Source: Saccharomycopsis phalli (lineage: Eukaryota; Ascomycota; Saccharomycetes; Ascoideales; Saccharomycopsidaceae). From it: 64,000 nucleotides of DNA. The position numbers were made by a program, and so were the translations under genes. Where the stretch lies: contig CP073213.1 of assembly GCA_020342235.1 (NCBI GenBank), positions 102,501-166,500 on the forward strand, in the 5' to 3' direction. Shown piece by piece: positions 1 to 64,000 of the stretch (positions within the stretch are counted from its first letter, which is position 1; every line of letters starts with the position of its first letter). The notes beneath the pieces are model-generated. The model was not told the origin of the DNA, searched no databases, and saw only the letters and a program-made list of their open reading frames with translations.

Positions 1-1961
1 ATGAGGGAAAGCAATAGTGCAAAATGTTAGTCGATATGCTGGAGTAATAAAGTGCCGCGGCCCACAATTAGCACCAGTGTTGATGGGATATTGGAAGACG
101 TATTATAGATTAAGATTGATCTATTGCCTATAGCAGACAAATGATCCCTTTGAATAGTGGCTATTTATTGCTCTATAACTCCTTCAATCTGAAACCACAG
201 AGCAAAAAAGTAAATGTCTTTGATTAACCCTTTCAATTCTCAGTCGTTACGACACTTTTGACTCATACAGTAGAAATCATCCACTGCCAAGTAGCGCTAT
301 AATGACAATTATTTTGTACGACTTTACAATCAGAAAAAGTCATTTTCTCCGAGAGGCGAGATTCAACTGCGGTTTTGGCGAGAGAATCGTCTTTGTATAT
401 GTCGATGTCTATTTCCTCGTCCATTGAGTGTGACATCGTTACAAACTTATACTCAGATATTTAGTCAATTATAGATGAGTTTTGTTCCTTTATAATTGAA
501 TAATCGGAACGGTAGTGATGATTGAATTGATTTAGTTGTTCCCTTGAACTACGGAAATATCCTCTCTTTGTAGGAGATAATATTCCCTTATAAGATCCTA
601 TTGTTATGAGTTTCACTGGTTATTACAACAGCATAACCGCTAAGTTGTCTTGCTCAGTGAGTACATTCCAACGTAGAATTGCTTCTCCGTTATAGGTGTC
701 TTACTTGTGGTTCTCAACCTCAACAGTATATTTGGATTGGAGACGAGAATGCCTGTTTAGAGCATCATCTTTTAAATGGTTGCTGTATAAGGAAACGAGT
801 GGAGAGACGTCTTCTTTATCAAAAACATTGCTCAGTATATTCGGGAATCTGTGGGGTTTTGGAATTGAGCGGGTTGATGGAGTTTGTGTGACGATTTTGA
901 CCAAGAATGAATGGGAAAGAACAATAAAAGAGTCTTGATTGAATAGTGAATGCAATAGTTTTTTGCAAAGAGCAAGAATAATAATGCTGAAAATAGCCAA
1001 AGTCTGGGAATGTGTACCAATGCAACAGTAATGTTCTGACTGGTTTGCAAGGAATGCCTGCTGAGACGTGAGATGGAGAAGAATTGACCAAAGGGACAAT
1101 TGAACTGGGTTTGAAGGTGGTGGATCAGTGGTGGATGGAGCTGAGTTGTGCCAGGATGATAACCAGAATCAATGTCCTCGGCTATAGAGTGTTGAGAGAA
1201 GGTCTTTATCCAGCGATACATCAAATGTAAATGAGTTTGTTTCGTTGTCTGTAAATAATGGAAAACAGGTGTCGGTTGATTCCTTTGGGATCTGATTTTC
1301 TCAGATGTATCTAATTGGGTAGACGGATACTTCACTATATATAGTTGGATAGTCTCTTGATTCATGCAGTCATCAAGGGACGCTCTCAATAAATGCATGC
1401 ACTATAGCACGATGCGTATACCTACCAAAAATAGGTATACAACTTCCTTGGTTGAAGCCTGACTAGTCAATTACTTTGTGGAAAAAGGATGGTATCAAGT
1501 ACCTTCAGGACAATTATACTCAACTTGCGACCCCAAGGACCTCTGGAGAGAATCCCACTCCAAAATTTCACAACAGATAATACACACGTTAGTGCTAAAA
1601 AATCATTTCACAGCAATACAAAAAGATCAGCTGGATAAATAGCCCTATGTGTGAGACCCGTGACTCTGATCAAGTATTGTTCCTTAGGACTAAGCCAAAA
1701 GTTTTTACCTAGCGTTTCTCTGGACCTCAAAAGGAATGAAAGAAGGAACCAAAATACAAAAATACTAGGGCAAACCTTGTTCATTACAAATAGTATAATT
1801 TAAACCTGGGCATTGAAATTGTACGACCTGCTGCCTGTCATCTGGTGCCGATTACATAATCTGTATGATCATCGGCTTATACACAACAAGTCCGCCACCC
1901 TACCTTGTGTGAAATAGCAACTCAATTCAATACGGCGACTCACATTGTTTGATACCGACAT
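1..1961. other. gene-free region upstream of the zinc-cluster gene
   Basis: I see no convincing gene here. The longest open frame (832-1398, minus, ATG start) has no recognisable domain, no low-complexity or compositional sign of coding, and overlaps other open frames. The last ~200 bases (about 1760-1961) would be the promoter of the zinc-cluster gene. Bases about 1451-1770 match an old dispersed LINE-type repeat described separately. Confidence 0.6.
1451..1770 (+). mobile_element. degenerate fragment of old LINE family (family 2)
   Basis: The stretch GGTATCAAGTACCTTCAGGA near 1489 matches the reverse complement of the relic near 58.8 kb, and the block AGTCAATTACTT...GTATCAAGTACC also recurs near 54.5 kb. 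Further on, CCAAAAGTTTTTACC (about 1695) resembles the internal part of the same repeat at 50.49 kb and 33.95 kb. No terminal ATT tail is seen, so this is an internal piece. It was identified by eye only; the boundaries are approximate. Confidence 0.4.
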
Positions 1962-4472
1962 ATGCCAGTCGAGACAAGACGTAAACGCCTTACCTATGCG
2001 TGCTTATTCTGCCGCAGCAAAAAGCGGAAATGCGACCAGAAACGGCCGACGTGCTCCTTCTGTTTGCGGTACAACAAAACTGGTCTGTGTCTCTACGGTG
2101 ATGCTCGGTCGTCGCAGGAGATTGCACTTGATTTTGACAGCAGGCTTGTGAGATTCTCAAAGAAGCGTGCCATGAGCCCCCTGCTGGATTCCGTCAGTCT
2201 GGCAGAAGATACAATCGAGGCGCTCCGGCAGAAGGTGATGCAGTACGAGCAGGAGATTGCTGCATTGAAGGCCGAGGCTGCAGCCGCAAGGGACGAGCCG
2301 GAGTTTGGCGCGGCAACGGTAGATTTCTTTGACGCCGACCTTACAGTGGTGATGAAGGCTAACAGCGTGGTGGACATTAAGCCGCTTAGCGCCTGGTACC
2401 TTATTACAAGGGACCCATATGCCGGAGTTGCATTTGATTGCATCTTCCTCAGCTACCGCATGTTCAAACAAAAATTCAAACAGTCAAAAATCATGTCGAG
2501 CCCCGAGCTTTTGGTATCACCACTTCCCACTATTCTCAGCAGCGAGGCGAAAATCCAAAACTACATCTTGCTAGGCCACTGGTTGTTGAACAAAAACAGC
2601 AGCCATTTCCAAACCAACACCAAACTTCTCTGTGCACTTTCGTCTGTTTCGCAGCTCTGTAGCCAGGAAATCGGCTTCAACTCGTCGATGGAGTTGCTTG
2701 CTCGTATCGAGGACAAGTTCCCCGACTTGGACACGATTTTGTACCTCTGGCTGGTGTTTGAGCAGTACGTATACCCGTTTATCCCCATCTTGGACATTGT
2801 GTCGTTCCAGCAGGACTTGGAGTTGATTGTCACGGGGATAAAGTTCCACGGCTCGCCTGGGCCGCAGCTCAAGTACAAAATCTATGTTGCTTCGTACAGC
2901 GACATGGGGATTCTTTCGACGTTCCTTACCGCACTTCGGTTGGCATACATTGCGCTCCGAATAAACCCGGAATTCGTAGAGTCCCGCCATGCGGTCGAGA
3001 ACCAGATTGTGTCGCCCGACAATTTGCTCTTCATTGGGCCTGAGTACTTGGATTACGCTGCTGGGTGTTTGCTGCATGCCCGTCCGCTTCTGAAGTCGAG
3101 CATTCCCGTGTTGACGGCCCATGTGTACTTGTACTTTTGCTATACCATATCTCCGGAAAAGAGTCCCGTCCAGCAGACACGCGACATTTTCTTTGGGCTC
3201 ATTTACAGCCAGGCAATGTCCATTGGCTTGTACAAGGACTGGTCCTCGATCCGCAAAAACTACCAGGTCTCGTGTGTCGCGGGAGTCGACTTGAACGACA
3301 GCGACAAGTTGCTCAATGTCGTCAGCAGATTGTGGTACTTCATCCGTCAGTTGGACACCTACAAATCGGCGTCGGACGGTGCTCCGTTGTCGCATGCTGG
3401 CAACAGCCAGGTGAAATTGCCGCACAGAAACACCGCTGATTTGCGCGAAAGAGCCATTGACTTGAATTTCGCCAAGTCCGAGTCACTCAGCGCGGTGTTT
3501 TCGCGGTTGTCGGGGCTTGTGTACCACTCCCAGCCGAAACTCAGCGCCTTGTACTCGCAATTGGTGGAGATTGAGCAATTGGTTTCGTTCCACGACCCCG
3601 TGTGCCACGACTATGTCTCGGTGTTGTCAAAGATGTATTCGTTCGATCACTATCTTCGCCTCCAGACCACCCGTCTAAGGCTCATTGTGTACTTCTTACT
3701 ACACTACGAGTCCTCAAACGACACCAGGAACTACTACTACTTCACAAGACGACTTCTAAACGTCATGGGCCTGGTTTTGCGCTGCTTGTGCACCGGCTAC
3801 TTGGTCGACAATCCAAACTTCTTAAACACCGACACCCATCCCGACTGGAAAAACTTCAACTATATTGTCATCCCCACATTGACAGTGCTCTTCTACGATG
3901 TGTCGTACTTCCTCTTTGGTACCATTTTCCGGCTCTTCAACGCAATATACTTGTTGAAACGCCACACCGAGTTCACCACCGACTTTGTGCTTCTGAATAG
4001 CCTCACGGAAAAACACCGGCTTCTTGTCGAGTTGAAGAGCAACGTCTACCGCATCATCAGCGTCAGCTTGCGGCTTTTCTACGACAAATACGGCAAGTTT
4101 TACTTCAACGTGTTGAAAGATGGGTACATTTTCCGATCCATGGCCCGGCATGTGGGCGAGAAAATGCTCCTCAACAACCGTGGGGTTCGGACCAACGTCA
4201 TGTCGTTGCACTTTGGCCTGGGGAAGCTTGAGTGTCTGGAGGTGAACAAGGACTCGCACCCGAGCCGCGAAATTCCCACCGACAGTTTGTGGTTGGATTT
4301 CTCCTGTTCTGATGTCAGCCAGCTCAATGTGGAATTGGGATTGAGGTCTGGAAACGACTGGGTCGAAGAGGTGGATGCAAAAATGCAGGGCAACGAGGTG
4401 TATAACACGTTTCGGCACGATGTTAATTTGAACGAGTTGCGTGATAGGTTCTTTGGAGAAATGCTTAGTTAG
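1962..4472 (+). CDS. Zn2Cys6 zinc-cluster transcription factor
   Basis: A predicted nuclear DNA-binding regulator of 836 residues. Residues 14-43 carry a perfect C-X2-C-X6-C-X6-C-X2-C-X8-C zinc binuclear cluster preceded by a basic stretch (RRKR). A linker and a short coiled coil follow at about residues 84-115 (EDTIEALRQKV...), the usual dimerisation arrangement. The remainder has the length and alpha-helical look of the fungal-specific transcription factor domain. The ATG at 1962 is preferred because it places the zinc cluster within the first 15 residues, as is common in the family; an upstream TTG frame is out of phase. Target genes cannot be inferred: the neighbours are a chromatin-type pair rather than a metabolic cluster. 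Family assignment is secure, the specific orthologue unknown. Confidence 0.93.
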   Translation: MPVETRRKRLTYACLFCRSKKRKCDQKRPTCSFCLRYNKTGLCLYGDARSSQEIALDFDSRLVRFSKKRAMSPLLDSVSLAEDTIEALRQKVMQYEQEIAALKAEAAAARDEPEFGAATVDFFDADLTVVMKANSVVDIKPLSAWYLITRDPYAGVAFDCIFLSYRMFKQKFKQSKIMSSPELLVSPLPTILSSEAKIQNYILLGHWLLNKNSSHFQTNTKLLCALSSVSQLCSQEIGFNSSMELLARIEDKFPDLDTILYLWLVFEQYVYPFIPILDIVSFQQDLELIVTGIKFHGSPGPQLKYKIYVASYSDMGILSTFLTALRLAYIALRINPEFVESRHAVENQIVSPDNLLFIGPEYLDYAAGCLLHARPLLKSSIPVLTAHVYLYFCYTISPEKSPVQQTRDIFFGLIYSQAMSIGLYKDWSSIRKNYQVSCVAGVDLNDSDKLLNVVSRLWYFIRQLDTYKSASDGAPLSHAGNSQVKLPHRNTADLRERAIDLNFAKSESLSAVFSRLSGLVYHSQPKLSALYSQLVEIEQLVSFHDPVCHDYVSVLSKMYSFDHYLRLQTTRLRLIVYFLLHYESSNDTRNYYYFTRRLLNVMGLVLRCLCTGYLVDNPNFLNTDTHPDWKNFNYIVIPTLTVLFYDVSYFLFGTIFRLFNAIYLLKRHTEFTTDFVLLNSLTEKHRLLVELKSNVYRIISVSLRLFYDKYGKFYFNVLKDGYIFRSMARHVGEKMLLNNRGVRTNVMSLHFGLGKLECLEVNKDSHPSREIPTDSLWLDFSCSDVSQLNVELGLRSGNDWVEEVDAKMQGNEVYNTFRHDVNLNELRDRFFGEMLS

Positions 4473-4641
4473 TTGGGTGTAGTATTTATGAGGATGACAA
4501 TGTGTTTGGAGAAATGCTCAGTTAGGTATAGTACTTATGAGAATGAAAATTTGTTTGGAGAAATTCTTAGTTGGGTATAGTATTTATGAGAATGACAATG
4601 TGTTTGAAGAAATGTTCAGCTAGTTGTGTATAGTATTTATG
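4473..4641. repeat. short imperfect repeats in the intergenic tail
   Basis: After the stop codon, the phrase TTTGGAGAAATGCTTAGTTAG plus TATAGTATTTATGAGAATGACAATG recurs about four times in imperfect form between 4450 and 4640. The first unit overlaps the last codons of the zinc-cluster gene, so part of the coding 3' end appears to have been tandemly duplicated into the 3' UTR. Confidence 0.6.
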
Positions 4642-5598
4642 TCAATGTGTTCTTTTGATGTTTTTGTGGAGTGACTCTATATGGTTCATTTTGGATAACC
4701 CCACGCGATACCTTATTTTGGGACTGGATTTCGCGCAAAGATCTGCCAAGGTTTGCTTTCTGACTTTCAGAGGGGGTCGTGTGGTGCTCTTTTCCTGGCT
4801 GGTTGGAATTTTTTCAGTCAATTTATGGATAAGTTTATGGGTCTGTTTTTCGGACATTCTCTCAGTCTGTTTTTCGGACATTCTCTCTATCTGCTTTTCA
4901 ATCTGCGTTTCAACTTTCCCAATCAGTCTCACTGCCTTTTCATTGTCTTTTACATCTCTTTCATTTCCCTCACTCTGTCTTTCATTTCCTTCACTCTGAC
5001 TTTCGTTTCCATCACTCCGTGTTTCATTTCCATCACTCCGTGTTTCATTTCCATCACTCCGTGTTTCATTTCCCTCATTCTGTCTTTCGTTTCCCCATCT
5101 TTCACTTTTACCTCCAATTTCCTCTGAAATCTCAATAATCGACGCCTCGTGTTCCGCAACTTGTAACATACATTTGGATTTACACTCAAAAGCCATTGAC
5201 TCATTCAGATGATCATTTCTGGCACTCTGACATTCCAACTTGCTTCTTCTCTCATTACCTCCCTGGAGACTTGGATCGTAGTATTGGATATCCTCAAGGT
5301 CATGAACACTGTTAGTATCTTGCCTTGGAGTTTGGCTTACGTATTGACTATCTCTTGTGATTACATCTCTATTCTCTTCATTGTCGCTCTCTCCACTTTC
5401 AGTCTCTCCATCTTCCTCTCCATCTTCCTCTCCATCTTCCTCTCCATTCATTTGACTGGTCCGCATATCCACACTCACTTGTGTCATACTCTCCTCATCA
5501 TAAGTCGAAGGTATTATTTCCCCTACATATTCATCCTCATCGTCAAACTGGCTAAACACAAAATAATCGTCAACAGTGAATTCTCGCTGATTCTTCAT
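4642..5598 (-). CDS. acidic, repeat-rich protein with C-terminal GLSK...LH motif; possible recombination/chromatin factor
   Basis: A protein of 318 residues from the ATG at 5598 (an upstream in-frame TTG at 5607 is unlikely). I do not recognise an orthologue. The N-terminus (DDYFVFSQFDDEDEYVGEIIP) is acidic. A triplicated GEED segment follows near residue 50, then hexa/heptapeptide repeats of the type GNETRSD/GNERQSE around residues 180-220, and then charged repeats (ERMSEKQT). The conserved-looking part is the extreme C-terminus: PKIRYRVGLSKMNHIESLH, basic with a GLS[KR]...LH core. From memory, this recalls the RAD51-binding C-terminal motif of vertebrate RAD51AP1. That is a resemblance only. 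The gene is divergent from RAD61 with about 100 bp between starts, so the two may share a promoter. Internal 18-bp minisatellite repeats explain its low complexity. Confidence 0.6.
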   Translation of the reverse strand: MKNQREFTVDDYFVFSQFDDEDEYVGEIIPSTYDEESMTQVSVDMRTSQMNGEEDGEEDGEEDGETESGESDNEENRDVITRDSQYVSQTPRQDTNSVHDLEDIQYYDPSLQGGNERRSKLECQSARNDHLNESMAFECKSKCMLQVAEHEASIIEISEEIGGKSERWGNERQNEGNETRSDGNETRSDGNETRSDGNESQSEGNERQSEGNERDVKDNEKAVRLIGKVETQIEKQIERMSEKQTERMSEKQTHKLIHKLTEKIPTSQEKSTTRPPLKVRKQTLADLCAKSSPKIRYRVGLSKMNHIESLHKNIKRTH

Positions 5599-5700
5599 TA
5601 TACGCAATCATTCTCATGTATGTAAACAAATGTACGTTTTTCAATTCTGTAATCCATTCCTTCCAGTCACCTTCCACCCTTGCAAATTCCCCGGTTGGAA

Positions 5701-7356
5701 ATGAGTTTAATCATCAAAAATCAAAAGCAAGTGTATGGGAAACGGTTAAAACGCGCTTCTTTTTATCACAGTCAAATTTCTGGTGACCCGTTACGCGACT
5801 TGTCGAGTGACGAAGAGGATACACGCGTCAACAGCCAATGGAGAACCAAGAAATTGAAGTTGGACGAGTCTGAAATTAAATCTGAAACTAATGCTGAAAT
5901 TAATTGTCCCGTTGATGGTACTCCGGAGGTTCATACTCAATCGGACATCGTTGATCCTGTGCTGGAGTCAAATCTCCATCCCAGTCTTGTTGAATCTGAC
6001 TATCTAAACTTGATTATCGAAAAACTGAAGCCAAGGACGTACAAAAAAACCATTTCTCTTACAGTGACATACCCCGACTCGGACTCTGAGGGTGAAGATC
6101 CCCAGTTGGTTAAACTTTCTACAACGCTAGGAAACCGCTTTTCGCAACATAAATCCCCAGTTTATAAAAGATCCAAGTTGCCTGCCTCAGCTAATTCGTC
6201 CATCTCCACTTCCAGTACACAACTCAAGTCGTATGGATCAAGCAGGAGCTTTCGGGTCTCTGAGGAAGAACCAGAGACTGCAGTTGAGCAGGACGACTCG
6301 GAAACTCGGTCCTGTAATCCGACCATAAGAGCTAGTAGAAATAGCCTACTTCGAAACGAGGTCCAGTTCATCATGCGGGACTTGGCCAACCCCAACATTA
6401 ATATCCAACGAAGTGCGATTCTAGAATTGTGCACGAAACTATCGGATGCCAGTTTCTTGGAATACTTGAGGCTAGCTGAGTTTTCAACCGAGCTAACTGA
6501 CCAATTGTACGGCCAGGATGATCTGCTTGTGCTTTTCTGTGGTAGCTTTGTACTCTCCAAAGTGATCACCAAGGCTACTAATGAGAGACTTGGTCGGGTC
6601 TTGGAAAAAGTGTTGGTGTTGGACATTTCCAATCTCAAGTTAAGCAAGGCATTGAGAAGCGGGTTCCAAGACTGGTTAAAGGAAATATCGCCCGGTAGAA
6701 AAATCAGTGGATGGCATTATGGAATCCGGACCTTGGGCAACTGTGCAAACTTGATCAACGAAAATATCTTGAAGATCGTGCTGCATAAGCTTCTGAGGTT
6801 CGACCCACTGGATTCGTCTAGTTTGGAAGATACCCATTTGCTTTTGAGTCTCTTGAGTAGTGTCCCAAAAGACAAAATCGCCGACTACTCGGCCTTCCAG
6901 TCATTTTTGAAATTGCCAAGTCAGCTAGAACCTCTGACCAGCAGTCAGTTAGTGGAGATCATCAACCAGATGTTCAAATTGGCTATAGTGAATGACAATA
7001 TCCGCCTCGATCTCTCGTCAATAATCGACCTAGTTTCCACAAAGACACACCAGCTGTCGGCACTTGACGACTGTTATCTACTTGCACTTGGCTGCTTGAT
7101 CAAAATGGCAGACAAAAAAGACCTATTTACTAGAGCCCAGATAGAGAAACTTGCAAAGTTATCACCACATCCGGATTTCTACTTCAATGGCTATCTTTCA
7201 TTGTTCCTTGGTGCACTCTACAAAGAATATTCCCCAATAATCGGTAGTATCCTTGGGGAAAACGTCGTGTCAATCAGAAAATCGATTAACGACTTTGCCA
7301 AGGTTCCGGGTCAGGACGAAAATTTTGTCAATGAGATAAGGCAATACTGTGTCTAA
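5701..7356 (+). CDS. RAD61: cohesin-release factor, Wapl homologue
   Basis: A predicted 551-residue Wapl-type protein, which with Pds5 opens the Smc3-kleisin gate of cohesin in the nucleus. The N-terminus is disordered and carries the short KQVYGKRLKR segment; a YGK/R motif near the N-terminus is typical of fungal Wpl1/Rad61. From about residue 215 a helical-repeat region begins (NEVQFIMRDLANPNINIQRS, ILELCTKLSDASFLEYLR), which resembles the start of the WAPL domain. It continues to the C-terminus, as in family members. The ATG at 5701 is chosen because the extension from 5680 relies on a TTG. It lies divergent from the acidic-repeat gene. Assignment rests on motif and architecture recall, not a search. 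Confidence 0.75.
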   Translation: MSLIIKNQKQVYGKRLKRASFYHSQISGDPLRDLSSDEEDTRVNSQWRTKKLKLDESEIKSETNAEINCPVDGTPEVHTQSDIVDPVLESNLHPSLVESDYLNLIIEKLKPRTYKKTISLTVTYPDSDSEGEDPQLVKLSTTLGNRFSQHKSPVYKRSKLPASANSSISTSSTQLKSYGSSRSFRVSEEEPETAVEQDDSETRSCNPTIRASRNSLLRNEVQFIMRDLANPNINIQRSAILELCTKLSDASFLEYLRLAEFSTELTDQLYGQDDLLVLFCGSFVLSKVITKATNERLGRVLEKVLVLDISNLKLSKALRSGFQDWLKEISPGRKISGWHYGIRTLGNCANLINENILKIVLHKLLRFDPLDSSSLEDTHLLLSLLSSVPKDKIADYSAFQSFLKLPSQLEPLTSSQLVEIINQMFKLAIVNDNIRLDLSSIIDLVSTKTHQLSALDDCYLLALGCLIKMADKKDLFTRAQIEKLAKLSPHPDFYFNGYLSLFLGALYKEYSPIIGSILGENVVSIRKSINDFAKVPGQDENFVNEIRQYCV

Positions 7357-7843
7357 AAATAGATCCCACCCCGTAGTACAACCGGCATGTCTGTTGGAAT
7401 CCATGGTGCAGTAATCTAACTTTGCCAAGGGTTATCCCGTGCCATTTCTCTTGTGGATTTGTGGGTTTATAAACTCGGCTCATTGCAATATATAGCCCTA
7501 CTGTATTTTATTGCTTCCAAACTTGTAACTATAATTTACCTTGGAAAATTCAATCCAATCATACTACATTTCACTGTTTCCAGCTTTGTATAAAACACAA
7601 CTGCGAGAAACTCGATTTCTCGCCAATAAACAGTACCGCAATTCGTTTCTGGTGGCTATACAACATACTCTAGTTGGTTCAAAGCCTTCATTTCTAATCT
7701 TGTCGCCTCATTGATGTACCCATATAATAGTCACCGGCAAAAACCCATTGACATATGCATCACGTGATGTGGGGCCGAGGCATGGCCAGAAGAGCGGTTT
7801 AGCATATAAAGGCGAGATTTTTCGGAGAAAAAAAAATTATCAA
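7357..7843. other. promoter/intergenic region of the CRH-like wall protein gene
   Basis: No gene is visible. The region contains a CACGTG at 7761-7766 and a TATA-like CATATAAAGG at about 7803, only 40 bp before the ATG at 7844. The preceding 300 bases are AT-rich with no repeat that I can see. Confidence 0.6.
7761..7766. promoter_or_regulatory. CACGTG motif (ATCACGTGAT)
   Basis: This E-box is 78 bp upstream of the CRH-like gene's ATG. Its palindromic ATCACGTGAT context fits the Cbf1 consensus RTCACRTG. The same motif recurs before several genes in the window. Confidence 0.55.
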
Positions 7844-9124
7844 ATGTGTCCACTCTTTATTTTCTTGTTTATTGCAGCTTCTCTGATGGTCTTGGCTGAT
7901 CCTGTGTATGGGCCAGGCACCACCAATGCTGTTCAGTTCAACTTTGGTCAAGATTCGAGCCCAAATCCCTTGAATTTCTTTAAGTTCTCTGGACCTGGTC
8001 AACACAGCCAGCAGTCTGACTCAGAGTCATTTACCATTGATATTGTTTCAGGCGCAGATTCCATCATGACGTCCCAGTTTAGCAGTATTTACGGGACCTA
8101 TACCGGGGTTTTCAAAGCTGGAGGAAAAGGCTCATTTACCTCGTTTAAAATTTCCGGAGCACATTCTGTTGTTGGCCTCCTGGTTTCTGGTGGTGATCAT
8201 TCTATAGTCCAAGCGACGTTTCTGACAGACAAAGTGACACACGACACAGGGATCGACTTGACTAGTGGGTACCACAGCTACACCATTGAGATCACTGCTC
8301 TTCAGATTAGATGGAGTGTCGATGGGACGGTTATTCGAAGTCTAACGCGGGCCTTTGCTGACACAAGCATGGGACAAGCGGGACTCTATCCATTCAACAC
8401 GGCCTCGACAATCAACTTCATGATCGAGTCCATTGACACTTCTGGAGTAAGCTGTACTGCCAACTTGAAGTCGATTCAGTTCCAAGACACTACGGGTGCA
8501 AAATGTATCAAGCCTGTGAGTGACAGAACCGTCACATATGACTCAAACTGTGTCAATCCATATAATTTTGAGCCGTTTGAGACGGGTTCTTCCATCTCGG
8601 CTGGTTCTAGCTCCTTTTTTGCAAACAGTTCTTCGGTGGGTATGTCTGTCACTCCAACGAGTCTGCCGATTGCTGACTCATTTTCTGGCGATTCGTTTTC
8701 TGGTGACTCGTTTTCTGGTGATTCAATTTCGGGTGACTCAATTTCGAGTGATTCATTTTCTGGAGACTCATTTTCTGGTGACTCATTTTCTGGAGACTCA
8801 TTTTCTGCTGCTTCGTTTTCTGCCGACTCATTTTCTGCTTCTCTCGCTACTTCTTTCTCCGCAACTTCATTTTCTACCATTTCGTTCTCTGCTACTCCTT
8901 CTATTTCTACCGTCTCTTCTTCTGCTACTTCTGTTGTTCATTTGCGAAAAGAGGCAACTACATCGCACTTTCCCGCAAGCTCCACCCATGCTTCAGTGTC
9001 TCTGACTTCTGCTGCTTCGCACAAAAACAGTACCGCAGCTATTCAGCAACAGAGTCTGGCAAGCAGAGTTCATGCTAGTGTGCTTGGGCTTTTTGTTTTC
9101 ATTTCATGTGTTGTAATTTACTAG
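7844..9124 (+). CDS. GPI-type cell-wall protein with GH16/CRH-like domain lacking the catalytic motif
   Basis: A predicted secreted wall protein of 426 residues. The start at 7844 gives a clean signal peptide (MCPLFIFLFIAASLMVLA|DPVYG). Residues about 20-230 resemble the CRH chitin-glucan transglycosylase (GH16) fold: a GKxxV/GGD...VQATF segment and YTIEITALQIRWSVDGTVI matching the conserved YTI..W...I.W.IDG.VVR strand pair. The family's catalytic DEIDWEW block, normally just before GGD, is not present; HSVVGLLVSGGD stands there instead. A tandem Ser-rich region (FSGDSFSGDS, 15-bp unit variants) follows at about 280-345, then a Ser/Thr stalk, then a C-terminal hydrophobic tail (VLGLFVFISCVVIY) suitable for GPI attachment. 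It may be a non-enzymatic lectin-like or structural paralogue. A CACGTG and a TATA-like element lie in front. Confidence 0.7.
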   Translation: MCPLFIFLFIAASLMVLADPVYGPGTTNAVQFNFGQDSSPNPLNFFKFSGPGQHSQQSDSESFTIDIVSGADSIMTSQFSSIYGTYTGVFKAGGKGSFTSFKISGAHSVVGLLVSGGDHSIVQATFLTDKVTHDTGIDLTSGYHSYTIEITALQIRWSVDGTVIRSLTRAFADTSMGQAGLYPFNTASTINFMIESIDTSGVSCTANLKSIQFQDTTGAKCIKPVSDRTVTYDSNCVNPYNFEPFETGSSISAGSSSFFANSSSVGMSVTPTSLPIADSFSGDSFSGDSFSGDSISGDSISSDSFSGDSFSGDSFSGDSFSAASFSADSFSASLATSFSATSFSTISFSATPSISTVSSSATSVVHLRKEATTSHFPASSTHASVSLTSAASHKNSTAAIQQQSLASRVHASVLGLFVFISCVVIY

Positions 9125-9909
9125 ATCTGCATGTATAATAAATCGATTGTATTGATGAATTGTAAAACTCTCCAACGAGAGTCGGATCTCTAGAAAAGTA
9201 TTGTTTTGCCAATTTCCTAATATTTGCAGTTGTTCTAATAGCAATATACACCAATAAAAGTCCAGTGTCTTCCAAACACACCATCCTTTAGGGGATTCAA
9301 AGTGACGGTTAAAGCACTTTGGCAAAAGACTCGAGTCCATAAAGGCCTGATAAACAACTGATAAATGGCAAGGATTAGTGGTAACCAAAGATATTAGTCT
9401 CCCAGTCCACTACAAAACACAATCCGGCTTTAATTGCGACCCCAAGTATCCTGTTTCGAGGCTTCAAGCTGCCTTTGACGACTTTTCAAGCCCAGAATTG
9501 GAGACATGCCAAACCGGATTTTACTGTTGTAGTACGATTATATTCCATTTCCTCACGGAAGAGCTATCGGGAAGGATGTCATTATGGCGAAACCTATACT
9601 TTTCAAATCACTATGTTCCCAAAGACAGCATATAGCTAGATATCAACATAATGATGCATTAATCGACTGTTTGTCGGTCATGATTCCCAATGACATGCGC
9701 CGGAAAGTATCAGGAAAATTCCAACAAGAACACTGAATATAACATGGCTAGTTAGTATAGTTATTCGATATTTATTTTGTTTATTTTAGGCTGCAATATT
9801 CGTTAACAAGAATAGCCAATGAGCAATCTTAGCATAGTCCATGACAGCCTCGCATGAAAAACGTGACCGCGGAATATCAGGCCATGACTAATTACTCCAC
9901 AAAACACTC
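9125..9909. other. intergenic region, no gene seen
   Basis: This is about 785 bases between the wall-protein gene and PDX3. Small open frames on both strands overlap each other and show no domain. An AAAACGTGACC near 9858 is a partial CACGTGAC-like site upstream of PDX3. I see no clear repeat or RNA gene. Confidence 0.55.
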
Positions 9910-10625
9910 ATGAGCGATTCCAACCCACTCTTGTGTAAGTGTTACGGACGATAATTACCAATTTTTCTAACTTAATAGTTGCTCCAAAAACGTACCAATA
10001 CGACAAGGATCAATTGAGCGAGTCGCAATTGGAAAACGACCCGATTCTCCAGTTCCAAAGATGGTTCGAAGAAGCCTCGAAAGAAGAAGATATCCCTGAA
10101 GCTACGACTCTTTCAACAGCGCGGTTGCCCTCTGGGCGTATTTCCTCGCGGGTTCTCTTGCTAAAGGAGCTTGATAATCGCGGGTTTGTGGTGTTTTCAA
10201 ACTGGGACAACTCCAAAAAGGCGCAAGATATCCGCAGCAACCAGCATGCGGCATTGAACTTTTTCTGGAAGAAGTTGCAGCGTCAGGTCCGTGTGGAGGG
10301 GATTGTTGAGTTTATTTCCAAGGAGGAGAACCAGAAATACTTTAACACACGGCCCCGTGGATCGAAAATCGGGGCGTGGTCTAGCCCACAGTCCCAAGAA
10401 ATCGAGGGAAGACTGGCTTTGGAGGATGCAGTCAAGAAGAATGAGGAGAAATTTGCCAATGTCGGTGACTCTGAGATTCCGTGTCCGCCATATTGGGGAG
10501 GAATTCGGATTGTGCCATTGGAGGTGGAGTTTTGGCAAGGGCGAAAAAGTAGATTACATGATCGGTTGACTTTTAAGAGGGAGTCTATTGAAGACGAGTT
10601 TCATTTGGTTAGAATTGCGCCATAG
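9910..10625 (+). CDS. PDX3: pyridoxamine 5'-phosphate oxidase, one intron
   Basis: An FMN enzyme that oxidises pyridoxine/pyridoxamine 5'-phosphate to pyridoxal 5'-phosphate in the cytosol. Exon 1 is 9910-9934 and exon 2 is 9979-10625, giving 223 residues. The intron is 44 nt, with donor GTAAGT and branch TTCTAAC six bases before the acceptor TAG. The join produces LFAPKTYQYDK, matching the yeast Pdx3 IFAPETYQYDK, which fixes the splice. Family signatures are present: LPSGRISSRVLLLKELD, FFWKKLQRQVRVEG (FMN binding), YFNTRPRGSKIGAWSSPQS, and a C-terminal VEFWQGRKSRLHDR...VRIAP. Length matches the family. One CTG codon at 10413 falls in R-x-ALE, where a polar residue is expected. Confidence 0.97.
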
Positions 10626-10740
10626 ATGAAGTGGTGACATGGGAACTATGGGCCCATTTGCAAGCAAAGAGGTAGATATACAGTGAGGAAGTTGATAGAT
10701 GAATAGAATGTGAATAAACAATGAATTGATAAATGATAAA

Positions 10741-10814
10741 TGATGATTGATGATTGATGATTGATGATTGATGATTGATGATTGATGATTGATGATTGAT
10801 GATTGATGATTGAT
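10741..10814. repeat. 7-bp minisatellite (TGATGAT/GATTGAT) array
   Basis: About ten near-perfect copies of GATTGAT run in tandem just downstream of PDX3. All frames through it are shadow frames of the repeat; no gene is implied. Confidence 0.9.
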
Positions 10815-10871
10815 AGACCAAATACGCCAAGATAATGGTAGTCGATCATGTTTGTCACGTGACCACCAGCA

Positions 10872-11008
10872 AGTCAATATGCTGGTATTATATTCTCTGG
10901 TGACATGCGTAGTCAATGCTGGTATAATATTTCACGTGACATCAACAATGTTGGTCACGCTTCTTCATGACATGACCAGTCAATGCTGGAATAATATTTT
11001 CACGTGAC
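10872..11008. repeat. three ~30-bp repeats each ending in a (CACGTGAC-like) E-box
   Basis: The phrase AGTCAATGCTGGTATAATAT, then TTCACGTGAC, occurs at about 10912-10940 and again at about 10979-11008. A first, more degenerate copy (AGTCAATATGCTGGTATTAT...GGTGAC) is at about 10872-10904. An additional CACGTG lies at 10856. The cluster sits between the converging 3' ends of PDX3 and the wall-protein gene, so it is not an obvious promoter. A similar ATATGCTGGAGTAATAA occurs at about 36-52. Confidence 0.75.
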
Positions 11009-11031
11009 TACATAATGCATAAATTAAACAT

Positions 11032-12213
11032 TCAAATAAGAGCCAACAAAACAATAGAAAGAACCGACGTAAACCATGACCAATGGATGGTCTGATCCAA
11101 GCCGACGTTTGTAGATTTTCTCGTGGATTGAGTCTTGGCAAACTGTGCAGTCAACGTGGTTGTAGCTGTGATGCTGTTTTCACTGGTACTGCTGTTGGAG
11201 GTACTGGTGATATTGTTGGCACTGCTGTTTGTGGTAGATTCTCTCGACGTAAGCAACGACAACGACGTGTAGTTGAAGTTGAATGCGTCCGTCTCAATCA
11301 GAGTAATCGTCACTGGGACACACGACTTTGTGCATCGAGACGAAGAAGCAGTGCTAGTCGACATGACATACGCAGTGGAAACCGTGGTGAAACAAGGTGT
11401 CACTGTGGTTGTTGTGACGACAATCACCGTCTCTTTGCCTCTTGTAGTGATTGTCGACGTTGTCGGCACGCGAGTAGTGCTCAAAAACGTCGACAACAGG
11501 TATCCGACCGATAAAGAAATGAACAAGTTTCCGCCGGTCTCAGCAGCCGGGCCGGTAGGAGTGATTGTTTGAAACACCGTGGTGGTCTTGTCGGTGTTTT
11601 GCACGTCATTCACCGTGGAAATCACTTCGGTGACGGTCAGAAGCTGGGTATCGCTATCGGTTTCTGAGAGTTCAAACAGAAGCGAGTTTCCCTCGGCGAT
11701 CAGAATCCCCTGCGGAGTATTGAGGATATCCGGGATATAGTGGCCGATTGCCGTGCTTGTGCGCGTGGAGATCGGCCGGAGATTGATGACCACCGAGTTG
11801 GAGCAGATGCTCTTGTCGTTTCCGACGTACAACTGGTACTCGGAGTTGTCGGAGTTTGGACAGGCAATGAAGGTGAAAAACTGGTTAAAGTGCAAATGGT
11901 TGCTGGTGATGTAGAATATATGCGACTTATCTGAACTGCTAGCCACATTCAACTTGTCGTGGTTCAGCGAATCAATCGTGAGATACTGGTTGGTATTTTG
12001 GATCTTCACGAACCCGTTGTAGTCTATCTGCAACGTCAACACGTTATTATCGCCAGATATCACAACATCACCGTTGCCATTCGTCCCAAGCGGCATTGGC
12101 GACAAATGGTAATTCTGATTACCAATATCATTCACATTAAAGAGCTGGAAGAACTCAGACACTGTCACTGCCCGAACAAGGGGTAACAACGCCCACAAAA
12201 AGTACGCAAGCAT
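11032..12213 (-). CDS. putative GPI-anchored Ser/Thr-rich cell-wall protein
   Basis: A predicted secreted wall protein of 393 residues (ATG at 12213; the frame's earlier TTG is rejected). The signal peptide is MLAYFLWALLPLVRA. Residues about 20-160 form a compact domain with paired cysteines (FIACP...SICSN) and repeated short beta-like strands (GFVKIQNTNQYLTIDS, IFYITSNHLHFNQFF). This recalls the C-terminal domain of several yeast wall proteins, but I do not recognise an orthologue. A Thr/Ser-rich stalk follows with VTVTEVIST/TTVTPCFTTV phrases, then N-glycosylation sequons. It ends with a hydrophobic tail (WFTSVLSIVLLALI) consistent with a GPI signal. The TATA-like TTTATATATA is about 40 bp upstream. 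Cell-surface role is inferred; ligand or function unknown. Confidence 0.75.
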   Translation of the reverse strand: MLAYFLWALLPLVRAVTVSEFFQLFNVNDIGNQNYHLSPMPLGTNGNGDVVISGDNNVLTLQIDYNGFVKIQNTNQYLTIDSLNHDKLNVASSSDKSHIFYITSNHLHFNQFFTFIACPNSDNSEYQLYVGNDKSICSNSVVINLRPISTRTSTAIGHYIPDILNTPQGILIAEGNSLLFELSETDSDTQLLTVTEVISTVNDVQNTDKTTTVFQTITPTGPAAETGGNLFISLSVGYLLSTFLSTTRVPTTSTITTRGKETVIVVTTTTVTPCFTTVSTAYVMSTSTASSSRCTKSCVPVTITLIETDAFNFNYTSLSLLTSRESTTNSSANNITSTSNSSTSENSITATTTLTAQFAKTQSTRKSTNVGLDQTIHWSWFTSVLSIVLLALI

Positions 12214-12369
12214 AGCCAATATTTTGTTTTAACTGCATTTAACGGTAACGGCTTTATATATACATATAATAAAGTGGCTTGCTGGGGGTAGAGTCAACCA
12301 GTCATTAGACGGGTCCTCCAATGTGTGGCGGGTGATCAGCGTTACCCGGACAAACACTCTCACTTTATT

Positions 12370-12375
12370 CACGTG
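12370..12375. promoter_or_regulatory. CACGTG motif upstream of SFI1
   Basis: TTCACGTGACC is centred about 50 bp before the SFI1 ATG at 12421. It is part of the recurrent RTCACGTG-like pattern in this window. Confidence 0.5.
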
Positions 12376-12420
12376 ACCTTGGGACGAAAACGCGCAACAC
12401 AGCTTTTGTGCGACGCGATC

Positions 12421-15400
12421 ATGTCAGACTTGCAAAAGGCAGGACGGGTGGGGAAATTGATTAAAAAGTTTTCTCATCCGGACCTCAAGACTCCTCTGGC
12501 ATCAGAGGAGGTCAAAGTACCCTTGGAAGAAAGCACGGCTGTGGATACAAACTATTTGCTCGGGTATGCTATTTCTGCACGTGACCACGAAGATGCGGGA
12601 GTGCATCCAGTTATCGAGGAACAACAGGAAGAAGAAGTAGAGGAAGAAGTGGTAGAAAGTGAGATTTCCAAGATATTTGAGCGGCAGATTTCCGAAAAAC
12701 CCGAAATTGAGTACATTGACTCGAGAAATGCCAAGGTCATCAGTGCCAAGTATGTGGAGAGCCAGTTGCTACCGTTTAAAGATAAAGATTTCAATTGCAA
12801 GTTCACGTTCATTCGACAGAATAATGACGAGGGTGTGAAGAAGGTGTTCATTGGTCGGTTGGAGGACTACCGGTTCTACCATGAGATCAGCGAGCTTGTG
12901 AATCATGTGTTGGCCAGTAATGGGTATCACAAGTACGGGGAATTTGGTCGGGTATTCTACAACTATTGTGTGATATTGATGGAGAGTGGTATAAATCCTG
13001 TACAAGATTTGATTGTAGGATACGTCATCAACTTCTTGAAGAACGTGAAGCGGTACAAGCGGATTCCGGTGAAAATGAAGATAATCACCCGGATCTTCGC
13101 GGTGAGAAACCTCAAGGGAAGCAGCTACTTCAACAATGAAGAGATTGTTGACCTGGATGATGAGGAGATATACGAAGATAACGTCATCAGCAAACAGGAC
13201 TTGCTAGGCGACGGAGTACGACAATACCAGGCAAAAAGCAACTGGTTGTTGAATAACTCCATCCAGGAACTCCGCAACTGCAACTTCAACTTGCTAATTT
13301 CGCGTGCCATTCGATACTCGATATTTTTGTACTGGATGAAACATAAAACAATTCGTCGCTACTTTGTGCAAGTGTGGCAGATGCAGTACAATTTGAAAAA
13401 ACGCGAACGGTACTTGAACGGAGCGTGGCAGACTTTTATTAAAAAGAAGTACTTTGTTTATAAGATCCATTTGAAGTTCTTGAGCATTAAAAGCATGGAA
13501 ATGCAAGCAGTGCAACACCATCTGCGCTCTTTAATTGGCGACTTGTTTTCTCATTGGAGAAGTCGAATCGATGTTGCAAGGAACCTAGAACACAAGGCCG
13601 ACTCCGTTGTTCAGAAGAGGTACCTAGACCTTTGGAAAGAACGATATGTTAAGGTTCTTTGTGCATATGAGCAAGCACAACAACAGTATAATCTTGTGCT
13701 CATGCGGACTGCATTTTCTGGCTGGAACATGAAATGTAGGTTGCAAGAATACGGGGAAAAATATAGAAACAGAAGCAGTTTACGAATGGCAATGAATTTG
13801 TGGAAGCAAAAGTATATGAAGTTGAGGCTGATGGAGCAACAGAGCGAATTGATTAGCATGGCTGTTGTTTGTGGGCCAATTTTCTTGATGTGGCAAAATA
13901 AGGTGCGAGTTAATGAGGACAGCATTAAAGAGAAGATCAGGGACGTTGAGGTTATTGTGTTGCGGCGTTATTTCCTTCGGTGGAAGAAGCTCACTGACCT
14001 CAATACACTCGTGGTGGAATTTGCAAAAACACAGCAGCTGATTCAAAAGAAATCTGTCTTTAGAATCATTCGGAATACATACCTTCAGGCCCAGCAGATT
14101 TCCCAATATATCGAACTAACCAACGCCCGGATACTAGAACGGTATTTTAATAACTGGCGACAATTGGCTGGGATGCACATTAAGGCATCCGAGGTGAATA
14201 ATACTCGATTAAAGGTGATGGTTCTCCGGCAAATGAACAACCGGCTTGAGGTCGGAATGGTAGACAGGTTTTACCAGCAAAAGTTGAAGCACAAGATGTT
14301 CATGTATTGGTACAAAGTTACAGGGTTCAAGTATAGGCTACTGCAGTACAATACCAGCATCTTGTCGATGTATTTATCCATGTGGAACCGTCGTTTCCAC
14401 GAAATTGTGGCGAATTCGCATTCAGCTGCAACTCGACACGATGATTTTCTCTTGCAAAATGTTTTCAGCCACTGGAGCAATCGGTTAAATGGCATAAAGG
14501 AATTGGAATACTGGGCTGACGAAATGTATTTAAAAAACAGTACAGCAAGGTTGTTACATTCATATAGAAGGAAGTACGCTGGCCTCCAGGAGAAGTTGGT
14601 ACTTATAGAAAGGAAACGCGACATTGCAACCAAGCAAAAGTTTCTTGGTGTATGGAAGCAAGGCAGTCTCCACAGAAAAGAGCTTGGTTTAGAGAACAAG
14701 CTCCAGCTGTACTTGGCAACAAAAAGACAGAACCAGAAACGGGTGTTGTTTGAAAAGTGGTGCGATAAGTTCTACCGGATAATAGATATGGACCATGATG
14801 GCGACAATTTTATTCTCAAGCGATTCTTCTTGCGATGGCTCCGGAAGTACGTCGAGATGGATGACTTGTACTTGTATGCGTGCGAGTACCATCGGAAAGT
14901 GACTCTTCAAAATGGATTAGAACATATGGTGGTCAGTTCCAACAAGTTATACGAGCTACGATACAAATATGACCAGTTGATGAGCGACAAGAACTACCAT
15001 CTCATGGAACAAGTATTCAGCAGCTGGAGCATCAAAAGCATGAAGGTCAATCAACAGGTGGAAATGAGTAATGTGTTCTTGAGTCGCTGGAACAAGGTCA
15101 AGTGCAAGAACATGCTTCTAATCTGGCATCAGAAATCGAGCCAAGCTCGTACAGTAGAGCTCGGCAATATTTTAACGAGGCGTCGGGTTTCACCGATTAA
15201 GTCGTATAATCCTGTCCAAATGGACTATAGTGTGGAAGAGTCGCCGTTGATGGATAAGCAGAAACGCGATTTGGGGCTCGTTTCGTCGACGCCGTTTGAC
15301 GAATTTAAGATTATCAGTCCTGAGCTTAAAAGTGGTCTTGGGGAGTTTGATACTCCGTCAAAGAGTCGGATCTTTAATATGAGCATGGGCAAGTCGGAGG

Positions 15401-15462
15401 TGAAGAACCAACGGTTGCAAAATTTAAGGACATATTATAGTAGTGCGGTTAAGAACGGATGA
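12421..15462 (+). CDS. SFI1: spindle-pole-body half-bridge protein Sfi1
   Basis: A predicted 1013-residue centrin-binding filament of the half-bridge, needed for spindle-pole-body duplication. From about residue 300 to 930 the protein is built from degenerate ~30-residue helical repeats with a conserved aromatic/Trp core, for example FSHWRSRIDV, YLDLWKERYVKV, FSGWNMKCRL, MNLWKQKYMKL and FFLRWLRKYV. These match the Sfi1 repeat (Ax7LLx3F/LxxW) that wraps Cdc31. The N-terminus is acidic, and the C-terminal ~90 residues contain S/T-P sites (RRVSPIKS, STPFDE, DTPSKSR) typical of the Cdk-regulated Sfi1 C-terminus. The ATG at 12421 is selected; the preceding open frame begins with GTG. Length compares with 946 in S. 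cerevisiae. Confidence 0.9.
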   Translation: MSDLQKAGRVGKLIKKFSHPDLKTPLASEEVKVPLEESTAVDTNYLLGYAISARDHEDAGVHPVIEEQQEEEVEEEVVESEISKIFERQISEKPEIEYIDSRNAKVISAKYVESQLLPFKDKDFNCKFTFIRQNNDEGVKKVFIGRLEDYRFYHEISELVNHVLASNGYHKYGEFGRVFYNYCVILMESGINPVQDLIVGYVINFLKNVKRYKRIPVKMKIITRIFAVRNLKGSSYFNNEEIVDLDDEEIYEDNVISKQDLLGDGVRQYQAKSNWLLNNSIQELRNCNFNLLISRAIRYSIFLYWMKHKTIRRYFVQVWQMQYNLKKRERYLNGAWQTFIKKKYFVYKIHLKFLSIKSMEMQAVQHHLRSLIGDLFSHWRSRIDVARNLEHKADSVVQKRYLDLWKERYVKVLCAYEQAQQQYNLVLMRTAFSGWNMKCRLQEYGEKYRNRSSLRMAMNLWKQKYMKLRLMEQQSELISMAVVCGPIFLMWQNKVRVNEDSIKEKIRDVEVIVLRRYFLRWKKLTDLNTLVVEFAKTQQLIQKKSVFRIIRNTYLQAQQISQYIELTNARILERYFNNWRQLAGMHIKASEVNNTRLKVMVLRQMNNRLEVGMVDRFYQQKLKHKMFMYWYKVTGFKYRLLQYNTSILSMYLSMWNRRFHEIVANSHSAATRHDDFLLQNVFSHWSNRLNGIKELEYWADEMYLKNSTARLLHSYRRKYAGLQEKLVLIERKRDIATKQKFLGVWKQGSLHRKELGLENKLQLYLATKRQNQKRVLFEKWCDKFYRIIDMDHDGDNFILKRFFLRWLRKYVEMDDLYLYACEYHRKVTLQNGLEHMVVSSNKLYELRYKYDQLMSDKNYHLMEQVFSSWSIKSMKVNQQVEMSNVFLSRWNKVKCKNMLLIWHQKSSQARTVELGNILTRRRVSPIKSYNPVQMDYSVEESPLMDKQKRDLGLVSSTPFDEFKIISPELKSGLGEFDTPSKSRIFNMSMGKSEVKNQRLQNLRTYYSSAVKNG

Positions 15463-15599
15463 GAGAAGAGAGTGATGCTGGAAGAATGATATGACGAAGA
15501 TTTGAATGGGGATGAATAGGTGTTTTGAAACTGGGAATGGATGGTTTAATGACAATGTTGTGTAGTGTGAGCAGTGAATTTATCATGGATTGATATTAT

Positions 15600-15840
15600 T
15601 CTAAGGTGAAGTGAAATGAATGTCATTTTACAATAAATCATATCTTATGGTAGATTTCATCGCACAATAAATCATTTTTTACAATAGAATTTATCATTTC
15701 TTACAATAGAATTTATCATTTCTTACAATAGAATTTATCATTTAATAAACTTCATCATACAATAAGTTTCATCTTGAAATAATCACATCTTAAAATAGAT
15801 CATATCTTACAATAAATCACATTTTACAATATACCACAGC
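15600..15840. repeat. degenerate 21-bp AT-rich tandem repeat
   Basis: Units like TTTATCATTTCTTACAATAGA recur about ten times between SFI1 and GPI13, with three nearly identical copies at about 15670-15740 and degenerate ones on both sides. There is no coding potential. The interval 15463-16179 is otherwise empty. Confidence 0.8.
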
Positions 15841-16179
15841 TTAAAATTCATTGACGATTGTAACTGCTCATTGGAAATCTCTAATAATTCGCTGCTAGCA
15901 AATGAATTAATTAAGTCATCCCGAATATAAAAAGCTTTCTAGAATCCACTTCAATGTTGCCTATAGTTTTAAGTTGGCATAGCCAGGGGGTTGATTGTCA
16001 ATGAATCATATACAAGTTGGAAAAGACATGTTACACAAGGATTAGTTGTACATTAAGACATTTTAGTCAAGGGAATGTTTATGGATAATTTCACACATGA
16101 AGATTCTTCAGATTGGCGTCATGTACCAATCGGAACAGTAGTAGTAATCTTGGTGAGCCGGTCTCGAAACAGCAGCGAA

Positions 16180-19100
16180 TCACCCGCTATAATCTTGGTA
16201 AAGAGCCAGGAGACGGTTCACCTGGTGAATCAACTTGGTAATGCCAAAAAAAAAACTAATGAAAATCACCACGATGTTGATGACGATCAAGATCAATGAG
16301 TTAAACAAAAATGCGGGCACAAAAATCTTCCAGACCATCAAGTGTCGCTTGAAGTGGTTTGTGAAGATCAAGCTGCTCAAGGTTATGATGGTTTGCGACA
16401 TGAGAAGCGTCAAGCAGGTGACGACGATCTTTGAGAGGAGGGAGATTGGTTTTAAGTTTGGCGGGATCTTCCATACTGAGACCAAGACCACTGAAAGAGA
16501 CACAAGGATAAAAGGCCCAAAGGAATTGAGGGCAATTGGCAAGTGTGATAGTGGGAACAAAATGGAGTCTGAGAGCTGGAAGCCGAGCTCCCACTTGATT
16601 GAGTTGATGGTGATCTGGTGGTCGGTTGAGTAGAAAAAAGCGTAGCCAAGCAAGTTGAAGATGATGGGCGCAATCATGTTGTTGCGCAAGTCGAGGATGG
16701 ATACCAACTCGATGGTGTTGAGGAGCTGGTACATCAACAATATGAGGGAAACGGAGGAGTACGGCTTGTTTGTGATCAAGATGGCACCAAAGAAGTTGAG
16801 CACAAGCAACAAGTACGATGAGCCATATATGTTGTCGATGCCAACGACCCGGGTGACATTGTCATGGATGAAGATTCGGATGCACAACGGGCCTTTGGAC
16901 CAGGCAAAGTTCCCGAGAAGCAAGCAGACTGCCATTACGATGCGGGCAAGCACCAACTTTGCGGATTTCAACGTGGAAAACGAGACGTTGACGTATCTGG
17001 CGTTGAAGTCCAGGTGGAACTCGAGGTAGTCCAAGCACCAGTACACGATATTGAAGCCCAAAACGAGTTTCAAGACGTTTCCGATCCAGAGACGTGCCGA
17101 ACTCTGATACGAGTTTGTGCGGTTCAAGTTGAGAAAATGCTGGAGGATCTTTGGGAAGAGGGAGCTGACAAGGGCCAAGAGCACAATTGAGACGAGGGAG
17201 AAGTCGTTGGTGGACTTGCAGTTGGATAATCCGCCGGTGTTTGTGATCATCTTTGGACAGTGATTCTCCTGTTCCTCGCGGCAGGTGCGGATCAACGAGT
17301 TGAGTTTCTGGATAACAATAAACGACACCGCGTGGGAAACCCCGTAGTAGTTTTCCGGGGACCGGGAAACGAGTAGCCGACGCGTGAACGTGAACAAGTT
17401 GTAGAGTCCGTAGTTGAGCAAGAGGAAGTTGACAATCGAGTCCTGGAAGATGATGAAGCTGTTGGAGCTGTAGCTGAGGAACATCCCGCCCATTAGCGCA
17501 ATCAGAATAAACGACCACGGGGCATCGGGGTCGTTGAAGAAAAGCCGAAACTGCTTCACGAGCCAGTGGACATTGTACCGGTCAAAGATGATGATCAAGA
17601 ACCCAAACAAGATGCCAATCGACACCGCCAAGAGGTTGATATCCAACAAGCAAAGCCCCGCCGGCTTGAGCACCACAAACACTGCGTTGAGCACGATGAT
17701 CCAAAAGAAGATCATCAAGATGATAATCGTCAAGAACTCGGTAATGAGCTGGTTGAACACAATCGCAGGAATCACCTTGGCAAGGAGAATGAGAATCACC
17801 AACGACATCGCCATGAGCCCAATGCCAATGAAAATAAACGTGCCGTTAAATTTTGCCCAAATGTTCTTGAACAAGTCCAAATGGTCGTCCTGGAACTGCT
17901 GCATGTCGGCAAGCAACTGGCGCAACTCGGGCTCCGGGGTGCTGCCGTTTATCCGGGTAAATGCCGCCACAATGTCGTTGAAGCGCCGGAACAACGCAGG
18001 GTCCTTGAGTGCGTGCTCGTTGGTCTCGCGAATGAGCGTCATCTTGTACCGCTGCAAGTTCAAGATGTTGACGTAGTTCACCTTCAAGAGTTCCACCGTC
18101 GCCTCGCCGTGCGCCGCATTGATTGGCCGCCCGAGGTTGTTATACGGAATTGGCGCACCAAGCAAGAGACTCAAGCTCGGAACGAGGTCAATCTGGTTCA
18201 CCACCGGGAAGTGCCGGTCGACCTCGGCCAACCGGTACTCCGGTGGCACCAGCTGCCCGGCAAACGTGCCCTTGGCCCCGTACAAAAACAAGGTGCTCTC
18301 TAACTCCATCTGCGAGTCCCCGCCATGGTTTCCTGTCGCATCCATCCCGTGATCGCCCATCACCACCAACAACGTCTCGTCGTCCACTGCCTCAAGTAGC
18401 CGCGCCACTTCGCGGTCCATTTGCGCCAATTTCCGGGCCATTTCCCCGTTATCCGGCCCATACCGGTGGCCGACATGGTCCACCCCAAGCATGTGGCCCA
18501 CAATCACGTCCCACGAATCAGGCTGGCCCAACAACGGGAACAAGTGTTCCACCACCCCGTCGTCAACGGTATGAATGTCCCACACATTTAATGACTCATA
18601 TGGCCACGACAAATTCCGGTTCAAGTACTGCGCAAACAAGCTCGTCCACGTGTCGTCGCCAATGTGCGAGACCCGCTTACCATTGCGGAAAAGCTGCGCG
18701 ACAATGTTGTCCTCGTCGATTGCGTCACCATCGAAATTCGACCCGGCGTCGATAAACGTCGGTAACGATCCGGTGGTAAGTCCCTTGAGCCGCTGGAGCG
18801 TGGTGGTCGGCGGATCGGCCATGAACTTCATCAAGAGCGAGCGGCTGTCGTTCTTGCAAACCGTGTCAAACAACACCGGGAAGTGGTTGTGGAAGTTGCG
18901 GTTGTACTGTGGGTCGTGCGGCAGCACAGGTACCACAAAGTCGAACCGCAACGCATCGATTATGAGCACCACTGCCTTGGAGTACGTGGGCCGGGCCCAG
19001 TGGCCTGCCCGGATTTCGGACTCAAACAACCGGGTGTCGGTCGGCGGCGGCTCGAGACCGGAATAGTTGGCACTGTCCTGGGGCACAGACACCAAGAGCA

Positions 19101-19335
19101 GATTGACATCGGCACCATGCGAGGTATTGGGCAAGACTTGGCGAGTGAGAAGGAAGCCCTGCTTGAAGAAGTAAATGGCAGTGACCTGGAGCACAAAAAG
19201 CGCTAGCAAATTGAAAAAATAGAGCAAAGACGAGCGCTTAAGTCTCACCAACTTGGAGTTTTGGCGCATCGTCTGCTGCAATTTGGCCTTTTTTTCCCTT
19301 ATTTTAAGGTGAATTATATCCTCCGACTGGTCCAT
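16180..19335 (-). CDS. GPI13: GPI ethanolamine phosphate transferase 3
   Basis: A predicted ER membrane enzyme of 1051 residues that adds phosphoethanolamine to the third mannose of the GPI precursor. One N-terminal membrane anchor lies at about residues 36-58. The lumenal alkaline-phosphatase-fold domain has the metal-binding motifs VVLIIDALRFDF, GHMLGVDHVGHRYGP and MGDHGMDATGNHGG. About a dozen transmembrane segments run from about residue 490 to the end. The DALRFDF and GVDH.GH.YGP forms are those of the Gpi13/PIG-O branch rather than Mcd4 or Las21. Length is close to the yeast 1017. It depends on GPI supply for proteins like the two wall proteins in this window, but no co-regulation is shown beyond a shared CACGTG. 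Confidence 0.93.
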   Translation of the reverse strand: MDQSEDIIHLKIREKKAKLQQTMRQNSKLVRLKRSSLLYFFNLLALFVLQVTAIYFFKQGFLLTRQVLPNTSHGADVNLLLVSVPQDSANYSGLEPPPTDTRLFESEIRAGHWARPTYSKAVVLIIDALRFDFVVPVLPHDPQYNRNFHNHFPVLFDTVCKNDSRSLLMKFMADPPTTTLQRLKGLTTGSLPTFIDAGSNFDGDAIDEDNIVAQLFRNGKRVSHIGDDTWTSLFAQYLNRNLSWPYESLNVWDIHTVDDGVVEHLFPLLGQPDSWDVIVGHMLGVDHVGHRYGPDNGEMARKLAQMDREVARLLEAVDDETLLVVMGDHGMDATGNHGGDSQMELESTLFLYGAKGTFAGQLVPPEYRLAEVDRHFPVVNQIDLVPSLSLLLGAPIPYNNLGRPINAAHGEATVELLKVNYVNILNLQRYKMTLIRETNEHALKDPALFRRFNDIVAAFTRINGSTPEPELRQLLADMQQFQDDHLDLFKNIWAKFNGTFIFIGIGLMAMSLVILILLAKVIPAIVFNQLITEFLTIIILMIFFWIIVLNAVFVVLKPAGLCLLDINLLAVSIGILFGFLIIIFDRYNVHWLVKQFRLFFNDPDAPWSFILIALMGGMFLSYSSNSFIIFQDSIVNFLLLNYGLYNLFTFTRRLLVSRSPENYYGVSHAVSFIVIQKLNSLIRTCREEQENHCPKMITNTGGLSNCKSTNDFSLVSIVLLALVSSLFPKILQHFLNLNRTNSYQSSARLWIGNVLKLVLGFNIVYWCLDYLEFHLDFNARYVNVSFSTLKSAKLVLARIVMAVCLLLGNFAWSKGPLCIRIFIHDNVTRVVGIDNIYGSSYLLLVLNFFGAILITNKPYSSVSLILLMYQLLNTIELVSILDLRNNMIAPIIFNLLGYAFFYSTDHQITINSIKWELGFQLSDSILFPLSHLPIALNSFGPFILVSLSVVLVSVWKIPPNLKPISLLSKIVVTCLTLLMSQTIITLSSLIFTNHFKRHLMVWKIFVPAFLFNSLILIVINIVVIFISFFFGITKLIHQVNRLLALYQDYSG

Positions 19336-20093
19336 AGCAAAAGAATCTCAAAGAATATATGCTGCTTATCAATCAATGCTTCATCTTATGGAAACCTCGA
19401 GGTTTGTGTCCAATGTTTGGCTTTGGTAAGTTCGCCACGTGAGAACCACTCGATTTGACCGGGTAACGCATACGATCCAGACCATTGCAGGTCGCTGCAC
19501 TGTATGCCTGAGAGCCGGGTAAATGATAAGGTTTTGGTAGGTATTCACTGAGTCAGATTTTTTTTTTTTTTCTCCTCAAGGTGATGCTTCTTGCATGTTG
19601 AAATTTCCCCTTTTGGTGTAGCGTTTTTACAACTATCTCGCACTATAATTGTTGTACAGAAAATATTTTCGATATAGGTTATGCACGACTGTCGTCCGAA
19701 GAGAACTCCAAGCGGGTGCCGATATTTCTTATGGGTCATAGGCTACATTAGAGCATGTTGCGATTTACAGTGCCATTTTAAAGTTGGACCGTTAATAGCC
19801 GCGCATAGCGAGCGCCAAGAAATGCAAATTAAACTCAATGGGAAAAAAAAATCACAGCTTCAGCACATGTACATCGCGCCCCAAGCGACTCAGATGATGT
19901 TCCGATGGTTGAAATTCAGCAGTGCGTATATGCTCAAGTAAGAGGGTTCAGTGCCGGCTATTTACCCTGCGAAATGCCATTGATTGCGACACTGCACGGC
20001 GCATGCATCTGCAGTTGAGTGGCTTCTGGTGATTGCCTTAAATTTTCTCTATATATATTGAGTCCTGGATCCACCTTTTCAGCTCATTGAATC
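19336..20093. other. intergenic region between GPI13 and the symporter gene
   Basis: A divergent intergenic region of about 760 bases. It holds a CACGTG at 19436-19441, about 100 bp before the GPI13 start, and a poly-T/poly-A tract at about 19559-19572. A TATA-like TATATATA at about 20052 lies 42 bp upstream of the symporter ATG. No gene is visible. Confidence 0.6.
19436..19441. promoter_or_regulatory. CACGTG motif upstream of GPI13
   Basis: GCCACGTGAG lies 101 bp upstream of the GPI13 start codon. It is the weaker half-match of the recurring RTCACGTG element. Confidence 0.4.
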
Positions 20094-21918
20094 ATGTCTA
20101 CTGCTACACCACCAGCAACTCCGTTGACTACAGCGGCGGGGAACTCGATTACTTACGTAACGTATGTCTTGTTGTTGGCATTTGGGGTCGGGGTTGCCTT
20201 TTGGGGTAACAACTCGAAATCGTCCTTCTTGTCGGCCAACAAGACCCAGACGGCGATTCCGTTGGCGCTTAATTTCATTGCATCAGGTTAGTATTGGCAT
20301 TGCAAGTGTTTTTCTATTTATATCTTTTTATTCCAGGTGTGTGCTTACAATAATTGCGGGTGCCGTACTTTATGGCTGAGATTATACCGTATGTTACTCG
20401 ATCAAGTTAGTACTTGCGAGAGGAATATTATTGTATATAATTGGAGAAGGGAGTTTGACATACTTCCTTTCTTTAGTTAGCTACTAACGTCCAGGTACCG
20501 GTGCCGGTATTCTCACAACTTATACCCAAGTCGCAAACGTCTCGGGGCTCCATGGGTTGCTTGTCTACTGCTTGTCTGGTTGCTTGCCAATGTTCATCTT
20601 TGCATGGCTCGGCCCGGTTATCCGTAGACAGTGTCCTGAGGGTTTTGTCTTGACTGAGTGGTGCCGCCAGCGGTTTGGAAAAATCACCGGCTGGGCGCTC
20701 TCTGCTGCCACAGTTTTGACATTGTTCTTGTTTATGATTGGTGAACTTTCGGCGGTGTACTTTGCCATCAACACTCTTGCAGGTATCAACGGGGTTCCTG
20801 CAGTTATTATCGAGTGTGTGGTCACCAGTATTTACACGTCCATCGGTGGGTTCAAGGTCAGTTTCATCACCGACAACATCCAGGCTTTGTTTGTGACCCT
20901 CTTGTTGGTCATTGGAAGCTGTGCTGTTGGCGGATATGTCCACATTGACCCGTCGATCGACAAGACCCCAATGTTGAAAGCCAATCTCCTTGGATGGAAA
21001 TTGCTCTACATTCTTCCCGTGGCCATTTTCACCAATGACTGTTTCTTGGCTGCATTCTGGTTGCGGACGTTTGCCTCCAAGACCGACCGTGATTTGCTCA
21101 TTGGTTGCAGCATCGCCTGTGTGTTTTTGTTCATCTATCCGTTTGTGATTGGTTTCACTGCCATCATTGCCGTGTGGAATGGAACTGTGCAAATGGGCGA
21201 CGATGCTGTCACCAATGCGTTCTTCTACGTCGTGGCCACTTGTCCAAAGTGGGTCAACGGTTTGATCTTGATCTTCACCGTGGTGTTAAGTACCTGTACG
21301 TTTGACTCGCTTCAATCGTCCATGGTCTCGACCCTCTCCAACGATCTTTTCCAAAACAAGTTAAAGTTGATCTACATCCGTGTATCGGTTGTTATTGTTA
21401 TTATCCCAGCAGTTGTTATTGCCCTCAAGGCCGCTAACGACGTGCTCCAGATTTACTTAATTGCCGACTTGCTCTCGGCTTGTGTGATTCCAATCTTGTT
21501 CCTTGGCCTCTCGTCGAAATTCTGGTTCCTTACCGGATGGGAGATCATCATGGGCAGTCTTGGCGGATTCTTCTCGGTGTTTGTCTTTGGCGCGATATAC
21601 TTCAATTCTGCCTTGGAGGGCGGGAAGTTGTTGATTGTCACCAACGGTGTCTACGCTGACGATTGGTCTACCTTTGGTGCGTTCTGTGTCGCTCCAGGAT
21701 TCAGTTTGGTGGTCGGGTTCTTGACCTTGGCCATCCGGGCTGGTGTTCTCAAGGCACTTGCGTACCACAAGGGAGACCCTTCGATCTTTGACGATGCTTT
21801 TGACCGATCAAAGCACCACTTTGATTACCGTCCAAAGGTTGTCGAAGAGGATGATGTCGCTGCCCAAGAGTCTCGTGATGAGGCGACCTCGGACAAGTCA
21901 AAGACGGCTATCTATTAG
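20094..21918 (+). CDS. sodium:solute symporter family transporter (Dur3/Dur31-like), one intron
   Basis: A predicted plasma-membrane permease of about 538 residues in the SSF family, whose yeast members (Dur3, Candida Dur31 type) move urea and/or polyamines. Exon 1 is 20094-20286 and exon 2 is 20495-21918. The join across a 208-nt intron (donor GTTAGT, branch TACTAAC, acceptor CAG six bases later) gives PLALNFIASGTGAGILTTY, matching the conserved ALNFIASGLGSGIL of Dur3. Conserved pieces follow: LPMFIFAWLGPVIRRQCPEGFVLTEW and IGGFKVSFITDNIQALF. Hydropathy shows about 13 membrane helices. It is shorter than Dur3 (735 residues). The acidic C-terminal tail is cytosolic. A second donor/acceptor pair inside the intron would include a segment with an early stop. 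Substrate is not determined. Confidence 0.88.
20287..20494 (+). other. intron of the symporter gene with possible internal cassette
   Basis: GTTAGT...TACTAACGTCCAG, 208 nt and much longer than the other introns. Internally, TATTCCAG at about 20330-20337 and GTATGT at about 20390 could define an extra 52-nt exon whose inclusion in this frame meets a TGA, so it would act as a poison exon if used. Confidence 0.6.
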
Positions 21919-22889
21919 CATTTGACTCACTGCGCGGATTGACGTCTTTGTCCTTCTGTTGAACTCTACATGTATGTGTCTGATTTTTTCTTCCTTTTCT
22001 CTATATAGTCCATAGATGTAATAATTTTTATTTCCTCATGTATTGGATTGGCATTTAACCTGCCTTTGAATAATAAAAGAGTGATGACATGATCCTTAGG
22101 TATAGGCTGAGTAAAGGAGATTGGTATTTCCTCCAGAGGATATGCATCATTATAAAAGTGACAGTCCTGGTATAAAAGACTTGATTATGATTTAGAGGAG
22201 TAATTGTAGAGTCATGGATCTTGAAAAAAGAAGATTGTCATGTAGTGGACCGGAAAGTAATCTCTTTGTACGCAGATTTCATGAGTTTCATCGTCTCTTG
22301 AATGAAAAGTTTTAATGGGATTCTCGATTTGACCCTTGATACCATCTGACTAGACCATTCATTGCCCATGAGATAAAAGATGGAGTGAAAATGAGATCAT
22401 CAGAAAGAAAAGTAATGAGAGTGATAATGTCGTGGTTAACAACCACGGCAGAATAGGTCTAGTATTCAAGGAGGAGTTCGGAGTAGCTTACCGGACTCAG
22501 CCACAGAATACAGTAGCGCGTCCGTCGATCAATGGTAACCACCATCTGATTAAAGGACAACAACCTCTTAGGAGGATCGGCGTTCTCTATAAGAAGGCCG
22601 ACATTACGCTACAAACAAAAACGATCACAAGACCAATTCAGCTGGATATCTATATCTAGCACAACCCATTCCGGTTATCCAAATCCTAAAGGAACAAAAC
22701 AAACAATTAAGTAGTTTATAGTTTGCTGTAATACTATGTCTAATCAGGATACACCTATAAACTACGACAGATAAAAACCAGTCAATAAGTTCAAACCCCT
22801 ATTTTACAACTACCTTGATATTACAGTTTGTACAAAATATTCACCAAATGTTTAGAATGTGCTCTTTACCACAAAATGACCTCTTTATT
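21919..22889. other. intergenic region, no gene seen
   Basis: This AT-rich stretch has no supported gene. It contains a small perfect inverted repeat CGTGGTTAACAACCACG at about 22432-22448. Small open frames (for example 22432-22659) show no coding character. Confidence 0.55.
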
Positions 22890-23058
22890 CCAGTCAACCA
22901 TGTATGTTGAGTGCACTTATCAGCAGTACTGCAAAGAATTACTCCTACCTCTCTTTCTATATCAAAAAATACATTGATTTAATTGGCTCTGTCACATTGA
23001 TTTTATTGTTACTATTTACTATCACAATATCCTTCATTTAGACCCGCTAAATCAAGTT

Positions 23059-24051
23059 TCATTCACAATGTTCATGATAACCTCGGAAACAGTAATCAAT
23101 GTCACCCAACGACTTAACGTTAGCTACACATTCGCCCTCAGCCGCCTTTCCTGTTACTGTCACTTCTCTTGGCTCTAATGTAAGATCCTTACTCAGGATT
23201 GGACCAGAACCTTTGAGTGTGTAGTGAGTAAACACCTCTTTAATCATACAATAATGCTTACCGCTATGCTTGTGGTCAAGAATTGATCCTTTGACTTGTA
23301 AGTTTGTGAATTTTTCAAGCTGAGCCTTAAACTCTTCCTTACTGTAAATCTTGTTAAGGTCAAACGTTTCTCTAAGTTTCTTATCGTCGCGAATTTCTTC
23401 TCCGTCAAAAAAGAAATTATGGACCGCTGTAACGTAGTCGAGGGTAATTGCTCTTCGAAGCGAGTCGGTTTCTCCATCCCGAACTCTTTCGGAAAATGTC
23501 TTGATCTGAGCTGGTGACATTTGATTCTTATCCTTTAATCCTTCCAACATGTTATAATCATTGTTTGTATTCCATGGGACGTTCTGGTTGTAGCATTCCA
23601 GTTTCAATGATGTGAAACTGTCTACATTGCGAATAATCTGCTCTTGTGGGGTTTTATGGCGTATACAGGTCCAGTAAAAAACCCACACAGCATTCCAAAT
23701 TGATGATTGCTGCGGGAACAATTTCCGGATTTGAGGCACAGGCAGAAATCTTGGACTGATAGCAGTCTTTTGCGTTGGACCAGTCCATAATCCACGGATG
23801 TTTAACGGTTCGTAGGAGTTCGGATAGTCGTACGCAAGCACCACATCACGGACCTCTTCGTTTTGACAATAATCTGGTGCATCCAATAGCCGAGTTATAT
23901 CAGGGGCATAAGAATTTGTTAATTTAGCGGACGTGAGTAATTGATCGATATCGGGGTGGGGATTGACGGGAGGACCATTGACTGGTGATGCAAGGCCAAA
24001 CTCCGTAAAGAGCACGGCTAAAAGGATTTGGAAGACGGTTAAAGTGTTCAT
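23059..24051 (-). CDS. secreted RNase T2-fold protein without recognisable catalytic motifs, copy A
   Basis: A protein of 330 residues with a signal peptide (MNTLTVFQILLAVLFTEFGLA|SPVNG). Although not annotated by any obvious motif at first sight, the order of elements follows RNase T2. VRDVVLAYDYP matches the first core strand, LNIRGLWTG the CAS I block (family FTIHGLWPD), and SSIWNAVWVFYWTC the CAS II block (family W-HEW-KHGTC). Then comes TLDYVTAVHNFFFDG (helix after CAS II), IYSKEEFKAQLEKF (family TYTLSEIEAAL), and YCMIKEVFTHYTLKGSGPI (family L.EVWYYF.VKGS). The catalytic histidines and lysine of both blocks are absent and about 85 residues are inserted between CAS II and the helix. A pseudoenzyme or repurposed binding protein is inferred; no function is known to me. 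Confidence 0.7.
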   Translation of the reverse strand: MNTLTVFQILLAVLFTEFGLASPVNGPPVNPHPDIDQLLTSAKLTNSYAPDITRLLDAPDYCQNEEVRDVVLAYDYPNSYEPLNIRGLWTGPTQKTAISPRFLPVPQIRKLFPQQSSIWNAVWVFYWTCIRHKTPQEQIIRNVDSFTSLKLECYNQNVPWNTNNDYNMLEGLKDKNQMSPAQIKTFSERVRDGETDSLRRAITLDYVTAVHNFFFDGEEIRDDKKLRETFDLNKIYSKEEFKAQLEKFTNLQVKGSILDHKHSGKHYCMIKEVFTHYTLKGSGPILSKDLTLEPREVTVTGKAAEGECVANVKSLGDIDYCFRGYHEHCE

Positions 24052-24100
24052 TGATGATTACAAGTGGGTGGATACGATTATTATATATTGGTCCAGTTAC

Positions 24101-24172
24101 GTGCCTTGGATATTATTCGTGCCTTGGATATTATTCGTGCTTTGGATATTATTCGTGCCTTGGATACTATTC
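24101..24172. repeat. four tandem 18-bp units in the copy A promoter
   Basis: GTGCCTTGGATATTATTC occurs at 24101, 24119, 24137 and 24155 with one or no changes. The paralogous promoter (about 32570-32595, opposite strand) has a single unit, so the expansion is specific to copy A. It lies 50-120 bp upstream of the copy A start. Confidence 0.92.
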
Positions 24173-24235
24173 ATGCCTCATGCGGATGTCATTTCAAAGT
24201 TAATGTCAGTTTCAAATTTCCACAGGCAGTCTTAA

Positions 24236-25176
24236 TTTAGGCATTTCTCAAGGCGACAAAATATTGATGTACCTGCATTGGTGATCACTATAGCACGGTT
24301 AATTGTTCTTTAATCGATACTTCTATTTAGTGAAGTACTAGCAAAATCACGGTTAACTGTGATCAACTCGAGGTCCGTCATCGAATGTAAGTGAAATCCA
24401 GTGATGGACCTCGAATTTACGGGGCCACTTTAGGTTGTTGGTGGGTTGTTGGTGAGTTGTTGGCAAAAGTATCAGTGAGTAACAGTGTTGTGTCAGTCAC
24501 AATGCACGAATTACAGCCATAATATATGTATAATGATGTACTAACAAAAAACCTCAGACTGTGATCAAACATAAGGAAAAACTTAATACGTAAATACGGC
24601 CCACAATATTAAATAAATAATATTGTAGGTTCGGAGAACAGAACTATCAGTAGTTACTATAACAATTATACGTTGTTCCAATCGATACCGTAATATACAT
24701 TCTTTATATAAAATTCTGAAGTCAATATTTTAGAGGCAGTAAATCCCTCTTATAAGGCATTATAGGTAGGGTAATACTGCTCCATCCGGTTGCAACCACA
24801 TCATCAATAATGGTTACGAGACCAAGAACTCTGATAGGATAAGTACATTTCACCAATGTACGTCATATAATAATATATATATAAATTTGCTCCCCGATTT
24901 AGTGGACCTCCTGTCCTTTAAATACTAATTGTTGATTGCTTCTCTTTCTTCCTTTCATCCTGCGTTGCAGCTGTGTATCATGAGTACCCTCTGAACACAA
25001 CCTTGATTATTCGTCACATACGTAGTATTTACGTCATCCAGTGTCATTCAGAAAGGAGCATGGTGTTTATGTGCTGTCCAGCTGGTATATTACATAATTT
25101 TAAATTCTTATGGAGGTGCTTGGTAATTGCTGTGATTTGGAGCCAATGCATGTCCAAGCCAGGAGCAAAAAAGAAA
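24236..25176. other. gene-free region upstream of TRP2 and tRNA-Lys
   Basis: No gene is supported. An imperfect inverted repeat (TCGAGGTCCGTCA at about 24368 and TGATGGACCTCGA at about 24403) could form a hairpin or be a paired binding site. From about 24440 to 25000 the sequence, which has a TATATATATAAATT and lies beside a tRNA gene, is AT-rich and could be an old solo LTR, but I found no terminal repeats to prove it. Confidence 0.5.
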
Positions 25177-25249
25177 AGCCCAATGCGGGGCTCGAACCCG
25201 CAACCTTTCGATTAAGAGTCGAATGCACTACCGATTGTGCTAACTAGGC
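25177..25249 (-). tRNA. tRNA-Lys(CUU)
   Basis: The minus strand reads GCCTAGT for the acceptor 5' side, pairing with ATTGGGC. The D arm contains GCAC...GTGC. The anticodon stem TTCGA/TCGAA encloses loop CTCTTAA, anticodon CTT. The T arm is GCGGG-TTCGAGC-CCCGC. There is no intron. A T-rich Pol III terminator (TTTTCTTTTTT) follows directly on the minus strand. The A box (TAGTTAGCACAATCGG) and B box (GGTTCGAGCCC) are intact. Confidence 0.97.
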
Positions 25250-25299
25250 TCCTTGAAAACCAAATTCTCCACATTGCTAGATGAGACGGTCGCCGCATA

Positions 25300-25317
25300 C
25301 ACGTGACTGCTCACGTG
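25300..25317. promoter_or_regulatory. paired CACGTG motifs upstream of TRP2
   Basis: CACGTGAC at 25300 and TCACGTGA at 25311 lie 12 bp apart, 45-63 bp before the TRP2 ATG and just beyond the tRNA-Lys 5' end. This is the strongest Cbf1-like site in the window. Confidence 0.6.
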
Positions 25318-25362
25318 ATACCAGTAGATTGGAATTTTTTTGCGTTAGTCATTTACATCACC

Positions 25363-26940
25363 ATGGCACAACCTAGTTTGGATCACTTGGTTTCGCTTAT
25401 TGAGGCTGATCGGCTCAAGTTCTCCGAGGAGGATGTTCCTAACTTGTACCCAGTATTCCGCTATGTGTTGAACGACGAGCTTTCGCCGTTGCTTGCGTAC
25501 CTCAAGCTTTCCAATCAAGACAACCGCATCAATTGCGGCAAAAAGTCGCCGTCATTCCTATTTGAGAGTGCACGGCATGGCAACCAGGTTGACCGGTACT
25601 CTTTCATTGGTGTGAAGCCACACAAGTCGATCCGAACGGGAGAAAAGGGCACGTTGGGTCCAAGAAAAGAGAATGAGATTATTGGCGAGGACGTGGACCC
25701 ATTGACGTTGTTGGAGAAGGAGCTCAATGCGTTTCGGCAGGCGCAATTGCCTGGAGTGCCTAAGCTCAGCGGAGGAGCCATTGGGTACATTTCGTACGAC
25801 TGTATCAAGTATTTTGAGCCAAAGACCAAGCGGGAGTTGAAGGACGTGCTCCGGCTTCCTGAGAGCTACCTCATGCTCTTTGATATGGTTGTTGCGTACG
25901 ACAATGTGTTCCAGCGGTTCCAGATCATCAACAACGTTGCTGTCACTGCGCAAGACACGCGGGAAACCATCCGCGAGAAGTACCAGCGGGTAACGCTGGA
26001 GATTGATCTCGTGACGTCGGTGTTGATGGAAGACCGGGTTACGTTTCCCGAGCAGGCGCCGATTGTGCAGGGGCAGACGTTCACGTCCAACATTGGGCAG
26101 GAGGGCTACGAGAATCACGTGCGCGAGTTGAAGAAGCACATTCTCAAGGGGGACATTATCCAGGCGGTTCCGTCGCAGCGGATTGCCCGGCCAACGAGCC
26201 TCGACCCGTTCAATTTGTACCGGCACTTGCGTACGGTGAATCCGTCGCCGTACCTCTTCTACATTGACTACCAGGACTTTCAGATCATCGGAGCGTCGCC
26301 CGAACTTTTGGTGAAGTCGAACGCGGCAAACAAGGTGGTGACGCACCCGATCGCCGGCACAATCCGGCGCGGGAGCACAAAGCAGGAGGACGACTTGTTG
26401 GCCGCGGAGTTGAAGAGTTCGCTCAAGGACCGGGCTGAGCACATTATGTTGGTGGACTTGGCGCGGAACGACATCAACCGCGTGTGCGACCCGTTGACCA
26501 CGTCCGTCGACCGGCTTCTCACGGTGGAACGGTTTTCGCACGTGAGCCACTTGGTGTCGGAGGTCACGGGAACGTTGCGGCCGGACAAGACGCGCTTCGA
26601 CGCGTTCCGGTCGATTTTCCCCGCCGGCACGGTTTCCGGCGCGCCAAAGGTGCGTGCAATGGAGATCATCGGGCAGTTGGAGCAGGAAAAGCGGGGGGTG
26701 TATGCCGGAGCCGTCGGTCACTGGGGGTACGACGGCAAGACCATGGACACGTGTATTGCGTTGCGGACAATGGTGTATAAAGACGGGGTGGCGTACTTGC
26801 AAGCCGGCGGCGGGATTGTCTATGACAGCGATCCGTATGATGAGTATATTGAGACAATGAACAAGATGAAGGCGAATAATAATACTATATTGGAGGCCGA
26901 GAAGTTGTGGATGGAGAAGCAACGGGCTGGTGCAGAGTAG
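25363..26940 (+). CDS. TRP2: anthranilate synthase component I
   Basis: The chorismate-utilising large subunit of anthranilate synthase (chorismate + ammonia or glutamine to anthranilate), first committed step of tryptophan synthesis; 525 residues. The ATG at 25363 (MAQPSLDHLVSLIE) is preferred over the TTG/GTG extension. The N-terminal regulatory region has SFLFESARHGNQVDRYSF, corresponding to the LLES feedback site. The catalytic chorismate-binding domain shows KKHILKGDIIQAVPSQR, THPIAGTIRRG, DRAEHIMLVDLARND, SHVSHLVSEVTG, FPAGTVSGAPKVRAMEII and the C-terminal YLQAGGGIVYDSDPYDEY. Length compares with 507 in S. cerevisiae. The glutaminase partner (TRP3) is not in the window. The region is notably GC-rich at third positions relative to its surroundings. 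Confidence 0.98.
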   Translation: MAQPSLDHLVSLIEADRLKFSEEDVPNLYPVFRYVLNDELSPLLAYLKLSNQDNRINCGKKSPSFLFESARHGNQVDRYSFIGVKPHKSIRTGEKGTLGPRKENEIIGEDVDPLTLLEKELNAFRQAQLPGVPKLSGGAIGYISYDCIKYFEPKTKRELKDVLRLPESYLMLFDMVVAYDNVFQRFQIINNVAVTAQDTRETIREKYQRVTLEIDLVTSVLMEDRVTFPEQAPIVQGQTFTSNIGQEGYENHVRELKKHILKGDIIQAVPSQRIARPTSLDPFNLYRHLRTVNPSPYLFYIDYQDFQIIGASPELLVKSNAANKVVTHPIAGTIRRGSTKQEDDLLAAELKSSLKDRAEHIMLVDLARNDINRVCDPLTTSVDRLLTVERFSHVSHLVSEVTGTLRPDKTRFDAFRSIFPAGTVSGAPKVRAMEIIGQLEQEKRGVYAGAVGHWGYDGKTMDTCIALRTMVYKDGVAYLQAGGGIVYDSDPYDEYIETMNKMKANNNTILEAEKLWMEKQRAGAE

Positions 26941-27255
26941 TGTGGTGGAATAGACGATTGAAAATGTGTAGTGGGATGATGGCGTATTGCGTAGCAACCA
27001 ATCCAGGGTATTAATTAGATGGTTGTCGTATCAATTAAATGGCTGTATCAATTTACTGTGTAAAAAAAAAAGGGTTTTACATTTCTTTCTGAAGCTACAC
27101 TAATCCATTTAGTCCGTCACAAGTTTCTTGGCAACGCACCATTTCCACCCTTTTCAGCAATTATCCTAGTCTTGGCACCTTTGCTTCTTTTTATCCGTTT
27201 GATGATTCAGCTTTTCTGAAACCACCATTTTGAGGACAACCAATCCCAACAAGTA
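26941..27255. other. intergenic region between TRP2 and the LINE
   Basis: This stretch of about 315 bases holds the TRP2 3' UTR. At about 27060 an A10 tract followed by GGGTTTTACATTTC...AGCTACACTAATCC resembles AAAAAAGGGTTTTA...AGCTACGCTAATTAG at about 54617-54655, a weak dispersed repeat. Confidence 0.5.
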
Positions 27256-27508
27256 TTATAATAATAATTTTTATTTTTGTATTTAGCTATATATTGTCTC
27301 CGGCATTACGGTTATTCGACGAATATATTTTCACTCAGGAACATCCTGAGATAGCATTGCTATTGAAGGAAACCCTTTGTCAACCCTCACTTGGTTGCTT
27401 GGGATTAAAAACTTCAATGGGGGGCATTCATATTGTTGGTACTTAGTTTTTGTATTGATTGTAAGAAGCCTGGTCACTCTTGTTGTCGAATGTGACCGCT
27501 GAATCTTA

Positions 27509-30500
27509 TCATGTGTTGGAGGAATCATATTCCAACACGTTCTGGTAGAACTCAAGGAGTTTGTGGACTGATTTTTGGTTGGCAAACACTTTTCCAAGCG
27601 TATTGCGTATGCCATGAGTGGAATCTAGTATGTCGTCAATGCGTGATAGAATTCGAGCTTCTAAGAACTCTGGACATCGGAGGTCATGTATGATGGAGGG
27701 AGAGTGAATCCCGCATCTTTTGCACTTTGGGTCATCATTGCTAAATAATTTGAGCAACGATCCGTCTGTGAGGCTCTTTCCGCTGAGTAGTTGTGATGCC
27801 AAACTGAGGATTGCCTTGGGGCCTGCAAGCGCTTCCGTGAGGAGGAGCTTGGTTTTGTCTCGGTGCACTTTGATTGGCCTGGTGCTGATTTTGCGTGCGT
27901 TCCTATAGTGGTTTGGAAGTGAGTCACTGGTTGAGGTAACCATTTCCTGCCACTCTTTGGTAACTGTGTCTGAGGCCATTTTCTTGAGCAACTGGATGCG
28001 GGACCGCTGTATATCTTTTATCGGTGATGGGACGTCGTCGAGTCGTTGTTCTTCTAGTGCATAGTCAGCTCATTGTTCAAATAATCGGGCGACTGCATCA
28101 TACGTTCTGATATCTGGGTTGTGGGGGGCTGTTGCCTGTAACATTTCCTGGATAAGAGGACGTTTGGGAATTGTGATTCTCGTGTTTCCATTGATCGTGG
28201 TAGTTTGGAACAAACTTGAGCGGACTGGGTTTTGGCGTGATGTATTCATGATCCATCTCATGGATTTCATTAGTGCCAAGGACTTAAGTAGGATCGTTGG
28301 TGGTGGAATACCACTTTCGATATAGATGATCGGGGTGGACGTGGGTCTGAGGAGGCCTAGCGCCAGTCGTAGGATTGAGTTGAATATCACACTGACCTGA
28401 CCCCATTGGGTTTTTGTCATGCTGTTATAGAACACCTCGAGTCCATACGATATGAGGGGGACTGCGCACGTTTTGAACAATATTATCGTGGTACGTCCCG
28501 TGGTTCCTCGCGTCATTCGGCTTAAGTACCTTATTTGTTCAGCAGTACGGCGCATCTTGGATAATGTTTGTTTTAGATGGCTCCTGAAGCTGAGTCTTGA
28601 ATCAAGGGTAATGCCTAATAACTTGACCTCGTTTGTTTCCTCCTTTCGTCCTCCGTCCGGAAGTTGGAGGCTAGATTCACAGTTCGGTAACCGTCTTCGA
28701 TTCGGGAAGAATCGTATGTATTGTAGTTTCGGGCCATAGTCAAAGCTTGTAAAATTCTCTTGACCCCATTGATGGCATTCCTGTAAGCATCGTTGAAGTG
28801 TATGCTCAATGTCGCCTCGGGATCCCGTTTTGACAATTGTAATGTCATCAATGAATCCTAGGGCCACTGCCCCTTTCCGCTCAAGCCGGTTGTAGAGGTC
28901 GTGGGTGCAGATCATGAAGAGGATTGGAGAGATTGGAGAGCCTTGTGGGACACCGAACGTAACGGGGAGGTGCTGGTCTGATAACTGCCCATCAATTTTT
29001 AGCTGAGTACTTCGGTTCTGGAGGAAGTTATTAGTCCAATTAATTATCTCGGGTGGAGCGCCGACGGCCTGCATCTTTTGTAGTAGGATCGGGTGGCTCA
29101 TGTTGTTGAAGGCACCTTCAATGTCGACTAGGACTGCTCCGGAGTGGTTGGAGTTGTCTAGTGGCATTTTCTGGTTGTCCTTGAGGTGAGTCTGGGCGTG
29201 GACCTTGAGATTATTCACTAAGGTCGTAACCGCATCCGTTGCACAGTACCCTTTGCGCCCCCCAAATTGGTAAGATGGAAGTTGGATTTTAGCGACCAAT
29301 CTTTGGGTCATGATTGACTCGAAGATTTTCCCAAGTATATTGAGTAAGCTGATGGGACGAAATGATTTTGGTGTCTCATAATTGGCCTTTCCCGGTTTCG
29401 GGATTACTACCGTGATGCTAGTTTTCCACTGTTTGGGAAATGCTCCAAGTTTGAGGCACGCGTTGTAGATCAATTCCAACTGGTCAGGGAAGGTTTTCCC
29501 ATGCCAAAGCTCCCTGATTTGACCAACGGTGAGCTGGTCAGGACCTGGAGCTTTTTTGAGCTTTAGGTATCTGATGGTGTTGAATATTTCCTCCTTCGTT
29601 ATTGGTTCGATGTCGTCCCAATGAGTGTTGTGCGGTTGGAACGAAGCTGGCGTGAGGCTCTCACCTACAGTGATCTGTGGGTAAAAGGTTTTGCCAAAGG
29701 CTTCGTGTTGTTCCTCGTACAGTTTCATCATTCTATGGCGCTTTGCTGGGTTTGTGTATCTGTAAGCAGTCCAGATGGTGGTGTGGTCCAACTTGAGTAA
29801 GAAATCATTCCAGCACTTGGATTTGGCTTTTTGAACAGTTTCCTGAAAGGCCTTCTGAGCATTGCTTCGTTCTGGATCGTCCATTGCGAGGCTTGTGACA
29901 GTTCTATACGCGTCTTTGACTTCTTGAGTGAACCACCTTTTTGAGCGGCTATTTACTAGTTTCATCGGGGTGTTTCTGTCAATTAGTTGCCTTAGAGTCT
30001 GGGTTAACTTGGCGGATGCCTTGTTTAGTTCATCCTCTGTGTGGATGGCGCTTGCGAACCGACGTTTATCTAGTGTTGCACGTACCTTTGACCAGTCCGT
30101 TTTAGAGTAGTTATGCACCGTTTTTGGCTTGATCTTGTTCGACATGTCGGGAGGGCGGAGTGATACGCGAAGACCGAAGTGATCGGAGCCGAATTGTCGA
30201 AGCTTTGGCTGTGGTGACACTTGCCCTTCCAACTTATCGCTGATTAATATAACATCAAGAGTGTTACCGTCACGGTGTGTGGGCTGGTCTATGATGTTAA
30301 GGCATTGGAGTTTCCCCATTTCCATGATGTCATCGATCCTCATTGTGGCCTTCCGTGCTTTCACCCCTGCTATGTTGCGAGAGGTAAAGGCTGGGTGGGC
30401 TGCATTGAGGTCGCCCATGATAATTCCATTGAAAGTTCCTTGTTTATCTATAATGTAGTTTCTCACTAGTTTTAGCGACCGGGACTTGAGGTGGGCCTTG

Positions 30501-30862
30501 GAATCGTGCGGCGCATTGTAGATGTTGATGATGTCTACAACTTGCTTTCGTGATTCTAAGGTGATTCCCACACAGTCTCTGTCTTTTAATTCATTGATAT
30601 ACCTTGTGCGGTAGCCATATTGTTGATCTTTAATTTTCTTGTTAACATATGTCGTGGCCCTAGGTCGGGCTGACTGGTCGTTTACCTCAGGGAGGTAATC
30701 ATATTTGTCATAGGCGGCGTGGTTGCAAGTCTCATCGGGGTTGCACTGACGTGCAGTCTCCTGAACTAATAGTATAACTGCCGAATTCTTGTAATGGTCA
30801 AGGACCGCTTCTAGATGCGGCCTTCGTTTCTGGATGTTGATCGAGATGATTGTTATCTTCAT
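27509..30862 (-). pseudogene. LINE ORF2: endonuclease-reverse transcriptase, one in-frame stop
   Basis: Starts at 30862 with ATG overlapping the ORF1 stop (ATGA). The N-terminal APE-like endonuclease has ISINIQKR, LLVQETAR, IIMGDLNAAHPAF, NTLDVILISD and FGSDHFGLRV, so all catalytic blocks are intact. The reverse transcriptase follows with AVLVDIEGAFNNMSHP (motif A), VTFGVPQGSPISPILF (B) and LGFIDDITIV (C; FIDD instead of YADD or FADD). The thumb region contains TTIILFKTCAVPLISYGLE. After 930 codons a TGA at 28072-28070 interrupts; the same frame then continues 186 codons to 27509, including a C2HC finger (CKRCGIHSPSIIHDLRC) usual at LINE C-termini. A CGA-to-TGA transition would explain the stop. 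The 930-residue part may still be made. Confidence 0.9.
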
Positions 30863-32316
30863 TGTGATCCAACTTGGCTTGAGTCACTGTGGGAAACCAT
30901 CTGAGTTCGACTTGACCGTAGATTATATCTTGATGTCGAGTTCTCATCAGTAGCTGGGTAAGTCTCCGTCGTATTGATCACTAGATCTTTTGGGATCTTG
31001 GGTTGACTGGAGGGGTTACTCGTGGCTTTCGGGTTTCCCGGTGTGCCGCTTTGTGCGTTGGAAGCAGGGGTGATGGAAGATGGTTGGCTCGTTTTTGACT
31101 TGGAGCCGCGGCTTCGGCGTGGCCGTCGCGGTGACTCTTTGAGGAGGTCAAGGTGAGTCCGTTTCCGGATGTTGCGCTTTCCCTTGTACTCGGTTAGTCT
31201 GTGGATTTCTCCTTCGATGCAGTAGCGTTGTGCTGACGCGAATTGCGCTGTTGCCTCGTCAGGGAAGAATAACCGAGCTGAGTAGCGTTTTGTGCATTCG
31301 ATAGGGATCGTGGACCAATCCGGCATGTTTTCTGGGCTAATGAGTGGTCTTGGTGCTGAACACAAGGCTTCTCCTTCCCACTGCGCATTTCTTAAGGTTC
31401 TCGAAATTTCGAGTGCGACGTTGTCGGGGGAGAAGGTTGCTGGGACGTTTTGGATTACCCGTGAGACCCATGGTTTTGTGTTGAGTGGTCCTGGTGATCC
31501 GAGCGCAGATTGGAGTGTCAACTTGTTTTCGTCGGTGAAGGGTTCGTTTAGGTGGACCCAGAAGTGGTGCGCCGCGGTGAGGCTGATCATGCTGATCTTG
31601 CATGCCGACTGGTCAATGATGGCTTTGGACTCAACTTCGAATTGGATGCGTTTTGCAGCATCCCATGTTCGGCTTTGAGGATTAACGTAATACGCTAATC
31701 TACCAGCGGTTTCAAGGTCTTTGCCAGTTGGTCTTTGCTCCCGGGTTTTGGTTCTGGTTGCAGTGTGGCCACGTTTTGATGAGGTGGCCGGGGGTGCGAG
31801 GAATGCATGTTGGGTTTGTAGAAATTGAATGGCTTCCTCCTGTCCAGCTTGGCGGAGGAAGGTGGTTGAATCAAGTTTGTAAAACCGGGCGGCCCCAGAG
31901 ATTGCGTTAGTGAGTACTCCGTAGGCCTGTATAGCGTCACGAGCCCTGTCCTCAAATGTGTAATTTGAGTTCCCGCTTTGGGAGGGGTGGTCAGTTTCAT
32001 AAGGTTGGATAAGCTTTTCTTCGACGTTTTGTCGGTTCCAAGTTTGTGGGGGTGGCGAGATGGCACCCGGTGGGGTGTTGTATCCGCTTGTTTCGTGTTC
32101 TGAGGGGTCGGTTTCGTCCTCCTCGGTGAGGCCATAGGATTTTTTAATTTGGCCGTTGGTGTGTGTTGCTGGTGCCCTGGCGGCACTTGGGTCAATTTGA
32201 AGTTGGTTAATAGATTCGCCGTGGGAATCCATACGGCTTGCTGTTGTTTGGGGCCCTAGTGGGTCGCCCGGGGGTTCAAACTCATTTTGTGTTTCACCAA
32301 ATTGGGAAGAACTCAT
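30859..32316 (-). CDS. LINE ORF1 protein
   Basis: 485 residues from the ATG at 32316; the open frame extends further upstream only through a TTG. It is Gln/Thr/Pro-rich at the N-terminus and basic with RRPRRSRGSKSKTS near residue 400. A central segment (PWVSRVIQNVPATFSPDNVALEI...YSARLFFPDEATAQFA) resembles an RNA-recognition-type fold found in some LINE ORF1s. No CCHC knuckles are seen. It is presumed to bind LINE RNA and form the RNP. The stop TGA overlaps the ORF2 ATG, suggesting termination-reinitiation. Confidence 0.82.
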   Translation of the reverse strand: MSSSQFGETQNEFEPPGDPLGPQTTASRMDSHGESINQLQIDPSAARAPATHTNGQIKKSYGLTEEDETDPSEHETSGYNTPPGAISPPPQTWNRQNVEEKLIQPYETDHPSQSGNSNYTFEDRARDAIQAYGVLTNAISGAARFYKLDSTTFLRQAGQEEAIQFLQTQHAFLAPPATSSKRGHTATRTKTREQRPTGKDLETAGRLAYYVNPQSRTWDAAKRIQFEVESKAIIDQSACKISMISLTAAHHFWVHLNEPFTDENKLTLQSALGSPGPLNTKPWVSRVIQNVPATFSPDNVALEISRTLRNAQWEGEALCSAPRPLISPENMPDWSTIPIECTKRYSARLFFPDEATAQFASAQRYCIEGEIHRLTEYKGKRNIRKRTHLDLLKESPRRPRRSRGSKSKTSQPSSITPASNAQSGTPGNPKATSNPSSQPKIPKDLVINTTETYPATDENSTSRYNLRSSRTQMVSHSDSSQVGSQ

Positions 32317-32489
32317 TTTTTTTTGTATCGGTGGTGAGTCGTCTTCGAGTCGTATAATTGGCACTGCATACGTTTTAAACAAAATTATCGTGGTACACAA
32401 TATATATAGAGTTTATAATAAGACCATCATAGTCATTAACCACATATACCTATTTATAAACTCTGACATGACTAAATTGAGAGTGCCTC

Positions 32490-33830
32490 GATCATAAACT
32501 GTACGTGTGCCGTGGAAATCTGCAACTGCCATTAGCTTCAGCATGGCATCCGCATGAGACATGGATAATATCCAAGGCACGTAACTGGACTAATATATAA
32601 TAATCATATTCACCCACTTGTAATCATCAATGAACACTTTAGCCGTCTTCCAAATCCTTTTAGCCATGCTCTTTACGGAGTTTGGCCTTGCGTCACCAGT
32701 CAATGGTCGTCCCGTCAATGTTCCTCCCGTCAATGTTCCTCCCGTCAATGTTCCTCCCGTCGATCCCCAGCCCGATATCAACAAATTACTCAGAACCGCT
32801 AAATTAACATATTCTAGTTCCCCTAATATAACTCGGCTATTGGATGCACCAAAATATTGTCAAAACGAAGAGACCCGTGATGTGGTGCTTGCGTACGACT
32901 ATTGGTGTCCTAGAAAACCGCTCATCGTCCGTGGATTATGGGCTGATATAGAGGAAAAGACTGTCACCAGTCCTAGATTTCAGCCTGAAAAAATACTCTG
33001 GGCGTTGTTCCCAGAGCAATCATCAACTTGGAATGATCACTGGATTCACAATTGGGAACAACTAGACCATTTAAACGGACAAAAGCAGATTTTCCGCAAT
33101 GTTGACAGTTTCACATCATTGAAACTGGAATGCTACGACCGGAACGTCCCATGGTATACGAACGAAGATTATAACAAGTTGGACAGATTAAAGTATGAGG
33201 GCAAAATGACACCAGGTCAGAACAGAACATTTGCCGAGAGACTTCGGGATGGAGAAACCGACTCGCTTCAGAGAGCAATTGCCCTCGACTACATTACGGC
33301 GGTACATAATTTTTTCTATGATGGAAAAAGAATTCGTGACGAAAAGCAACTTACAACAACGTTTGAACTTGGTAAGATTTACACTAAGGAAGAGTTTAAA
33401 ACCCAGCTTGATACTTTTGACAACTTACAAGTCAATGGAAAAATCATTACTGGGGAAAACGGTAAGCCTCTTTGTATAGTTGACAAGGTGTTTACTCACT
33501 ATACACTCAAAGGTTCTGGTCCAATCATTAGTAAGAAACTTACATTAAAGCCAAGAAAAGTGACGGTAACTGGAAACGCAGCTAAGGGCGAATGTGTAGC
33601 TAACATTAAGTCGTTGAGTGACGTTGATTACTGTCTCCCAGATGGTTTTGGAGAATGCAAATGAAACTTGATTCAGCGGGTCTAAATGAAGGATATTGTG
33701 ATAGGAAATAGTAACAATAAAATCAATGTGACAGAGCCAATTAAATCAATGTATTTTTTGGTGTAGAAAGAGAGGTAGGAGTAATTCTTTGGGGTACTGT
33801 GACTAGTGTACTCAACATGCATGGTTGACT
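32490..33830 (+). repeat. inverted segmental duplication, arm B
   Basis: The counterpart of arm A (22890-24235) on the opposite strand. Homology runs from about 32490 (a degenerate match to the distal promoter) through the paralogous gene and its 3' UTR to CATGGTTGACTG at about 33828. There it stops abruptly at the ATT-repeat tail of an old LINE fragment, so that element inserted at, or defines, the duplication edge. Confidence 0.87.
32630..33664 (+). CDS. secreted RNase T2-fold protein without recognisable catalytic motifs, copy B
   Basis: A protein of 344 residues, paralogue of the copy at 23059-24051. The signal peptide is nearly identical (MNTLAVFQILLAMLFTEFGLA|SPVNG). A four-fold PVNV/PP repeat (15-bp units) follows, expanding the segment that is single in copy A. 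The RNase T2 layout is the same: RDVVLAYDYW, LIVRGLWAD, SSTWNDHWIHNW, ALDYITAVHNFFYDG, IYTKEEFKTQLDTF and KVFTHYTLKGSGPI. Catalytic blocks are replaced by unrelated residues and differ from copy A there, whereas the block RNVDSFTSLKLECY and the helix RDGETDSL are almost identical. Thus the former active-site region is the most divergent part. Function unknown; extracellular binding is a guess. Confidence 0.7.
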   Translation: MNTLAVFQILLAMLFTEFGLASPVNGRPVNVPPVNVPPVNVPPVDPQPDINKLLRTAKLTYSSSPNITRLLDAPKYCQNEETRDVVLAYDYWCPRKPLIVRGLWADIEEKTVTSPRFQPEKILWALFPEQSSTWNDHWIHNWEQLDHLNGQKQIFRNVDSFTSLKLECYDRNVPWYTNEDYNKLDRLKYEGKMTPGQNRTFAERLRDGETDSLQRAIALDYITAVHNFFYDGKRIRDEKQLTTTFELGKIYTKEEFKTQLDTFDNLQVNGKIITGENGKPLCIVDKVFTHYTLKGSGPIISKKLTLKPRKVTVTGNAAKGECVANIKSLSDVDYCLPDGFGECK

Positions 33831-33831
33831 G

Positions 33832-35110
33832 AAATAATAATAATATTTATTTAAGGCTATAGCTATACTAGTCTCCCAGAGCAGATTTATACTTTGCCGT
33901 CTACGACCAAGAACGACTATGTAGTCAAAAGAAAACTCTGCAACAGAGATAAAAACTTTCAACTTGAACTTGTGAATATATACAGTAATGGGCATTGGAG
34001 GGGTAATGAGCTTTTGCCTAGGACATTGGTGACTTGAGCCTCTCCCTCCCTAGGGTACTAGCACAGTAGCTCTCTTAATGTGCTGTAACAAACAAGAAAC
34101 TACCAATCCGGCACTGACGAGTACAATCCTAATAATAATAATAATAATATTTATTTTTGTATTTAGCTATATATTGTCTCCGGCAATACGGTTATTCGAC
34201 AGATATATTTTCACTCAGGAACATCCTGAGGCAGCATTGCTGTTGAAGAAAACCCTTTGTCAACCCTCACTGGGTTGCTTGGGATTAAAAACTTCAATGG
34301 GGGCGGTTATATTGTTGGTGCTTGGTGCTTGCATGGATTGTGTAAGAAGCCTGGTCACTCTTGTTGTCGAATGTGACCGCTGAATCTCATCATGTGTGGG
34401 AGGAATCATATTCCAACACGTTCTGGTAGAACTCAAGGAGTTTGTGGACTGATTTTTGGTCGGCAAACACTTTTCCAAGCGTATTGCGTATGCCATGAGT
34501 GGAATCTAATATGTCGTCAATGCGCGATAAAATTCGAGCTTCTAAGAGCTCTGGGCATCGTAAGTCATGTATGATGGAGGGGGAGTGAATTCCGCATCTT
34601 TTGCACTTGGGGTCATCGTTGCCAAATAATTTGAGCAACGATCCGTCTGTGAGGCTCTTTCCGCTGAGTAGTTGTGATGCCAAACTGAGGATTGCCTTGG
34701 GGCCTGCAAGCGCTTCCGTGAGGAGGAGCTTGGTTTTGTCTCGGTGCACTTTGAACTGACTGGTGCTGATTGTGGAGTACAATCCTAAAAGATTTTAAGC
34801 TTCGCCTTATCTGAGAAATAGACACGAGCTTGAGTAGCATTGGTAATTCCTTTGCGTATCTGTTCCTGGGCTCAAAAGACCAAGAATGCCGGGCAGGTAA
34901 AGTCGTGGAAGGTGGATTTCTCGGTATCCTCACATCTGTTGCATAATGGGTTAGCCTCGGCATTAAATAAAGTCTTTATTTTATGTGAAACTAGGCTTTG
35001 GCCGCTTTACAAGGTAATACAACATGATTCCTCGCCACACAATGAGTACAGCTCACAAATTTCCAAATGGAAAGGCCGCCAGATCTCTTTAATAACCTCA
35101 TGAAGTACCA
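33832..35110 (-). mobile_element. old LINE family 2, 3' end, interrupted by a family 1 copy
   Basis: Read on the minus strand, about 34960-34860 encodes a LINE-type C2HC finger (LCNRCEDTEKSTFHDFTCP) followed by degenerate frame and a 3' UTR that continues at 34118-33835. It ends CTAGTATAGCTATAGCC then an ATT-rich tail. The same 3' UTR occurs at 54.6-54.9 kb, and its terminal motif recurs at 45.3, 50.6 and 58.6 kb. A 5'-truncated family 1 LINE (34133-34774) with perfect target duplications splits it. The reading frame is multiply disrupted, so this is an old relic. Confidence 0.75.
34133..34774 (-). mobile_element. 5'-truncated LINE family 1 copy with 14-bp target duplication
   Basis: It matches the 3' part of the LINE at 27.3 kb very closely: the 3' UTR, an ATT-repeat tail, and the ORF2 C-terminus including CKRCGIHSPSIIHDLRC. 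It begins mid-ORF2 (at KVHRDKTK). GAGTACAATCCTAA flanks it exactly at 34119-34132 and 34775-34788, a 14-bp target-site duplication. Few differences from the near-complete copy point to a young insertion. Confidence 0.92.
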
Positions 35111-36360
35111 TGAAATCAAAACAGTTTCCATCGTGCTTTTGCACAAGTACTGATATTGGGTTTTCTTTGTCAAATCACCATACTTTACGAGATAGCATAG
35201 CTGAATACAGAAATAATATCATCATTGACAACATGATTTGGTAAAATAGCTCAGATATTCGCCCGACTCTTTTCTTGAAATGGATACTCGTATGCTTGGT
35301 AAAGTGACTCCATATTCCAAGACAATGCCCTTACGAAAAGAGCGAGTCAGAAACCAACAATGGCCAAGGACATTTGGTCATAATAATATTATTCTGCATC
35401 AATACTTGCATAATTGTCTGCGATTACAACATCAGTTTAAACCGATTCGTTAATTCGTACTCGAGGTTACGCAAGACGCTCGGGACAATGGTGGTCATTT
35501 ATAATGGAGAAGCAATTTGCCCCATATTTTGCATTTGCTTGAGAATTTGAATATGGAAGGGTTGTGGTTCCTGTAGCAGTGGATGGCTCTTGTTGAGTCG
35601 TTTTTCTATTGCGTGATCCGCTCGATGGACTGGGTTTTGACGTTTGGGCATTTCAACACGTTGTAATGACCAGATTTACAAATGATTTTTGCAATGAGGC
35701 AGTCTTAGGCAAACTTTAAAGTAATCTTAAGCAAATCTTAAAGCATCTATACATTTCCTGTTCCATGTCTACTACTGCACCATCCCCAACGCTAGTCGAA
35801 AGTTTTGTCGCTAGACGCAGGGTTTTCTTCTGGAATACATAGCACCCTTTATCGTAGACGAGTAGAAATTTCTCCTGAGATATTAATATAGCCTTGAATA
35901 AGCATTTAATTGACTGTTTTATAGATGGGATGATCAATCTATGGATAGTTACCCATGATGTAGCCAAGGGTTGGGATATGAAGCTGTAATATTGCAACTA
36001 GGATACGAGTTGGTAAAATGGCTGAAGTATGTTTACTTGACTATTTAAAAGTTTATTATGATCAGAGAGACTTGCGCTCTTTTAGAGTGAGAATGGATCT
36101 GGTTAGAGGATTACCCTTGAGATACGAGGTGTGGTTGAAAGTCTGGAGAATGTTGTAAAAGTCATAAAGTCAAGTCAAGAAGTTGATGAAGATGAAACTC
36201 GTGAAAAGCTGATGAACTCATCAAGTTGTCAAGCTCATATTTTCAAGCTCATATTGTCAAGCACTGATTGCCATTCACTGTGGCATGGCTCACATTGCAA
36301 TCTCAAACTACATCTTCAACGTCACCTGGTATCAAATTACTATATTACTGTCCTATCCAT
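35111..36360. other. intergenic region, no gene seen
   Basis: About 1.25 kb of AT-rich DNA upstream of nothing on the plus strand and beyond the KH gene's 3' end. The small frames lack any recognisable feature. TGGTAAAATAGCTCAGATATTCG-type phrases near 35240 recur loosely at 36010 and 63450 (GAGTTGGTAAAATGGC / GAGTTGGTAAAATAGC), hinting at another dispersed repeat. Confidence 0.5.
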
Positions 36361-38931
36361 CTACTTCCGGTCCTTAATCTCGCACGCCGGCAAAAGCCCT
36401 GTACTCTGCTGCATCTTCTGACTCAACTCGAGAATCGGAAAGTTGGGAAACTTCATCTCCACAGGAGAAATCGGCTGGTGGAAAGCTCCCAGCTGAGAAG
36501 GTGTCCCTGATGGAAAGCTAAACTTCTTAATGTCCGAGTTGCTTGGCGAAAAGCCTCCGCTGGAATACGCAGGCGGCGATCTCAACGACGCTTGCTTGTA
36601 GCTGAGATTCCCATTGTAATGGAGGTTTAACGACTGCGAATGGTAGTGCTTCCGCTTCGCCTTACTGTCTGCCAACGAGTATGTGAAATCCACGGCACTC
36701 TTTCCCGCAATTTCCAAGCCTCGCTGGTGCAAGAGCTTGTCGATTGCGACCAATGCCGCATCCATGTCGTAGCTGGTCACCACAAGATGATTCTCGGACA
36801 ATGGCACAACTTCGGACTGGCAGAAGATGCGAAATGGCGCCGCCACGGTCTTTGTAAACGTCTCGTTGTTTTCCACGGTATCGCCAACTGCCAATTTCAT
36901 CTCGCGCGGCACAAGTTTACTCAACTGCTTGAACGCCTCGATCGAGCTCTTTGTGTCGATGCCCTTGATGCACACCAGCTCGTAAAACGACTTGCTTGCT
37001 CTCAATGGAAGCTCGATAAACGTGTTTGTCTTCTTTTCGATTTCGCTGATGCTGTTGCCGTGGTACTGATTGAGGAAAAGCCGGTACTGCGACTGAGACA
37101 TTTTGAAGTTGAGCATGCTCAATTCCAGGCAGCCCAGCACCAAGGATTGGAGCTCGACCTTGACCTTGGGGATGCTGGCCTGGTTCTTCTTTGGGCATTT
37201 GATCAACACGTTGTCGTGCCGACGGAAACTGATCATGTCCTGCTCGAGCTCAAACGTGTTGGAGAACTTGATAAACACATTGTACTTGCGCATGATCGAC
37301 TGGATCACGTTGCCGCCGATTCCAATGATCTGGCGGTGGTAAATTTCAGGGATGTAGAAGGACATTTCCGACGGAAACTCCAACTCAAGCAACTTGACTC
37401 CAAGCTCAAGGTTCTCGATCGAACTGCCCAGGGCTTCGATCAAGAAGCTGTCTTCGTTGATCGAGTTGAAGGTGATTTGTGTTCCGGTCTGGTTGATGAT
37501 CTTGAGAAGCTTGCCGTTTTTCTTGCCGCAAATGAAGTCGCGCTCGGAGTTCATCAACTCAATATGGACCTTGTACTGTTTTGTGTCACCATTGGCAATG
37601 GAGGATAGCTTCTTGTTAAAGTTTAGTTGCGGCTCCGAGCTCGCGAGCCGCAACACCTGCATGATGTCGGCGCTGGCGCCAACAAACTTGCGTCGGTTCC
37701 CACGGCTAAGCGCCATGACGTTGCAGCCCAGGCACATGGCGCGGACGTCGCCATCCACAGTGATGTCGAGCTCGTACACGCTGCTCTGTAACTGGCAAAG
37801 GGCCTTCAAGGTACCTTCCACTGCATGTTTGCTGGTTGCCTGCACCCGCACCACATTGGCGGCATTGGGGAACTGTACAAATGACCCGTGCTTGTACATG
37901 ATCTCGTTGATGGCATTGCTCATGTTGTTGGAGATGTACACAAGCTTGCTGCTGCCCACGCGGGCGTCCTTGAACATCAAGCGGTCCTGGACCCTGTCCC
38001 GTAACTCCACCAACGTGCGTTTCGCCAGCATGACCTGCGACTCAGCGCCGGATACATAAATCTGGCTGCTGCTTGCACTTGCTGGCAAAAGCTCAGGAAC
38101 GTAGATAAATACCCCCGTCTGCTTGATGATGTTCTTGAGGTTCTCGAGATTGCTCCCCGCCACCAAGTTCACCATGCTCAACTCCACAGGAACACTGTCA
38201 ATAAACAAGCCCCGGCACTCGTCAAGCAACAAGCTGCACCGGAGCTCAGCAGCACTCGAGTCTGCCTCGCTGCCGGCAATGCAAATGTGCAAGCTGTTGC
38301 CGGTAACCGGGGCCGGTGTCTGGCCAAAATGCTCTGGCCCGCTGCTCACGCAGATCTGCACCTGGCAAAAATCAGCAATCGTCTCAAGCTCGGCACAAAG
38401 CTTGGCTTTGTGGCTCTGGAAGAACCGTGGCTCCACAGGCACGTGACGATAGGTGTACTTGCAGTACTGCAGCAAGACCCTGGCCAGAAGCGTCGCCAAT
38501 TCCTCTTGAGAATCGTGCGAAAGCGCCACGTTGTTGTTTCCGTCAACAGTAGCGACGGGCTTTAGCGAATCGGCGCTGCTGACGGAATTGTCTTGCTGCC
38601 AGAATTTGGCCCGCTTGGTTTGGAAAATCGCTTGGCTTGGCTTGTAGAGCGTGGTGCTATCCAAGGGAATGAGCATTGAGTATCCGTGGTGGGAAGAAAA
38701 CGTCACTGGCAGCTTTGATTCCAGGATCTTTTTCTTGTCTGGCTGGACGTAGTTGTTTGTTATTTCCAGAAGCACATTTTTGCTATTGTTGGGTCTTTGC
38801 TTGTGACTGTTGTCTGAATATATAAAGGGTGTGGCTGGTGAACTGTAGTAGGCAAAGTCAGAGTAGTTCATTGCGGGTATGGGGATGTTTTTTTTCGTCT
38901 TTGGAAGATACTTATACTCTGATTTCGACAT
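36361..38931 (-). CDS. multi-KH-domain RNA-binding protein (YLL032C-like)
   Basis: A protein of 856 residues from ATG 38931; the upstream TTG start is rejected. Several KH-type units are visible. The clearest is IPEIYHRQIIGIGGNVIQSIMRKYNVFIKFSN, with a GIGG loop, around residue 530. Weaker ones are DFICGKKNGKLLKIINQTGTQI (about 450), KLVYISNNMSNAINEIMYKHGSFVQFP (about 335) and SQYRLFLNQYHGNSISEIEKKTNTFIELP (about 620). The N-terminus has SDFAYYSSPATPFIYSD; the C-terminus is Ser/Pro-rich. This architecture resembles the S. cerevisiae KH protein YLL032C (825 residues), a vigilin-like cytoplasmic RNA-binding protein of ill-defined role. Orthology is from memory. Confidence 0.8.
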   Translation of the reverse strand: MSKSEYKYLPKTKKNIPIPAMNYSDFAYYSSPATPFIYSDNSHKQRPNNSKNVLLEITNNYVQPDKKKILESKLPVTFSSHHGYSMLIPLDSTTLYKPSQAIFQTKRAKFWQQDNSVSSADSLKPVATVDGNNNVALSHDSQEELATLLARVLLQYCKYTYRHVPVEPRFFQSHKAKLCAELETIADFCQVQICVSSGPEHFGQTPAPVTGNSLHICIAGSEADSSAAELRCSLLLDECRGLFIDSVPVELSMVNLVAGSNLENLKNIIKQTGVFIYVPELLPASASSSQIYVSGAESQVMLAKRTLVELRDRVQDRLMFKDARVGSSKLVYISNNMSNAINEIMYKHGSFVQFPNAANVVRVQATSKHAVEGTLKALCQLQSSVYELDITVDGDVRAMCLGCNVMALSRGNRRKFVGASADIMQVLRLASSEPQLNFNKKLSSIANGDTKQYKVHIELMNSERDFICGKKNGKLLKIINQTGTQITFNSINEDSFLIEALGSSIENLELGVKLLELEFPSEMSFYIPEIYHRQIIGIGGNVIQSIMRKYNVFIKFSNTFELEQDMISFRRHDNVLIKCPKKNQASIPKVKVELQSLVLGCLELSMLNFKMSQSQYRLFLNQYHGNSISEIEKKTNTFIELPLRASKSFYELVCIKGIDTKSSIEAFKQLSKLVPREMKLAVGDTVENNETFTKTVAAPFRIFCQSEVVPLSENHLVVTSYDMDAALVAIDKLLHQRGLEIAGKSAVDFTYSLADSKAKRKHYHSQSLNLHYNGNLSYKQASLRSPPAYSSGGFSPSNSDIKKFSFPSGTPSQLGAFHQPISPVEMKFPNFPILELSQKMQQSTGLLPACEIKDRK

Positions 38932-39116
38932 CCTTGACAAGGTAAACAAATGTGTTGACAATGTTCCTGATTGGGCATGTGCACAACAAACAAGCGTCCC
39001 GATTTAGAAAGACCACTTCTACAAACGTCAAGCGGGCATTGGAAATGGGCCAGGGCAACTAAATTGGATAATAATATTGGTGAGGGTAATTGAACGGAAG
39101 ACTTGGGTAGGAAAAT

Positions 39117-39162
39117 GTGATACAATGTGATACAATGTGATACAATGTGATACAATGTGATG
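39117..39162. repeat. 10-bp tandem repeat (TACAATGTGA)n
   Basis: Four perfect copies of TACAATGTGA begin at 39121, preceded by a partial one, about 190 bp upstream of the KH gene start. Confidence 0.95.
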
Positions 39163-39399
39163 AAAATGGGAATGGTAAATCGACAGTGTAATGAAGAAGA
39201 AGGTTTAGCCTAATATTTTTGTCTTTTTTCCTCTTCTTTTGTTATCTCCTGTGTGACAAAGGCAATGGACTTGACTAGGCCATTTCCTTGCCACAACGAG
39301 TTTCCTTTTTCTAGCATGAATAGTAAGGCTTTTCTTTGAATAGTCAAGCAAATATATCTTGGCTATTTTACCAACTCTTGTTCTAGTTACTATATTTCA

Positions 39400-39550
39400 G
39401 ACAATTTGGTAATGGTAAATAGACGAATAGATGATGGTAAACAGATGATTGTCATGGTAAATAGATGACTGTCATGGCAAATTGTCATGGTAAATAGATG
39501 ATTATCGTGGCAAGCAGTCATGGTAAATAGATGATTGTTGTGGCAAATAG
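39400..39550. repeat. imperfect repeats of ATGGTAAATAGATGATTGTC
   Basis: About seven degenerate units of GGTAAATAGATGA/TTGTCATGGCAAA type run in tandem. There is no coding significance. Confidence 0.85.
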
Positions 39551-40069
39551 TCAGGGAAAATGGAAAAACAGTATGGATAGATGCAACAGTCGTATATACC
39601 CCACTAATCATCATGTTGTAGTCACACGGCCATTCCTTGAACCGTCTCCAACCATTCATAAATCACTAGCTTCACTACGTTTGCGGCATACAACAGACAA
39701 TTTCAATTTCTTTTTCCTCAAATTGCAATGGGCATCAGTCAGCCGGAGTCCAAAAATAGCCTGACTCAGCTCACCGCCTCACAAATGACAAAGTTGACGG
39801 GCATCAAATTCTCAACGAATTTCCAAATAATGGCCAGACGGATTTCCAGATAATGCTCAGATGGATTTCCGGATATAAAATGGAATTCATGGGGCATTAA
39901 ATCCTCAAACGGAACTTTAATTGTCTGGTCAAGCGTGCTGGGAATTTCATCTGGTGTGTAGATCAAGGCAGTATTCAGTCCGAAAGAAGTGGGTACATTT
40001 GATTAGCGATGGTACTTTGCCAGTTTGGATAAATTGCACTTTACTAATTTTCATGGAATTACACTTTGC

Positions 40070-40148
40070 AAGTTATGATGTAATTACTTTTCCAGTTTGA
40101 TGCAATTACTTTTCAGTTTGATGCAATTACTTTTCCAGTTTGATAATT
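40070..40148. repeat. ~22-bp tandem repeat (TTGATGCAATTACTTTTCCAG)
   Basis: Three to four imperfect copies of GTTTGATGCAATTACTTTTC occur. Nothing else is recognised. Confidence 0.85.
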
Positions 40149-40644
40149 TACATCTAGTGAAAACCCATCATTGGTCCTCGTCAATGGTGCCAAAGACGGT
40201 ATACTAACCTGCTATTGCACATTTACATCTTAAATACTCAACCAGCATGGTCAAACCAACCCATCTTCAATTGTAAACAGACGTGAATAATGAGCGTAGA
40301 TTTACACATGGACAATAACTTCCGATGAAAGAGGTGTCAAGATGTATGATCACGTGACACATCCAGCAATGTACAATTTGTGCCGGGCAATGTATAATAC
40401 ACTGGCACTCACTGAGACACGGGCTAAAACCTCGATTAGTCCTTGGTAAAATCCATTTGCAATTGCCTTTATGGAACGTGGGATGAACAAAGTGGCCTTG
40501 TAGCAGAACCGGAACAGTACAAATGGGTCGTGGTTTCTTGTACAGGAACGAATGGGTTTTGTGTGCATCGACAACTTGTTTAAGCACGCAGGGAGCGGTG
40601 CACACGGTCGCATTACCGGATCATTACGTGTACTGGAGCTGTGG

Positions 40645-40735
40645 TCGAGCTGTGCTGGAACTGTGTTTGTGCTGGAACTGTGCTTGTGCCGGAACTGTGC
40701 TTGTGCTGGAACTGTGGTCGAGCTGTGTTTATGCT
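40645..40735. repeat. 18-bp tandem repeat (GTGCTGGAACTGTGCTT)
   Basis: About five imperfect copies of the GTGCTGGAACTGTG unit run in tandem, bordered by GTGGTCGAGCTGTG on both sides. This produces shadow open frames rich in Cys/Leu. Confidence 0.88.
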
Positions 40736-41531
40736 AATGGACCTATGCTGATCGACCTATGCTGATGGACCTATGCTTATGATGGCAATGGCCCGCAGAA
40801 TGTCCGATGTATGACAAGTGATATATCCAAGTATTGACGTATGCCAGGCTGAAAATATGTCTCGTTACGGAGCGGTACTGCATCATGCTGACGTGTTTGA
40901 CAAGCTTCAATCACCAATGTTTCAATGGGTGGCAACTGCACAGCCAGAGTCCAGCGGACAATTGTAGGCCTGTAAAAGCTCACGGTATTGCCACCTGCCA
41001 GACAATAGCACACGCCCATGTGATGCATTCTGGCACCTTGGTGCCAACCTAATTGACAAGACGCTCCAAAATTTCACTTGCAAGGCGCATTTTCTCGCCC
41101 CTCTGATCGTAATACATGTGCTAGTAAGCGGACACAGGCCAGCATTTCAAAATTCACCAGACTCGCACATGCCGCTTGCATATCTCAGCTCTATTGGTCT
41201 TGCAGCTTTCATCGGAGAATCTCGAGAGCTGCTTACACTTGACTTGGCGACGAGCCTCGTGGCACAAAAAAAACCCCCTACCAACATGATCTTTGTGTCT
41301 TTTCCTGGCACAATTAGCGGCTATTTCCGACGCACCCTGCCTCATACCCTCACTTTACTACCTAGCCCCGTCCCTTTATAGTGCTAATATGCTGATATAT
41401 GCGCATTAGCGCTTCTCGATGCAGTGGTACCTTCCTGATTGGTACTTCTGAAACACTCGCTTTGTGTAATTTACTTTATGCTCGCTAGTATATATCTTAT
41501 CCAAAAGTCGACTTATCCTAGAAGCAACTTC

Positions 41532-43046
41532 ATGGTCTCTGATACGCCAAACTCAACACAAAAGCCCAAGCATAGACCCTCCGCTTTGGCCCTCGACAAG
41601 GGCAAGATGCAGGACTTGGCCGTCGATATCCTCAGTCCTGGAATAAACCAAGGAACCTTGGACCCCGAGCAACAAAATATGGTACAAGTATCCAAGCGGA
41701 TCGAGCAGGACCAGCAGGACCGCATTGCGTCCAAAAATGGAATCAAGACGTCGAGAAAGCGTTCCATCACCACGCCTACCATTATCATCGAGCAGGTGTC
41801 CAACCCCGAGATTACCTCGCAGGCAGGACTAACGCCTCTTCCCTCGGCGAAAAAGTTTAAGCGTGACAAGGCACCACCGCCGCTCAAGTTTCTGTCGGCA
41901 ATGGTGGCTCCCTCGATACAAACCGCCCCGATTAGGAACTCAGGGTACAGCCAGAGGTTCGGGCGGGTACCTAGACGCCTGATTACCAAGCCGCAGGTTT
42001 CCGCGACTGCAACATCGGCAACTGCGGCAACTGCAACTGCTGCAACTGCTGCAAATGCTGCAAATGCTGCAACTGCAATGTCTCCCATGGCGCTGCCCTA
42101 CTTTGCGCCACGCTATTATCCCGTGGTACCGCCGAATGCAATGCAGTGCCCGCTCACCCCCAGCGTCTATGGAAACCCATACTACCGCCAGCTACTCATG
42201 AAAAACGGCGGCCACATCACACCACAGGCCGCGAACTTTGCGTATATGCCGGGGTTTGTGCCAGGCGCACCAGTTGCTGCCAGCATACCTACGCCTACCA
42301 TGGGCGGCATTCCAGTGACGCCATTGAACTATGCGTTCCAGCAGAACCCGGTACAGACCCAGGAAAACTATACACTTTACCACAAGGAGCCGCTGGAGGC
42401 CACGAAAAAGACCCAGAAACAGCCTCGTCGGTCGCTTCAGTCACCGCTTTCTTCTACCGTCGTCCGCCAGACGTTGCCCGCCAAACGATTAAAGTCCAAC
42501 GGCGAGCCAAAGACCCCAATCAACTTGCAGAAATCCAATACGCCGCACGTCACCGATGTGTTTCCAGGGGACTTGACAAAGTTTGCGCCACTTCAGAACC
42601 AGCCGCTATCATCACGTGACGAGCACTTTGACTTCAACATGTACAAGGACGAGAAGCCCAAGACGACGCAGAAGTCGAAGAGCGGCACGATTGTGGAGAT
42701 TGATGAGGACGACGATGTGGAGAGTAAGGCGATTGAGGATGGGTCAAAGTGGAATATTGAGCTTGAGACGGAGACGCGGACGTTGAAGACGAGCGACGTG
42801 AAGCGGTATGGTAACTACTGCATCGATATGCGCATAAAGACCGAGTTCGGTCACAAGCAAGTGAAGGTATTATTTGAGGAGGACAAGAGTGGGAAGGTGA
42901 AGATAGGGGGTGAGATGGATGAGTTTTTGAAGCAGTGTAAGGAGCTCTGGAAGGAGATGGCGAGTAAGCGGAAGGATTTTGAAGAAGAGATGGAGGTGAG
43001 ATCGAGTGAGAAGAGAAGAGAAGAGAAGAGAAGGGAGAGCGAGTGA
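41532..43046 (+). CDS. conserved-looking protein of unknown function, low-complexity, probably nuclear
   Basis: A protein of 504 residues from ATG 41532 (MVSDTPNSTQKPK); the preceding open extension begins with TTG. I do not recognise it. Visible features are basic Lys/Arg patches (KTSRKRSI, SAKKFKRDK, PAKRLKS) suggesting a nuclear protein; an Ala/Thr run with an ATAATAA pattern (about residues 155-180); a Pro/Tyr/Met-rich middle (PRYYPVVPPNAM); and an acidic cluster VEIDEDDDVESK. The C-terminal ~110 residues (WNIELETETRTLKTSDVKRYGNYCIDMRIKTE...FLKQCKELWKEMA) look folded and helical, ending in a charged KRREEKRRE tail. Base composition (GC-rich wobble) is like neighbouring real genes, which supports coding. 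It is co-oriented with PRE1. Confidence 0.7.
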   Translation: MVSDTPNSTQKPKHRPSALALDKGKMQDLAVDILSPGINQGTLDPEQQNMVQVSKRIEQDQQDRIASKNGIKTSRKRSITTPTIIIEQVSNPEITSQAGLTPLPSAKKFKRDKAPPPLKFLSAMVAPSIQTAPIRNSGYSQRFGRVPRRLITKPQVSATATSATAATATAATAANAANAATAMSPMALPYFAPRYYPVVPPNAMQCPLTPSVYGNPYYRQLLMKNGGHITPQAANFAYMPGFVPGAPVAASIPTPTMGGIPVTPLNYAFQQNPVQTQENYTLYHKEPLEATKKTQKQPRRSLQSPLSSTVVRQTLPAKRLKSNGEPKTPINLQKSNTPHVTDVFPGDLTKFAPLQNQPLSSRDEHFDFNMYKDEKPKTTQKSKSGTIVEIDEDDDVESKAIEDGSKWNIELETETRTLKTSDVKRYGNYCIDMRIKTEFGHKQVKVLFEEDKSGKVKIGGEMDEFLKQCKELWKEMASKRKDFEEEMEVRSSEKRREEKRRESE

Positions 43047-43342
43047 AACGAGAAGAGAGGTGAAGTAAGAGCGAATGAAAGTAAAGTGAGGAGGAGAGGT
43101 GGTTTGTTGTCAATGTATACTAATATTTCATGTATATTGTAATTTTTCATTTAGAAATTCATCCATTGTGTGCAATCATTCTTGTGAGGATTTAAAAATC
43201 CATCCATTTTGTGCAATCATTCTTGCAAGGATTCAAAAATCTATCCTTTGTGTGCAATTTATTCTAGCCAAAAAATATTTCCCACTGCCAATTTGCTTCA
43301 ATCATCAATCATCTTGTGCCTGTTAACATCCGCACTGTGTGT

Positions 43343-43348
43343 CACGTG
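43343..43348. promoter_or_regulatory. CACGTG motif upstream of PRE1
   Basis: GTCACGTGAT is a perfect RTCACGTG match, 42 bp before the PRE1 ATG. No PACE-type proteasome element (GGTGGCAAA) was noticed here. Confidence 0.55.
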
Positions 43349-43389
43349 ATCTTGGCTTTTTCGTCAATTGCCACCATCACTTCTCACCA

Positions 43390-43986
43390 ATGGATATCAT
43401 ACTTGGAATCAGAATCAACGACGCAGTGTTGCTTGCCACTTCCAAGGCAGCGACGCGCGGCATTTCCATTCTCAAGGCTTCAGATGACAAGACGAGAAAC
43501 TTGGGCGACTGTTCCGCCATGGCTTTTACTGGAGAGCCTGGAGACACAGTCCAGTTTGCAGAGTATGTCCAGGCCAACTTGAAGTTGTACTCAATCCGCC
43601 AAAACTACGAGTTGTCCCCAAATTCCACCGCCTCTTATATCAGAAAGGAGCTTGCGCTGTCAATCCGGTCCCGCAAACCGTACCAAGTGAACTTGCTTGT
43701 GGGGGGTGTCGACACCGCCACCGAGAAGCCGTCGCTACACTACATTGACTACATCGGAACACATGTGGAGCTTCCATATGCTGCACATGGCTACGCTGCA
43801 TTTTACGCGTTGTCGTTGTTGGACCGTCACTACAAGGAGGCTTTGACCGTTGAGCAGGGTATTGAGTTGTTGAAGTTGTGCAATAAGGAATTGAGTACCC
43901 GAATGCCAATTGACTTTAAGGGATTGCGGGTGAAGATTATCACCAAGGATGGGATAAGGGAGATTGATGATTTGGAGAGTGTATAA
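43390..43986 (+). CDS. PRE1: 20S proteasome subunit beta-4
   Basis: 198 residues, exactly the yeast length. A non-catalytic beta subunit of the 20S proteasome core ring: it begins MDIILGIRINDAVLLATSKAATRGISILK, with no propeptide Thr1, as in Pre1. Conserved pieces are DKTRNLGDCSAMAFTGEPGD, NYELSPNSTASYIRKEL, RSRKPYQVNLLVGG, YIDYIGTHVELPYAAHGYAAFYALSLLD and the C-terminal RVKIITKDGIREID. The ATG at 43390 follows ACCA and lies 42 bp beyond a CACGTG motif. Its single CTG codon (43657) is in ELA-x-SIRSR, where Lys or Ser would be expected rather than Leu. Confidence 0.98.
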   Translation: MDIILGIRINDAVLLATSKAATRGISILKASDDKTRNLGDCSAMAFTGEPGDTVQFAEYVQANLKLYSIRQNYELSPNSTASYIRKELALSIRSRKPYQVNLLVGGVDTATEKPSLHYIDYIGTHVELPYAAHGYAAFYALSLLDRHYKEALTVEQGIELLKLCNKELSTRMPIDFKGLRVKIITKDGIREIDDLESV

Positions 43987-44759
43987 AGTAATATGACATG
44001 CAGATCAGTAAGAATGCAGATTAGCAAGTGTAGGAGGCAAAGTGGAGAATTGTGAGAAAAAGAGAGCAATGAAAATGACAACTGGCAAATGGTCAATACC
44101 CAGTCAATGGTAAGCATCCATATCTTGACATCTATATCTTGACATTCATATCTTGTTTCATTTTCCTCGTGGCTGGTTTCCATCCTATTCCATTCATATA
44201 GTCGGTCTGCTTTTATTCTACTCGCTGCCAAATACTGGTTGTCGATTGAAATTAAACGCCTTTTAATTCTGTAGTTATGCTGGGCAAGTTTGAGAAACTG
44301 TCTTGTATGTAACGTAGTAATCTAGCTTGTATGTAGTAGTCTAGTCGTATAATACAATCGACTCTGTATATAGTAATCCAGTCTTGCAATATAATCTGCT
44401 ATGTGGCTCTTTAATATCCAGTGAAATATCCAAAAAACAACCTGCGTCATTACGCTTGTATATTGGAATCTACAGCCAATCTTTACAAAATCACACCACC
44501 TTACTCAACATTAAAACCGTAAATCCATAACCAAATCACACCACCTTACTCAACATTAAAACTGAAAATCTATAACCAAATAACCCTTTGAAACTCTTGA
44601 AATGGGCATAACATCAAAGATCAACGATCCCGCATGAAACATCACTGTGCAAAAGTGCTAGTCCAAGCTGTCCAGCAACCTCAGGGTCTTTTGATTAATC
44701 AGAGCTTCAAATTGACATATATGTAGACTCAGTAGTAAATAATAGGCTTCTCAAAGTCC
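43987..44759. other. intergenic region, no gene seen
   Basis: No gene is seen. A direct repeat of ~47 bp is present: AATCACACCACCTTACTCAAC then ATTAAAAC at about 44487-44516 and about 44534-44563. Around 44290-44400 there are three loose repeats of GTAATCTAGTCTTG. Confidence 0.6.
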
Positions 44760-45095
44760 GACATGGGACAACACAGTAGATCTCCTTATTGTCAGACACC
44801 ATGGGGCAACCTAGTGGGACTCTGCACATCACAACACAAGTCCAGTCGGAACAGATGGAAGGTCAACTTATGATTCCAAGGGCCCTGTTACAAGAGTCTC
44901 TCTCCAACACTTTACAACAAGAGCGCAAGTCCGCTTTCTACAGATCAAGTGGAGAGTTTTCATCCTATTACAAGGACTTTCTTTCAATGCCAATTTGGGG
45001 GCACCGCTTTTTGTTTTACGTAATAAAATATTACTCTTCCTCAGAGAGGGGACCTATTATAGTTATAGAAGTAATATACATTATTATAACCAATT
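44760..45095 (+). mobile_element. LINE family 2 relic, 3' end
   Basis: The plus strand ends TATTATAGTTATAGAAGTAATA, matching the family 2 terminus. Internally it matches the relic at 50.3-50.6 kb: GAGCGCAAGTCCGC, GTTTTCATCCTATTACAAGG, GCCAATTTGG.G.CACCG, TTTTTGTTTTACG. It is degenerate; a small frame through it (44789-45106) is not a gene. Confidence 0.65.
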
Positions 45096-45139
45096 TACTA
45101 GCCTAACTTTTAGACCGAGTCAAGTAAAAATACGTTCGG

Positions 45140-45410
45140 GGTTGTCATGTATGGCCCGGTTGGTTGCTTTGCACGGAGACCCCTTCGCTACGGGTTCAAT
45201 CCGGCCGCGTGGCAGCCCAATGCCCGCTATTAGGGCATGCACTCTGACCCATTTACTCTGACCCCCGCCGGGAGTTTTTCTGCCCATATGAGGGTTTTCT
45301 TACGGCATACCACATAGCGGCGCCGTTTACAAATCAACGGTGAAATATCAATCTCATACACGAGCCTAGTATAGCTATAGAACCTTACGAATAATGAACA
45401 ATTATTTTTT
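45140..45410 (+). mobile_element. candidate tRNA-derived SINE with LINE family 2 tail
   Basis: A Pol III A box TGGCCCGGTTGG (45152-45163) and B box GGTTCAATCC (45193-45202) are separated by 29 bases, as in tRNA genes. A unique body follows (45205-45320), then a 3' part (ACGGTGAAATATCAATCTC...GAGCCTAGTATAGCTATAG, about 45340-45384) homologous to the LINE family 2 end at 58.6 and 33.9 kb. The tail is A/T-rich. The head does not fold as a complete functional tRNA by eye. A short Pol III-driven element copied by a LINE reverse transcriptase is inferred. Confidence 0.6.
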
Positions 45411-45529
45411 TAAATAAGTCTGACTTGCTACAAATGACCTGTTGTGAATAGTATCATTGGCACATGATATAGGTGAATCTAGTACAAGTGCGACTGGAGA
45501 TGTTCAGATTAATATGTGATTAATATGCG

Positions 45530-45697
45530 GTCAATTTCAGATAACATTCAATCAACTTCAGATAACATTCAATCAACTTCAGATAATGTTCAATTAACTT
45601 CAGATAACATTCAATCAACTTCAGATAACATTCAATCAACTTCAGATAATGTTCAATTAACTTCAGATAACATTCAATCAACTTCAGATAATGTCTG
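45530..45697. repeat. 21-bp minisatellite, about eight copies
   Basis: Units CAGATAACATTCAATCAACTT and the variant CAGATAATGTTCAATTAACTT alternate in a roughly 1:2 higher-order pattern. Because 21 is a multiple of three, long frames run through it (a Ser-Asp-Asn-x-Gln heptad on the plus strand); these are not considered genes. Confidence 0.95.
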
Positions 45698-45800
45698 ATT
45701 AAAATACACGAGAACAAAATTGCATTGTACAAGTTCAAAGAATATATTTCTGCAGGGACACAGCCAGTCTCACATAAAGACCTGCATATACAAAAAATAT

Positions 45801-46697
45801 TTAGCTGCTTAAAACAATCTTTGAATCCTCATCATTTATCCACCCTCGCTGCACAATATCCTGCAACTTTGCCTTTGCGACTTTATTCAACTTTGCATAC
45901 TCCACCTGCTTTGGGGCAAACTTGGCGGCAATGGCCTTGTTCTTGCCTTCCAACGGCGTCGTCAACTTAACCACACCCGCCCATCCCTTGTAATAGCTCT
46001 CGCACAATTCCACAGACTTGAGGAAATGCTTGAGCGCCAAAACTTGGCTACTGTAGAATCGATCCACCGTGCCACTGCTGCTGCCATCCTGCAACAATTT
46101 CTGACTGTGTGCGTGATGCACAACCCCAAGCCGGTAGTACACATTGTACGCAAAAGGGTAAAACAAGAGGATCTGCTCGAGGCAGTATACTGCTTGCTGG
46201 TAGTTACCTGACTCGAGATATGCCTGTGACAACTGGTACCATGCCTCGCCGTCACCAGGCTGCACCTCCAAATACCCAAGCATGTCTGCAATGTACTCGG
46301 TAGACTTGATTTGCAGCGTGAGATGTGTGCGTCGGCGGATCACCTTGAGCTTCCTGCCAAACTGCGGCTGCTGCTCAAGGAACTCCGCCGCGGCCTGCGC
46401 GCTGTCGGTCGCCTCTAGGTATACCGACTGAAGCACAGCAATGCGTTCCGACATGGTGCGGTCAAATTGATCAGTGAGACGCGCAAGCATGAGCTTTGCC
46501 TCAGTGTCGTGTCCCGTGATGAGCGCCAAATAAAACTGGAGCTCGGTCAAATCAAATAACTCTGTTTGCGGCGTTAGGAGTCCAGCGGTTTTGAGAAATT
46601 GGGCGTTTTCATTGTAAAATCCAAGAGCCTGTTCCGGAGAAATGTTGGCATATAGCCCAGAACTATGTAGCTTGAGAAGTCTTTGTTTAACTGACAT
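45801..46697 (-). CDS. EMC2: ER membrane protein complex subunit 2
   Basis: 298 residues from ATG 46697 (an in-frame TTG lies two codons further up). A soluble TPR subunit of the EMC, the ER insertase for tail-anchored and multipass proteins, docked on its cytosolic face. The N-terminal helices (YANISPEQALGFYNENAQFL, LFDLTELQFYLALITGHDTEAKLML) are followed by TPRs. The clearest are EYIADMLGYLEVQPGDGEAWYQLSQAYLESGNYQQAVYCLEQILLF (in separate helices, about residues 150-195) and NVYYRLGVVHHAHS. The C-terminus KLNKVAKAKLQDIVQRGW is a typical Emc2 ending. Length matches S. cerevisiae Emc2 (292). Confidence 0.92.
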   Translation of the reverse strand: MSVKQRLLKLHSSGLYANISPEQALGFYNENAQFLKTAGLLTPQTELFDLTELQFYLALITGHDTEAKLMLARLTDQFDRTMSERIAVLQSVYLEATDSAQAAAEFLEQQPQFGRKLKVIRRRTHLTLQIKSTEYIADMLGYLEVQPGDGEAWYQLSQAYLESGNYQQAVYCLEQILLFYPFAYNVYYRLGVVHHAHSQKLLQDGSSSGTVDRFYSSQVLALKHFLKSVELCESYYKGWAGVVKLTTPLEGKNKAIAAKFAPKQVEYAKLNKVAKAKLQDIVQRGWINDEDSKIVLSS

Positions 46698-47501
46698 GTA
46701 CAAATGCCTGGTTGCAATTCAGTTTTCGCCCTCTGTGTTATGTGCGATGGTGTTTACAAGAGAACATTATATGGGGAAAATTGATTCTTCAATTCACAAA
46801 TTGATACTCGGATTATCCAGGTCTATTGTAGAATACATGTGTTGGTTTATTCAGCTTGACTCTTGGCAATTGACTAAATCATGAAAGATTATGGTCCTAT
46901 TTGGAACTGTTGGTATTATCGAATATCAACTGATCAGCGCAAGCAAAGTTTGGCTTCTTTGACTTGATTCAACTTTTCTTAGTTTCCGAATCTTTCTCTA
47001 TTGATGGAATTGGAATCACCAGGTACTCGAATTTTACCCACGAGTCTCATTTTCAAGTATAAATAGGGCGGCTAACCATTTCTCAAGGAGTATACCTCAA
47101 CCATCCCATTAGCACGATCTTGCTAATTTACAATTTTCTTGTAATTTACCAAATATATTTCACCAAATATTTATATTAATTTACAATAGTCGACATCAAT
47201 ACTGGTGAGCCATGATCAAATATAAATCATGCCGTGCTTGCAGTTGTGTAAAATAACCTAGGCACATGTGAAAACCGGCATGCATAACCCAACCCAACCG
47301 TCGATTGATTTGGGCCGATTATAATAATCATCAACTCAATCTTCATCTCTAAATCATTGTACACATTGCTTGAAGATACCCTCCAGATAATCCTGCGCTA
47401 GTTTCATGTGAAAAACCGCAAATTAAATGGAAAATCAAACATTTTGTCAAGGTAACAGACTCTGTATAGCAAACGGGTGAATCCATTGGGATCTGTGATA
47501 C
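46698..47501. other. intergenic region with EMC2 promoter
   Basis: About 800 AT-rich bases between the EMC2 start and the SNF6 stop. The stretch 47120-47190 (CACCAAATATTTATATTAAT) is especially AT-rich. No gene, RNA or repeat is recognised. Confidence 0.5.
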
Positions 47502-48800
47502 TCACTCCATGCTGTGATCCATCTGGCTCAAGAAATCGTTATCTTCCAAAGTATTGAGTCCAAACCCATCATCATCCATAAAAACTGGCAAATCCTGGTT
47601 AAAGACCTCATTACCCATTGAGAGGGTATTTGCCAGGTACCCAAATGGGATTTTGCCGTCAGGGCCGGGCATCATAGAACCCTGCGTTGGATATGGCATC
47701 TGATGTTGTAACTGCGCTTGTTGCGCTTGTTGTGCTTGCTGAGCTTGCTGAGCTTGCTGCATCTGACGTACCTGCTGCTGTTGTACCTGCTGCTGTTGTA
47801 CCTGCTGCTGTTGTACCTGCTGTTGTTGTACTTGATGTTGTTGCACTTGATGTTGTGGTACTTGATGCTGTGGCACTTGATGCTGCGGCACTTGATGTTG
47901 CGGTACTTGGTGTTGTGGTACTTGATGCTGTTGTACTTGATGCTGTTGTACTTGATGTTGCTGTACTTGATGTTGCTGTACTTGATGTTGCTGTTGCTGT
48001 TGCTGTTGCTGTGCCTGTTGCTGTGCCTGCTGTTGCTGTTGCTGTGCCTGTTGCGCCTGTTGCTGCTGCTGCTGCGCTTGTTTCCGCTGCTGCTCTTCCT
48101 GCTCTCTCTGTAACCGCTGTTGCTCAAGACGACGGCGCATCTCCTCCTCCTGCTGCAACTGTTGCCGCCGCTCTTCTTCCTTGCGTCGCTCCAATTCTTG
48201 CCTCAACTCCTCTTGCCGCTGGTACCATCCTGGTGGTGCCTCGTTGTAATCCTTGGGCCGCAACTTTGCGATTCTCTTTTGCGCGTACCTTCTCTCACGG
48301 ACCCTCTTGCTGGAGCTCTTTTGGAACTCCTCGATTGCCTTCTCCACATCCGCATGCCGCTCGGCAGACTCAGGCTCGTCAAACGATAGTTTCAACTTCT
48401 TCACGAGCCCCTGCTTCTGCTCGGCGCTTGGGGCTGCGTTCTCCAATGCAGAAATATCCCGTGCCTTGGCGTCGGCCTCGGCCTTGACACGCAGCAAGTT
48501 CCCCACCCAGAGGTTTTGGGCAGGGTCCAAGTCCGCAGAAGGATATGCACTTGGCGGGACAACAAGCGCCAACGGCACATTCTTCTCAAGCACGACCTCA
48601 AGGAGCTCCTGGTTACGGATGAACCGGCCTGCGGTTGAATGCCGGAAGCTCATGATGTCGGTCTCGTCATGAACGCTGATACCCGGCTGGCGGATGATCG
48701 CGCCAGGTTTCTGTGGCATCTGCTGGTGCACTACGCGAGGCGCGTTATACACCGGCTTGCCGTTGTATCGAGGCATTTTTCGCTGTTTGATGACGTTCAT
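47502..48800 (-). CDS. SNF6: SWI/SNF chromatin-remodelling subunit Snf6, glutamine-rich
   Basis: 432 residues from ATG 48800. This start gives MNVIKQRKMPRYNGK, paralleling yeast Snf6 MGVIKKKR; another ATG at 48842 is possible. The key match is VHDETDIMSFRHS, equivalent to Snf6 IHDESDTISFRSN, followed by a conserved linker and NEAPPGWYQRQEELRQELERRKEE (yeast REAPADYWTHAYRD...). A very long polyglutamine/HQVQ and HQVP repeat region covers about residues 225-370. The acidic C-terminus (DDDGFGLNTLEDNDFL) parallels the yeast acidic tail. It is a nuclear subunit of the SWI/SNF remodeller. Divergent from RPB5 with about 107 bp between starts. Orthology is inferred from remembered yeast sequence. Confidence 0.75.
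   Translation of the reverse strand: MNVIKQRKMPRYNGKPVYNAPRVVHQQMPQKPGAIIRQPGISVHDETDIMSFRHSTAGRFIRNQELLEVVLEKNVPLALVVPPSAYPSADLDPAQNLWVGNLLRVKAEADAKARDISALENAAPSAEQKQGLVKKLKLSFDEPESAERHADVEKAIEEFQKSSSKRVRERRYAQKRIAKLRPKDYNEAPPGWYQRQEELRQELERRKEEERRQQLQQEEEMRRRLEQQRLQREQEEQQRKQAQQQQQQAQQAQQQQQQAQQQAQQQQQQQQHQVQQHQVQQHQVQQHQVQQHQVPQHQVPQHQVPQHQVPQHQVPQHQVQQHQVQQQQVQQQQVQQQQVQQQQVRQMQQAQQAQQAQQAQQAQLQHQMPYPTQGSMMPGPDGKIPFGYLANTLSMGNEVFNQDLPVFMDDDGFGLNTLEDNDFLSQMDHSME
47700..48075. repeat. CAG/CAA-rich minisatellite inside SNF6
   Basis: Repeats of CAA-CAT-CAA-GTA type (15-bp units on the minus strand giving HQVQQ/HQVPQ) plus CAACAG runs. They occupy over a quarter of the gene, a likely site of length polymorphism. 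Confidence 0.92.
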
Positions 48801-48907
48801 TTGGTACTCCCTCAAACGGGACGCGACCTGGAAACTTTTCATGTATGATCCGGGTAACTGTGCAGCAAAAATTTGAAAAATTGCACATTGCAGGAGGCAC
48901 ACACGCA

Positions 48908-49595
48908 ATGAATGACGCCGAGAGAATCACGTCGCGTTTGTGGCGGACGTCCAAGACAGTGAAGGAGATGGTCCGGGACAGGGTATGCAGTTTTTGTTTT
49001 TTCCCATTGTACATTCTAACAGCAGGGGTACTTTATTCCGCAGGAGGAAATCGATCTTGGTTTGGACGAGTTCAAGGCCAAGGTATGTGATGCCATGGGA
49101 CAACCCCAACGGAAACTCATGAGTTTCCAGGCGAATCCGACGGCAGAAGCGTTGGAAAAGTACCCGGACTTGGGCTCGTTGTGGGTCGAGTTCTGTGACG
49201 AACTTAGTGTCGGCATTGGCACCATGAAGAACTTTTGCTTGCACATTACGGAGAAAAATTTCAGCACGGGGATCTTTATTTACCAAAACGGAATCAGTCC
49301 TGCGGCAAACAAGTTGGTGCCTACTGTGCAGCCTGCATCTATCGAAGTGTTCCAGGAAAGTGACTTGGTGGTGAACATTACGCATCACGAATTGGTACCT
49401 AAACACATTCGCTTATCCCTGGACGAGAAAAAGGAGTTGTTGGCGCGGTACCGTTTAAAAGAGAGCCAGCTTCCGCGGATCCAGAGAGAGGATCCGGTAG
49501 CCAAGTACTTGGGATTGAAGCGCGGCCAGGTCGTGAAGATTATCCGACGGTCAGAGACTGCAGGCCGGTATGCCAGTTATAGAATCTGCTTGTGA
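48908..49595 (+). CDS. RPB5: RNA polymerase I/II/III subunit ABC27 (Rpb5), one intron
   Basis: Shared subunit of all three nuclear RNA polymerases, 214 residues. Exon 1 is 48908-48982 and exon 2 is 49026-49595. The intron is 43 nt: donor GTATGC, branch TTCTAAC, then AGCAG. The join gives [17 protein letters not shown], matching yeast VKEMVKDRGYFITQEEV. The jaw domain and assembly domain are intact: [75 protein letters not shown] and [30 protein letters not shown] (in pieces). A CTG codon at 49419 sits in HIRLS-x-DEK, where S. cerevisiae has Ser. Confidence 0.98.
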
Positions 49596-49825
49596 TTGTC
49601 ACGTGGCCCAAGGGCTATTGATAATTTATATTAATGGAGTCGTGGTGACTATTATGTTGTTTGTAGTGGGTGGTGGAATAGAGGTAGTGCACTGTGTTGT
49701 GTATGGTTATTTTGACTATTGTGTGATTTGTAGTGGGCAATGGCATATAGGTAGTGCACTGTGTTGTGTATGGTTATTGACAATTCTGGCTTCTTGATGT
49801 ATTAATCTCGCTTGGTACACTTGTT

Positions 49826-50200
49826 TTTGGATTCATTTATATTGTCCCTAAAAAAACGGTGATTTGACGAATATTTTTCACTCCGGAAAACCCTAAGGTA
49901 GCATTGTTGTGAAGAATACCCGAAGCAGAATTTCCATTGGAGGAATCATGTTCCAGCTCGTTCTGATGAAACTACAGATTTATGGATTGTTTTTGCTCGG
50001 GAAACACTTTTCCAACTGGACTGCGTATTCCATGTGTAGAATCTAGTATTTCATCAATGCGCGATAGAAATTCAAGCTCTGAGAATCTGTGATCATATAT
50101 TATAAAAGGGGAGGATGGCCCACATCTTGTGCATCCTGGGTCTTTATTGCAAAATAGTTTGAGTAACGAGCCATCCATGCGGCCCATTACTAGTGCGGTA
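49826..50200 (-). mobile_element. decayed LINE family 1 3' fragment
   Basis: On the minus strand about 50187-49972 still encodes DGSLLKLFCNKDPGCTRCG and LSRIDEILDSTHGIRSPVGKVF, clearly the ORF2 C-terminus of the LINE at 27.3 kb but with many substitutions. About 100 bases of 3' UTR are missing relative to the younger copies. It is older than the 34.1-kb insertion. Confidence 0.85.
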
Positions 50201-50204
50201 GAGA

Positions 50205-50645
50205 GACTATGATCTTTTGCCTATTTCGTGAGTGGTCTGGGCCAAAGAAAATCCCTCTCCAATATTTCACAGCCTATCACCCACACTTGAAGGTATTTTG
50301 AAATTAGAAAACAATAGACAAAGGCCTCTAGAGCGCAAGTCCGCCTCTTTTCAGGCAAAAAGCAGTTTATTCACTTGTAGGTTTCTATACGATAGTGCTG
50401 AATAAATAAATTGTTTACAAGAGCACAAAACGGCCAAAATGCCATCCTTCCGAGGCACTTCTCTTAAAGTGTTTCCTACAGGTTAAATCAAAAGTTTTTA
50501 TCCTACTGCAAGGGTTTTCTTTCGACGCCAATTTGGCGACGCCGATTTTTGTTTTACGCGGTGAAATTTTAATCTCTCTCGGAGAAAATGCCTAATATAG
50601 TTATAGAATATTATTCCAATTGTCACTTCACAACACCGTGAAACA
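50205..50645 (+). mobile_element. LINE family 2 relic, 3' end
   Basis: It contains AGAGCGCAAGTCCGCC, TCAAAAGTTTTTATCCTACTGC, GGCGACGCCGATTTTTGTTTTACG and the terminal CTAATATAGTTATAGAATATTATT, shared with the relics at 44.76-45.09, 33.9 and 58.6 kb. It lies in the opposite orientation to, and directly abuts, the decayed family 1 fragment (5' ends together). Confidence 0.7.
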
Positions 50646-50710
50646 TTATTACACCATGATACGCGGTAAACCCGAGACATGACTTGCAACCTGTCACCAC
50701 CCATGGCTAT

Positions 50711-50738
50711 CACGTGCCGGTTATCATTTGGTCACGTG
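50711..50738. promoter_or_regulatory. paired CACGTG motifs upstream of the PWWP gene
   Basis: ATCACGTGCC at 50709 and GTCACGTGCC at 50731, 22 bp apart and 93-120 bp before the ATG at 50831. Confidence 0.5.
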
Positions 50739-50830
50739 CCAGACAGGGTGGGTATTTCTTTTTTTAGACCTGGGGACTCTGTGATTTTTTTTCTATAGTG
50801 TTTTTGTGATTGTGTGCGGTACGCAGGAGC

Positions 50831-51803
50831 ATGGCGGCAAGCAAAAAGCTGAAACTTATCTTGGACAAGAACTACGGCAAGAGTCTATCCCCCGGCCAGG
50901 CGGTGCTTGCGAAGATGGCCAGCTATCCTCCATGGCCCGCGTTTGTAAGTAGTTGTGTGGTTTGCTCATCCAGCAAGTATTAACTTTTAGGTGGCAAAGT
51001 ACGAGTACATTCCCGAGAAGGTATTTAGACAACGCAGGGACAACCAGCAGATTCCTGTGACGTATCTCCCGGACGGTAGTTACGGGTGGGTGAAGGAGAA
51101 GGACATTTTCCAGTTGAGCGACGAGGCGGTAAACGAGCGGATCCAGAGCGGAAAAAAGAAGAAGAGCAAATTAGAGCAGAGTTTGTACGAGTCGTTCGAG
51201 CAGATCCGGGGCGGATACACCTATGAGGATTTCCGGCAGGACTTGGAGTTGGGAGAGGACGAGTCCAACGGGTTGTTTGACAGTGACGACGACGCGGCAC
51301 GCAAGCCTGCGAAGCGGCGCAAGGTGTCCGGTAACCAGGGGACAGAATTGGACCGGAGCAGCGATACGGCGTGGAAGTTTCGGTACTTGCTCCAAAAGGG
51401 TCTCATTCAACGCAAAACCGAGCCGACGGACGAGGATTTGGGCGCGGCTAGCGAGACGCTCGACGATATTATTGAGACCACTGGCCGGGTGAAGATGAGC
51501 GCCGAGGTTTTGAAGCGCACGAAGTTGCACAAGGTTTTACGGGAGATTATCAAGAAGCCCGAGCTTGGGCGGCAGCCCCATGACTTGCATACGCGCTGCA
51601 GGGCGTTGTTGGAAAGCTGGGCGGATGAAATTGAGGTTATAAGGAAGGATAAGCATAGCAAGGAGAAGAACCATTCGCGGGATTTGAGCGATGTCGGTGA
51701 TTTGACCAATGGCGAGGGGAAGGATGGGTCGGCGAGGGATGGGGGTATAAAGGGTATAAGGGAGAGTACAAAGGAGAGTGCAGTGAAAAAGGAAGGCACA
51801 TGA
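50831..51803 (+). CDS. PWWP-domain chromatin protein (Ioc4-like), one intron
   Basis: 308 residues. Exon 1 is 50831-50944 and exon 2 is 50991-51803. The intron is 46 nt: GTAAGT, branch TATTAAC, TTTTAG. Splicing completes a PWWP domain: GQAVLAKMASYPPWPAF|VAKYEYIPEKVF...IPVTYLPDGSYGWVKEKDIFQL, about residues 22-95. PWWP domains read H3K36-methylated nucleosomes. A C-terminal helical region at about residues 175-250 (KFRYLLQKGLIQRK...LKRTKLHKVLREIIKKPELGRQPHDLHTRCRALLESWADEI, in pieces) resembles the TFIIS N-terminal/LEDGF-type bundle. S. cerevisiae Ioc4, the ISW1b subunit, is the closest known architecture. The tail is charged and low-complexity. Paired CACGTG sites lie upstream. Confidence 0.82.
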
Positions 51804-51969
51804 TAGAATGAGTGTTTATGTTGCATCTTTGCATGTACTTGTATATTAGTGGCATAGTGAAATTTGTTTTGCTCGCATGTAGCCCAAACCGCAACCTGCC
51901 TACCATTTTTGGCTCAAATTGCCTACAAATTGCCTACAATATTTCTTGGGATATTTCTTAAGATATTTG

Positions 51970-52068
51970 CTACTCAATCTCATCTACATATTGGCTACTC
52001 AATCTCATCTACAATATTGTCTACTCAATCTTATCCACAATATTGTCTACTCAACCTCATCTACATCC
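51970..52068. repeat. 26-bp tandem repeat directly before REC8
   Basis: Four units of CTACTCAATCTCATCTACAA, then TATTGT, at 51970, 51995, 52021 and 52047. The last unit runs to the REC8 ATG, so the array forms the presumed 5' leader. Confidence 0.93.
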
Positions 52069-53496
52069 ATGGACAATCCATTGGCAACAATCTGGCTCCT
52101 AGCAACAGTCGGAACACGCCACAAAAAGGTCTCAAAGACCGCAATCTTGCGACTCTCAATCCCCGCCCTATGTGACTCCATATCCGACAGCCCAGACTCT
52201 TTGCGCGTGTCCTCGAGTCTCATGCTAGGCGTCTCCAAAGCCTACTGCCACACGATCTCCTACGTGTATCACGAAGTAAACCAGGTCCGGATCCTGATTT
52301 GCCGTCCGCCAGTAGCCGCTGGAACCAACCGCAATACTTTCAGGCGGTTTACCGCCACGGGGTTTCTTCATGATGATCCTGCTTTTGATGTCACTGCCGA
52401 CCTTGTGCCGCGCGAGTTGGCCTTGTTGGATGGGTCTCGTGACCCGCCAGTTGCGTTTCCAGAAGCCAAGACAAACGGCTTGCTGTCCAGCATCGCGGGT
52501 CCTAGTATGGCAGAGTATAGTATATGTACCGTGCCTGTGTACCAAAGTCCCGAGGAGCTTCCAGGAGATCCAATGTTCGAGTTTAACGAGTTTGGCGAAA
52601 TCGGGGCCATTGAGCCGGCAAGTTTTGACTTTAACGACTTGTTGCAGATCGATCTTGACCATGTGTCTGCGGAATTGCCGCAAACCAGACTCCGCAAACC
52701 AAGGGCGCGGCCCACGGACAGGAATCCAAATAAGTCTGCGGACCGGCGAAGATTGGGTCCAATACAATATGACGAGGCCATTGACCTTGTCCAGCTGGAT
52801 GATACTGCTGTTGTGCAAGAACCATTGCTTCCCGATTTGTACCGGCTTCGGGCAGTGTTGAATAAAATCGCCCAGGCCAAGCCGCGGTTTCTTAAACGAC
52901 GGCGTGCAAACCCCGACATCCAGTTGGAGGTCGGCCGATCAAAGAGATCGAGGTCCAACTCGGTCCACGGCAGTTTACTTGACTTTCAGTTGGAAGCCGG
53001 CCGGTCAAAAAGGTCAAGGTCCAATTCGATCCACAGTAGTCTAGGAGTCCCCAGCTTGGTGGCTACACCAGAACAAGGCAGACGCATTTCCACCCCTGAC
53101 ATGTCACATGGGGAGTTGGGGCTTGATTTTGGCGACTGGGATCCGCCAGCAGTTTCCCGGGCACGAAATGGGATTTTTGATTTGCTTGAGGGGCCGCCGT
53201 TGTATGAAATGTCGGTGGAAACCAGCAATAGTGGAAGCAAAGACATCCTTGCAGGGCAAGCCAAGGATTTTCTTGCGCTTCTCAGGGCAAATGCCGAGCC
53301 AGAGACCCGTTTTCTGAGTAAGATGTTGGAGAGTTCGAGGGGATTTGGGGCACGGTTGGGACATGTGAGTTTCCAAAAGGTGATATTAGGCCGACGAAAG
53401 GCGGTTGTGGCACAAATGTTTTTGTCAATGTTGCAATTGGCTACCAGTGGGATGATTGAAATTGGACCTGATATGGTGGTGTATATGAATTATTAG
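52069..53496 (+). CDS. REC8: meiotic cohesin kleisin Rec8
   Basis: 475 residues from ATG 52069. The N-terminal kleisin domain is clear: NPLATIWLLATVG, KTAILRLSIPALCDSISDSP, LRVSSSLMLGVSKAYCHTISYVYHEV, matching Rec8 GLTTVWLLSALG...IPKTCDEI...YISNLLYGV. The middle is acidic and Ser-rich, with a duplicated 19-residue segment (LEVGRSKRSRSNSVHGSLL / LEAGRSKRSRSNSIHSSLG). The C-terminal winged-helix portion is about the last 75 residues (GRRKAVVAQMFLSMLQLATSGMIEIG). It closes the cohesin ring with Smc1/Smc3 in meiosis. The usual first residues (MFY..) are missing, so a short upstream exon may exist. Upstream in-frame codons from 51919 fall in the 26-bp repeat and look non-coding. Confidence 0.85.
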   Translation: MDNPLATIWLLATVGTRHKKVSKTAILRLSIPALCDSISDSPDSLRVSSSLMLGVSKAYCHTISYVYHEVNQVRILICRPPVAAGTNRNTFRRFTATGFLHDDPAFDVTADLVPRELALLDGSRDPPVAFPEAKTNGLLSSIAGPSMAEYSICTVPVYQSPEELPGDPMFEFNEFGEIGAIEPASFDFNDLLQIDLDHVSAELPQTRLRKPRARPTDRNPNKSADRRRLGPIQYDEAIDLVQLDDTAVVQEPLLPDLYRLRAVLNKIAQAKPRFLKRRRANPDIQLEVGRSKRSRSNSVHGSLLDFQLEAGRSKRSRSNSIHSSLGVPSLVATPEQGRRISTPDMSHGELGLDFGDWDPPAVSRARNGIFDLLEGPPLYEMSVETSNSGSKDILAGQAKDFLALLRANAEPETRFLSKMLESSRGFGARLGHVSFQKVILGRRKAVVAQMFLSMLQLATSGMIEIGPDMVVYMNY

Positions 53497-54479
53497 GTGA
53501 GGTTTGTGGAATGCAAAGGGTACAACAAGGCAAAAATAGACTGACTATTGATTTAAACAGGAAAATGGATAATTCAAATACTCAATCGAGAATTGGATGT
53601 AACTCGGGCATATACATGTCCGATTGACTGGTATATGCCATGAACCGTCAATTGGCATAGTAGCTAAACACAATTTGCTAGATTTTTGCTAAGAATTCAA
53701 AAAGAGACCCTAGTCTTTGTAAAAGTCAAACGTTGACCTTAGAAAGTCGGGAAATGGTATCCAAGCTGCCATTTCTCCAGGAGTAAAGCACATGGACTGC
53801 TATTTCTATCATCCAAAGTAGTCTTTACGTCTTTCTACTCTACAGCTACTTAAATTCGCAATCAAAAATCAACTCAGTACCGGGATCCACTATTCCTTGC
53901 AGAGTCATCTATTCTAGCTGAAAATTTAATAACCTCAGGTTTTTAGTTCCTTTGGGTTTGGACTGAATGACTAGGTTAAGCTTAGTGATGAAAATCGACG
54001 AGGAGCTACATCTCCTTGCAAACAGTACTGGACATATTGAAACAGACTGATAGAAATCCTCAATATCGAAACTGGGATACTCTCGATCCAACTACTTGTA
54101 AAACGAGTTGCTATAGAAAAGTGTGTATGATGGTTTGTCAACGCCAACCTGATAAATATATTCTCTCTTGACGTACATACTACATTCAAGGTCCGTCATC
54201 TCTTTTAATATAATGTGCAAGCGATGATTCAAGCATATTTAAATAAGATGGAAGACCAACTGCTGGATTGAGATATTGCGCTGAGGATTAACATGGATCA
54301 TTGCGGCCAATTGAACAAGAAGCTAACTGCTGAAGGACAAAGGTTACTGGATACTAAATCTTTCTCTCTCACTACGGGACTGATGAGGAATTAATTTGCC
54401 AGAGGTTACCACTGCCAAAGACTAGTTTGTGCTTTCTGAGGTACTAGCTTGTGCTTTCTGAGGTGTTGGCTGGTCCAAC
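53497..54479. other. intergenic region, no gene seen
   Basis: About 1 kb of AT-rich DNA downstream of REC8. CAAGGTCCGTCATCTC at about 54187 echoes the half-site GAGGTCCGTCATC at about 24370. No gene is supported. Confidence 0.5.
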
Positions 54480-54930
54480 TGGGATTTCAAGCCTGGCTAG
54501 TCAACTACTTGGTGGATAACGTTTAGTATCAAGTACCCGAGATCTTAGAAGTCTCATGATGAGCAGAAGCGAAATTACAGTCTGGAAAGAGAAATGAATA
54601 TAAATTAAATATTGTAGTAAAAAAGGGTTTTATTTTTTGGTAGCTACGCTAATTAGTTTACACATTTTCCTGGCTTGCAATTTCCGTGTCTTGATGGTAA
54701 CTGTGCTCGGCTCCCAGAGGAGATTGATACTTTGCCGTCTATGACCAAGGACGGTGCTGCTATATAGTCGGCAAAAGAAAACTCTGCAACAGAGATAAAA
54801 ATCTTTCGACCAGAGCTTGTAAATATGTAAGGTAATGAGCATTGGAGGGGCAATGAATTTTTCGCTTAGATCTTTAGAGGTGACTTTAGCCATCCTCTCC
54901 CCAAGGTACTAACTCAGTAGCCCTTCTGAC
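54480..54930 (-). mobile_element. LINE family 2 relic(s), 3' UTR
   Basis: Minus strand: GCTACTGAGTTAGTACCTTGG, TTGCCCCTCCAATGCTCATTAC, AAGATTTTTATCTCTGTTGCAG and AGTTTTCTTTTG match 34075-33900 closely; the element then diverges after CTCTGGGAGCC. A plus-strand piece at 54489-54535 (CTAGTCAACTACTTGGTGG...GTATCAAGTACC) matches the copy at 1.45 kb, so two fragments may abut here. Confidence 0.72.
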
Positions 54931-55309
54931 GGGTCGTCTTATCATTATGCTTCATTTCTTGCTGACTCAATAGGTCTTTGCTTTTTCCATCACAACCACA
55001 ATGTTGTAAATGGAGAGTACAAGGCAAAGTTTATCGAGTTAATTGCGAACGAGGCTAAAGATTCATTGGCAAGATTCATCAAGTCTAACCGAGGTTGATA
55101 CATTTAATTGACAAGTTCATCCAGTCAAATACACACGACTTTATTGATTGTCAAACCAATCGACAGTGGCACTATTTGCACCGGTTTCCTACAGAGGATA
55201 CAATAAATCGCCACAAGGTGGCATACTTAGTCTATATAATTGCCAACACAATCATGCTCAATATGATACAAATAAAAACTCAAACAGTACAAAACAAACC
55301 TATTCTTCA
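54931..55309. other. intergenic region, no gene seen
   Basis: Region beyond the WSC gene's 3' end. It is AT-rich with no repeat or gene that I can support. Confidence 0.5.
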
Positions 55310-56776
55310 TCAAAACAAGACCCGCAATTTCTTCTGGTCGGTATCCTTATCCTCGTCGTCGCTATCGGCATCTGGGTTGGCGATTGTCAATCCAAATGTC
55401 GAAGGACCCGAATATTCGTGGATCGAGCCATCGTCCCGCTCAATGTCCTCCTCGTCCACGTGGATTTTCCCCGAGGAAAACGACGCAAACGAGTACTGCC
55501 CCACGGACTTGCCGGACATTGTCAGGTCGTTTCTGCTCAAGCCACTGGCGTCGTGCATTTTCTGGGAGTAGTATCCGTCGCTGGACACGGAGTTGAACGA
55601 CTTGAGCGTGGACGAGGCCCTGTCGCTAGGCACCTGGCTCATCATGCTGCCAAAGTTCACTACCGAGTCGTGGCCCGTGCTTCCCATGCGCATCACCGGC
55701 GGAGCCACGGAGTCACGACCGGTGCTTCCCATGCGCATCATCTGCTGGTGGTCGTAGAACTCAAATGCGTATTCGTCTGGCGACCCGATGCGGCGCTTGG
55801 TCGAGGGTCTAGAGCCCAAGGTTGCACCACGCTCAAACGGATTCTGGTTGGTCTTTGATCTGCGGATTGTACCGGAGGCTGACAACTCTTTTGCGCCCAT
55901 GGTGGCGGCAATGGTGGCCAAGTTGCGCTGCTTTTCCTCCTCGTCCTTCTTCTTGACCCGTCTGGTGTAGTACCAGACAAGCATGCATACCATGGAGATT
56001 CCGGCAGCAGTACCAACGACACCGCCAGCGACTTGCGACTTGACGTTCTCGGACTTGCCGTCGACGACGACGGACGACGAGACGATGTTATCTGCGGTTT
56101 TTGTAATGTCCATGTCGGCCTTGCGCGTGGTGAGCACCACCTGCGACGTGATGGTCACGCCGTTGTTGACAAACTCAGACTCAGACGTCAAGACCGTCAA
56201 GTCTGTAGGCGTCGACGCAGAGCTGTGGCTGTGGAGCACCAGGGAGTTGGACGAGGTGGAGGAAGAGGTGCTGGAGGAGGTGGAGTTGACGGCTGAAAAA
56301 GACAGGGTAGGTGACACGGTTACTGTATCTGAGCTTGACAGCAGGGTAGTTGATGATGATGATGAGGAGGAGGAGGAGGAGGAAGATGAAGAAGAAGAAG
56401 ATGTTGAGGATGAGGATGTTGAAGAGGAAGTTGTTGTTGACAAGCTGGTGCTGCTGGACAATACTGCGTTTCGGTATACCGCATAGAATGCACTGCCACC
56501 GCAGTTTCCTTCACCGACGGTACAATTTGCATTGCAGTTTGCGTCGGACACCGCGACGCTCAAGGGCGACGAGTCGCCACAAAAGCACTGGGACCCATCA
56601 ATGATGCCAATGTACTTGTTCAGCGAGCAGAGCGACGAGCACTGCGAGACCGGGCTTCCGGGGAAGCTGCTGCGGAACCCCAAGGAAACCCCGGTGTTGG
56701 CGTAGCAGCCAATGTAGTTGAACGCGGCGGAAGCGTATGATATTAAAAGGAAGGTGATGAATAGCTTTACAGACAT
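55310..56776 (-). CDS. WSC-family cell-wall stress sensor
   Basis: 488 residues from ATG 56776, giving the signal peptide MSVKLFITFLLISYASA. The WSC domain (about residues 19-105) has eight cysteines (YIGCYANTG, SQCSSLCSLNKYIGI, SQCFCGD, ANCNANCTVGEGNCGG). A Ser-rich rigid rod with a ~20-Ser run follows (about 115-150), then a Thr/Ser region and one transmembrane helix (VAGGVVGTAAGISMVCMLVWYY, about 290). The basic stop-transfer is RRVKKK. The cytosolic tail has a duplicated MRMGSTGRDSV segment and a C-terminal DADSDDEDKDTDQKKLRVLF, close to the Wsc1 tail that engages Rom2. It signals cell-wall stress to Rho1/Pkc1. Two adjacent CTG codons (56339-56344) sit inside the Ser run, hinting at CUG as Ser. 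Confidence 0.93.
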   Translation of the reverse strand: MSVKLFITFLLISYASAAFNYIGCYANTGVSLGFRSSFPGSPVSQCSSLCSLNKYIGIIDGSQCFCGDSSPLSVAVSDANCNANCTVGEGNCGGSAFYAVYRNAVLSSSTSLSTTTSSSTSSSSTSSSSSSSSSSSSSSSSSTTLLSSSDTVTVSPTLSFSAVNSTSSSTSSSTSSNSLVLHSHSSASTPTDLTVLTSESEFVNNGVTITSQVVLTTRKADMDITKTADNIVSSSVVVDGKSENVKSQVAGGVVGTAAGISMVCMLVWYYTRRVKKKDEEEKQRNLATIAATMGAKELSASGTIRRSKTNQNPFERGATLGSRPSTKRRIGSPDEYAFEFYDHQQMMRMGSTGRDSVAPPVMRMGSTGHDSVVNFGSMMSQVPSDRASSTLKSFNSVSSDGYYSQKMHDASGLSRNDLTMSGKSVGQYSFASFSSGKIHVDEEDIERDDGSIHEYSGPSTFGLTIANPDADSDDEDKDTDQKKLRVLF

Positions 56777-57132
56777 TTGCTGACTGAAAGAGTGTGGACA
56801 CAACTGTTTGCAGGAGTGAATGAAAAAAATCCAAAGCTGACATGCACCAGTCCAGATTGCAAATCTCGGGTCCCAATGCGGGTGGTGTCCGGGTGTCCTG
56901 GGGAATGCGGCGTGGCGCGTCGCGCACTCCATCTCCAAGCCTCGGAGGAGTCGCGACTCGCACCAGCACAAGCCTCATTTACACTTTGCAATCGCGCTAC
57001 AAGCACTGCCAGTATTGTATATATCCAGAAACACCCACTCAGTAGCCATGCGTGTTCCGCAGCACTCTGGCTCCTTGCACGCGGGCACACGTGTTCGCAT
57101 GCACAGTGCAGCCAAACTGACCACCGATTCGC
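56777..57132. other. intergenic region between WSC sensor and DBR1 stop
   Basis: About 355 bases; the WSC promoter, with TATATATCC at about 57016 and a CACGTG at 57088. No gene is seen. Confidence 0.5.
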
Positions 57133-58434
57133 CTAGTGTGGACTCCTATTTACCAGGTACAGGCTGCTGTACTGCATGGTTTGGTACACTTGCCCTGCAA
57201 ACTCGCATGGTACCACCAACAGCACCACTTCCCCAGAATCGGCCTTGACCTCGTGCGCAAGCAGCTCGATCACGTGATCAAGCTCGACATTGGGGTAATC
57301 AAGAAGCGACTTGGTGCCCATCGCATATATGTCACGTGACCGCGCCTCGACCACGCGATTGGCCTGGATAAATGTCCAGTCGTAGTAGAGATTTGGATCA
57401 GTTTGTTCCAGGGGGTTTCCTTCAATGTCGATGATTTCCAAGTAGTTGCGTCTGGGCAAGCATTTGTCCAATGCCAAGAATCTGGTATTTTCCTTTTCCT
57501 TGGGCTGTCCATAGTCCTTTTCCACCGGCTGTCCATAGTCCTGTTTTGATTTTCCTTTAGCCTCTCCCTCGCCCTCTCTAGTCTCATCCTCCCCCTCACC
57601 CTCTCTAGTCTCATCCTCCCCCTCACCCTCTCTAGTCTCATCCTCCCCCTCACCCTCTCTAGTCTCATCCTCCCCTTCACTGTCACTCAAATCCACCACC
57701 AATTCATCCTCATTCACACATCCCCTACGATACTCCGCCTCAAACCGCACGTGCAAGTGCGCGCTGAACCAGTATCGTGGACCCAACGCCTGCAAAATGT
57801 TCCGATTCACCGGCGACCCCAACCTCCCCAGCTCGATATCCGCTTTAAAAAACTTCTTCTGCCGAAGTAGCGTCGCCAAATCCCCGTAATGCTCAATTCC
57901 CTGCGGCCAATCGTGCGATAAAAACACATCCAACCGCTTTTTCGCGACGCGCGAGTATAAAAGCCACTTCAAGTACTCCAACTTCCGCACATGGTACACC
58001 GTCCGAATACTAGACATGTTGTATGGCGGCCGCTCCGTCCGCGGCTTGGCAAAACTCCCCTGGTTATATATCCCCGAGATTCCCCCAATGCCCACGCCTT
58101 TGTACTTCACCGCATTGCTCTCCCCCATGTAATAGATATTCGGCGCAACAAACCCGCCAAAAGGCAACGCCTGTAAGAAATTGCTCGCCTCGTGGTTGCC
58201 CCCGACAAATATCGTGAGCAACGGCGCTCGCTTTTTGCCACTGAAATACTCATGGAAGTCCCCGAGCTTCCGGTACTTTGCCGGCACCGACATGCTCTTG
58301 AGATCTTCTCGGTTCCGCACCGATTGGAAGTCGCCGCCGACTATTAGAAGCTCCGGCCGCGTCGTGAGCCGGGCAATTTCTTCATATATCCGGTTCAATT
58401 CGCCATGGGCACATCCCACAATTGCAATCTTCAT
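57133..58434 (-). CDS. DBR1: RNA lariat debranching enzyme
   Basis: 433 residues from ATG 58434. A metallophosphoesterase that hydrolyses the 2'-5' bond of excised intron lariats in the nucleus. Active-site motifs in order are IAIVGCAHGELN (Cys/His), IVGGDFQSVRN, FVGGNHE, LSHDWPQGI and WFSAHLHVRFEA. The C-terminal debranching domain includes TRFLALDKCLPRRNYLEIIDI. An acidic insertion of four GEGEDETRE units (27-bp repeats) sits just after the catalytic core at about residues 270-310. A CTG codon at 57831-57829 is in DIE-x-GRLGSP, where Ser or Asn is usual. The window has only short introns, consistent with ordinary DBR1 use. The start is set by MKIAIVGCAHG. Confidence 0.96.
   Translation of the reverse strand: MKIAIVGCAHGELNRIYEEIARLTTRPELLIVGGDFQSVRNREDLKSMSVPAKYRKLGDFHEYFSGKKRAPLLTIFVGGNHEASNFLQALPFGGFVAPNIYYMGESNAVKYKGVGIGGISGIYNQGSFAKPRTERPPYNMSSIRTVYHVRKLEYLKWLLYSRVAKKRLDVFLSHDWPQGIEHYGDLATLLRQKKFFKADIELGRLGSPVNRNILQALGPRYWFSAHLHVRFEAEYRRGCVNEDELVVDLSDSEGEDETREGEGEDETREGEGEDETREGEGEDETREGEGEAKGKSKQDYGQPVEKDYGQPKEKENTRFLALDKCLPRRNYLEIIDIEGNPLEQTDPNLYYDWTFIQANRVVEARSRDIYAMGTKSLLDYPNVELDHVIELLAHEVKADSGEVVLLVVPCEFAGQVYQTMQYSSLYLVNRSPH
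57565..57685. repeat. 27-bp in-frame tandem repeat inside DBR1
   Basis: CTCTCTAGTCTCATCCTCCC, then CCTCACC, repeats four times on the plus strand (GEGEDETRE on the coding strand). Length stays in frame. Confidence 0.95.
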
Positions 58435-58559
58435 AGTTTTTCGCGTCCCGGAAATTTGGTACAAGTAGTCACGACCAGGTAGTATAATGAATGTTTATTT
58501 GCTTCTATAGCCCAGTAATAATATGTTTATTTGCTTCTATAATACAGTAATAATATCTT

Positions 58560-58990
58560 TATTTACTCCAATAGCTACGAGAAACACAATGGTTGAATAA
58601 TAATATATTCTATAGCTATCGTAGGCTCCCTGGGGGTTTGATATTTCACCGTCAAAAAACCAACCACAGTGCTTCTAAATAGGAGCCCAGAGGAAACCCT
58701 TTGAATGGCAATAAAAACTTTCAACTGGATCTGTAGGAAACTGTCAATGATGGCCCAGAAGGAAATATAGAGTCTCCTCGCGGGGCACTTAAGCAAGTTC
58801 CATTGATTGTGTCTTGAGGATACTTGATACCAAGATTTTGCAGTGGTCCAAGAATAATCTATCTCATATCCACTGAACCTTGCCTTGAGATTGAAAGTGT
58901 CTTTGCTGGGTGCTTGGTCTTTTCCCTGTATGAGAATCGTGTTTAATTGTCGTGCTGTTCGATGGTATCTTACAAGGTGGTCGCTGCAAT
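58560..58990 (-). mobile_element. LINE family 2 relic, 3' end
   Basis: The minus strand ends GACGGTGAAATATC...GGGAGCCTACGATAGCTATAGAATATATTATTATTC, the best-preserved family 2 terminus with its ATT tail. Internal pieces match those at 1.49 kb (GGTATCAAGTA-CTC-AGGAC) and 33.95 kb (GTTGAAAGTTTTTATTGCC). It lies about 320 bp upstream of tRNA-Lys(UUU). No protein frame is recognisable. Confidence 0.75.
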
Positions 58991-59310
58991 ACACTAAGTA
59001 TATCAATCATCTCCTCCGGCACCTGAATGTGTCACTGACGCATTCAGCCACTGAGTAAGAAGCCCAGGGATAAAATGAAGCGACAAACTTGCCATGTATG
59101 TAGGTCAAAATTTAAACCAAAGCTTATAACGTGCCAACTGGTCTCTTTATACATGTAAATTTAATGTGTAGTTGCTACCAGGACACATGCAGATGTATTG
59201 TAACGCCTATAACCATCTAATCATGGCATCGTACCACACTACAACATTTATCTATAGTGAATAAATTATAGAGAACATGATGCAGTCTCAAAAAAAAATT
59301 TACAGCTCCG

Positions 59311-59393
59311 TCCTTATTAGCTCAGTTGGTAGAGCGTTCGGCTTTTAGAAATAAGGAACCGAAATGTCCAGGGTTCGAGCCCCTGATGAGGAG
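59311..59393 (+). tRNA. tRNA-Lys(UUU) with 10-nt intron
   Basis: Acceptor TCCTTAT pairs with ATGAGGA, followed by G. The A box is TTAGCTCAGTTGG. The anticodon stem TTCGG/CCGAA has mature loop CTTTTAA (anticodon TTT), interrupted after position 37 by GAAATAAGGA. The T arm is CAGGG-TTCGAGC-CCCTG. A T-run terminator (TTTATTTTT) follows. The exonic sequence resembles yeast tRNA-Lys(UUU), which also carries an intron there. Confidence 0.97.
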
Positions 59394-60079
59394 TTTATTT
59401 TTGCTTCTCATTGGAAAAGTAGATTTCTGTCAAGTAGGCGCGGAATCAGGATTACTCGGGGAAGTTTTAGCGGGCATATTTTAGCCGGGAATACTTAGCC
59501 GGGAATATCACTAATCGAGAAATGTTATTACCCAAAGAATTGATAGCCGGAAATGTCAATGGGAACTTCCAATAATCACCAAATACACTTGACCCGAAGC
59601 CTTGCCAGTGTACTGATCCATTGTTTTTTGCTATTTGCCACACTATTGAGCCATAATATCAAGGCATTTACCCAATTACACGGTGCCTGGGTGAGACTAT
59701 TTCCAATGTCATTCCGAGTAATGTGGTCTGCATCTGCATGGAGACGCGGGAAAATAGATGGCAGGGCATGCATGAGAGTACTAGACGTTGACGAAAACCA
59801 CGGTAAAAGGCAGTAGAAGATAAGGTAAATATACAAGGGAAGTCGATGAGAATGAGAGACATGGAAGCCAAAACATAGCAGGTGGGAAATAGATTTTCTG
59901 TTTGCCTTTTGGACAGTTTTTCAGCCCATCTCCCGTAAGCAGTCTAGTCTAGACGAGGATGCTGACAGAAATATTCACGAGGCTGGGTGGACAAAAGGTA
60001 TTTAACTGCGGTGATTCTCGGCCGAGATCAATTGCCGAGATATCCTTTCGTTTAAGATACCATACTAACTTTTTTTAGG
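59394..60079. other. intergenic/5' leader of the PIR gene, possible leader intron
   Basis: No gene is seen. The final bases TACTAACTTTTTTTAG (60063-60078) are a textbook branch site plus acceptor that abuts the PIR ATG, so the 5' UTR may be spliced. A donor candidate is GTAAGC at about 59935 (or GTATTT at about 59997). AGCCGGGAATA repeats loosely at about 59480-59500. Confidence 0.5.
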
Positions 60080-61171
60080 ATGTTGAAATTATTATTACTA
60101 GCCACTCCGATTATGGGTGCGTTCGTGCCTAGCCAGGGTTCTGCGTGGACAACACTCACACCTACTGCGACCTTGAATTCGGTAGAGACGGATTTTGATG
60201 GAACCTTTGGGCTTGCCATTGTGCCAATTGCCACCGGCCAGGTCCAGCAGAAGCGTGACTTTGTTTCCACCATGATTGTACCAATTTCGCAAATTCCAGA
60301 CGGACAAGTCCAAGCAACTGCTGCTCGGACAATCATCACTACCATTAGCCAGACAAGCGTCCAGCCTACGCTCACATCTTCCCAGGACAATACCCAAACC
60401 GACACACAAACCATAACCAATATTCAAACCGACACCACCACCACTTCAACCACATCAACTACAACTCCTACAAGTGAATGCGACGTATGTGTCACCAGTC
60501 ACACAGTGTTTACTCTTTCGGGCACCGATTCCCCTGCTGCTACTACCGATTCCCCTGCTGCTATTACAACTGATTCTGGAAACTCATGCAATCAGTTCTC
60601 CACCTTTACCACCGTCGAACTTGGTACCACGTATATTGTGCAATCAAGTATGAGTGGTTGCGGAGCACCAGCACCTACGGCTGATGACGCCACGACAATC
60701 ACCAGTACTGCCACTGCGTTTCCACTATCCACCATGGCGACTTCTGTGTCCCCAACTTCTGCATCTTCCACTTCTGCATCTTCCACTTCTGCATCATCTT
60801 CCTCCTCCTCCTCCTCCTCCTCCTCCTCCTCTTCAACTTCAACTCCATCTTTTGACTTTGAGGGACAGCAGGCTTGTAAAGTAAATGGAACTCTTACCAT
60901 GACTTTGCACAAATCCTTGCTCATTGATAGCTCCAACCGTATTGGATCTATAGTGTCCAACCACCAGTTCCAATTCGACGGCCCAACTCCTCAGGCCGGT
61001 GCAATTTTTGCTGGAGGCTGGGGAATTACTCCAAACGGAACTCTTGCCATTGGCAATACCACGGTTTTCTTCCAGTGTTTGAGTGGTACTTTTTACAATT
61101 TGTACGACGAAAAGGTCGGGTCTCAGTGCGAGCCAGTGTACTTGAGCGTTGTTAAATTGATTGATTGTTAG
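60080..61171 (+). CDS. PIR-family cell-wall protein
   Basis: 363 residues. Signal peptide [16 protein letters not shown] Kex2-type site lies at VQQKRD (about residue 59). A single PIR unit follows: [15 protein letters not shown] (family SQIGDGQIQATT), through which Gln becomes ester-linked to beta-1,3-glucan. A Thr/Ser-rich region with a run of about 15 Ser follows. The C-terminus carries the PIR cysteine pattern and the signature [21 protein letters not shown] and [14 protein letters not shown], ending in IDC. Only one PIR repeat is present, as in several non-Saccharomyces PIRs. Located 700 bp from tRNA-Lys. Its ATG directly follows an apparent 3' splice site. Confidence 0.95.
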
Positions 61172-62199
61172 TGTATAATAGATAATATAATGGTATAGTA
61201 ACGATGTAGATTATAATGGTATGATGCTTATAATGAGATAGTATAATGTAAAAAACAAGCCAGAGTATTGCATTTTATTCAGTCCCTCGAAAAACCAGGC
61301 TACTGAAAAATAATAGCAGAAAGACTGGTATTTATCATCAAAAAAGTGAAATACGTGCATTACTTGCATTTTTCAACCCATTGTAGTCCCTCTAACGTGC
61401 TGTAAAGAGGATTCTATTGATACACACGTAAAATCCCACTGGTTTCAAACTCCCAACTTGTCAAATGATTTTCATCTGTACAGTCACTTGTGACGTATAC
61501 ATGGTTCAAGAGTACATACAAGGTGACGATTGTCTTCCATGTCTATTGGACGAGCATGATCGTCACTATTAAATGAGAGACAAGCTCTATCCAAACGACA
61601 GGCACTCCATGCCAAATACATGGTTATATATTCTCGTTTCACAATAACGTCTTGTATCAATCTTTCCAGCTCTACAGGGGTCTGATATCACTACAGGTAT
61701 TGCTATGCTAATTCCAATGAACCATAGAAAGATACCATGCTAACCTTACTATTGGGCGAAGATCCCGATTTACTAAATTGATGGCCCATGACTACAATGT
61801 GGGATTGCCTAAAAGTAAAAGATCGACATCCAGGTGAAACCTGTTGATACCAAATAGAAAACCCATTAAACATCTAAGCCGCATACATGTCACGCATTAA
61901 AAATATAGTCAAACAATAGCTTCTAGAACCGTTCCTCAAATGTAACCAAAGATCAAGTTGGGGTGATTTGCATTCGCTTGCGATACTTTTATAGCAGTTC
62001 CATTATTAGACGGCAATTCCAACCATTTTTACTGGAGCCTGGTATAGACCATGAGTGTTGATAATTACATTGTCAAAACTGCTTCAAGCTCCCAAGTCAT
62101 GTGACACATTTACACTCACGCATCACGTGATATTATTAGTAAAAAATTCACGCAGCATTAATACTTTCTCTGTGTGAAGGGGTTAGCAGGACAATAAAC
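61172..62199. other. intergenic region, no gene seen
   Basis: About 1 kb. The proximal part has repeats of TATAATGGTATGATG (61180-61250). CACGTG is at 62124-62129. Nothing else is supported. Confidence 0.5.
62124..62129. promoter_or_regulatory. CACGTG motif upstream of the Med3-like gene
   Basis: ATCACGTGAT, 71 bp before the ATG at 62200, with GTCATGTGAC at about 62097, another near-match. Confidence 0.55.
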
Positions 62200-62649
62200 A
62201 TGTACAAAACCGGGAAAATCCAACTCTCAAACTTCAACATCAAGGAGATTAATGTCAACAAGACCTTACAGGAGATCGCTAACGTCAAAAAACAAATCGA
62301 CAAGGTGCGATTTGAGATCCAGGAATTCCTACGGGTGCTAGCGGGTGTCGATGACACCACCAACGAGAACGAGTTTTTCCTGCAGGCTTCATTCAAGTTG
62401 TTTGAGTTGCGGCAGAGCTTACAGGAATATTTGGCCAAGTACAACAATCTCATACCGATTATCGAGCTTGCGCACCAGGCCAATGGGTTCAATTCACAAC
62501 AGTTTGAGATTGCAAACTTGCAGCCACTCGTCAGGGACAGAAAGCGGCAGAAACTCACACCAAAGAGCAATAGTACCAAGAAAGGTAGCTTTATGAGCCC
62601 AGACTTGTCGATGAATGGTACCACGCCCAGTCAATCAATTGTGTTGTAG
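62200..62649 (+). CDS. small coiled-coil protein, possible Mediator tail subunit Med3
   Basis: 149 residues. The predicted helices QEIANVKKQIDKVRFEIQEFLRVLAGVDDTT and ASFKLFELRQSLQEYLAKYNNLIPII (in pieces) form a coiled coil, followed by a basic RDRKRQKLTPKSNSTKK tail. From memory the helices align in order with yeast Med3/Pgd1 (RLQFNEFIQIMANIDEE and IRDKILQLNDRFQTLSSHLEALQP), a Mediator tail subunit contacting Med2/Med15. S. cerevisiae Med3 is longer (397). Start at ATG 62200, downstream of a CACGTG. Alternatives are any short coiled-coil nuclear or kinetochore protein. Confidence 0.5.
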   Translation: MYKTGKIQLSNFNIKEINVNKTLQEIANVKKQIDKVRFEIQEFLRVLAGVDDTTNENEFFLQASFKLFELRQSLQEYLAKYNNLIPIIELAHQANGFNSQQFEIANLQPLVRDRKRQKLTPKSNSTKKGSFMSPDLSMNGTTPSQSIVL

Positions 62650-63728
62650 TGGTGGGGTTGAGATTCATGATTCAGTTCGCGTTTATGTATAATAGTTATC
62701 ATTAGGTGCCGGGTATTAAATAATATTACACTGCTGTAGTTTCTCTACTGCCCACTCAAAGTTTTACGGTGATTGGTCACTTAATTTACTAGTGCAAATC
62801 CCAATTGTCCTGAAATACCTGTATATTGATGTGACTTTTGTAATTTCATCCAATGGATGTTGGCAGCCCCGCAGGGAAACCTTAATTCTGTTTGTAGTTG
62901 GGACTGGTCCTGGAATGGAGGGAAATATTGGAGGTAGTGTGATGGAGTGATTTTCAGGGTCCTGTGTGATTATTTTGATCTGCTGTATCCTTTTATTGTG
63001 GCTTTATGTAGTGTGGAATGGGTACTGGAGATATCTTAGACACATGCCAATGCCTAACATTGCTGAAATGTTTCAAATTGAGGAGTCCATATGAGGATTC
63101 TATGTGTGAGGATTCTATGTGTGAGGGTTCTATGTGTGAGGATTCTATGTGTGAGGATTCTATGTATGAGTCCTCCATGTATAATGAGTCCTCCATGTAT
63201 AATGACGACTCTAGGTATAATTTTAAAGTGACAAAGATGATAGTGGTTATAATTATATTGTATCATTGTATCACCATTGTCAGCTCAAGCTTTGACCAAC
63301 CAGTTGGAAATTGGACATTGATAAAGGACCATTTACGCACCAATTTCATGATGCCAACAGACTATAAAGGTCGAGCCATGACTACATGTTGCCTCGTACA
63401 TGCTGTACTGTACTAGATGCATTTACAATGGTAATATATATAGCAACCAGGATACGAGTTGGTAAAATAGCCAAAATATATTCGTTTGACAAAAGCCTAG
63501 CTATTGATACTTGAAAATACAGGAAATAACAAAAGAAAAACAAAGACAATGCTGTTGTGGAAAGGAAACAAAGAAAAGGAAAAGAAACAATATCAGGGCA
63601 AGCCTTGTGATTACATGATAGGCTATTCGAACAGGCCAATGTTGTCCAGACCAACTACAAAACTTGGCTCAAAATATATTATCTAGGCAATTCAACCATC
63701 GCAGTGGCCCTATTAATTTCTAGCCCAA
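62650..63728. other. intergenic region, minisatellite, no gene supported
   Basis: About 1 kb. A small frame at 63018-63416 with 132 codons passes through a 15-bp repeat and ends in a hydrophobic segment. It has no recognisable domain and I do not call it. At 63460 the phrase CAGGATACGAGTTGGTAAAATAGCC matches AGGATACGAGTTGGTAAAATGGC at 36000. Confidence 0.5.
63093..63203. repeat. 15-bp then 18-bp tandem repeats
   Basis: Five copies of GAGGATTCTATGTGT (one with GGG) are followed by two of GAGTCCTCCATGTATAAT. Both units are multiples of three. Confidence 0.93.
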
Positions 63729-64000
63729 CTACTCGCTTGCCTCAGCAAACGATTCATAAATAAACGAGTTGACCTTGTCGAATTCTATCCGGCCCTTTTC
63801 TTCACCGTCACTAGGCTCAAAGAACTTGGAACTCGACACTTTGTGCTTGGCTTCGGCCGTGGCTTCGGCCAATTTCGACCATTGCGCCCCAGAGGCAACA
63901 GCCTTTTGTGCCTCGTCGTTGTACGCAATAAACACCTTCATCATGTCGTAGGTTTTCCAGATTGGGCAGAACGCATCGTAGGTCGAGTATCCGTTCTGCT
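63729..64000 (-). CDS. 3' end of an unrecognised protein gene (truncated by window edge)
   Basis: The frame is open from the window edge to the stop at 63729 (90 codons seen). The residues begin QNGYSTYDAFCPIWKTYDMM and end FIYESFAEASE. The middle is helical and charged (AEATAEAKHKVSSSKFFEPSDGEEKGR). The C-terminal location, wobble composition like neighbouring genes and absence of stops support a real gene, but I cannot name it. The start lies outside the window. Confidence 0.7.
   Translation of the reverse strand, partial: QNGYSTYDAFCPIWKTYDMMKVFIAYNDEAQKAVASGAQWSKLAEATAEAKHKVSSSKFFEPSDGEEKGRIEFDKVNSFIYESFAEASE

What the first reader, a model, noticed from the sequence alone, without database searches (positions are those of the whole stretch)
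22890..33830. Paired secreted RNase T2-fold pseudoenzymes in an inverted duplication
Seen: two paralogous secreted proteins (23059-24051 and 32630-33664) keep RNase T2 core order (VVLAYDY, RGLW, the W...W block, EEFKAQL, HYTLKGSG) yet lack the catalytic His/Lys/Glu residues of both active-site blocks. The two copies differ from each other most in that former active-site region and are near-identical in flanking blocks such as RNVDSFTSLKLECY. Known: active fungal RNase T2 uses CAS I/CAS II histidines. Inferred: a novel family of secreted non-catalytic RNase T2 relatives with a diversifying face; role unknown.
Basis: partly seen in the sequence, partly recalled or inferred. Interest (0 to 1): 0.78.

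Follow-up and report, generated by a model that had tools for sequence, protein, structure and literature searches.

The report
Secreted dead-ribonuclease family in a yeast
The two genes belong to a sixty-strong family of secreted yeast proteins that appear to descend from an RNA-cutting enzyme; this pair has lost the cutting residues, other members still keep them, and several branches are changing so fast that selection seems to favour change.

Summary
Both ORFs lie at the stated coordinates, and their T2-type catalytic residues are replaced: CAS I His by Arg, CAS II Glu/Lys/His by Gln/Arg/Asn. RNase T2 ancestry is supported by profile comparison of the whole family (score 67.7; 40 permuted controls reach at most 22.3), and the only PDB matches of the family profile are the T2 enzyme Actibind. 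It is not confirmed by a structure model, which failed (pLDDT 36.5).

The interpretation needs three corrections. (1) A and B are 2 of 60 loci in this CUG-Ser yeast genome, 49 of them intact. (2) The family is not non-catalytic as a whole: 15 of 49 keep both histidines and 7 of 49 keep His/Glu/Lys/His; A and B sit in a four-gene branch that lost all four. (3) They are not a young local inverted duplication: A's nearest relative is on another contig and B's is 54 kb away.

Mature domains evolve with gene-wide omega above 1 in 4 of 8 branches tested, while signal peptides stay conserved; LINE elements lie beside family clusters more often than chance. Best explanation: secreted T2-derived proteins retooled for fast-changing extracellular binding, as RALPH pseudo-RNases were from T1-type RNases. 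The function itself is inferred.

The parts
23059..24051 (-). Gene A: secreted RNase T2-derived protein, 330 aa, catalytic residues lost (R/Q/R/N)
23989..24051 (-). Signal peptide of A, MNTLTVFQILLAVLFTEFGLA; pattern shared across the family (by inspection, no signal-peptide predictor was used)
23785..23799 (-). CAS I remnant of A: IRGLW (the three T2 enzymes of this genome: IHGLW, LHGLW, IHGAW)
23626..23643 (-). CAS II remnant of A: EQIIRN (T2: HEFNKH, aligned so that Q=Glu, R=Lys, N=His positions)
32630..33664 (+). Gene B: secreted RNase T2-derived protein, 344 aa, catalytic residues lost (R/Q/R/N); extra VPPVN repeats after the signal peptide
32630..32692 (+). Signal peptide of B, MNTLAVFQILLAMLFTEFGLA (by inspection)
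32927..32941 (+). CAS I remnant of B: VRGLW
33083..33100 (+). CAS II remnant of B: KQIFRN
22885..24223 (-). Unit around A homologous to that around B (inverted); homology to L002 continues to about 480 bp upstream of the ATG
32512..33837 (+). Unit around B homologous to that around A
27255..32316 (-). LINE-type retrotransposon lying directly upstream of B: first ORF 30859-32316 (no Pfam match), endonuclease-reverse transcriptase ORF 28070-30862, 3' tail taken to end near 27255 from the repeat with the second fragment; the 5' end was not mapped
34135..34794 (-). Second LINE fragment (3' end only) downstream of B, 94-95% identical to the first over the matched blocks; its far end was not mapped

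Best explanation
A and B are secreted proteins of a lineage-expanded family that descends from a fungal RNase T2. Shown by computation: T2 ancestry of the family at profile level; replacement of both catalytic histidines and of the Glu and Lys in A and B; retained signal peptides and a cysteine frame; protein-changing substitution above the neutral rate in several branches; spread over seven contigs, often beside LINE elements. Inferred: A and B fold like RNase T2, are exported, do not cleave RNA, and act stoichiometrically by binding a target outside the cell through a remodelled former active-site face and other surfaces. The target is most likely a molecule of another organism (competitor, predator or host) or of a rival strain, because mature domains are under diversifying selection while the export signal is kept. 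Members that keep His/Glu/Lys/His may still be ribonucleases.
For: T2 ancestry: hhalign of 48 members against the genome's three T2 enzymes gives probability 95.6%, E 1.1e-8, score 67.7 against 40 column-permuted T2 alignments with mean 13.7, maximum 22.3, and 15.7 for reversed T2. The 34 members left after removing the 14 most distant ones score 48.0 (their permuted maximum 24.6) and the 14 score 56.7 (19.2). hmmsearch of PDB at E up to 10 returns only the two Actibind sequences, best E 0.0013 with all 48 and 0.00075 with the 14, aligning CAS I, CAS II and the CY after it. Catalytic loss: R/Q/R/N in all 4 of the window branch; changing both histidines of yeast Rny1 (H87F, H160F) abolishes tRNA cleavage but not growth inhibition (PMC3400635, passages). 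Selection: gene-wide omega on the mature part about 2.6, 2.0, 2.0 and 1.6 in four branches (p 2.6e-6, 2.6e-5, 4.9e-4, 0.0021) and about 1.3 in the window branch (p 0.03); five LINE ORF copies of the same genome give dN/dS of about 0.13-0.41. Signal peptide mean pairwise identity 58% vs 28% in the mature part. Maintenance: 49 of 60 loci intact. LINE association: 8 of 38 family clusters within 5 kb of a LINE vs 1.6 expected, p 0.0002.
Against: No usable structure model (pLDDT 36.5). The window branch alone does not match T2, nor does A alone. Only 1 of 48 members touches Pfam Ribonuclease_T2, at E 0.025, far below the cut-off. Omega is below 1 in two of the eight branches and about 1 in another, and some pairs lie clearly below 1 (for example L006-L008); the window branch's p 0.03 does not survive correction for eight tests. 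The LINE test rests on a partial LINE list (49 of 236 candidates scored). No expression, secretion or binding data. Neither the species nor its ecology is known here.
Confidence: 0.6

Rival explanations
1. Relaxed decay: the family began as extracellular RNases for phosphate or nucleotide scavenging, and surplus copies such as A and B are drifting toward pseudogenes without any function.
For: 11 of 60 loci are broken or fragments as read without introns. CAS II Glu, Lys and His change at least 9, 8 and 7 times on the tree. Omega of the window branch is close to 1.
Against: Omega significantly above 1 in four branches cannot come from relaxation. Cysteines C62, C153, C268 and C308 are invariant in 49 of 49, and C321 and C329 are kept in 48 of 49. 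Signal peptides are conserved, and the ORFs of A, B, L002 and L003 are all intact.
Confidence: 0.2
2. A and B remain ribonucleases that use other residues than the classical pair.
For: Basic or polar residues (R, N) stand at the histidine positions.
Against: Both histidine positions, the Glu and the Lys are all replaced in 4 of 4 of the branch. Loss of the two histidines abolished tRNA cleavage by Rny1 (PMC3400635, passages).
Confidence: 0.07
3. A special case of the best explanation: the family mixes active secreted RNases used against rivals with catalytically dead relatives that act as decoys, immunity factors or recognition markers for them.
For: Seven of 49 members keep His/Glu/Lys/His while 12 of 49 keep neither histidine, all in one genome. 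Omega exceeds 1 in both kinds of branch: all three genes of c048 and of c049 keep both histidines; those of c027 and c025 lack the CAS I histidine.
Against: No pairing of active and dead genes was tested; no interaction data. c048 lacks the CAS II Glu and Lys, so keeping the histidines need not mean activity.
Confidence: 0.2
4. Not T2-related: short chance resemblances to RGLW and to a W-rich block.
For: No Pfam match for A or B; no T2 match for A alone in PDB; window branch alone not significant.
Against: Whole-family profile score of 67.7 against a permuted maximum of 22.3. The only PDB matches are a T2 enzyme, with Glu, Lys, His and the following Cys-Tyr in register.
Confidence: 0.05

Closest known systems
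Fungal RNase T2 enzymes (Actibind 3d3z/3tbj, RNase Rh 1bol, yeast Rny1; Pfam PF00445)
   Same: Signal peptide; CAS I followed by CAS II and a Cys-Tyr in the same order; 11 residues from the CAS II His position to that Cys both in the T2 enzyme L033 and in A. Actibind is the only PDB match of the family profile.
   Different: A and B lack the catalytic His/Glu/Lys/His and the CAS II cysteine; they fall below the Pfam cut-off. A longer middle region and a different C-terminal cysteine arrangement are read from the alignments, not from a structure.
RALPH effectors of powdery mildew (CSEP0064/BEC1054)
   Same: Large secreted set in one fungal genome with an RNase-like fold and lost catalytic residues, proposed to be pseudoenzymes (PMC6464244, passages read).
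   Different: RALPHs are of the T1-type fold and come from a plant parasite; this family is of T2 type and still contains members with a full catalytic set.
Catalysis-independent actions of T2 proteins (ACTIBIND, human RNASET2, Rny1-ci)
   Same: T2 proteins without RNase activity still bind actin or inhibit growth (PMC4294338 and PMC3400635, passages read), so the fold can work as a binding protein.
   Different: Those proteins have active natural forms; A and B are inactive by residue content, by inference. Actin binding was not testable here.

Membership tests
RNase T2 (PF00445) | Detectable homology to T2 enzymes | tested here: met
   Family profile: hhalign E 1.1e-8 with controls; hmmsearch PDB E 0.0013. 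Not significant for the four-gene branch alone or for A alone.
RNase T2 (PF00445) | Pfam score above the curated cut-off | tested here: not met
   0 families for A and B; 1 of 48 members matches at E 0.025
RNase T2 (PF00445) | CAS I histidine | tested here: not met
   Arg in A and B; His in 15 of 49 family members
RNase T2 (PF00445) | CAS II Glu, Lys and His | tested here: not met
   Gln, Arg, Asn in A and B; all four catalytic residues, CAS I His included, kept in 7 of 49 members
RNase T2 (PF00445) | Three-dimensional T2 fold | tested here: inconclusive
   AlphaFold2 with two rows gave pLDDT 36.5; no fold search was run on it
RNase T2 (PF00445) | Ribonuclease activity | not testable with these tools
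   needs purified protein
RALPH pseudo-RNase effectors | T1/F1-type RNase fold | tested here: not met
   By sequence only: the PDB profile searches returned the two Actibind (T2) sequences and nothing else
RALPH pseudo-RNase effectors | Large secreted family in one genome with lost catalytic residues | tested here: met
   60 loci, 49 intact, 34 of 49 without the CAS I His
Rny1-type vacuolar RNase T2 | Fungal C-terminal domain (PF25488) | tested here: not met
   Absent from A and B; present in the genome's own L031

The most novel reading that the evidence does not exclude
A free-standing yeast arms-race arsenal: one RNase T2 gene was amplified to about sixty secreted, LINE-associated copies in which active-type RNases and fully dead pseudo-RNases coexist under diversifying selection and act against, or protect from, other cells. 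It would be a T2-based parallel to RALPH effectors, in a budding yeast.
Probability: 0.3. Interest if true: 0.82.

Novelty: new variant of a known kind. Interest (0 to 1): 0.62.

Why it matters
A sixty-locus secreted family with gene-wide omega above 1 would, to my knowledge (recalled), be unusual for a budding yeast. Here one genome holds members ranging from a complete catalytic set to complete loss, so the route from enzyme to binding protein can be read branch by branch. It would extend to the T2 fold and to a yeast the idea, met here for T1-type RALPHs of a plant parasite, that dead RNases are recruited as secreted interaction proteins. It also gives a direct test of whether catalysis-independent activity of T2 proteins can be selected for in nature.

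Tried and rejected
AlphaFold2 on the two window proteins gave pLDDT 36.5; the tool admits only window sequences or loci from named tools, so no deeper alignment was sent and the second job was not used. No fold search was run, because the model is too poor.

A search of the prokaryote genome collection for T2 kin of the yeast enzymes matched 28 stretches and confirmed none. A search of plasmids with A found nothing. NCBIfam gave nothing for A and only a weak match for B (ribonuclease HI, E 0.2).

Young local inverted duplication: rejected by the tree and by DNA homology of A to L002 and of B to L003. mRNA retroposition by the LINE was considered and is not supported for A/L002, because homology extends about 480 bp upstream of the ATG. 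The standard genetic code was rejected: CTG makes up 5 of 269 apparent Leu codons in the first 22 residues against 174 of 1332 elsewhere (46 genes: the 48 aligned ones minus the two window copies), actin uses no CTG, and CTG stands in serine contexts (by inspection).

Species identity was not established; two papers on related yeasts (PMC9234493 and PMC12359140, passages) did not settle it. Literature: nine searches showed no paper on such a family in their listings (at most 20 titles each); the library holds open-licence papers only.

Dropped rows: 11 broken or fragmentary loci were left out of alignment, tree and selection tests; they were judged without regard to introns. One member (L052) was at first taken for a fragment because my fetch cut it; L071 shows it intact, so counts are 48. 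Selection tests used 8 branches that I chose, 26 of 49 genes. In the LINE test, 55 of the 57 matches were entered (the two left out lie inside an entered cluster), itself scored 49 of 236 candidates, and one family locus was entered as two starts (61 entries for 60 loci; clusters unaffected).

Full report
What is in the window. The window is contig C2:102501-166500 of a 14.15 Mb genome in 8 contigs, GC 45%. CTG is read as serine: it supplies 5 of 269 apparent leucine codons in the first 22 residues of family members but 174 of 1332 in the rest (46 genes), actin uses none, and in window genes it stands in serine contexts (by inspection). So this is a CUG-Ser yeast; the species was not identified. 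Later work uses table 12. Gene A (23059-24051, minus) and gene B (32630-33664, plus) are intact and 65% identical. Between them lie a tRNA-Lys, a chorismate-binding anthranilate synthase gene (25363-26940) and a LINE-type element.

A sixty-locus family. Searches of the genome with A and B found 69 and 67 matching stretches, which I group into 60 loci on contigs C1 to C7, none on C8. Forty-nine have an uninterrupted reading frame of at least 320 aa starting at ATG (48, plus L071); 11 are broken or fragments as read without introns. The members share an N-terminal MN..IF..LLALLFLE...A signal, except L060, a lone distant member with a different N-terminus. Mean pairwise identity is 58% in residues 1-22 and 28% in the mature part (48 members). 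Y206, W127, G255, F146 and cysteines 62, 153, 268 and 308 are invariant in 49 of 49, and C321 and C329 are kept in 48 of 49.

Ancestry. No member reaches the Pfam cut-off for Ribonuclease_T2; 1 of 48 touches it at E 0.025, and A alone finds no T2 enzyme in PDB. Profile methods do connect the family. The 48-member alignment against the genome's own three T2 enzymes (L031-L033) gives hhalign probability 95.6%, E 1.1e-8. The score is 67.7, against mean 13.7 and maximum 22.3 for 40 column-permuted T2 alignments and 15.7 for the reversed T2. The 34 members left after removing the 14 most distant ones still score 48.0 (permuted maximum 24.6), the 14 score 56.7 (19.2); the four-gene window branch alone scores 18.7, not significant (all). 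Searched against PDB sequences at E up to 10, the family profile hits only the two sequences of Actibind, a fungal T2 enzyme, at E 0.0013, and the 14-member profile does the same at 0.00075. The printed alignment puts the family's E-x2-K-H on the Glu, Lys and His of CAS II and the family's C153-Y154 on the Cys-Tyr that follows. In L033 the distance from that His to that Cys is 11 residues, as in A. In the RNase Rh row these residues number E105, K108, H109 and C120 by my count; that Rh C120 pairs with C19 is recalled.

Catalytic residues. Over 49 intact members the CAS I position is His in 15, the CAS II Glu is kept in 25, the Lys in 16 and the His in 37; 15 keep both histidines, 12 neither, and 7 keep all four (L049, L050, L051, L057, L060, L062, L071). 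A, B, L002 and L003 read R, Q, R, N. Fourteen of the 15 with both histidines lie in the distant group; the fifteenth, L020, lies in the 19-gene branch that also holds A and B, is 36% identical to A and reads H, E, R, H. On the tree the minimal number of changes is 3, 9, 8 and 7 for the four positions. In yeast Rny1, replacing both histidines (H87F, H160F) removes tRNA cleavage while growth inhibition on overexpression remains (PMC3400635, passages). I therefore take A and B as non-catalytic, by inference from residues; no activity was measured.

The pair is not a local duplication. In the tree of 48 members (4 catalytic columns left out) A joins L002 on contig C4 (support 100/98), B joins L003 at C2:80760 (100/99), and the four form one branch (100/100). 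DNA homology agrees: A and L002 are 90% identical over 1.5 kb, with a further 213 bp upstream at 96%, and B and L003 are 86% identical over 1.3 kb.

LINE association. LINE 3' fragments lie beside B, L002 and L003. Genome-wide, 8 of 38 family clusters have a LINE match within 5 kb, against 1.6 expected by circular shift (p 0.0002), and 9 and 12 of 38 within 10 and 20 kb. The LINE list is partial: 49 of 236 candidates were scored with the reverse-transcriptase protein, so short 3' fragments are not counted. This suggests, but does not show, that LINE copies promoted duplication; shared insertion preference is an alternative.

How it probably works. Export signals and the cysteine frame are kept, the catalytic centre is lost in some branches, and protein change is favoured. 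That combination fits secreted proteins that bind a changing partner stoichiometrically. T2 proteins without RNase activity are known to act by binding: truncated human RNASET2 binds actin (PMC4294338, passages). Powdery mildew RALPHs are a large secreted set of T1-type pseudo-RNases; for one of them shielding of host ribosomes was proposed (PMC6464244, passages). Whether the partner here is a host, predator, competitor or rival strain cannot be told without the species and its ecology.

Limits. No structure, expression or activity data; no sister genome; the AlphaFold2 model failed (pLDDT 36.5). Nine literature searches showed no report of this family in their listings, in a library of open-licence papers only.

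Noticed in passing
28070-30862 and 27509-27979 (minus): The window's LINE reverse-transcriptase frame stops at codon 931, whereas five other copies have open frames of 1124 aa; LINE-like coding continues beyond the stop.
   Followed up: partly
window and G000:C1-C8: LINE matches occur at 57 stretches at least (49 of 236 candidates scored) in at least two subfamilies (about 98% and about 52% identical to the window copy), several near contig ends.
   Followed up: partly
24100-24171: Four tandem copies of an 18-bp unit (CGTGCCTTGGATATTATT) just upstream of A; the element recurs upstream of L002 and, once, of B. The 7-mer AAGGCAC occurs in 17 upstream regions against 0.38 expected (42 regions before near-duplicates were dropped, the exact remainder was not printed), so it may be a shared promoter element or simply common descent.
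   Followed up: partly
25176-25250: tRNA-Lys (anticodon ctt) between A and the anthranilate synthase gene.
   Followed up: no
20590-21918: Sodium:solute symporter frame of 442 aa, looks short for a urea-permease-type carrier (recalled length); start not examined.
   Followed up: no
47502-48842 (minus): Protein with a long Gln-rich tract containing repeated QHQVQ/QHQVP units.
   Followed up: no
L020 (G000:C5:1381957-1382946): Its CAS I position reads His inside a branch where its sisters read Gln: either a regained histidine or several independent losses around it.
   Followed up: no
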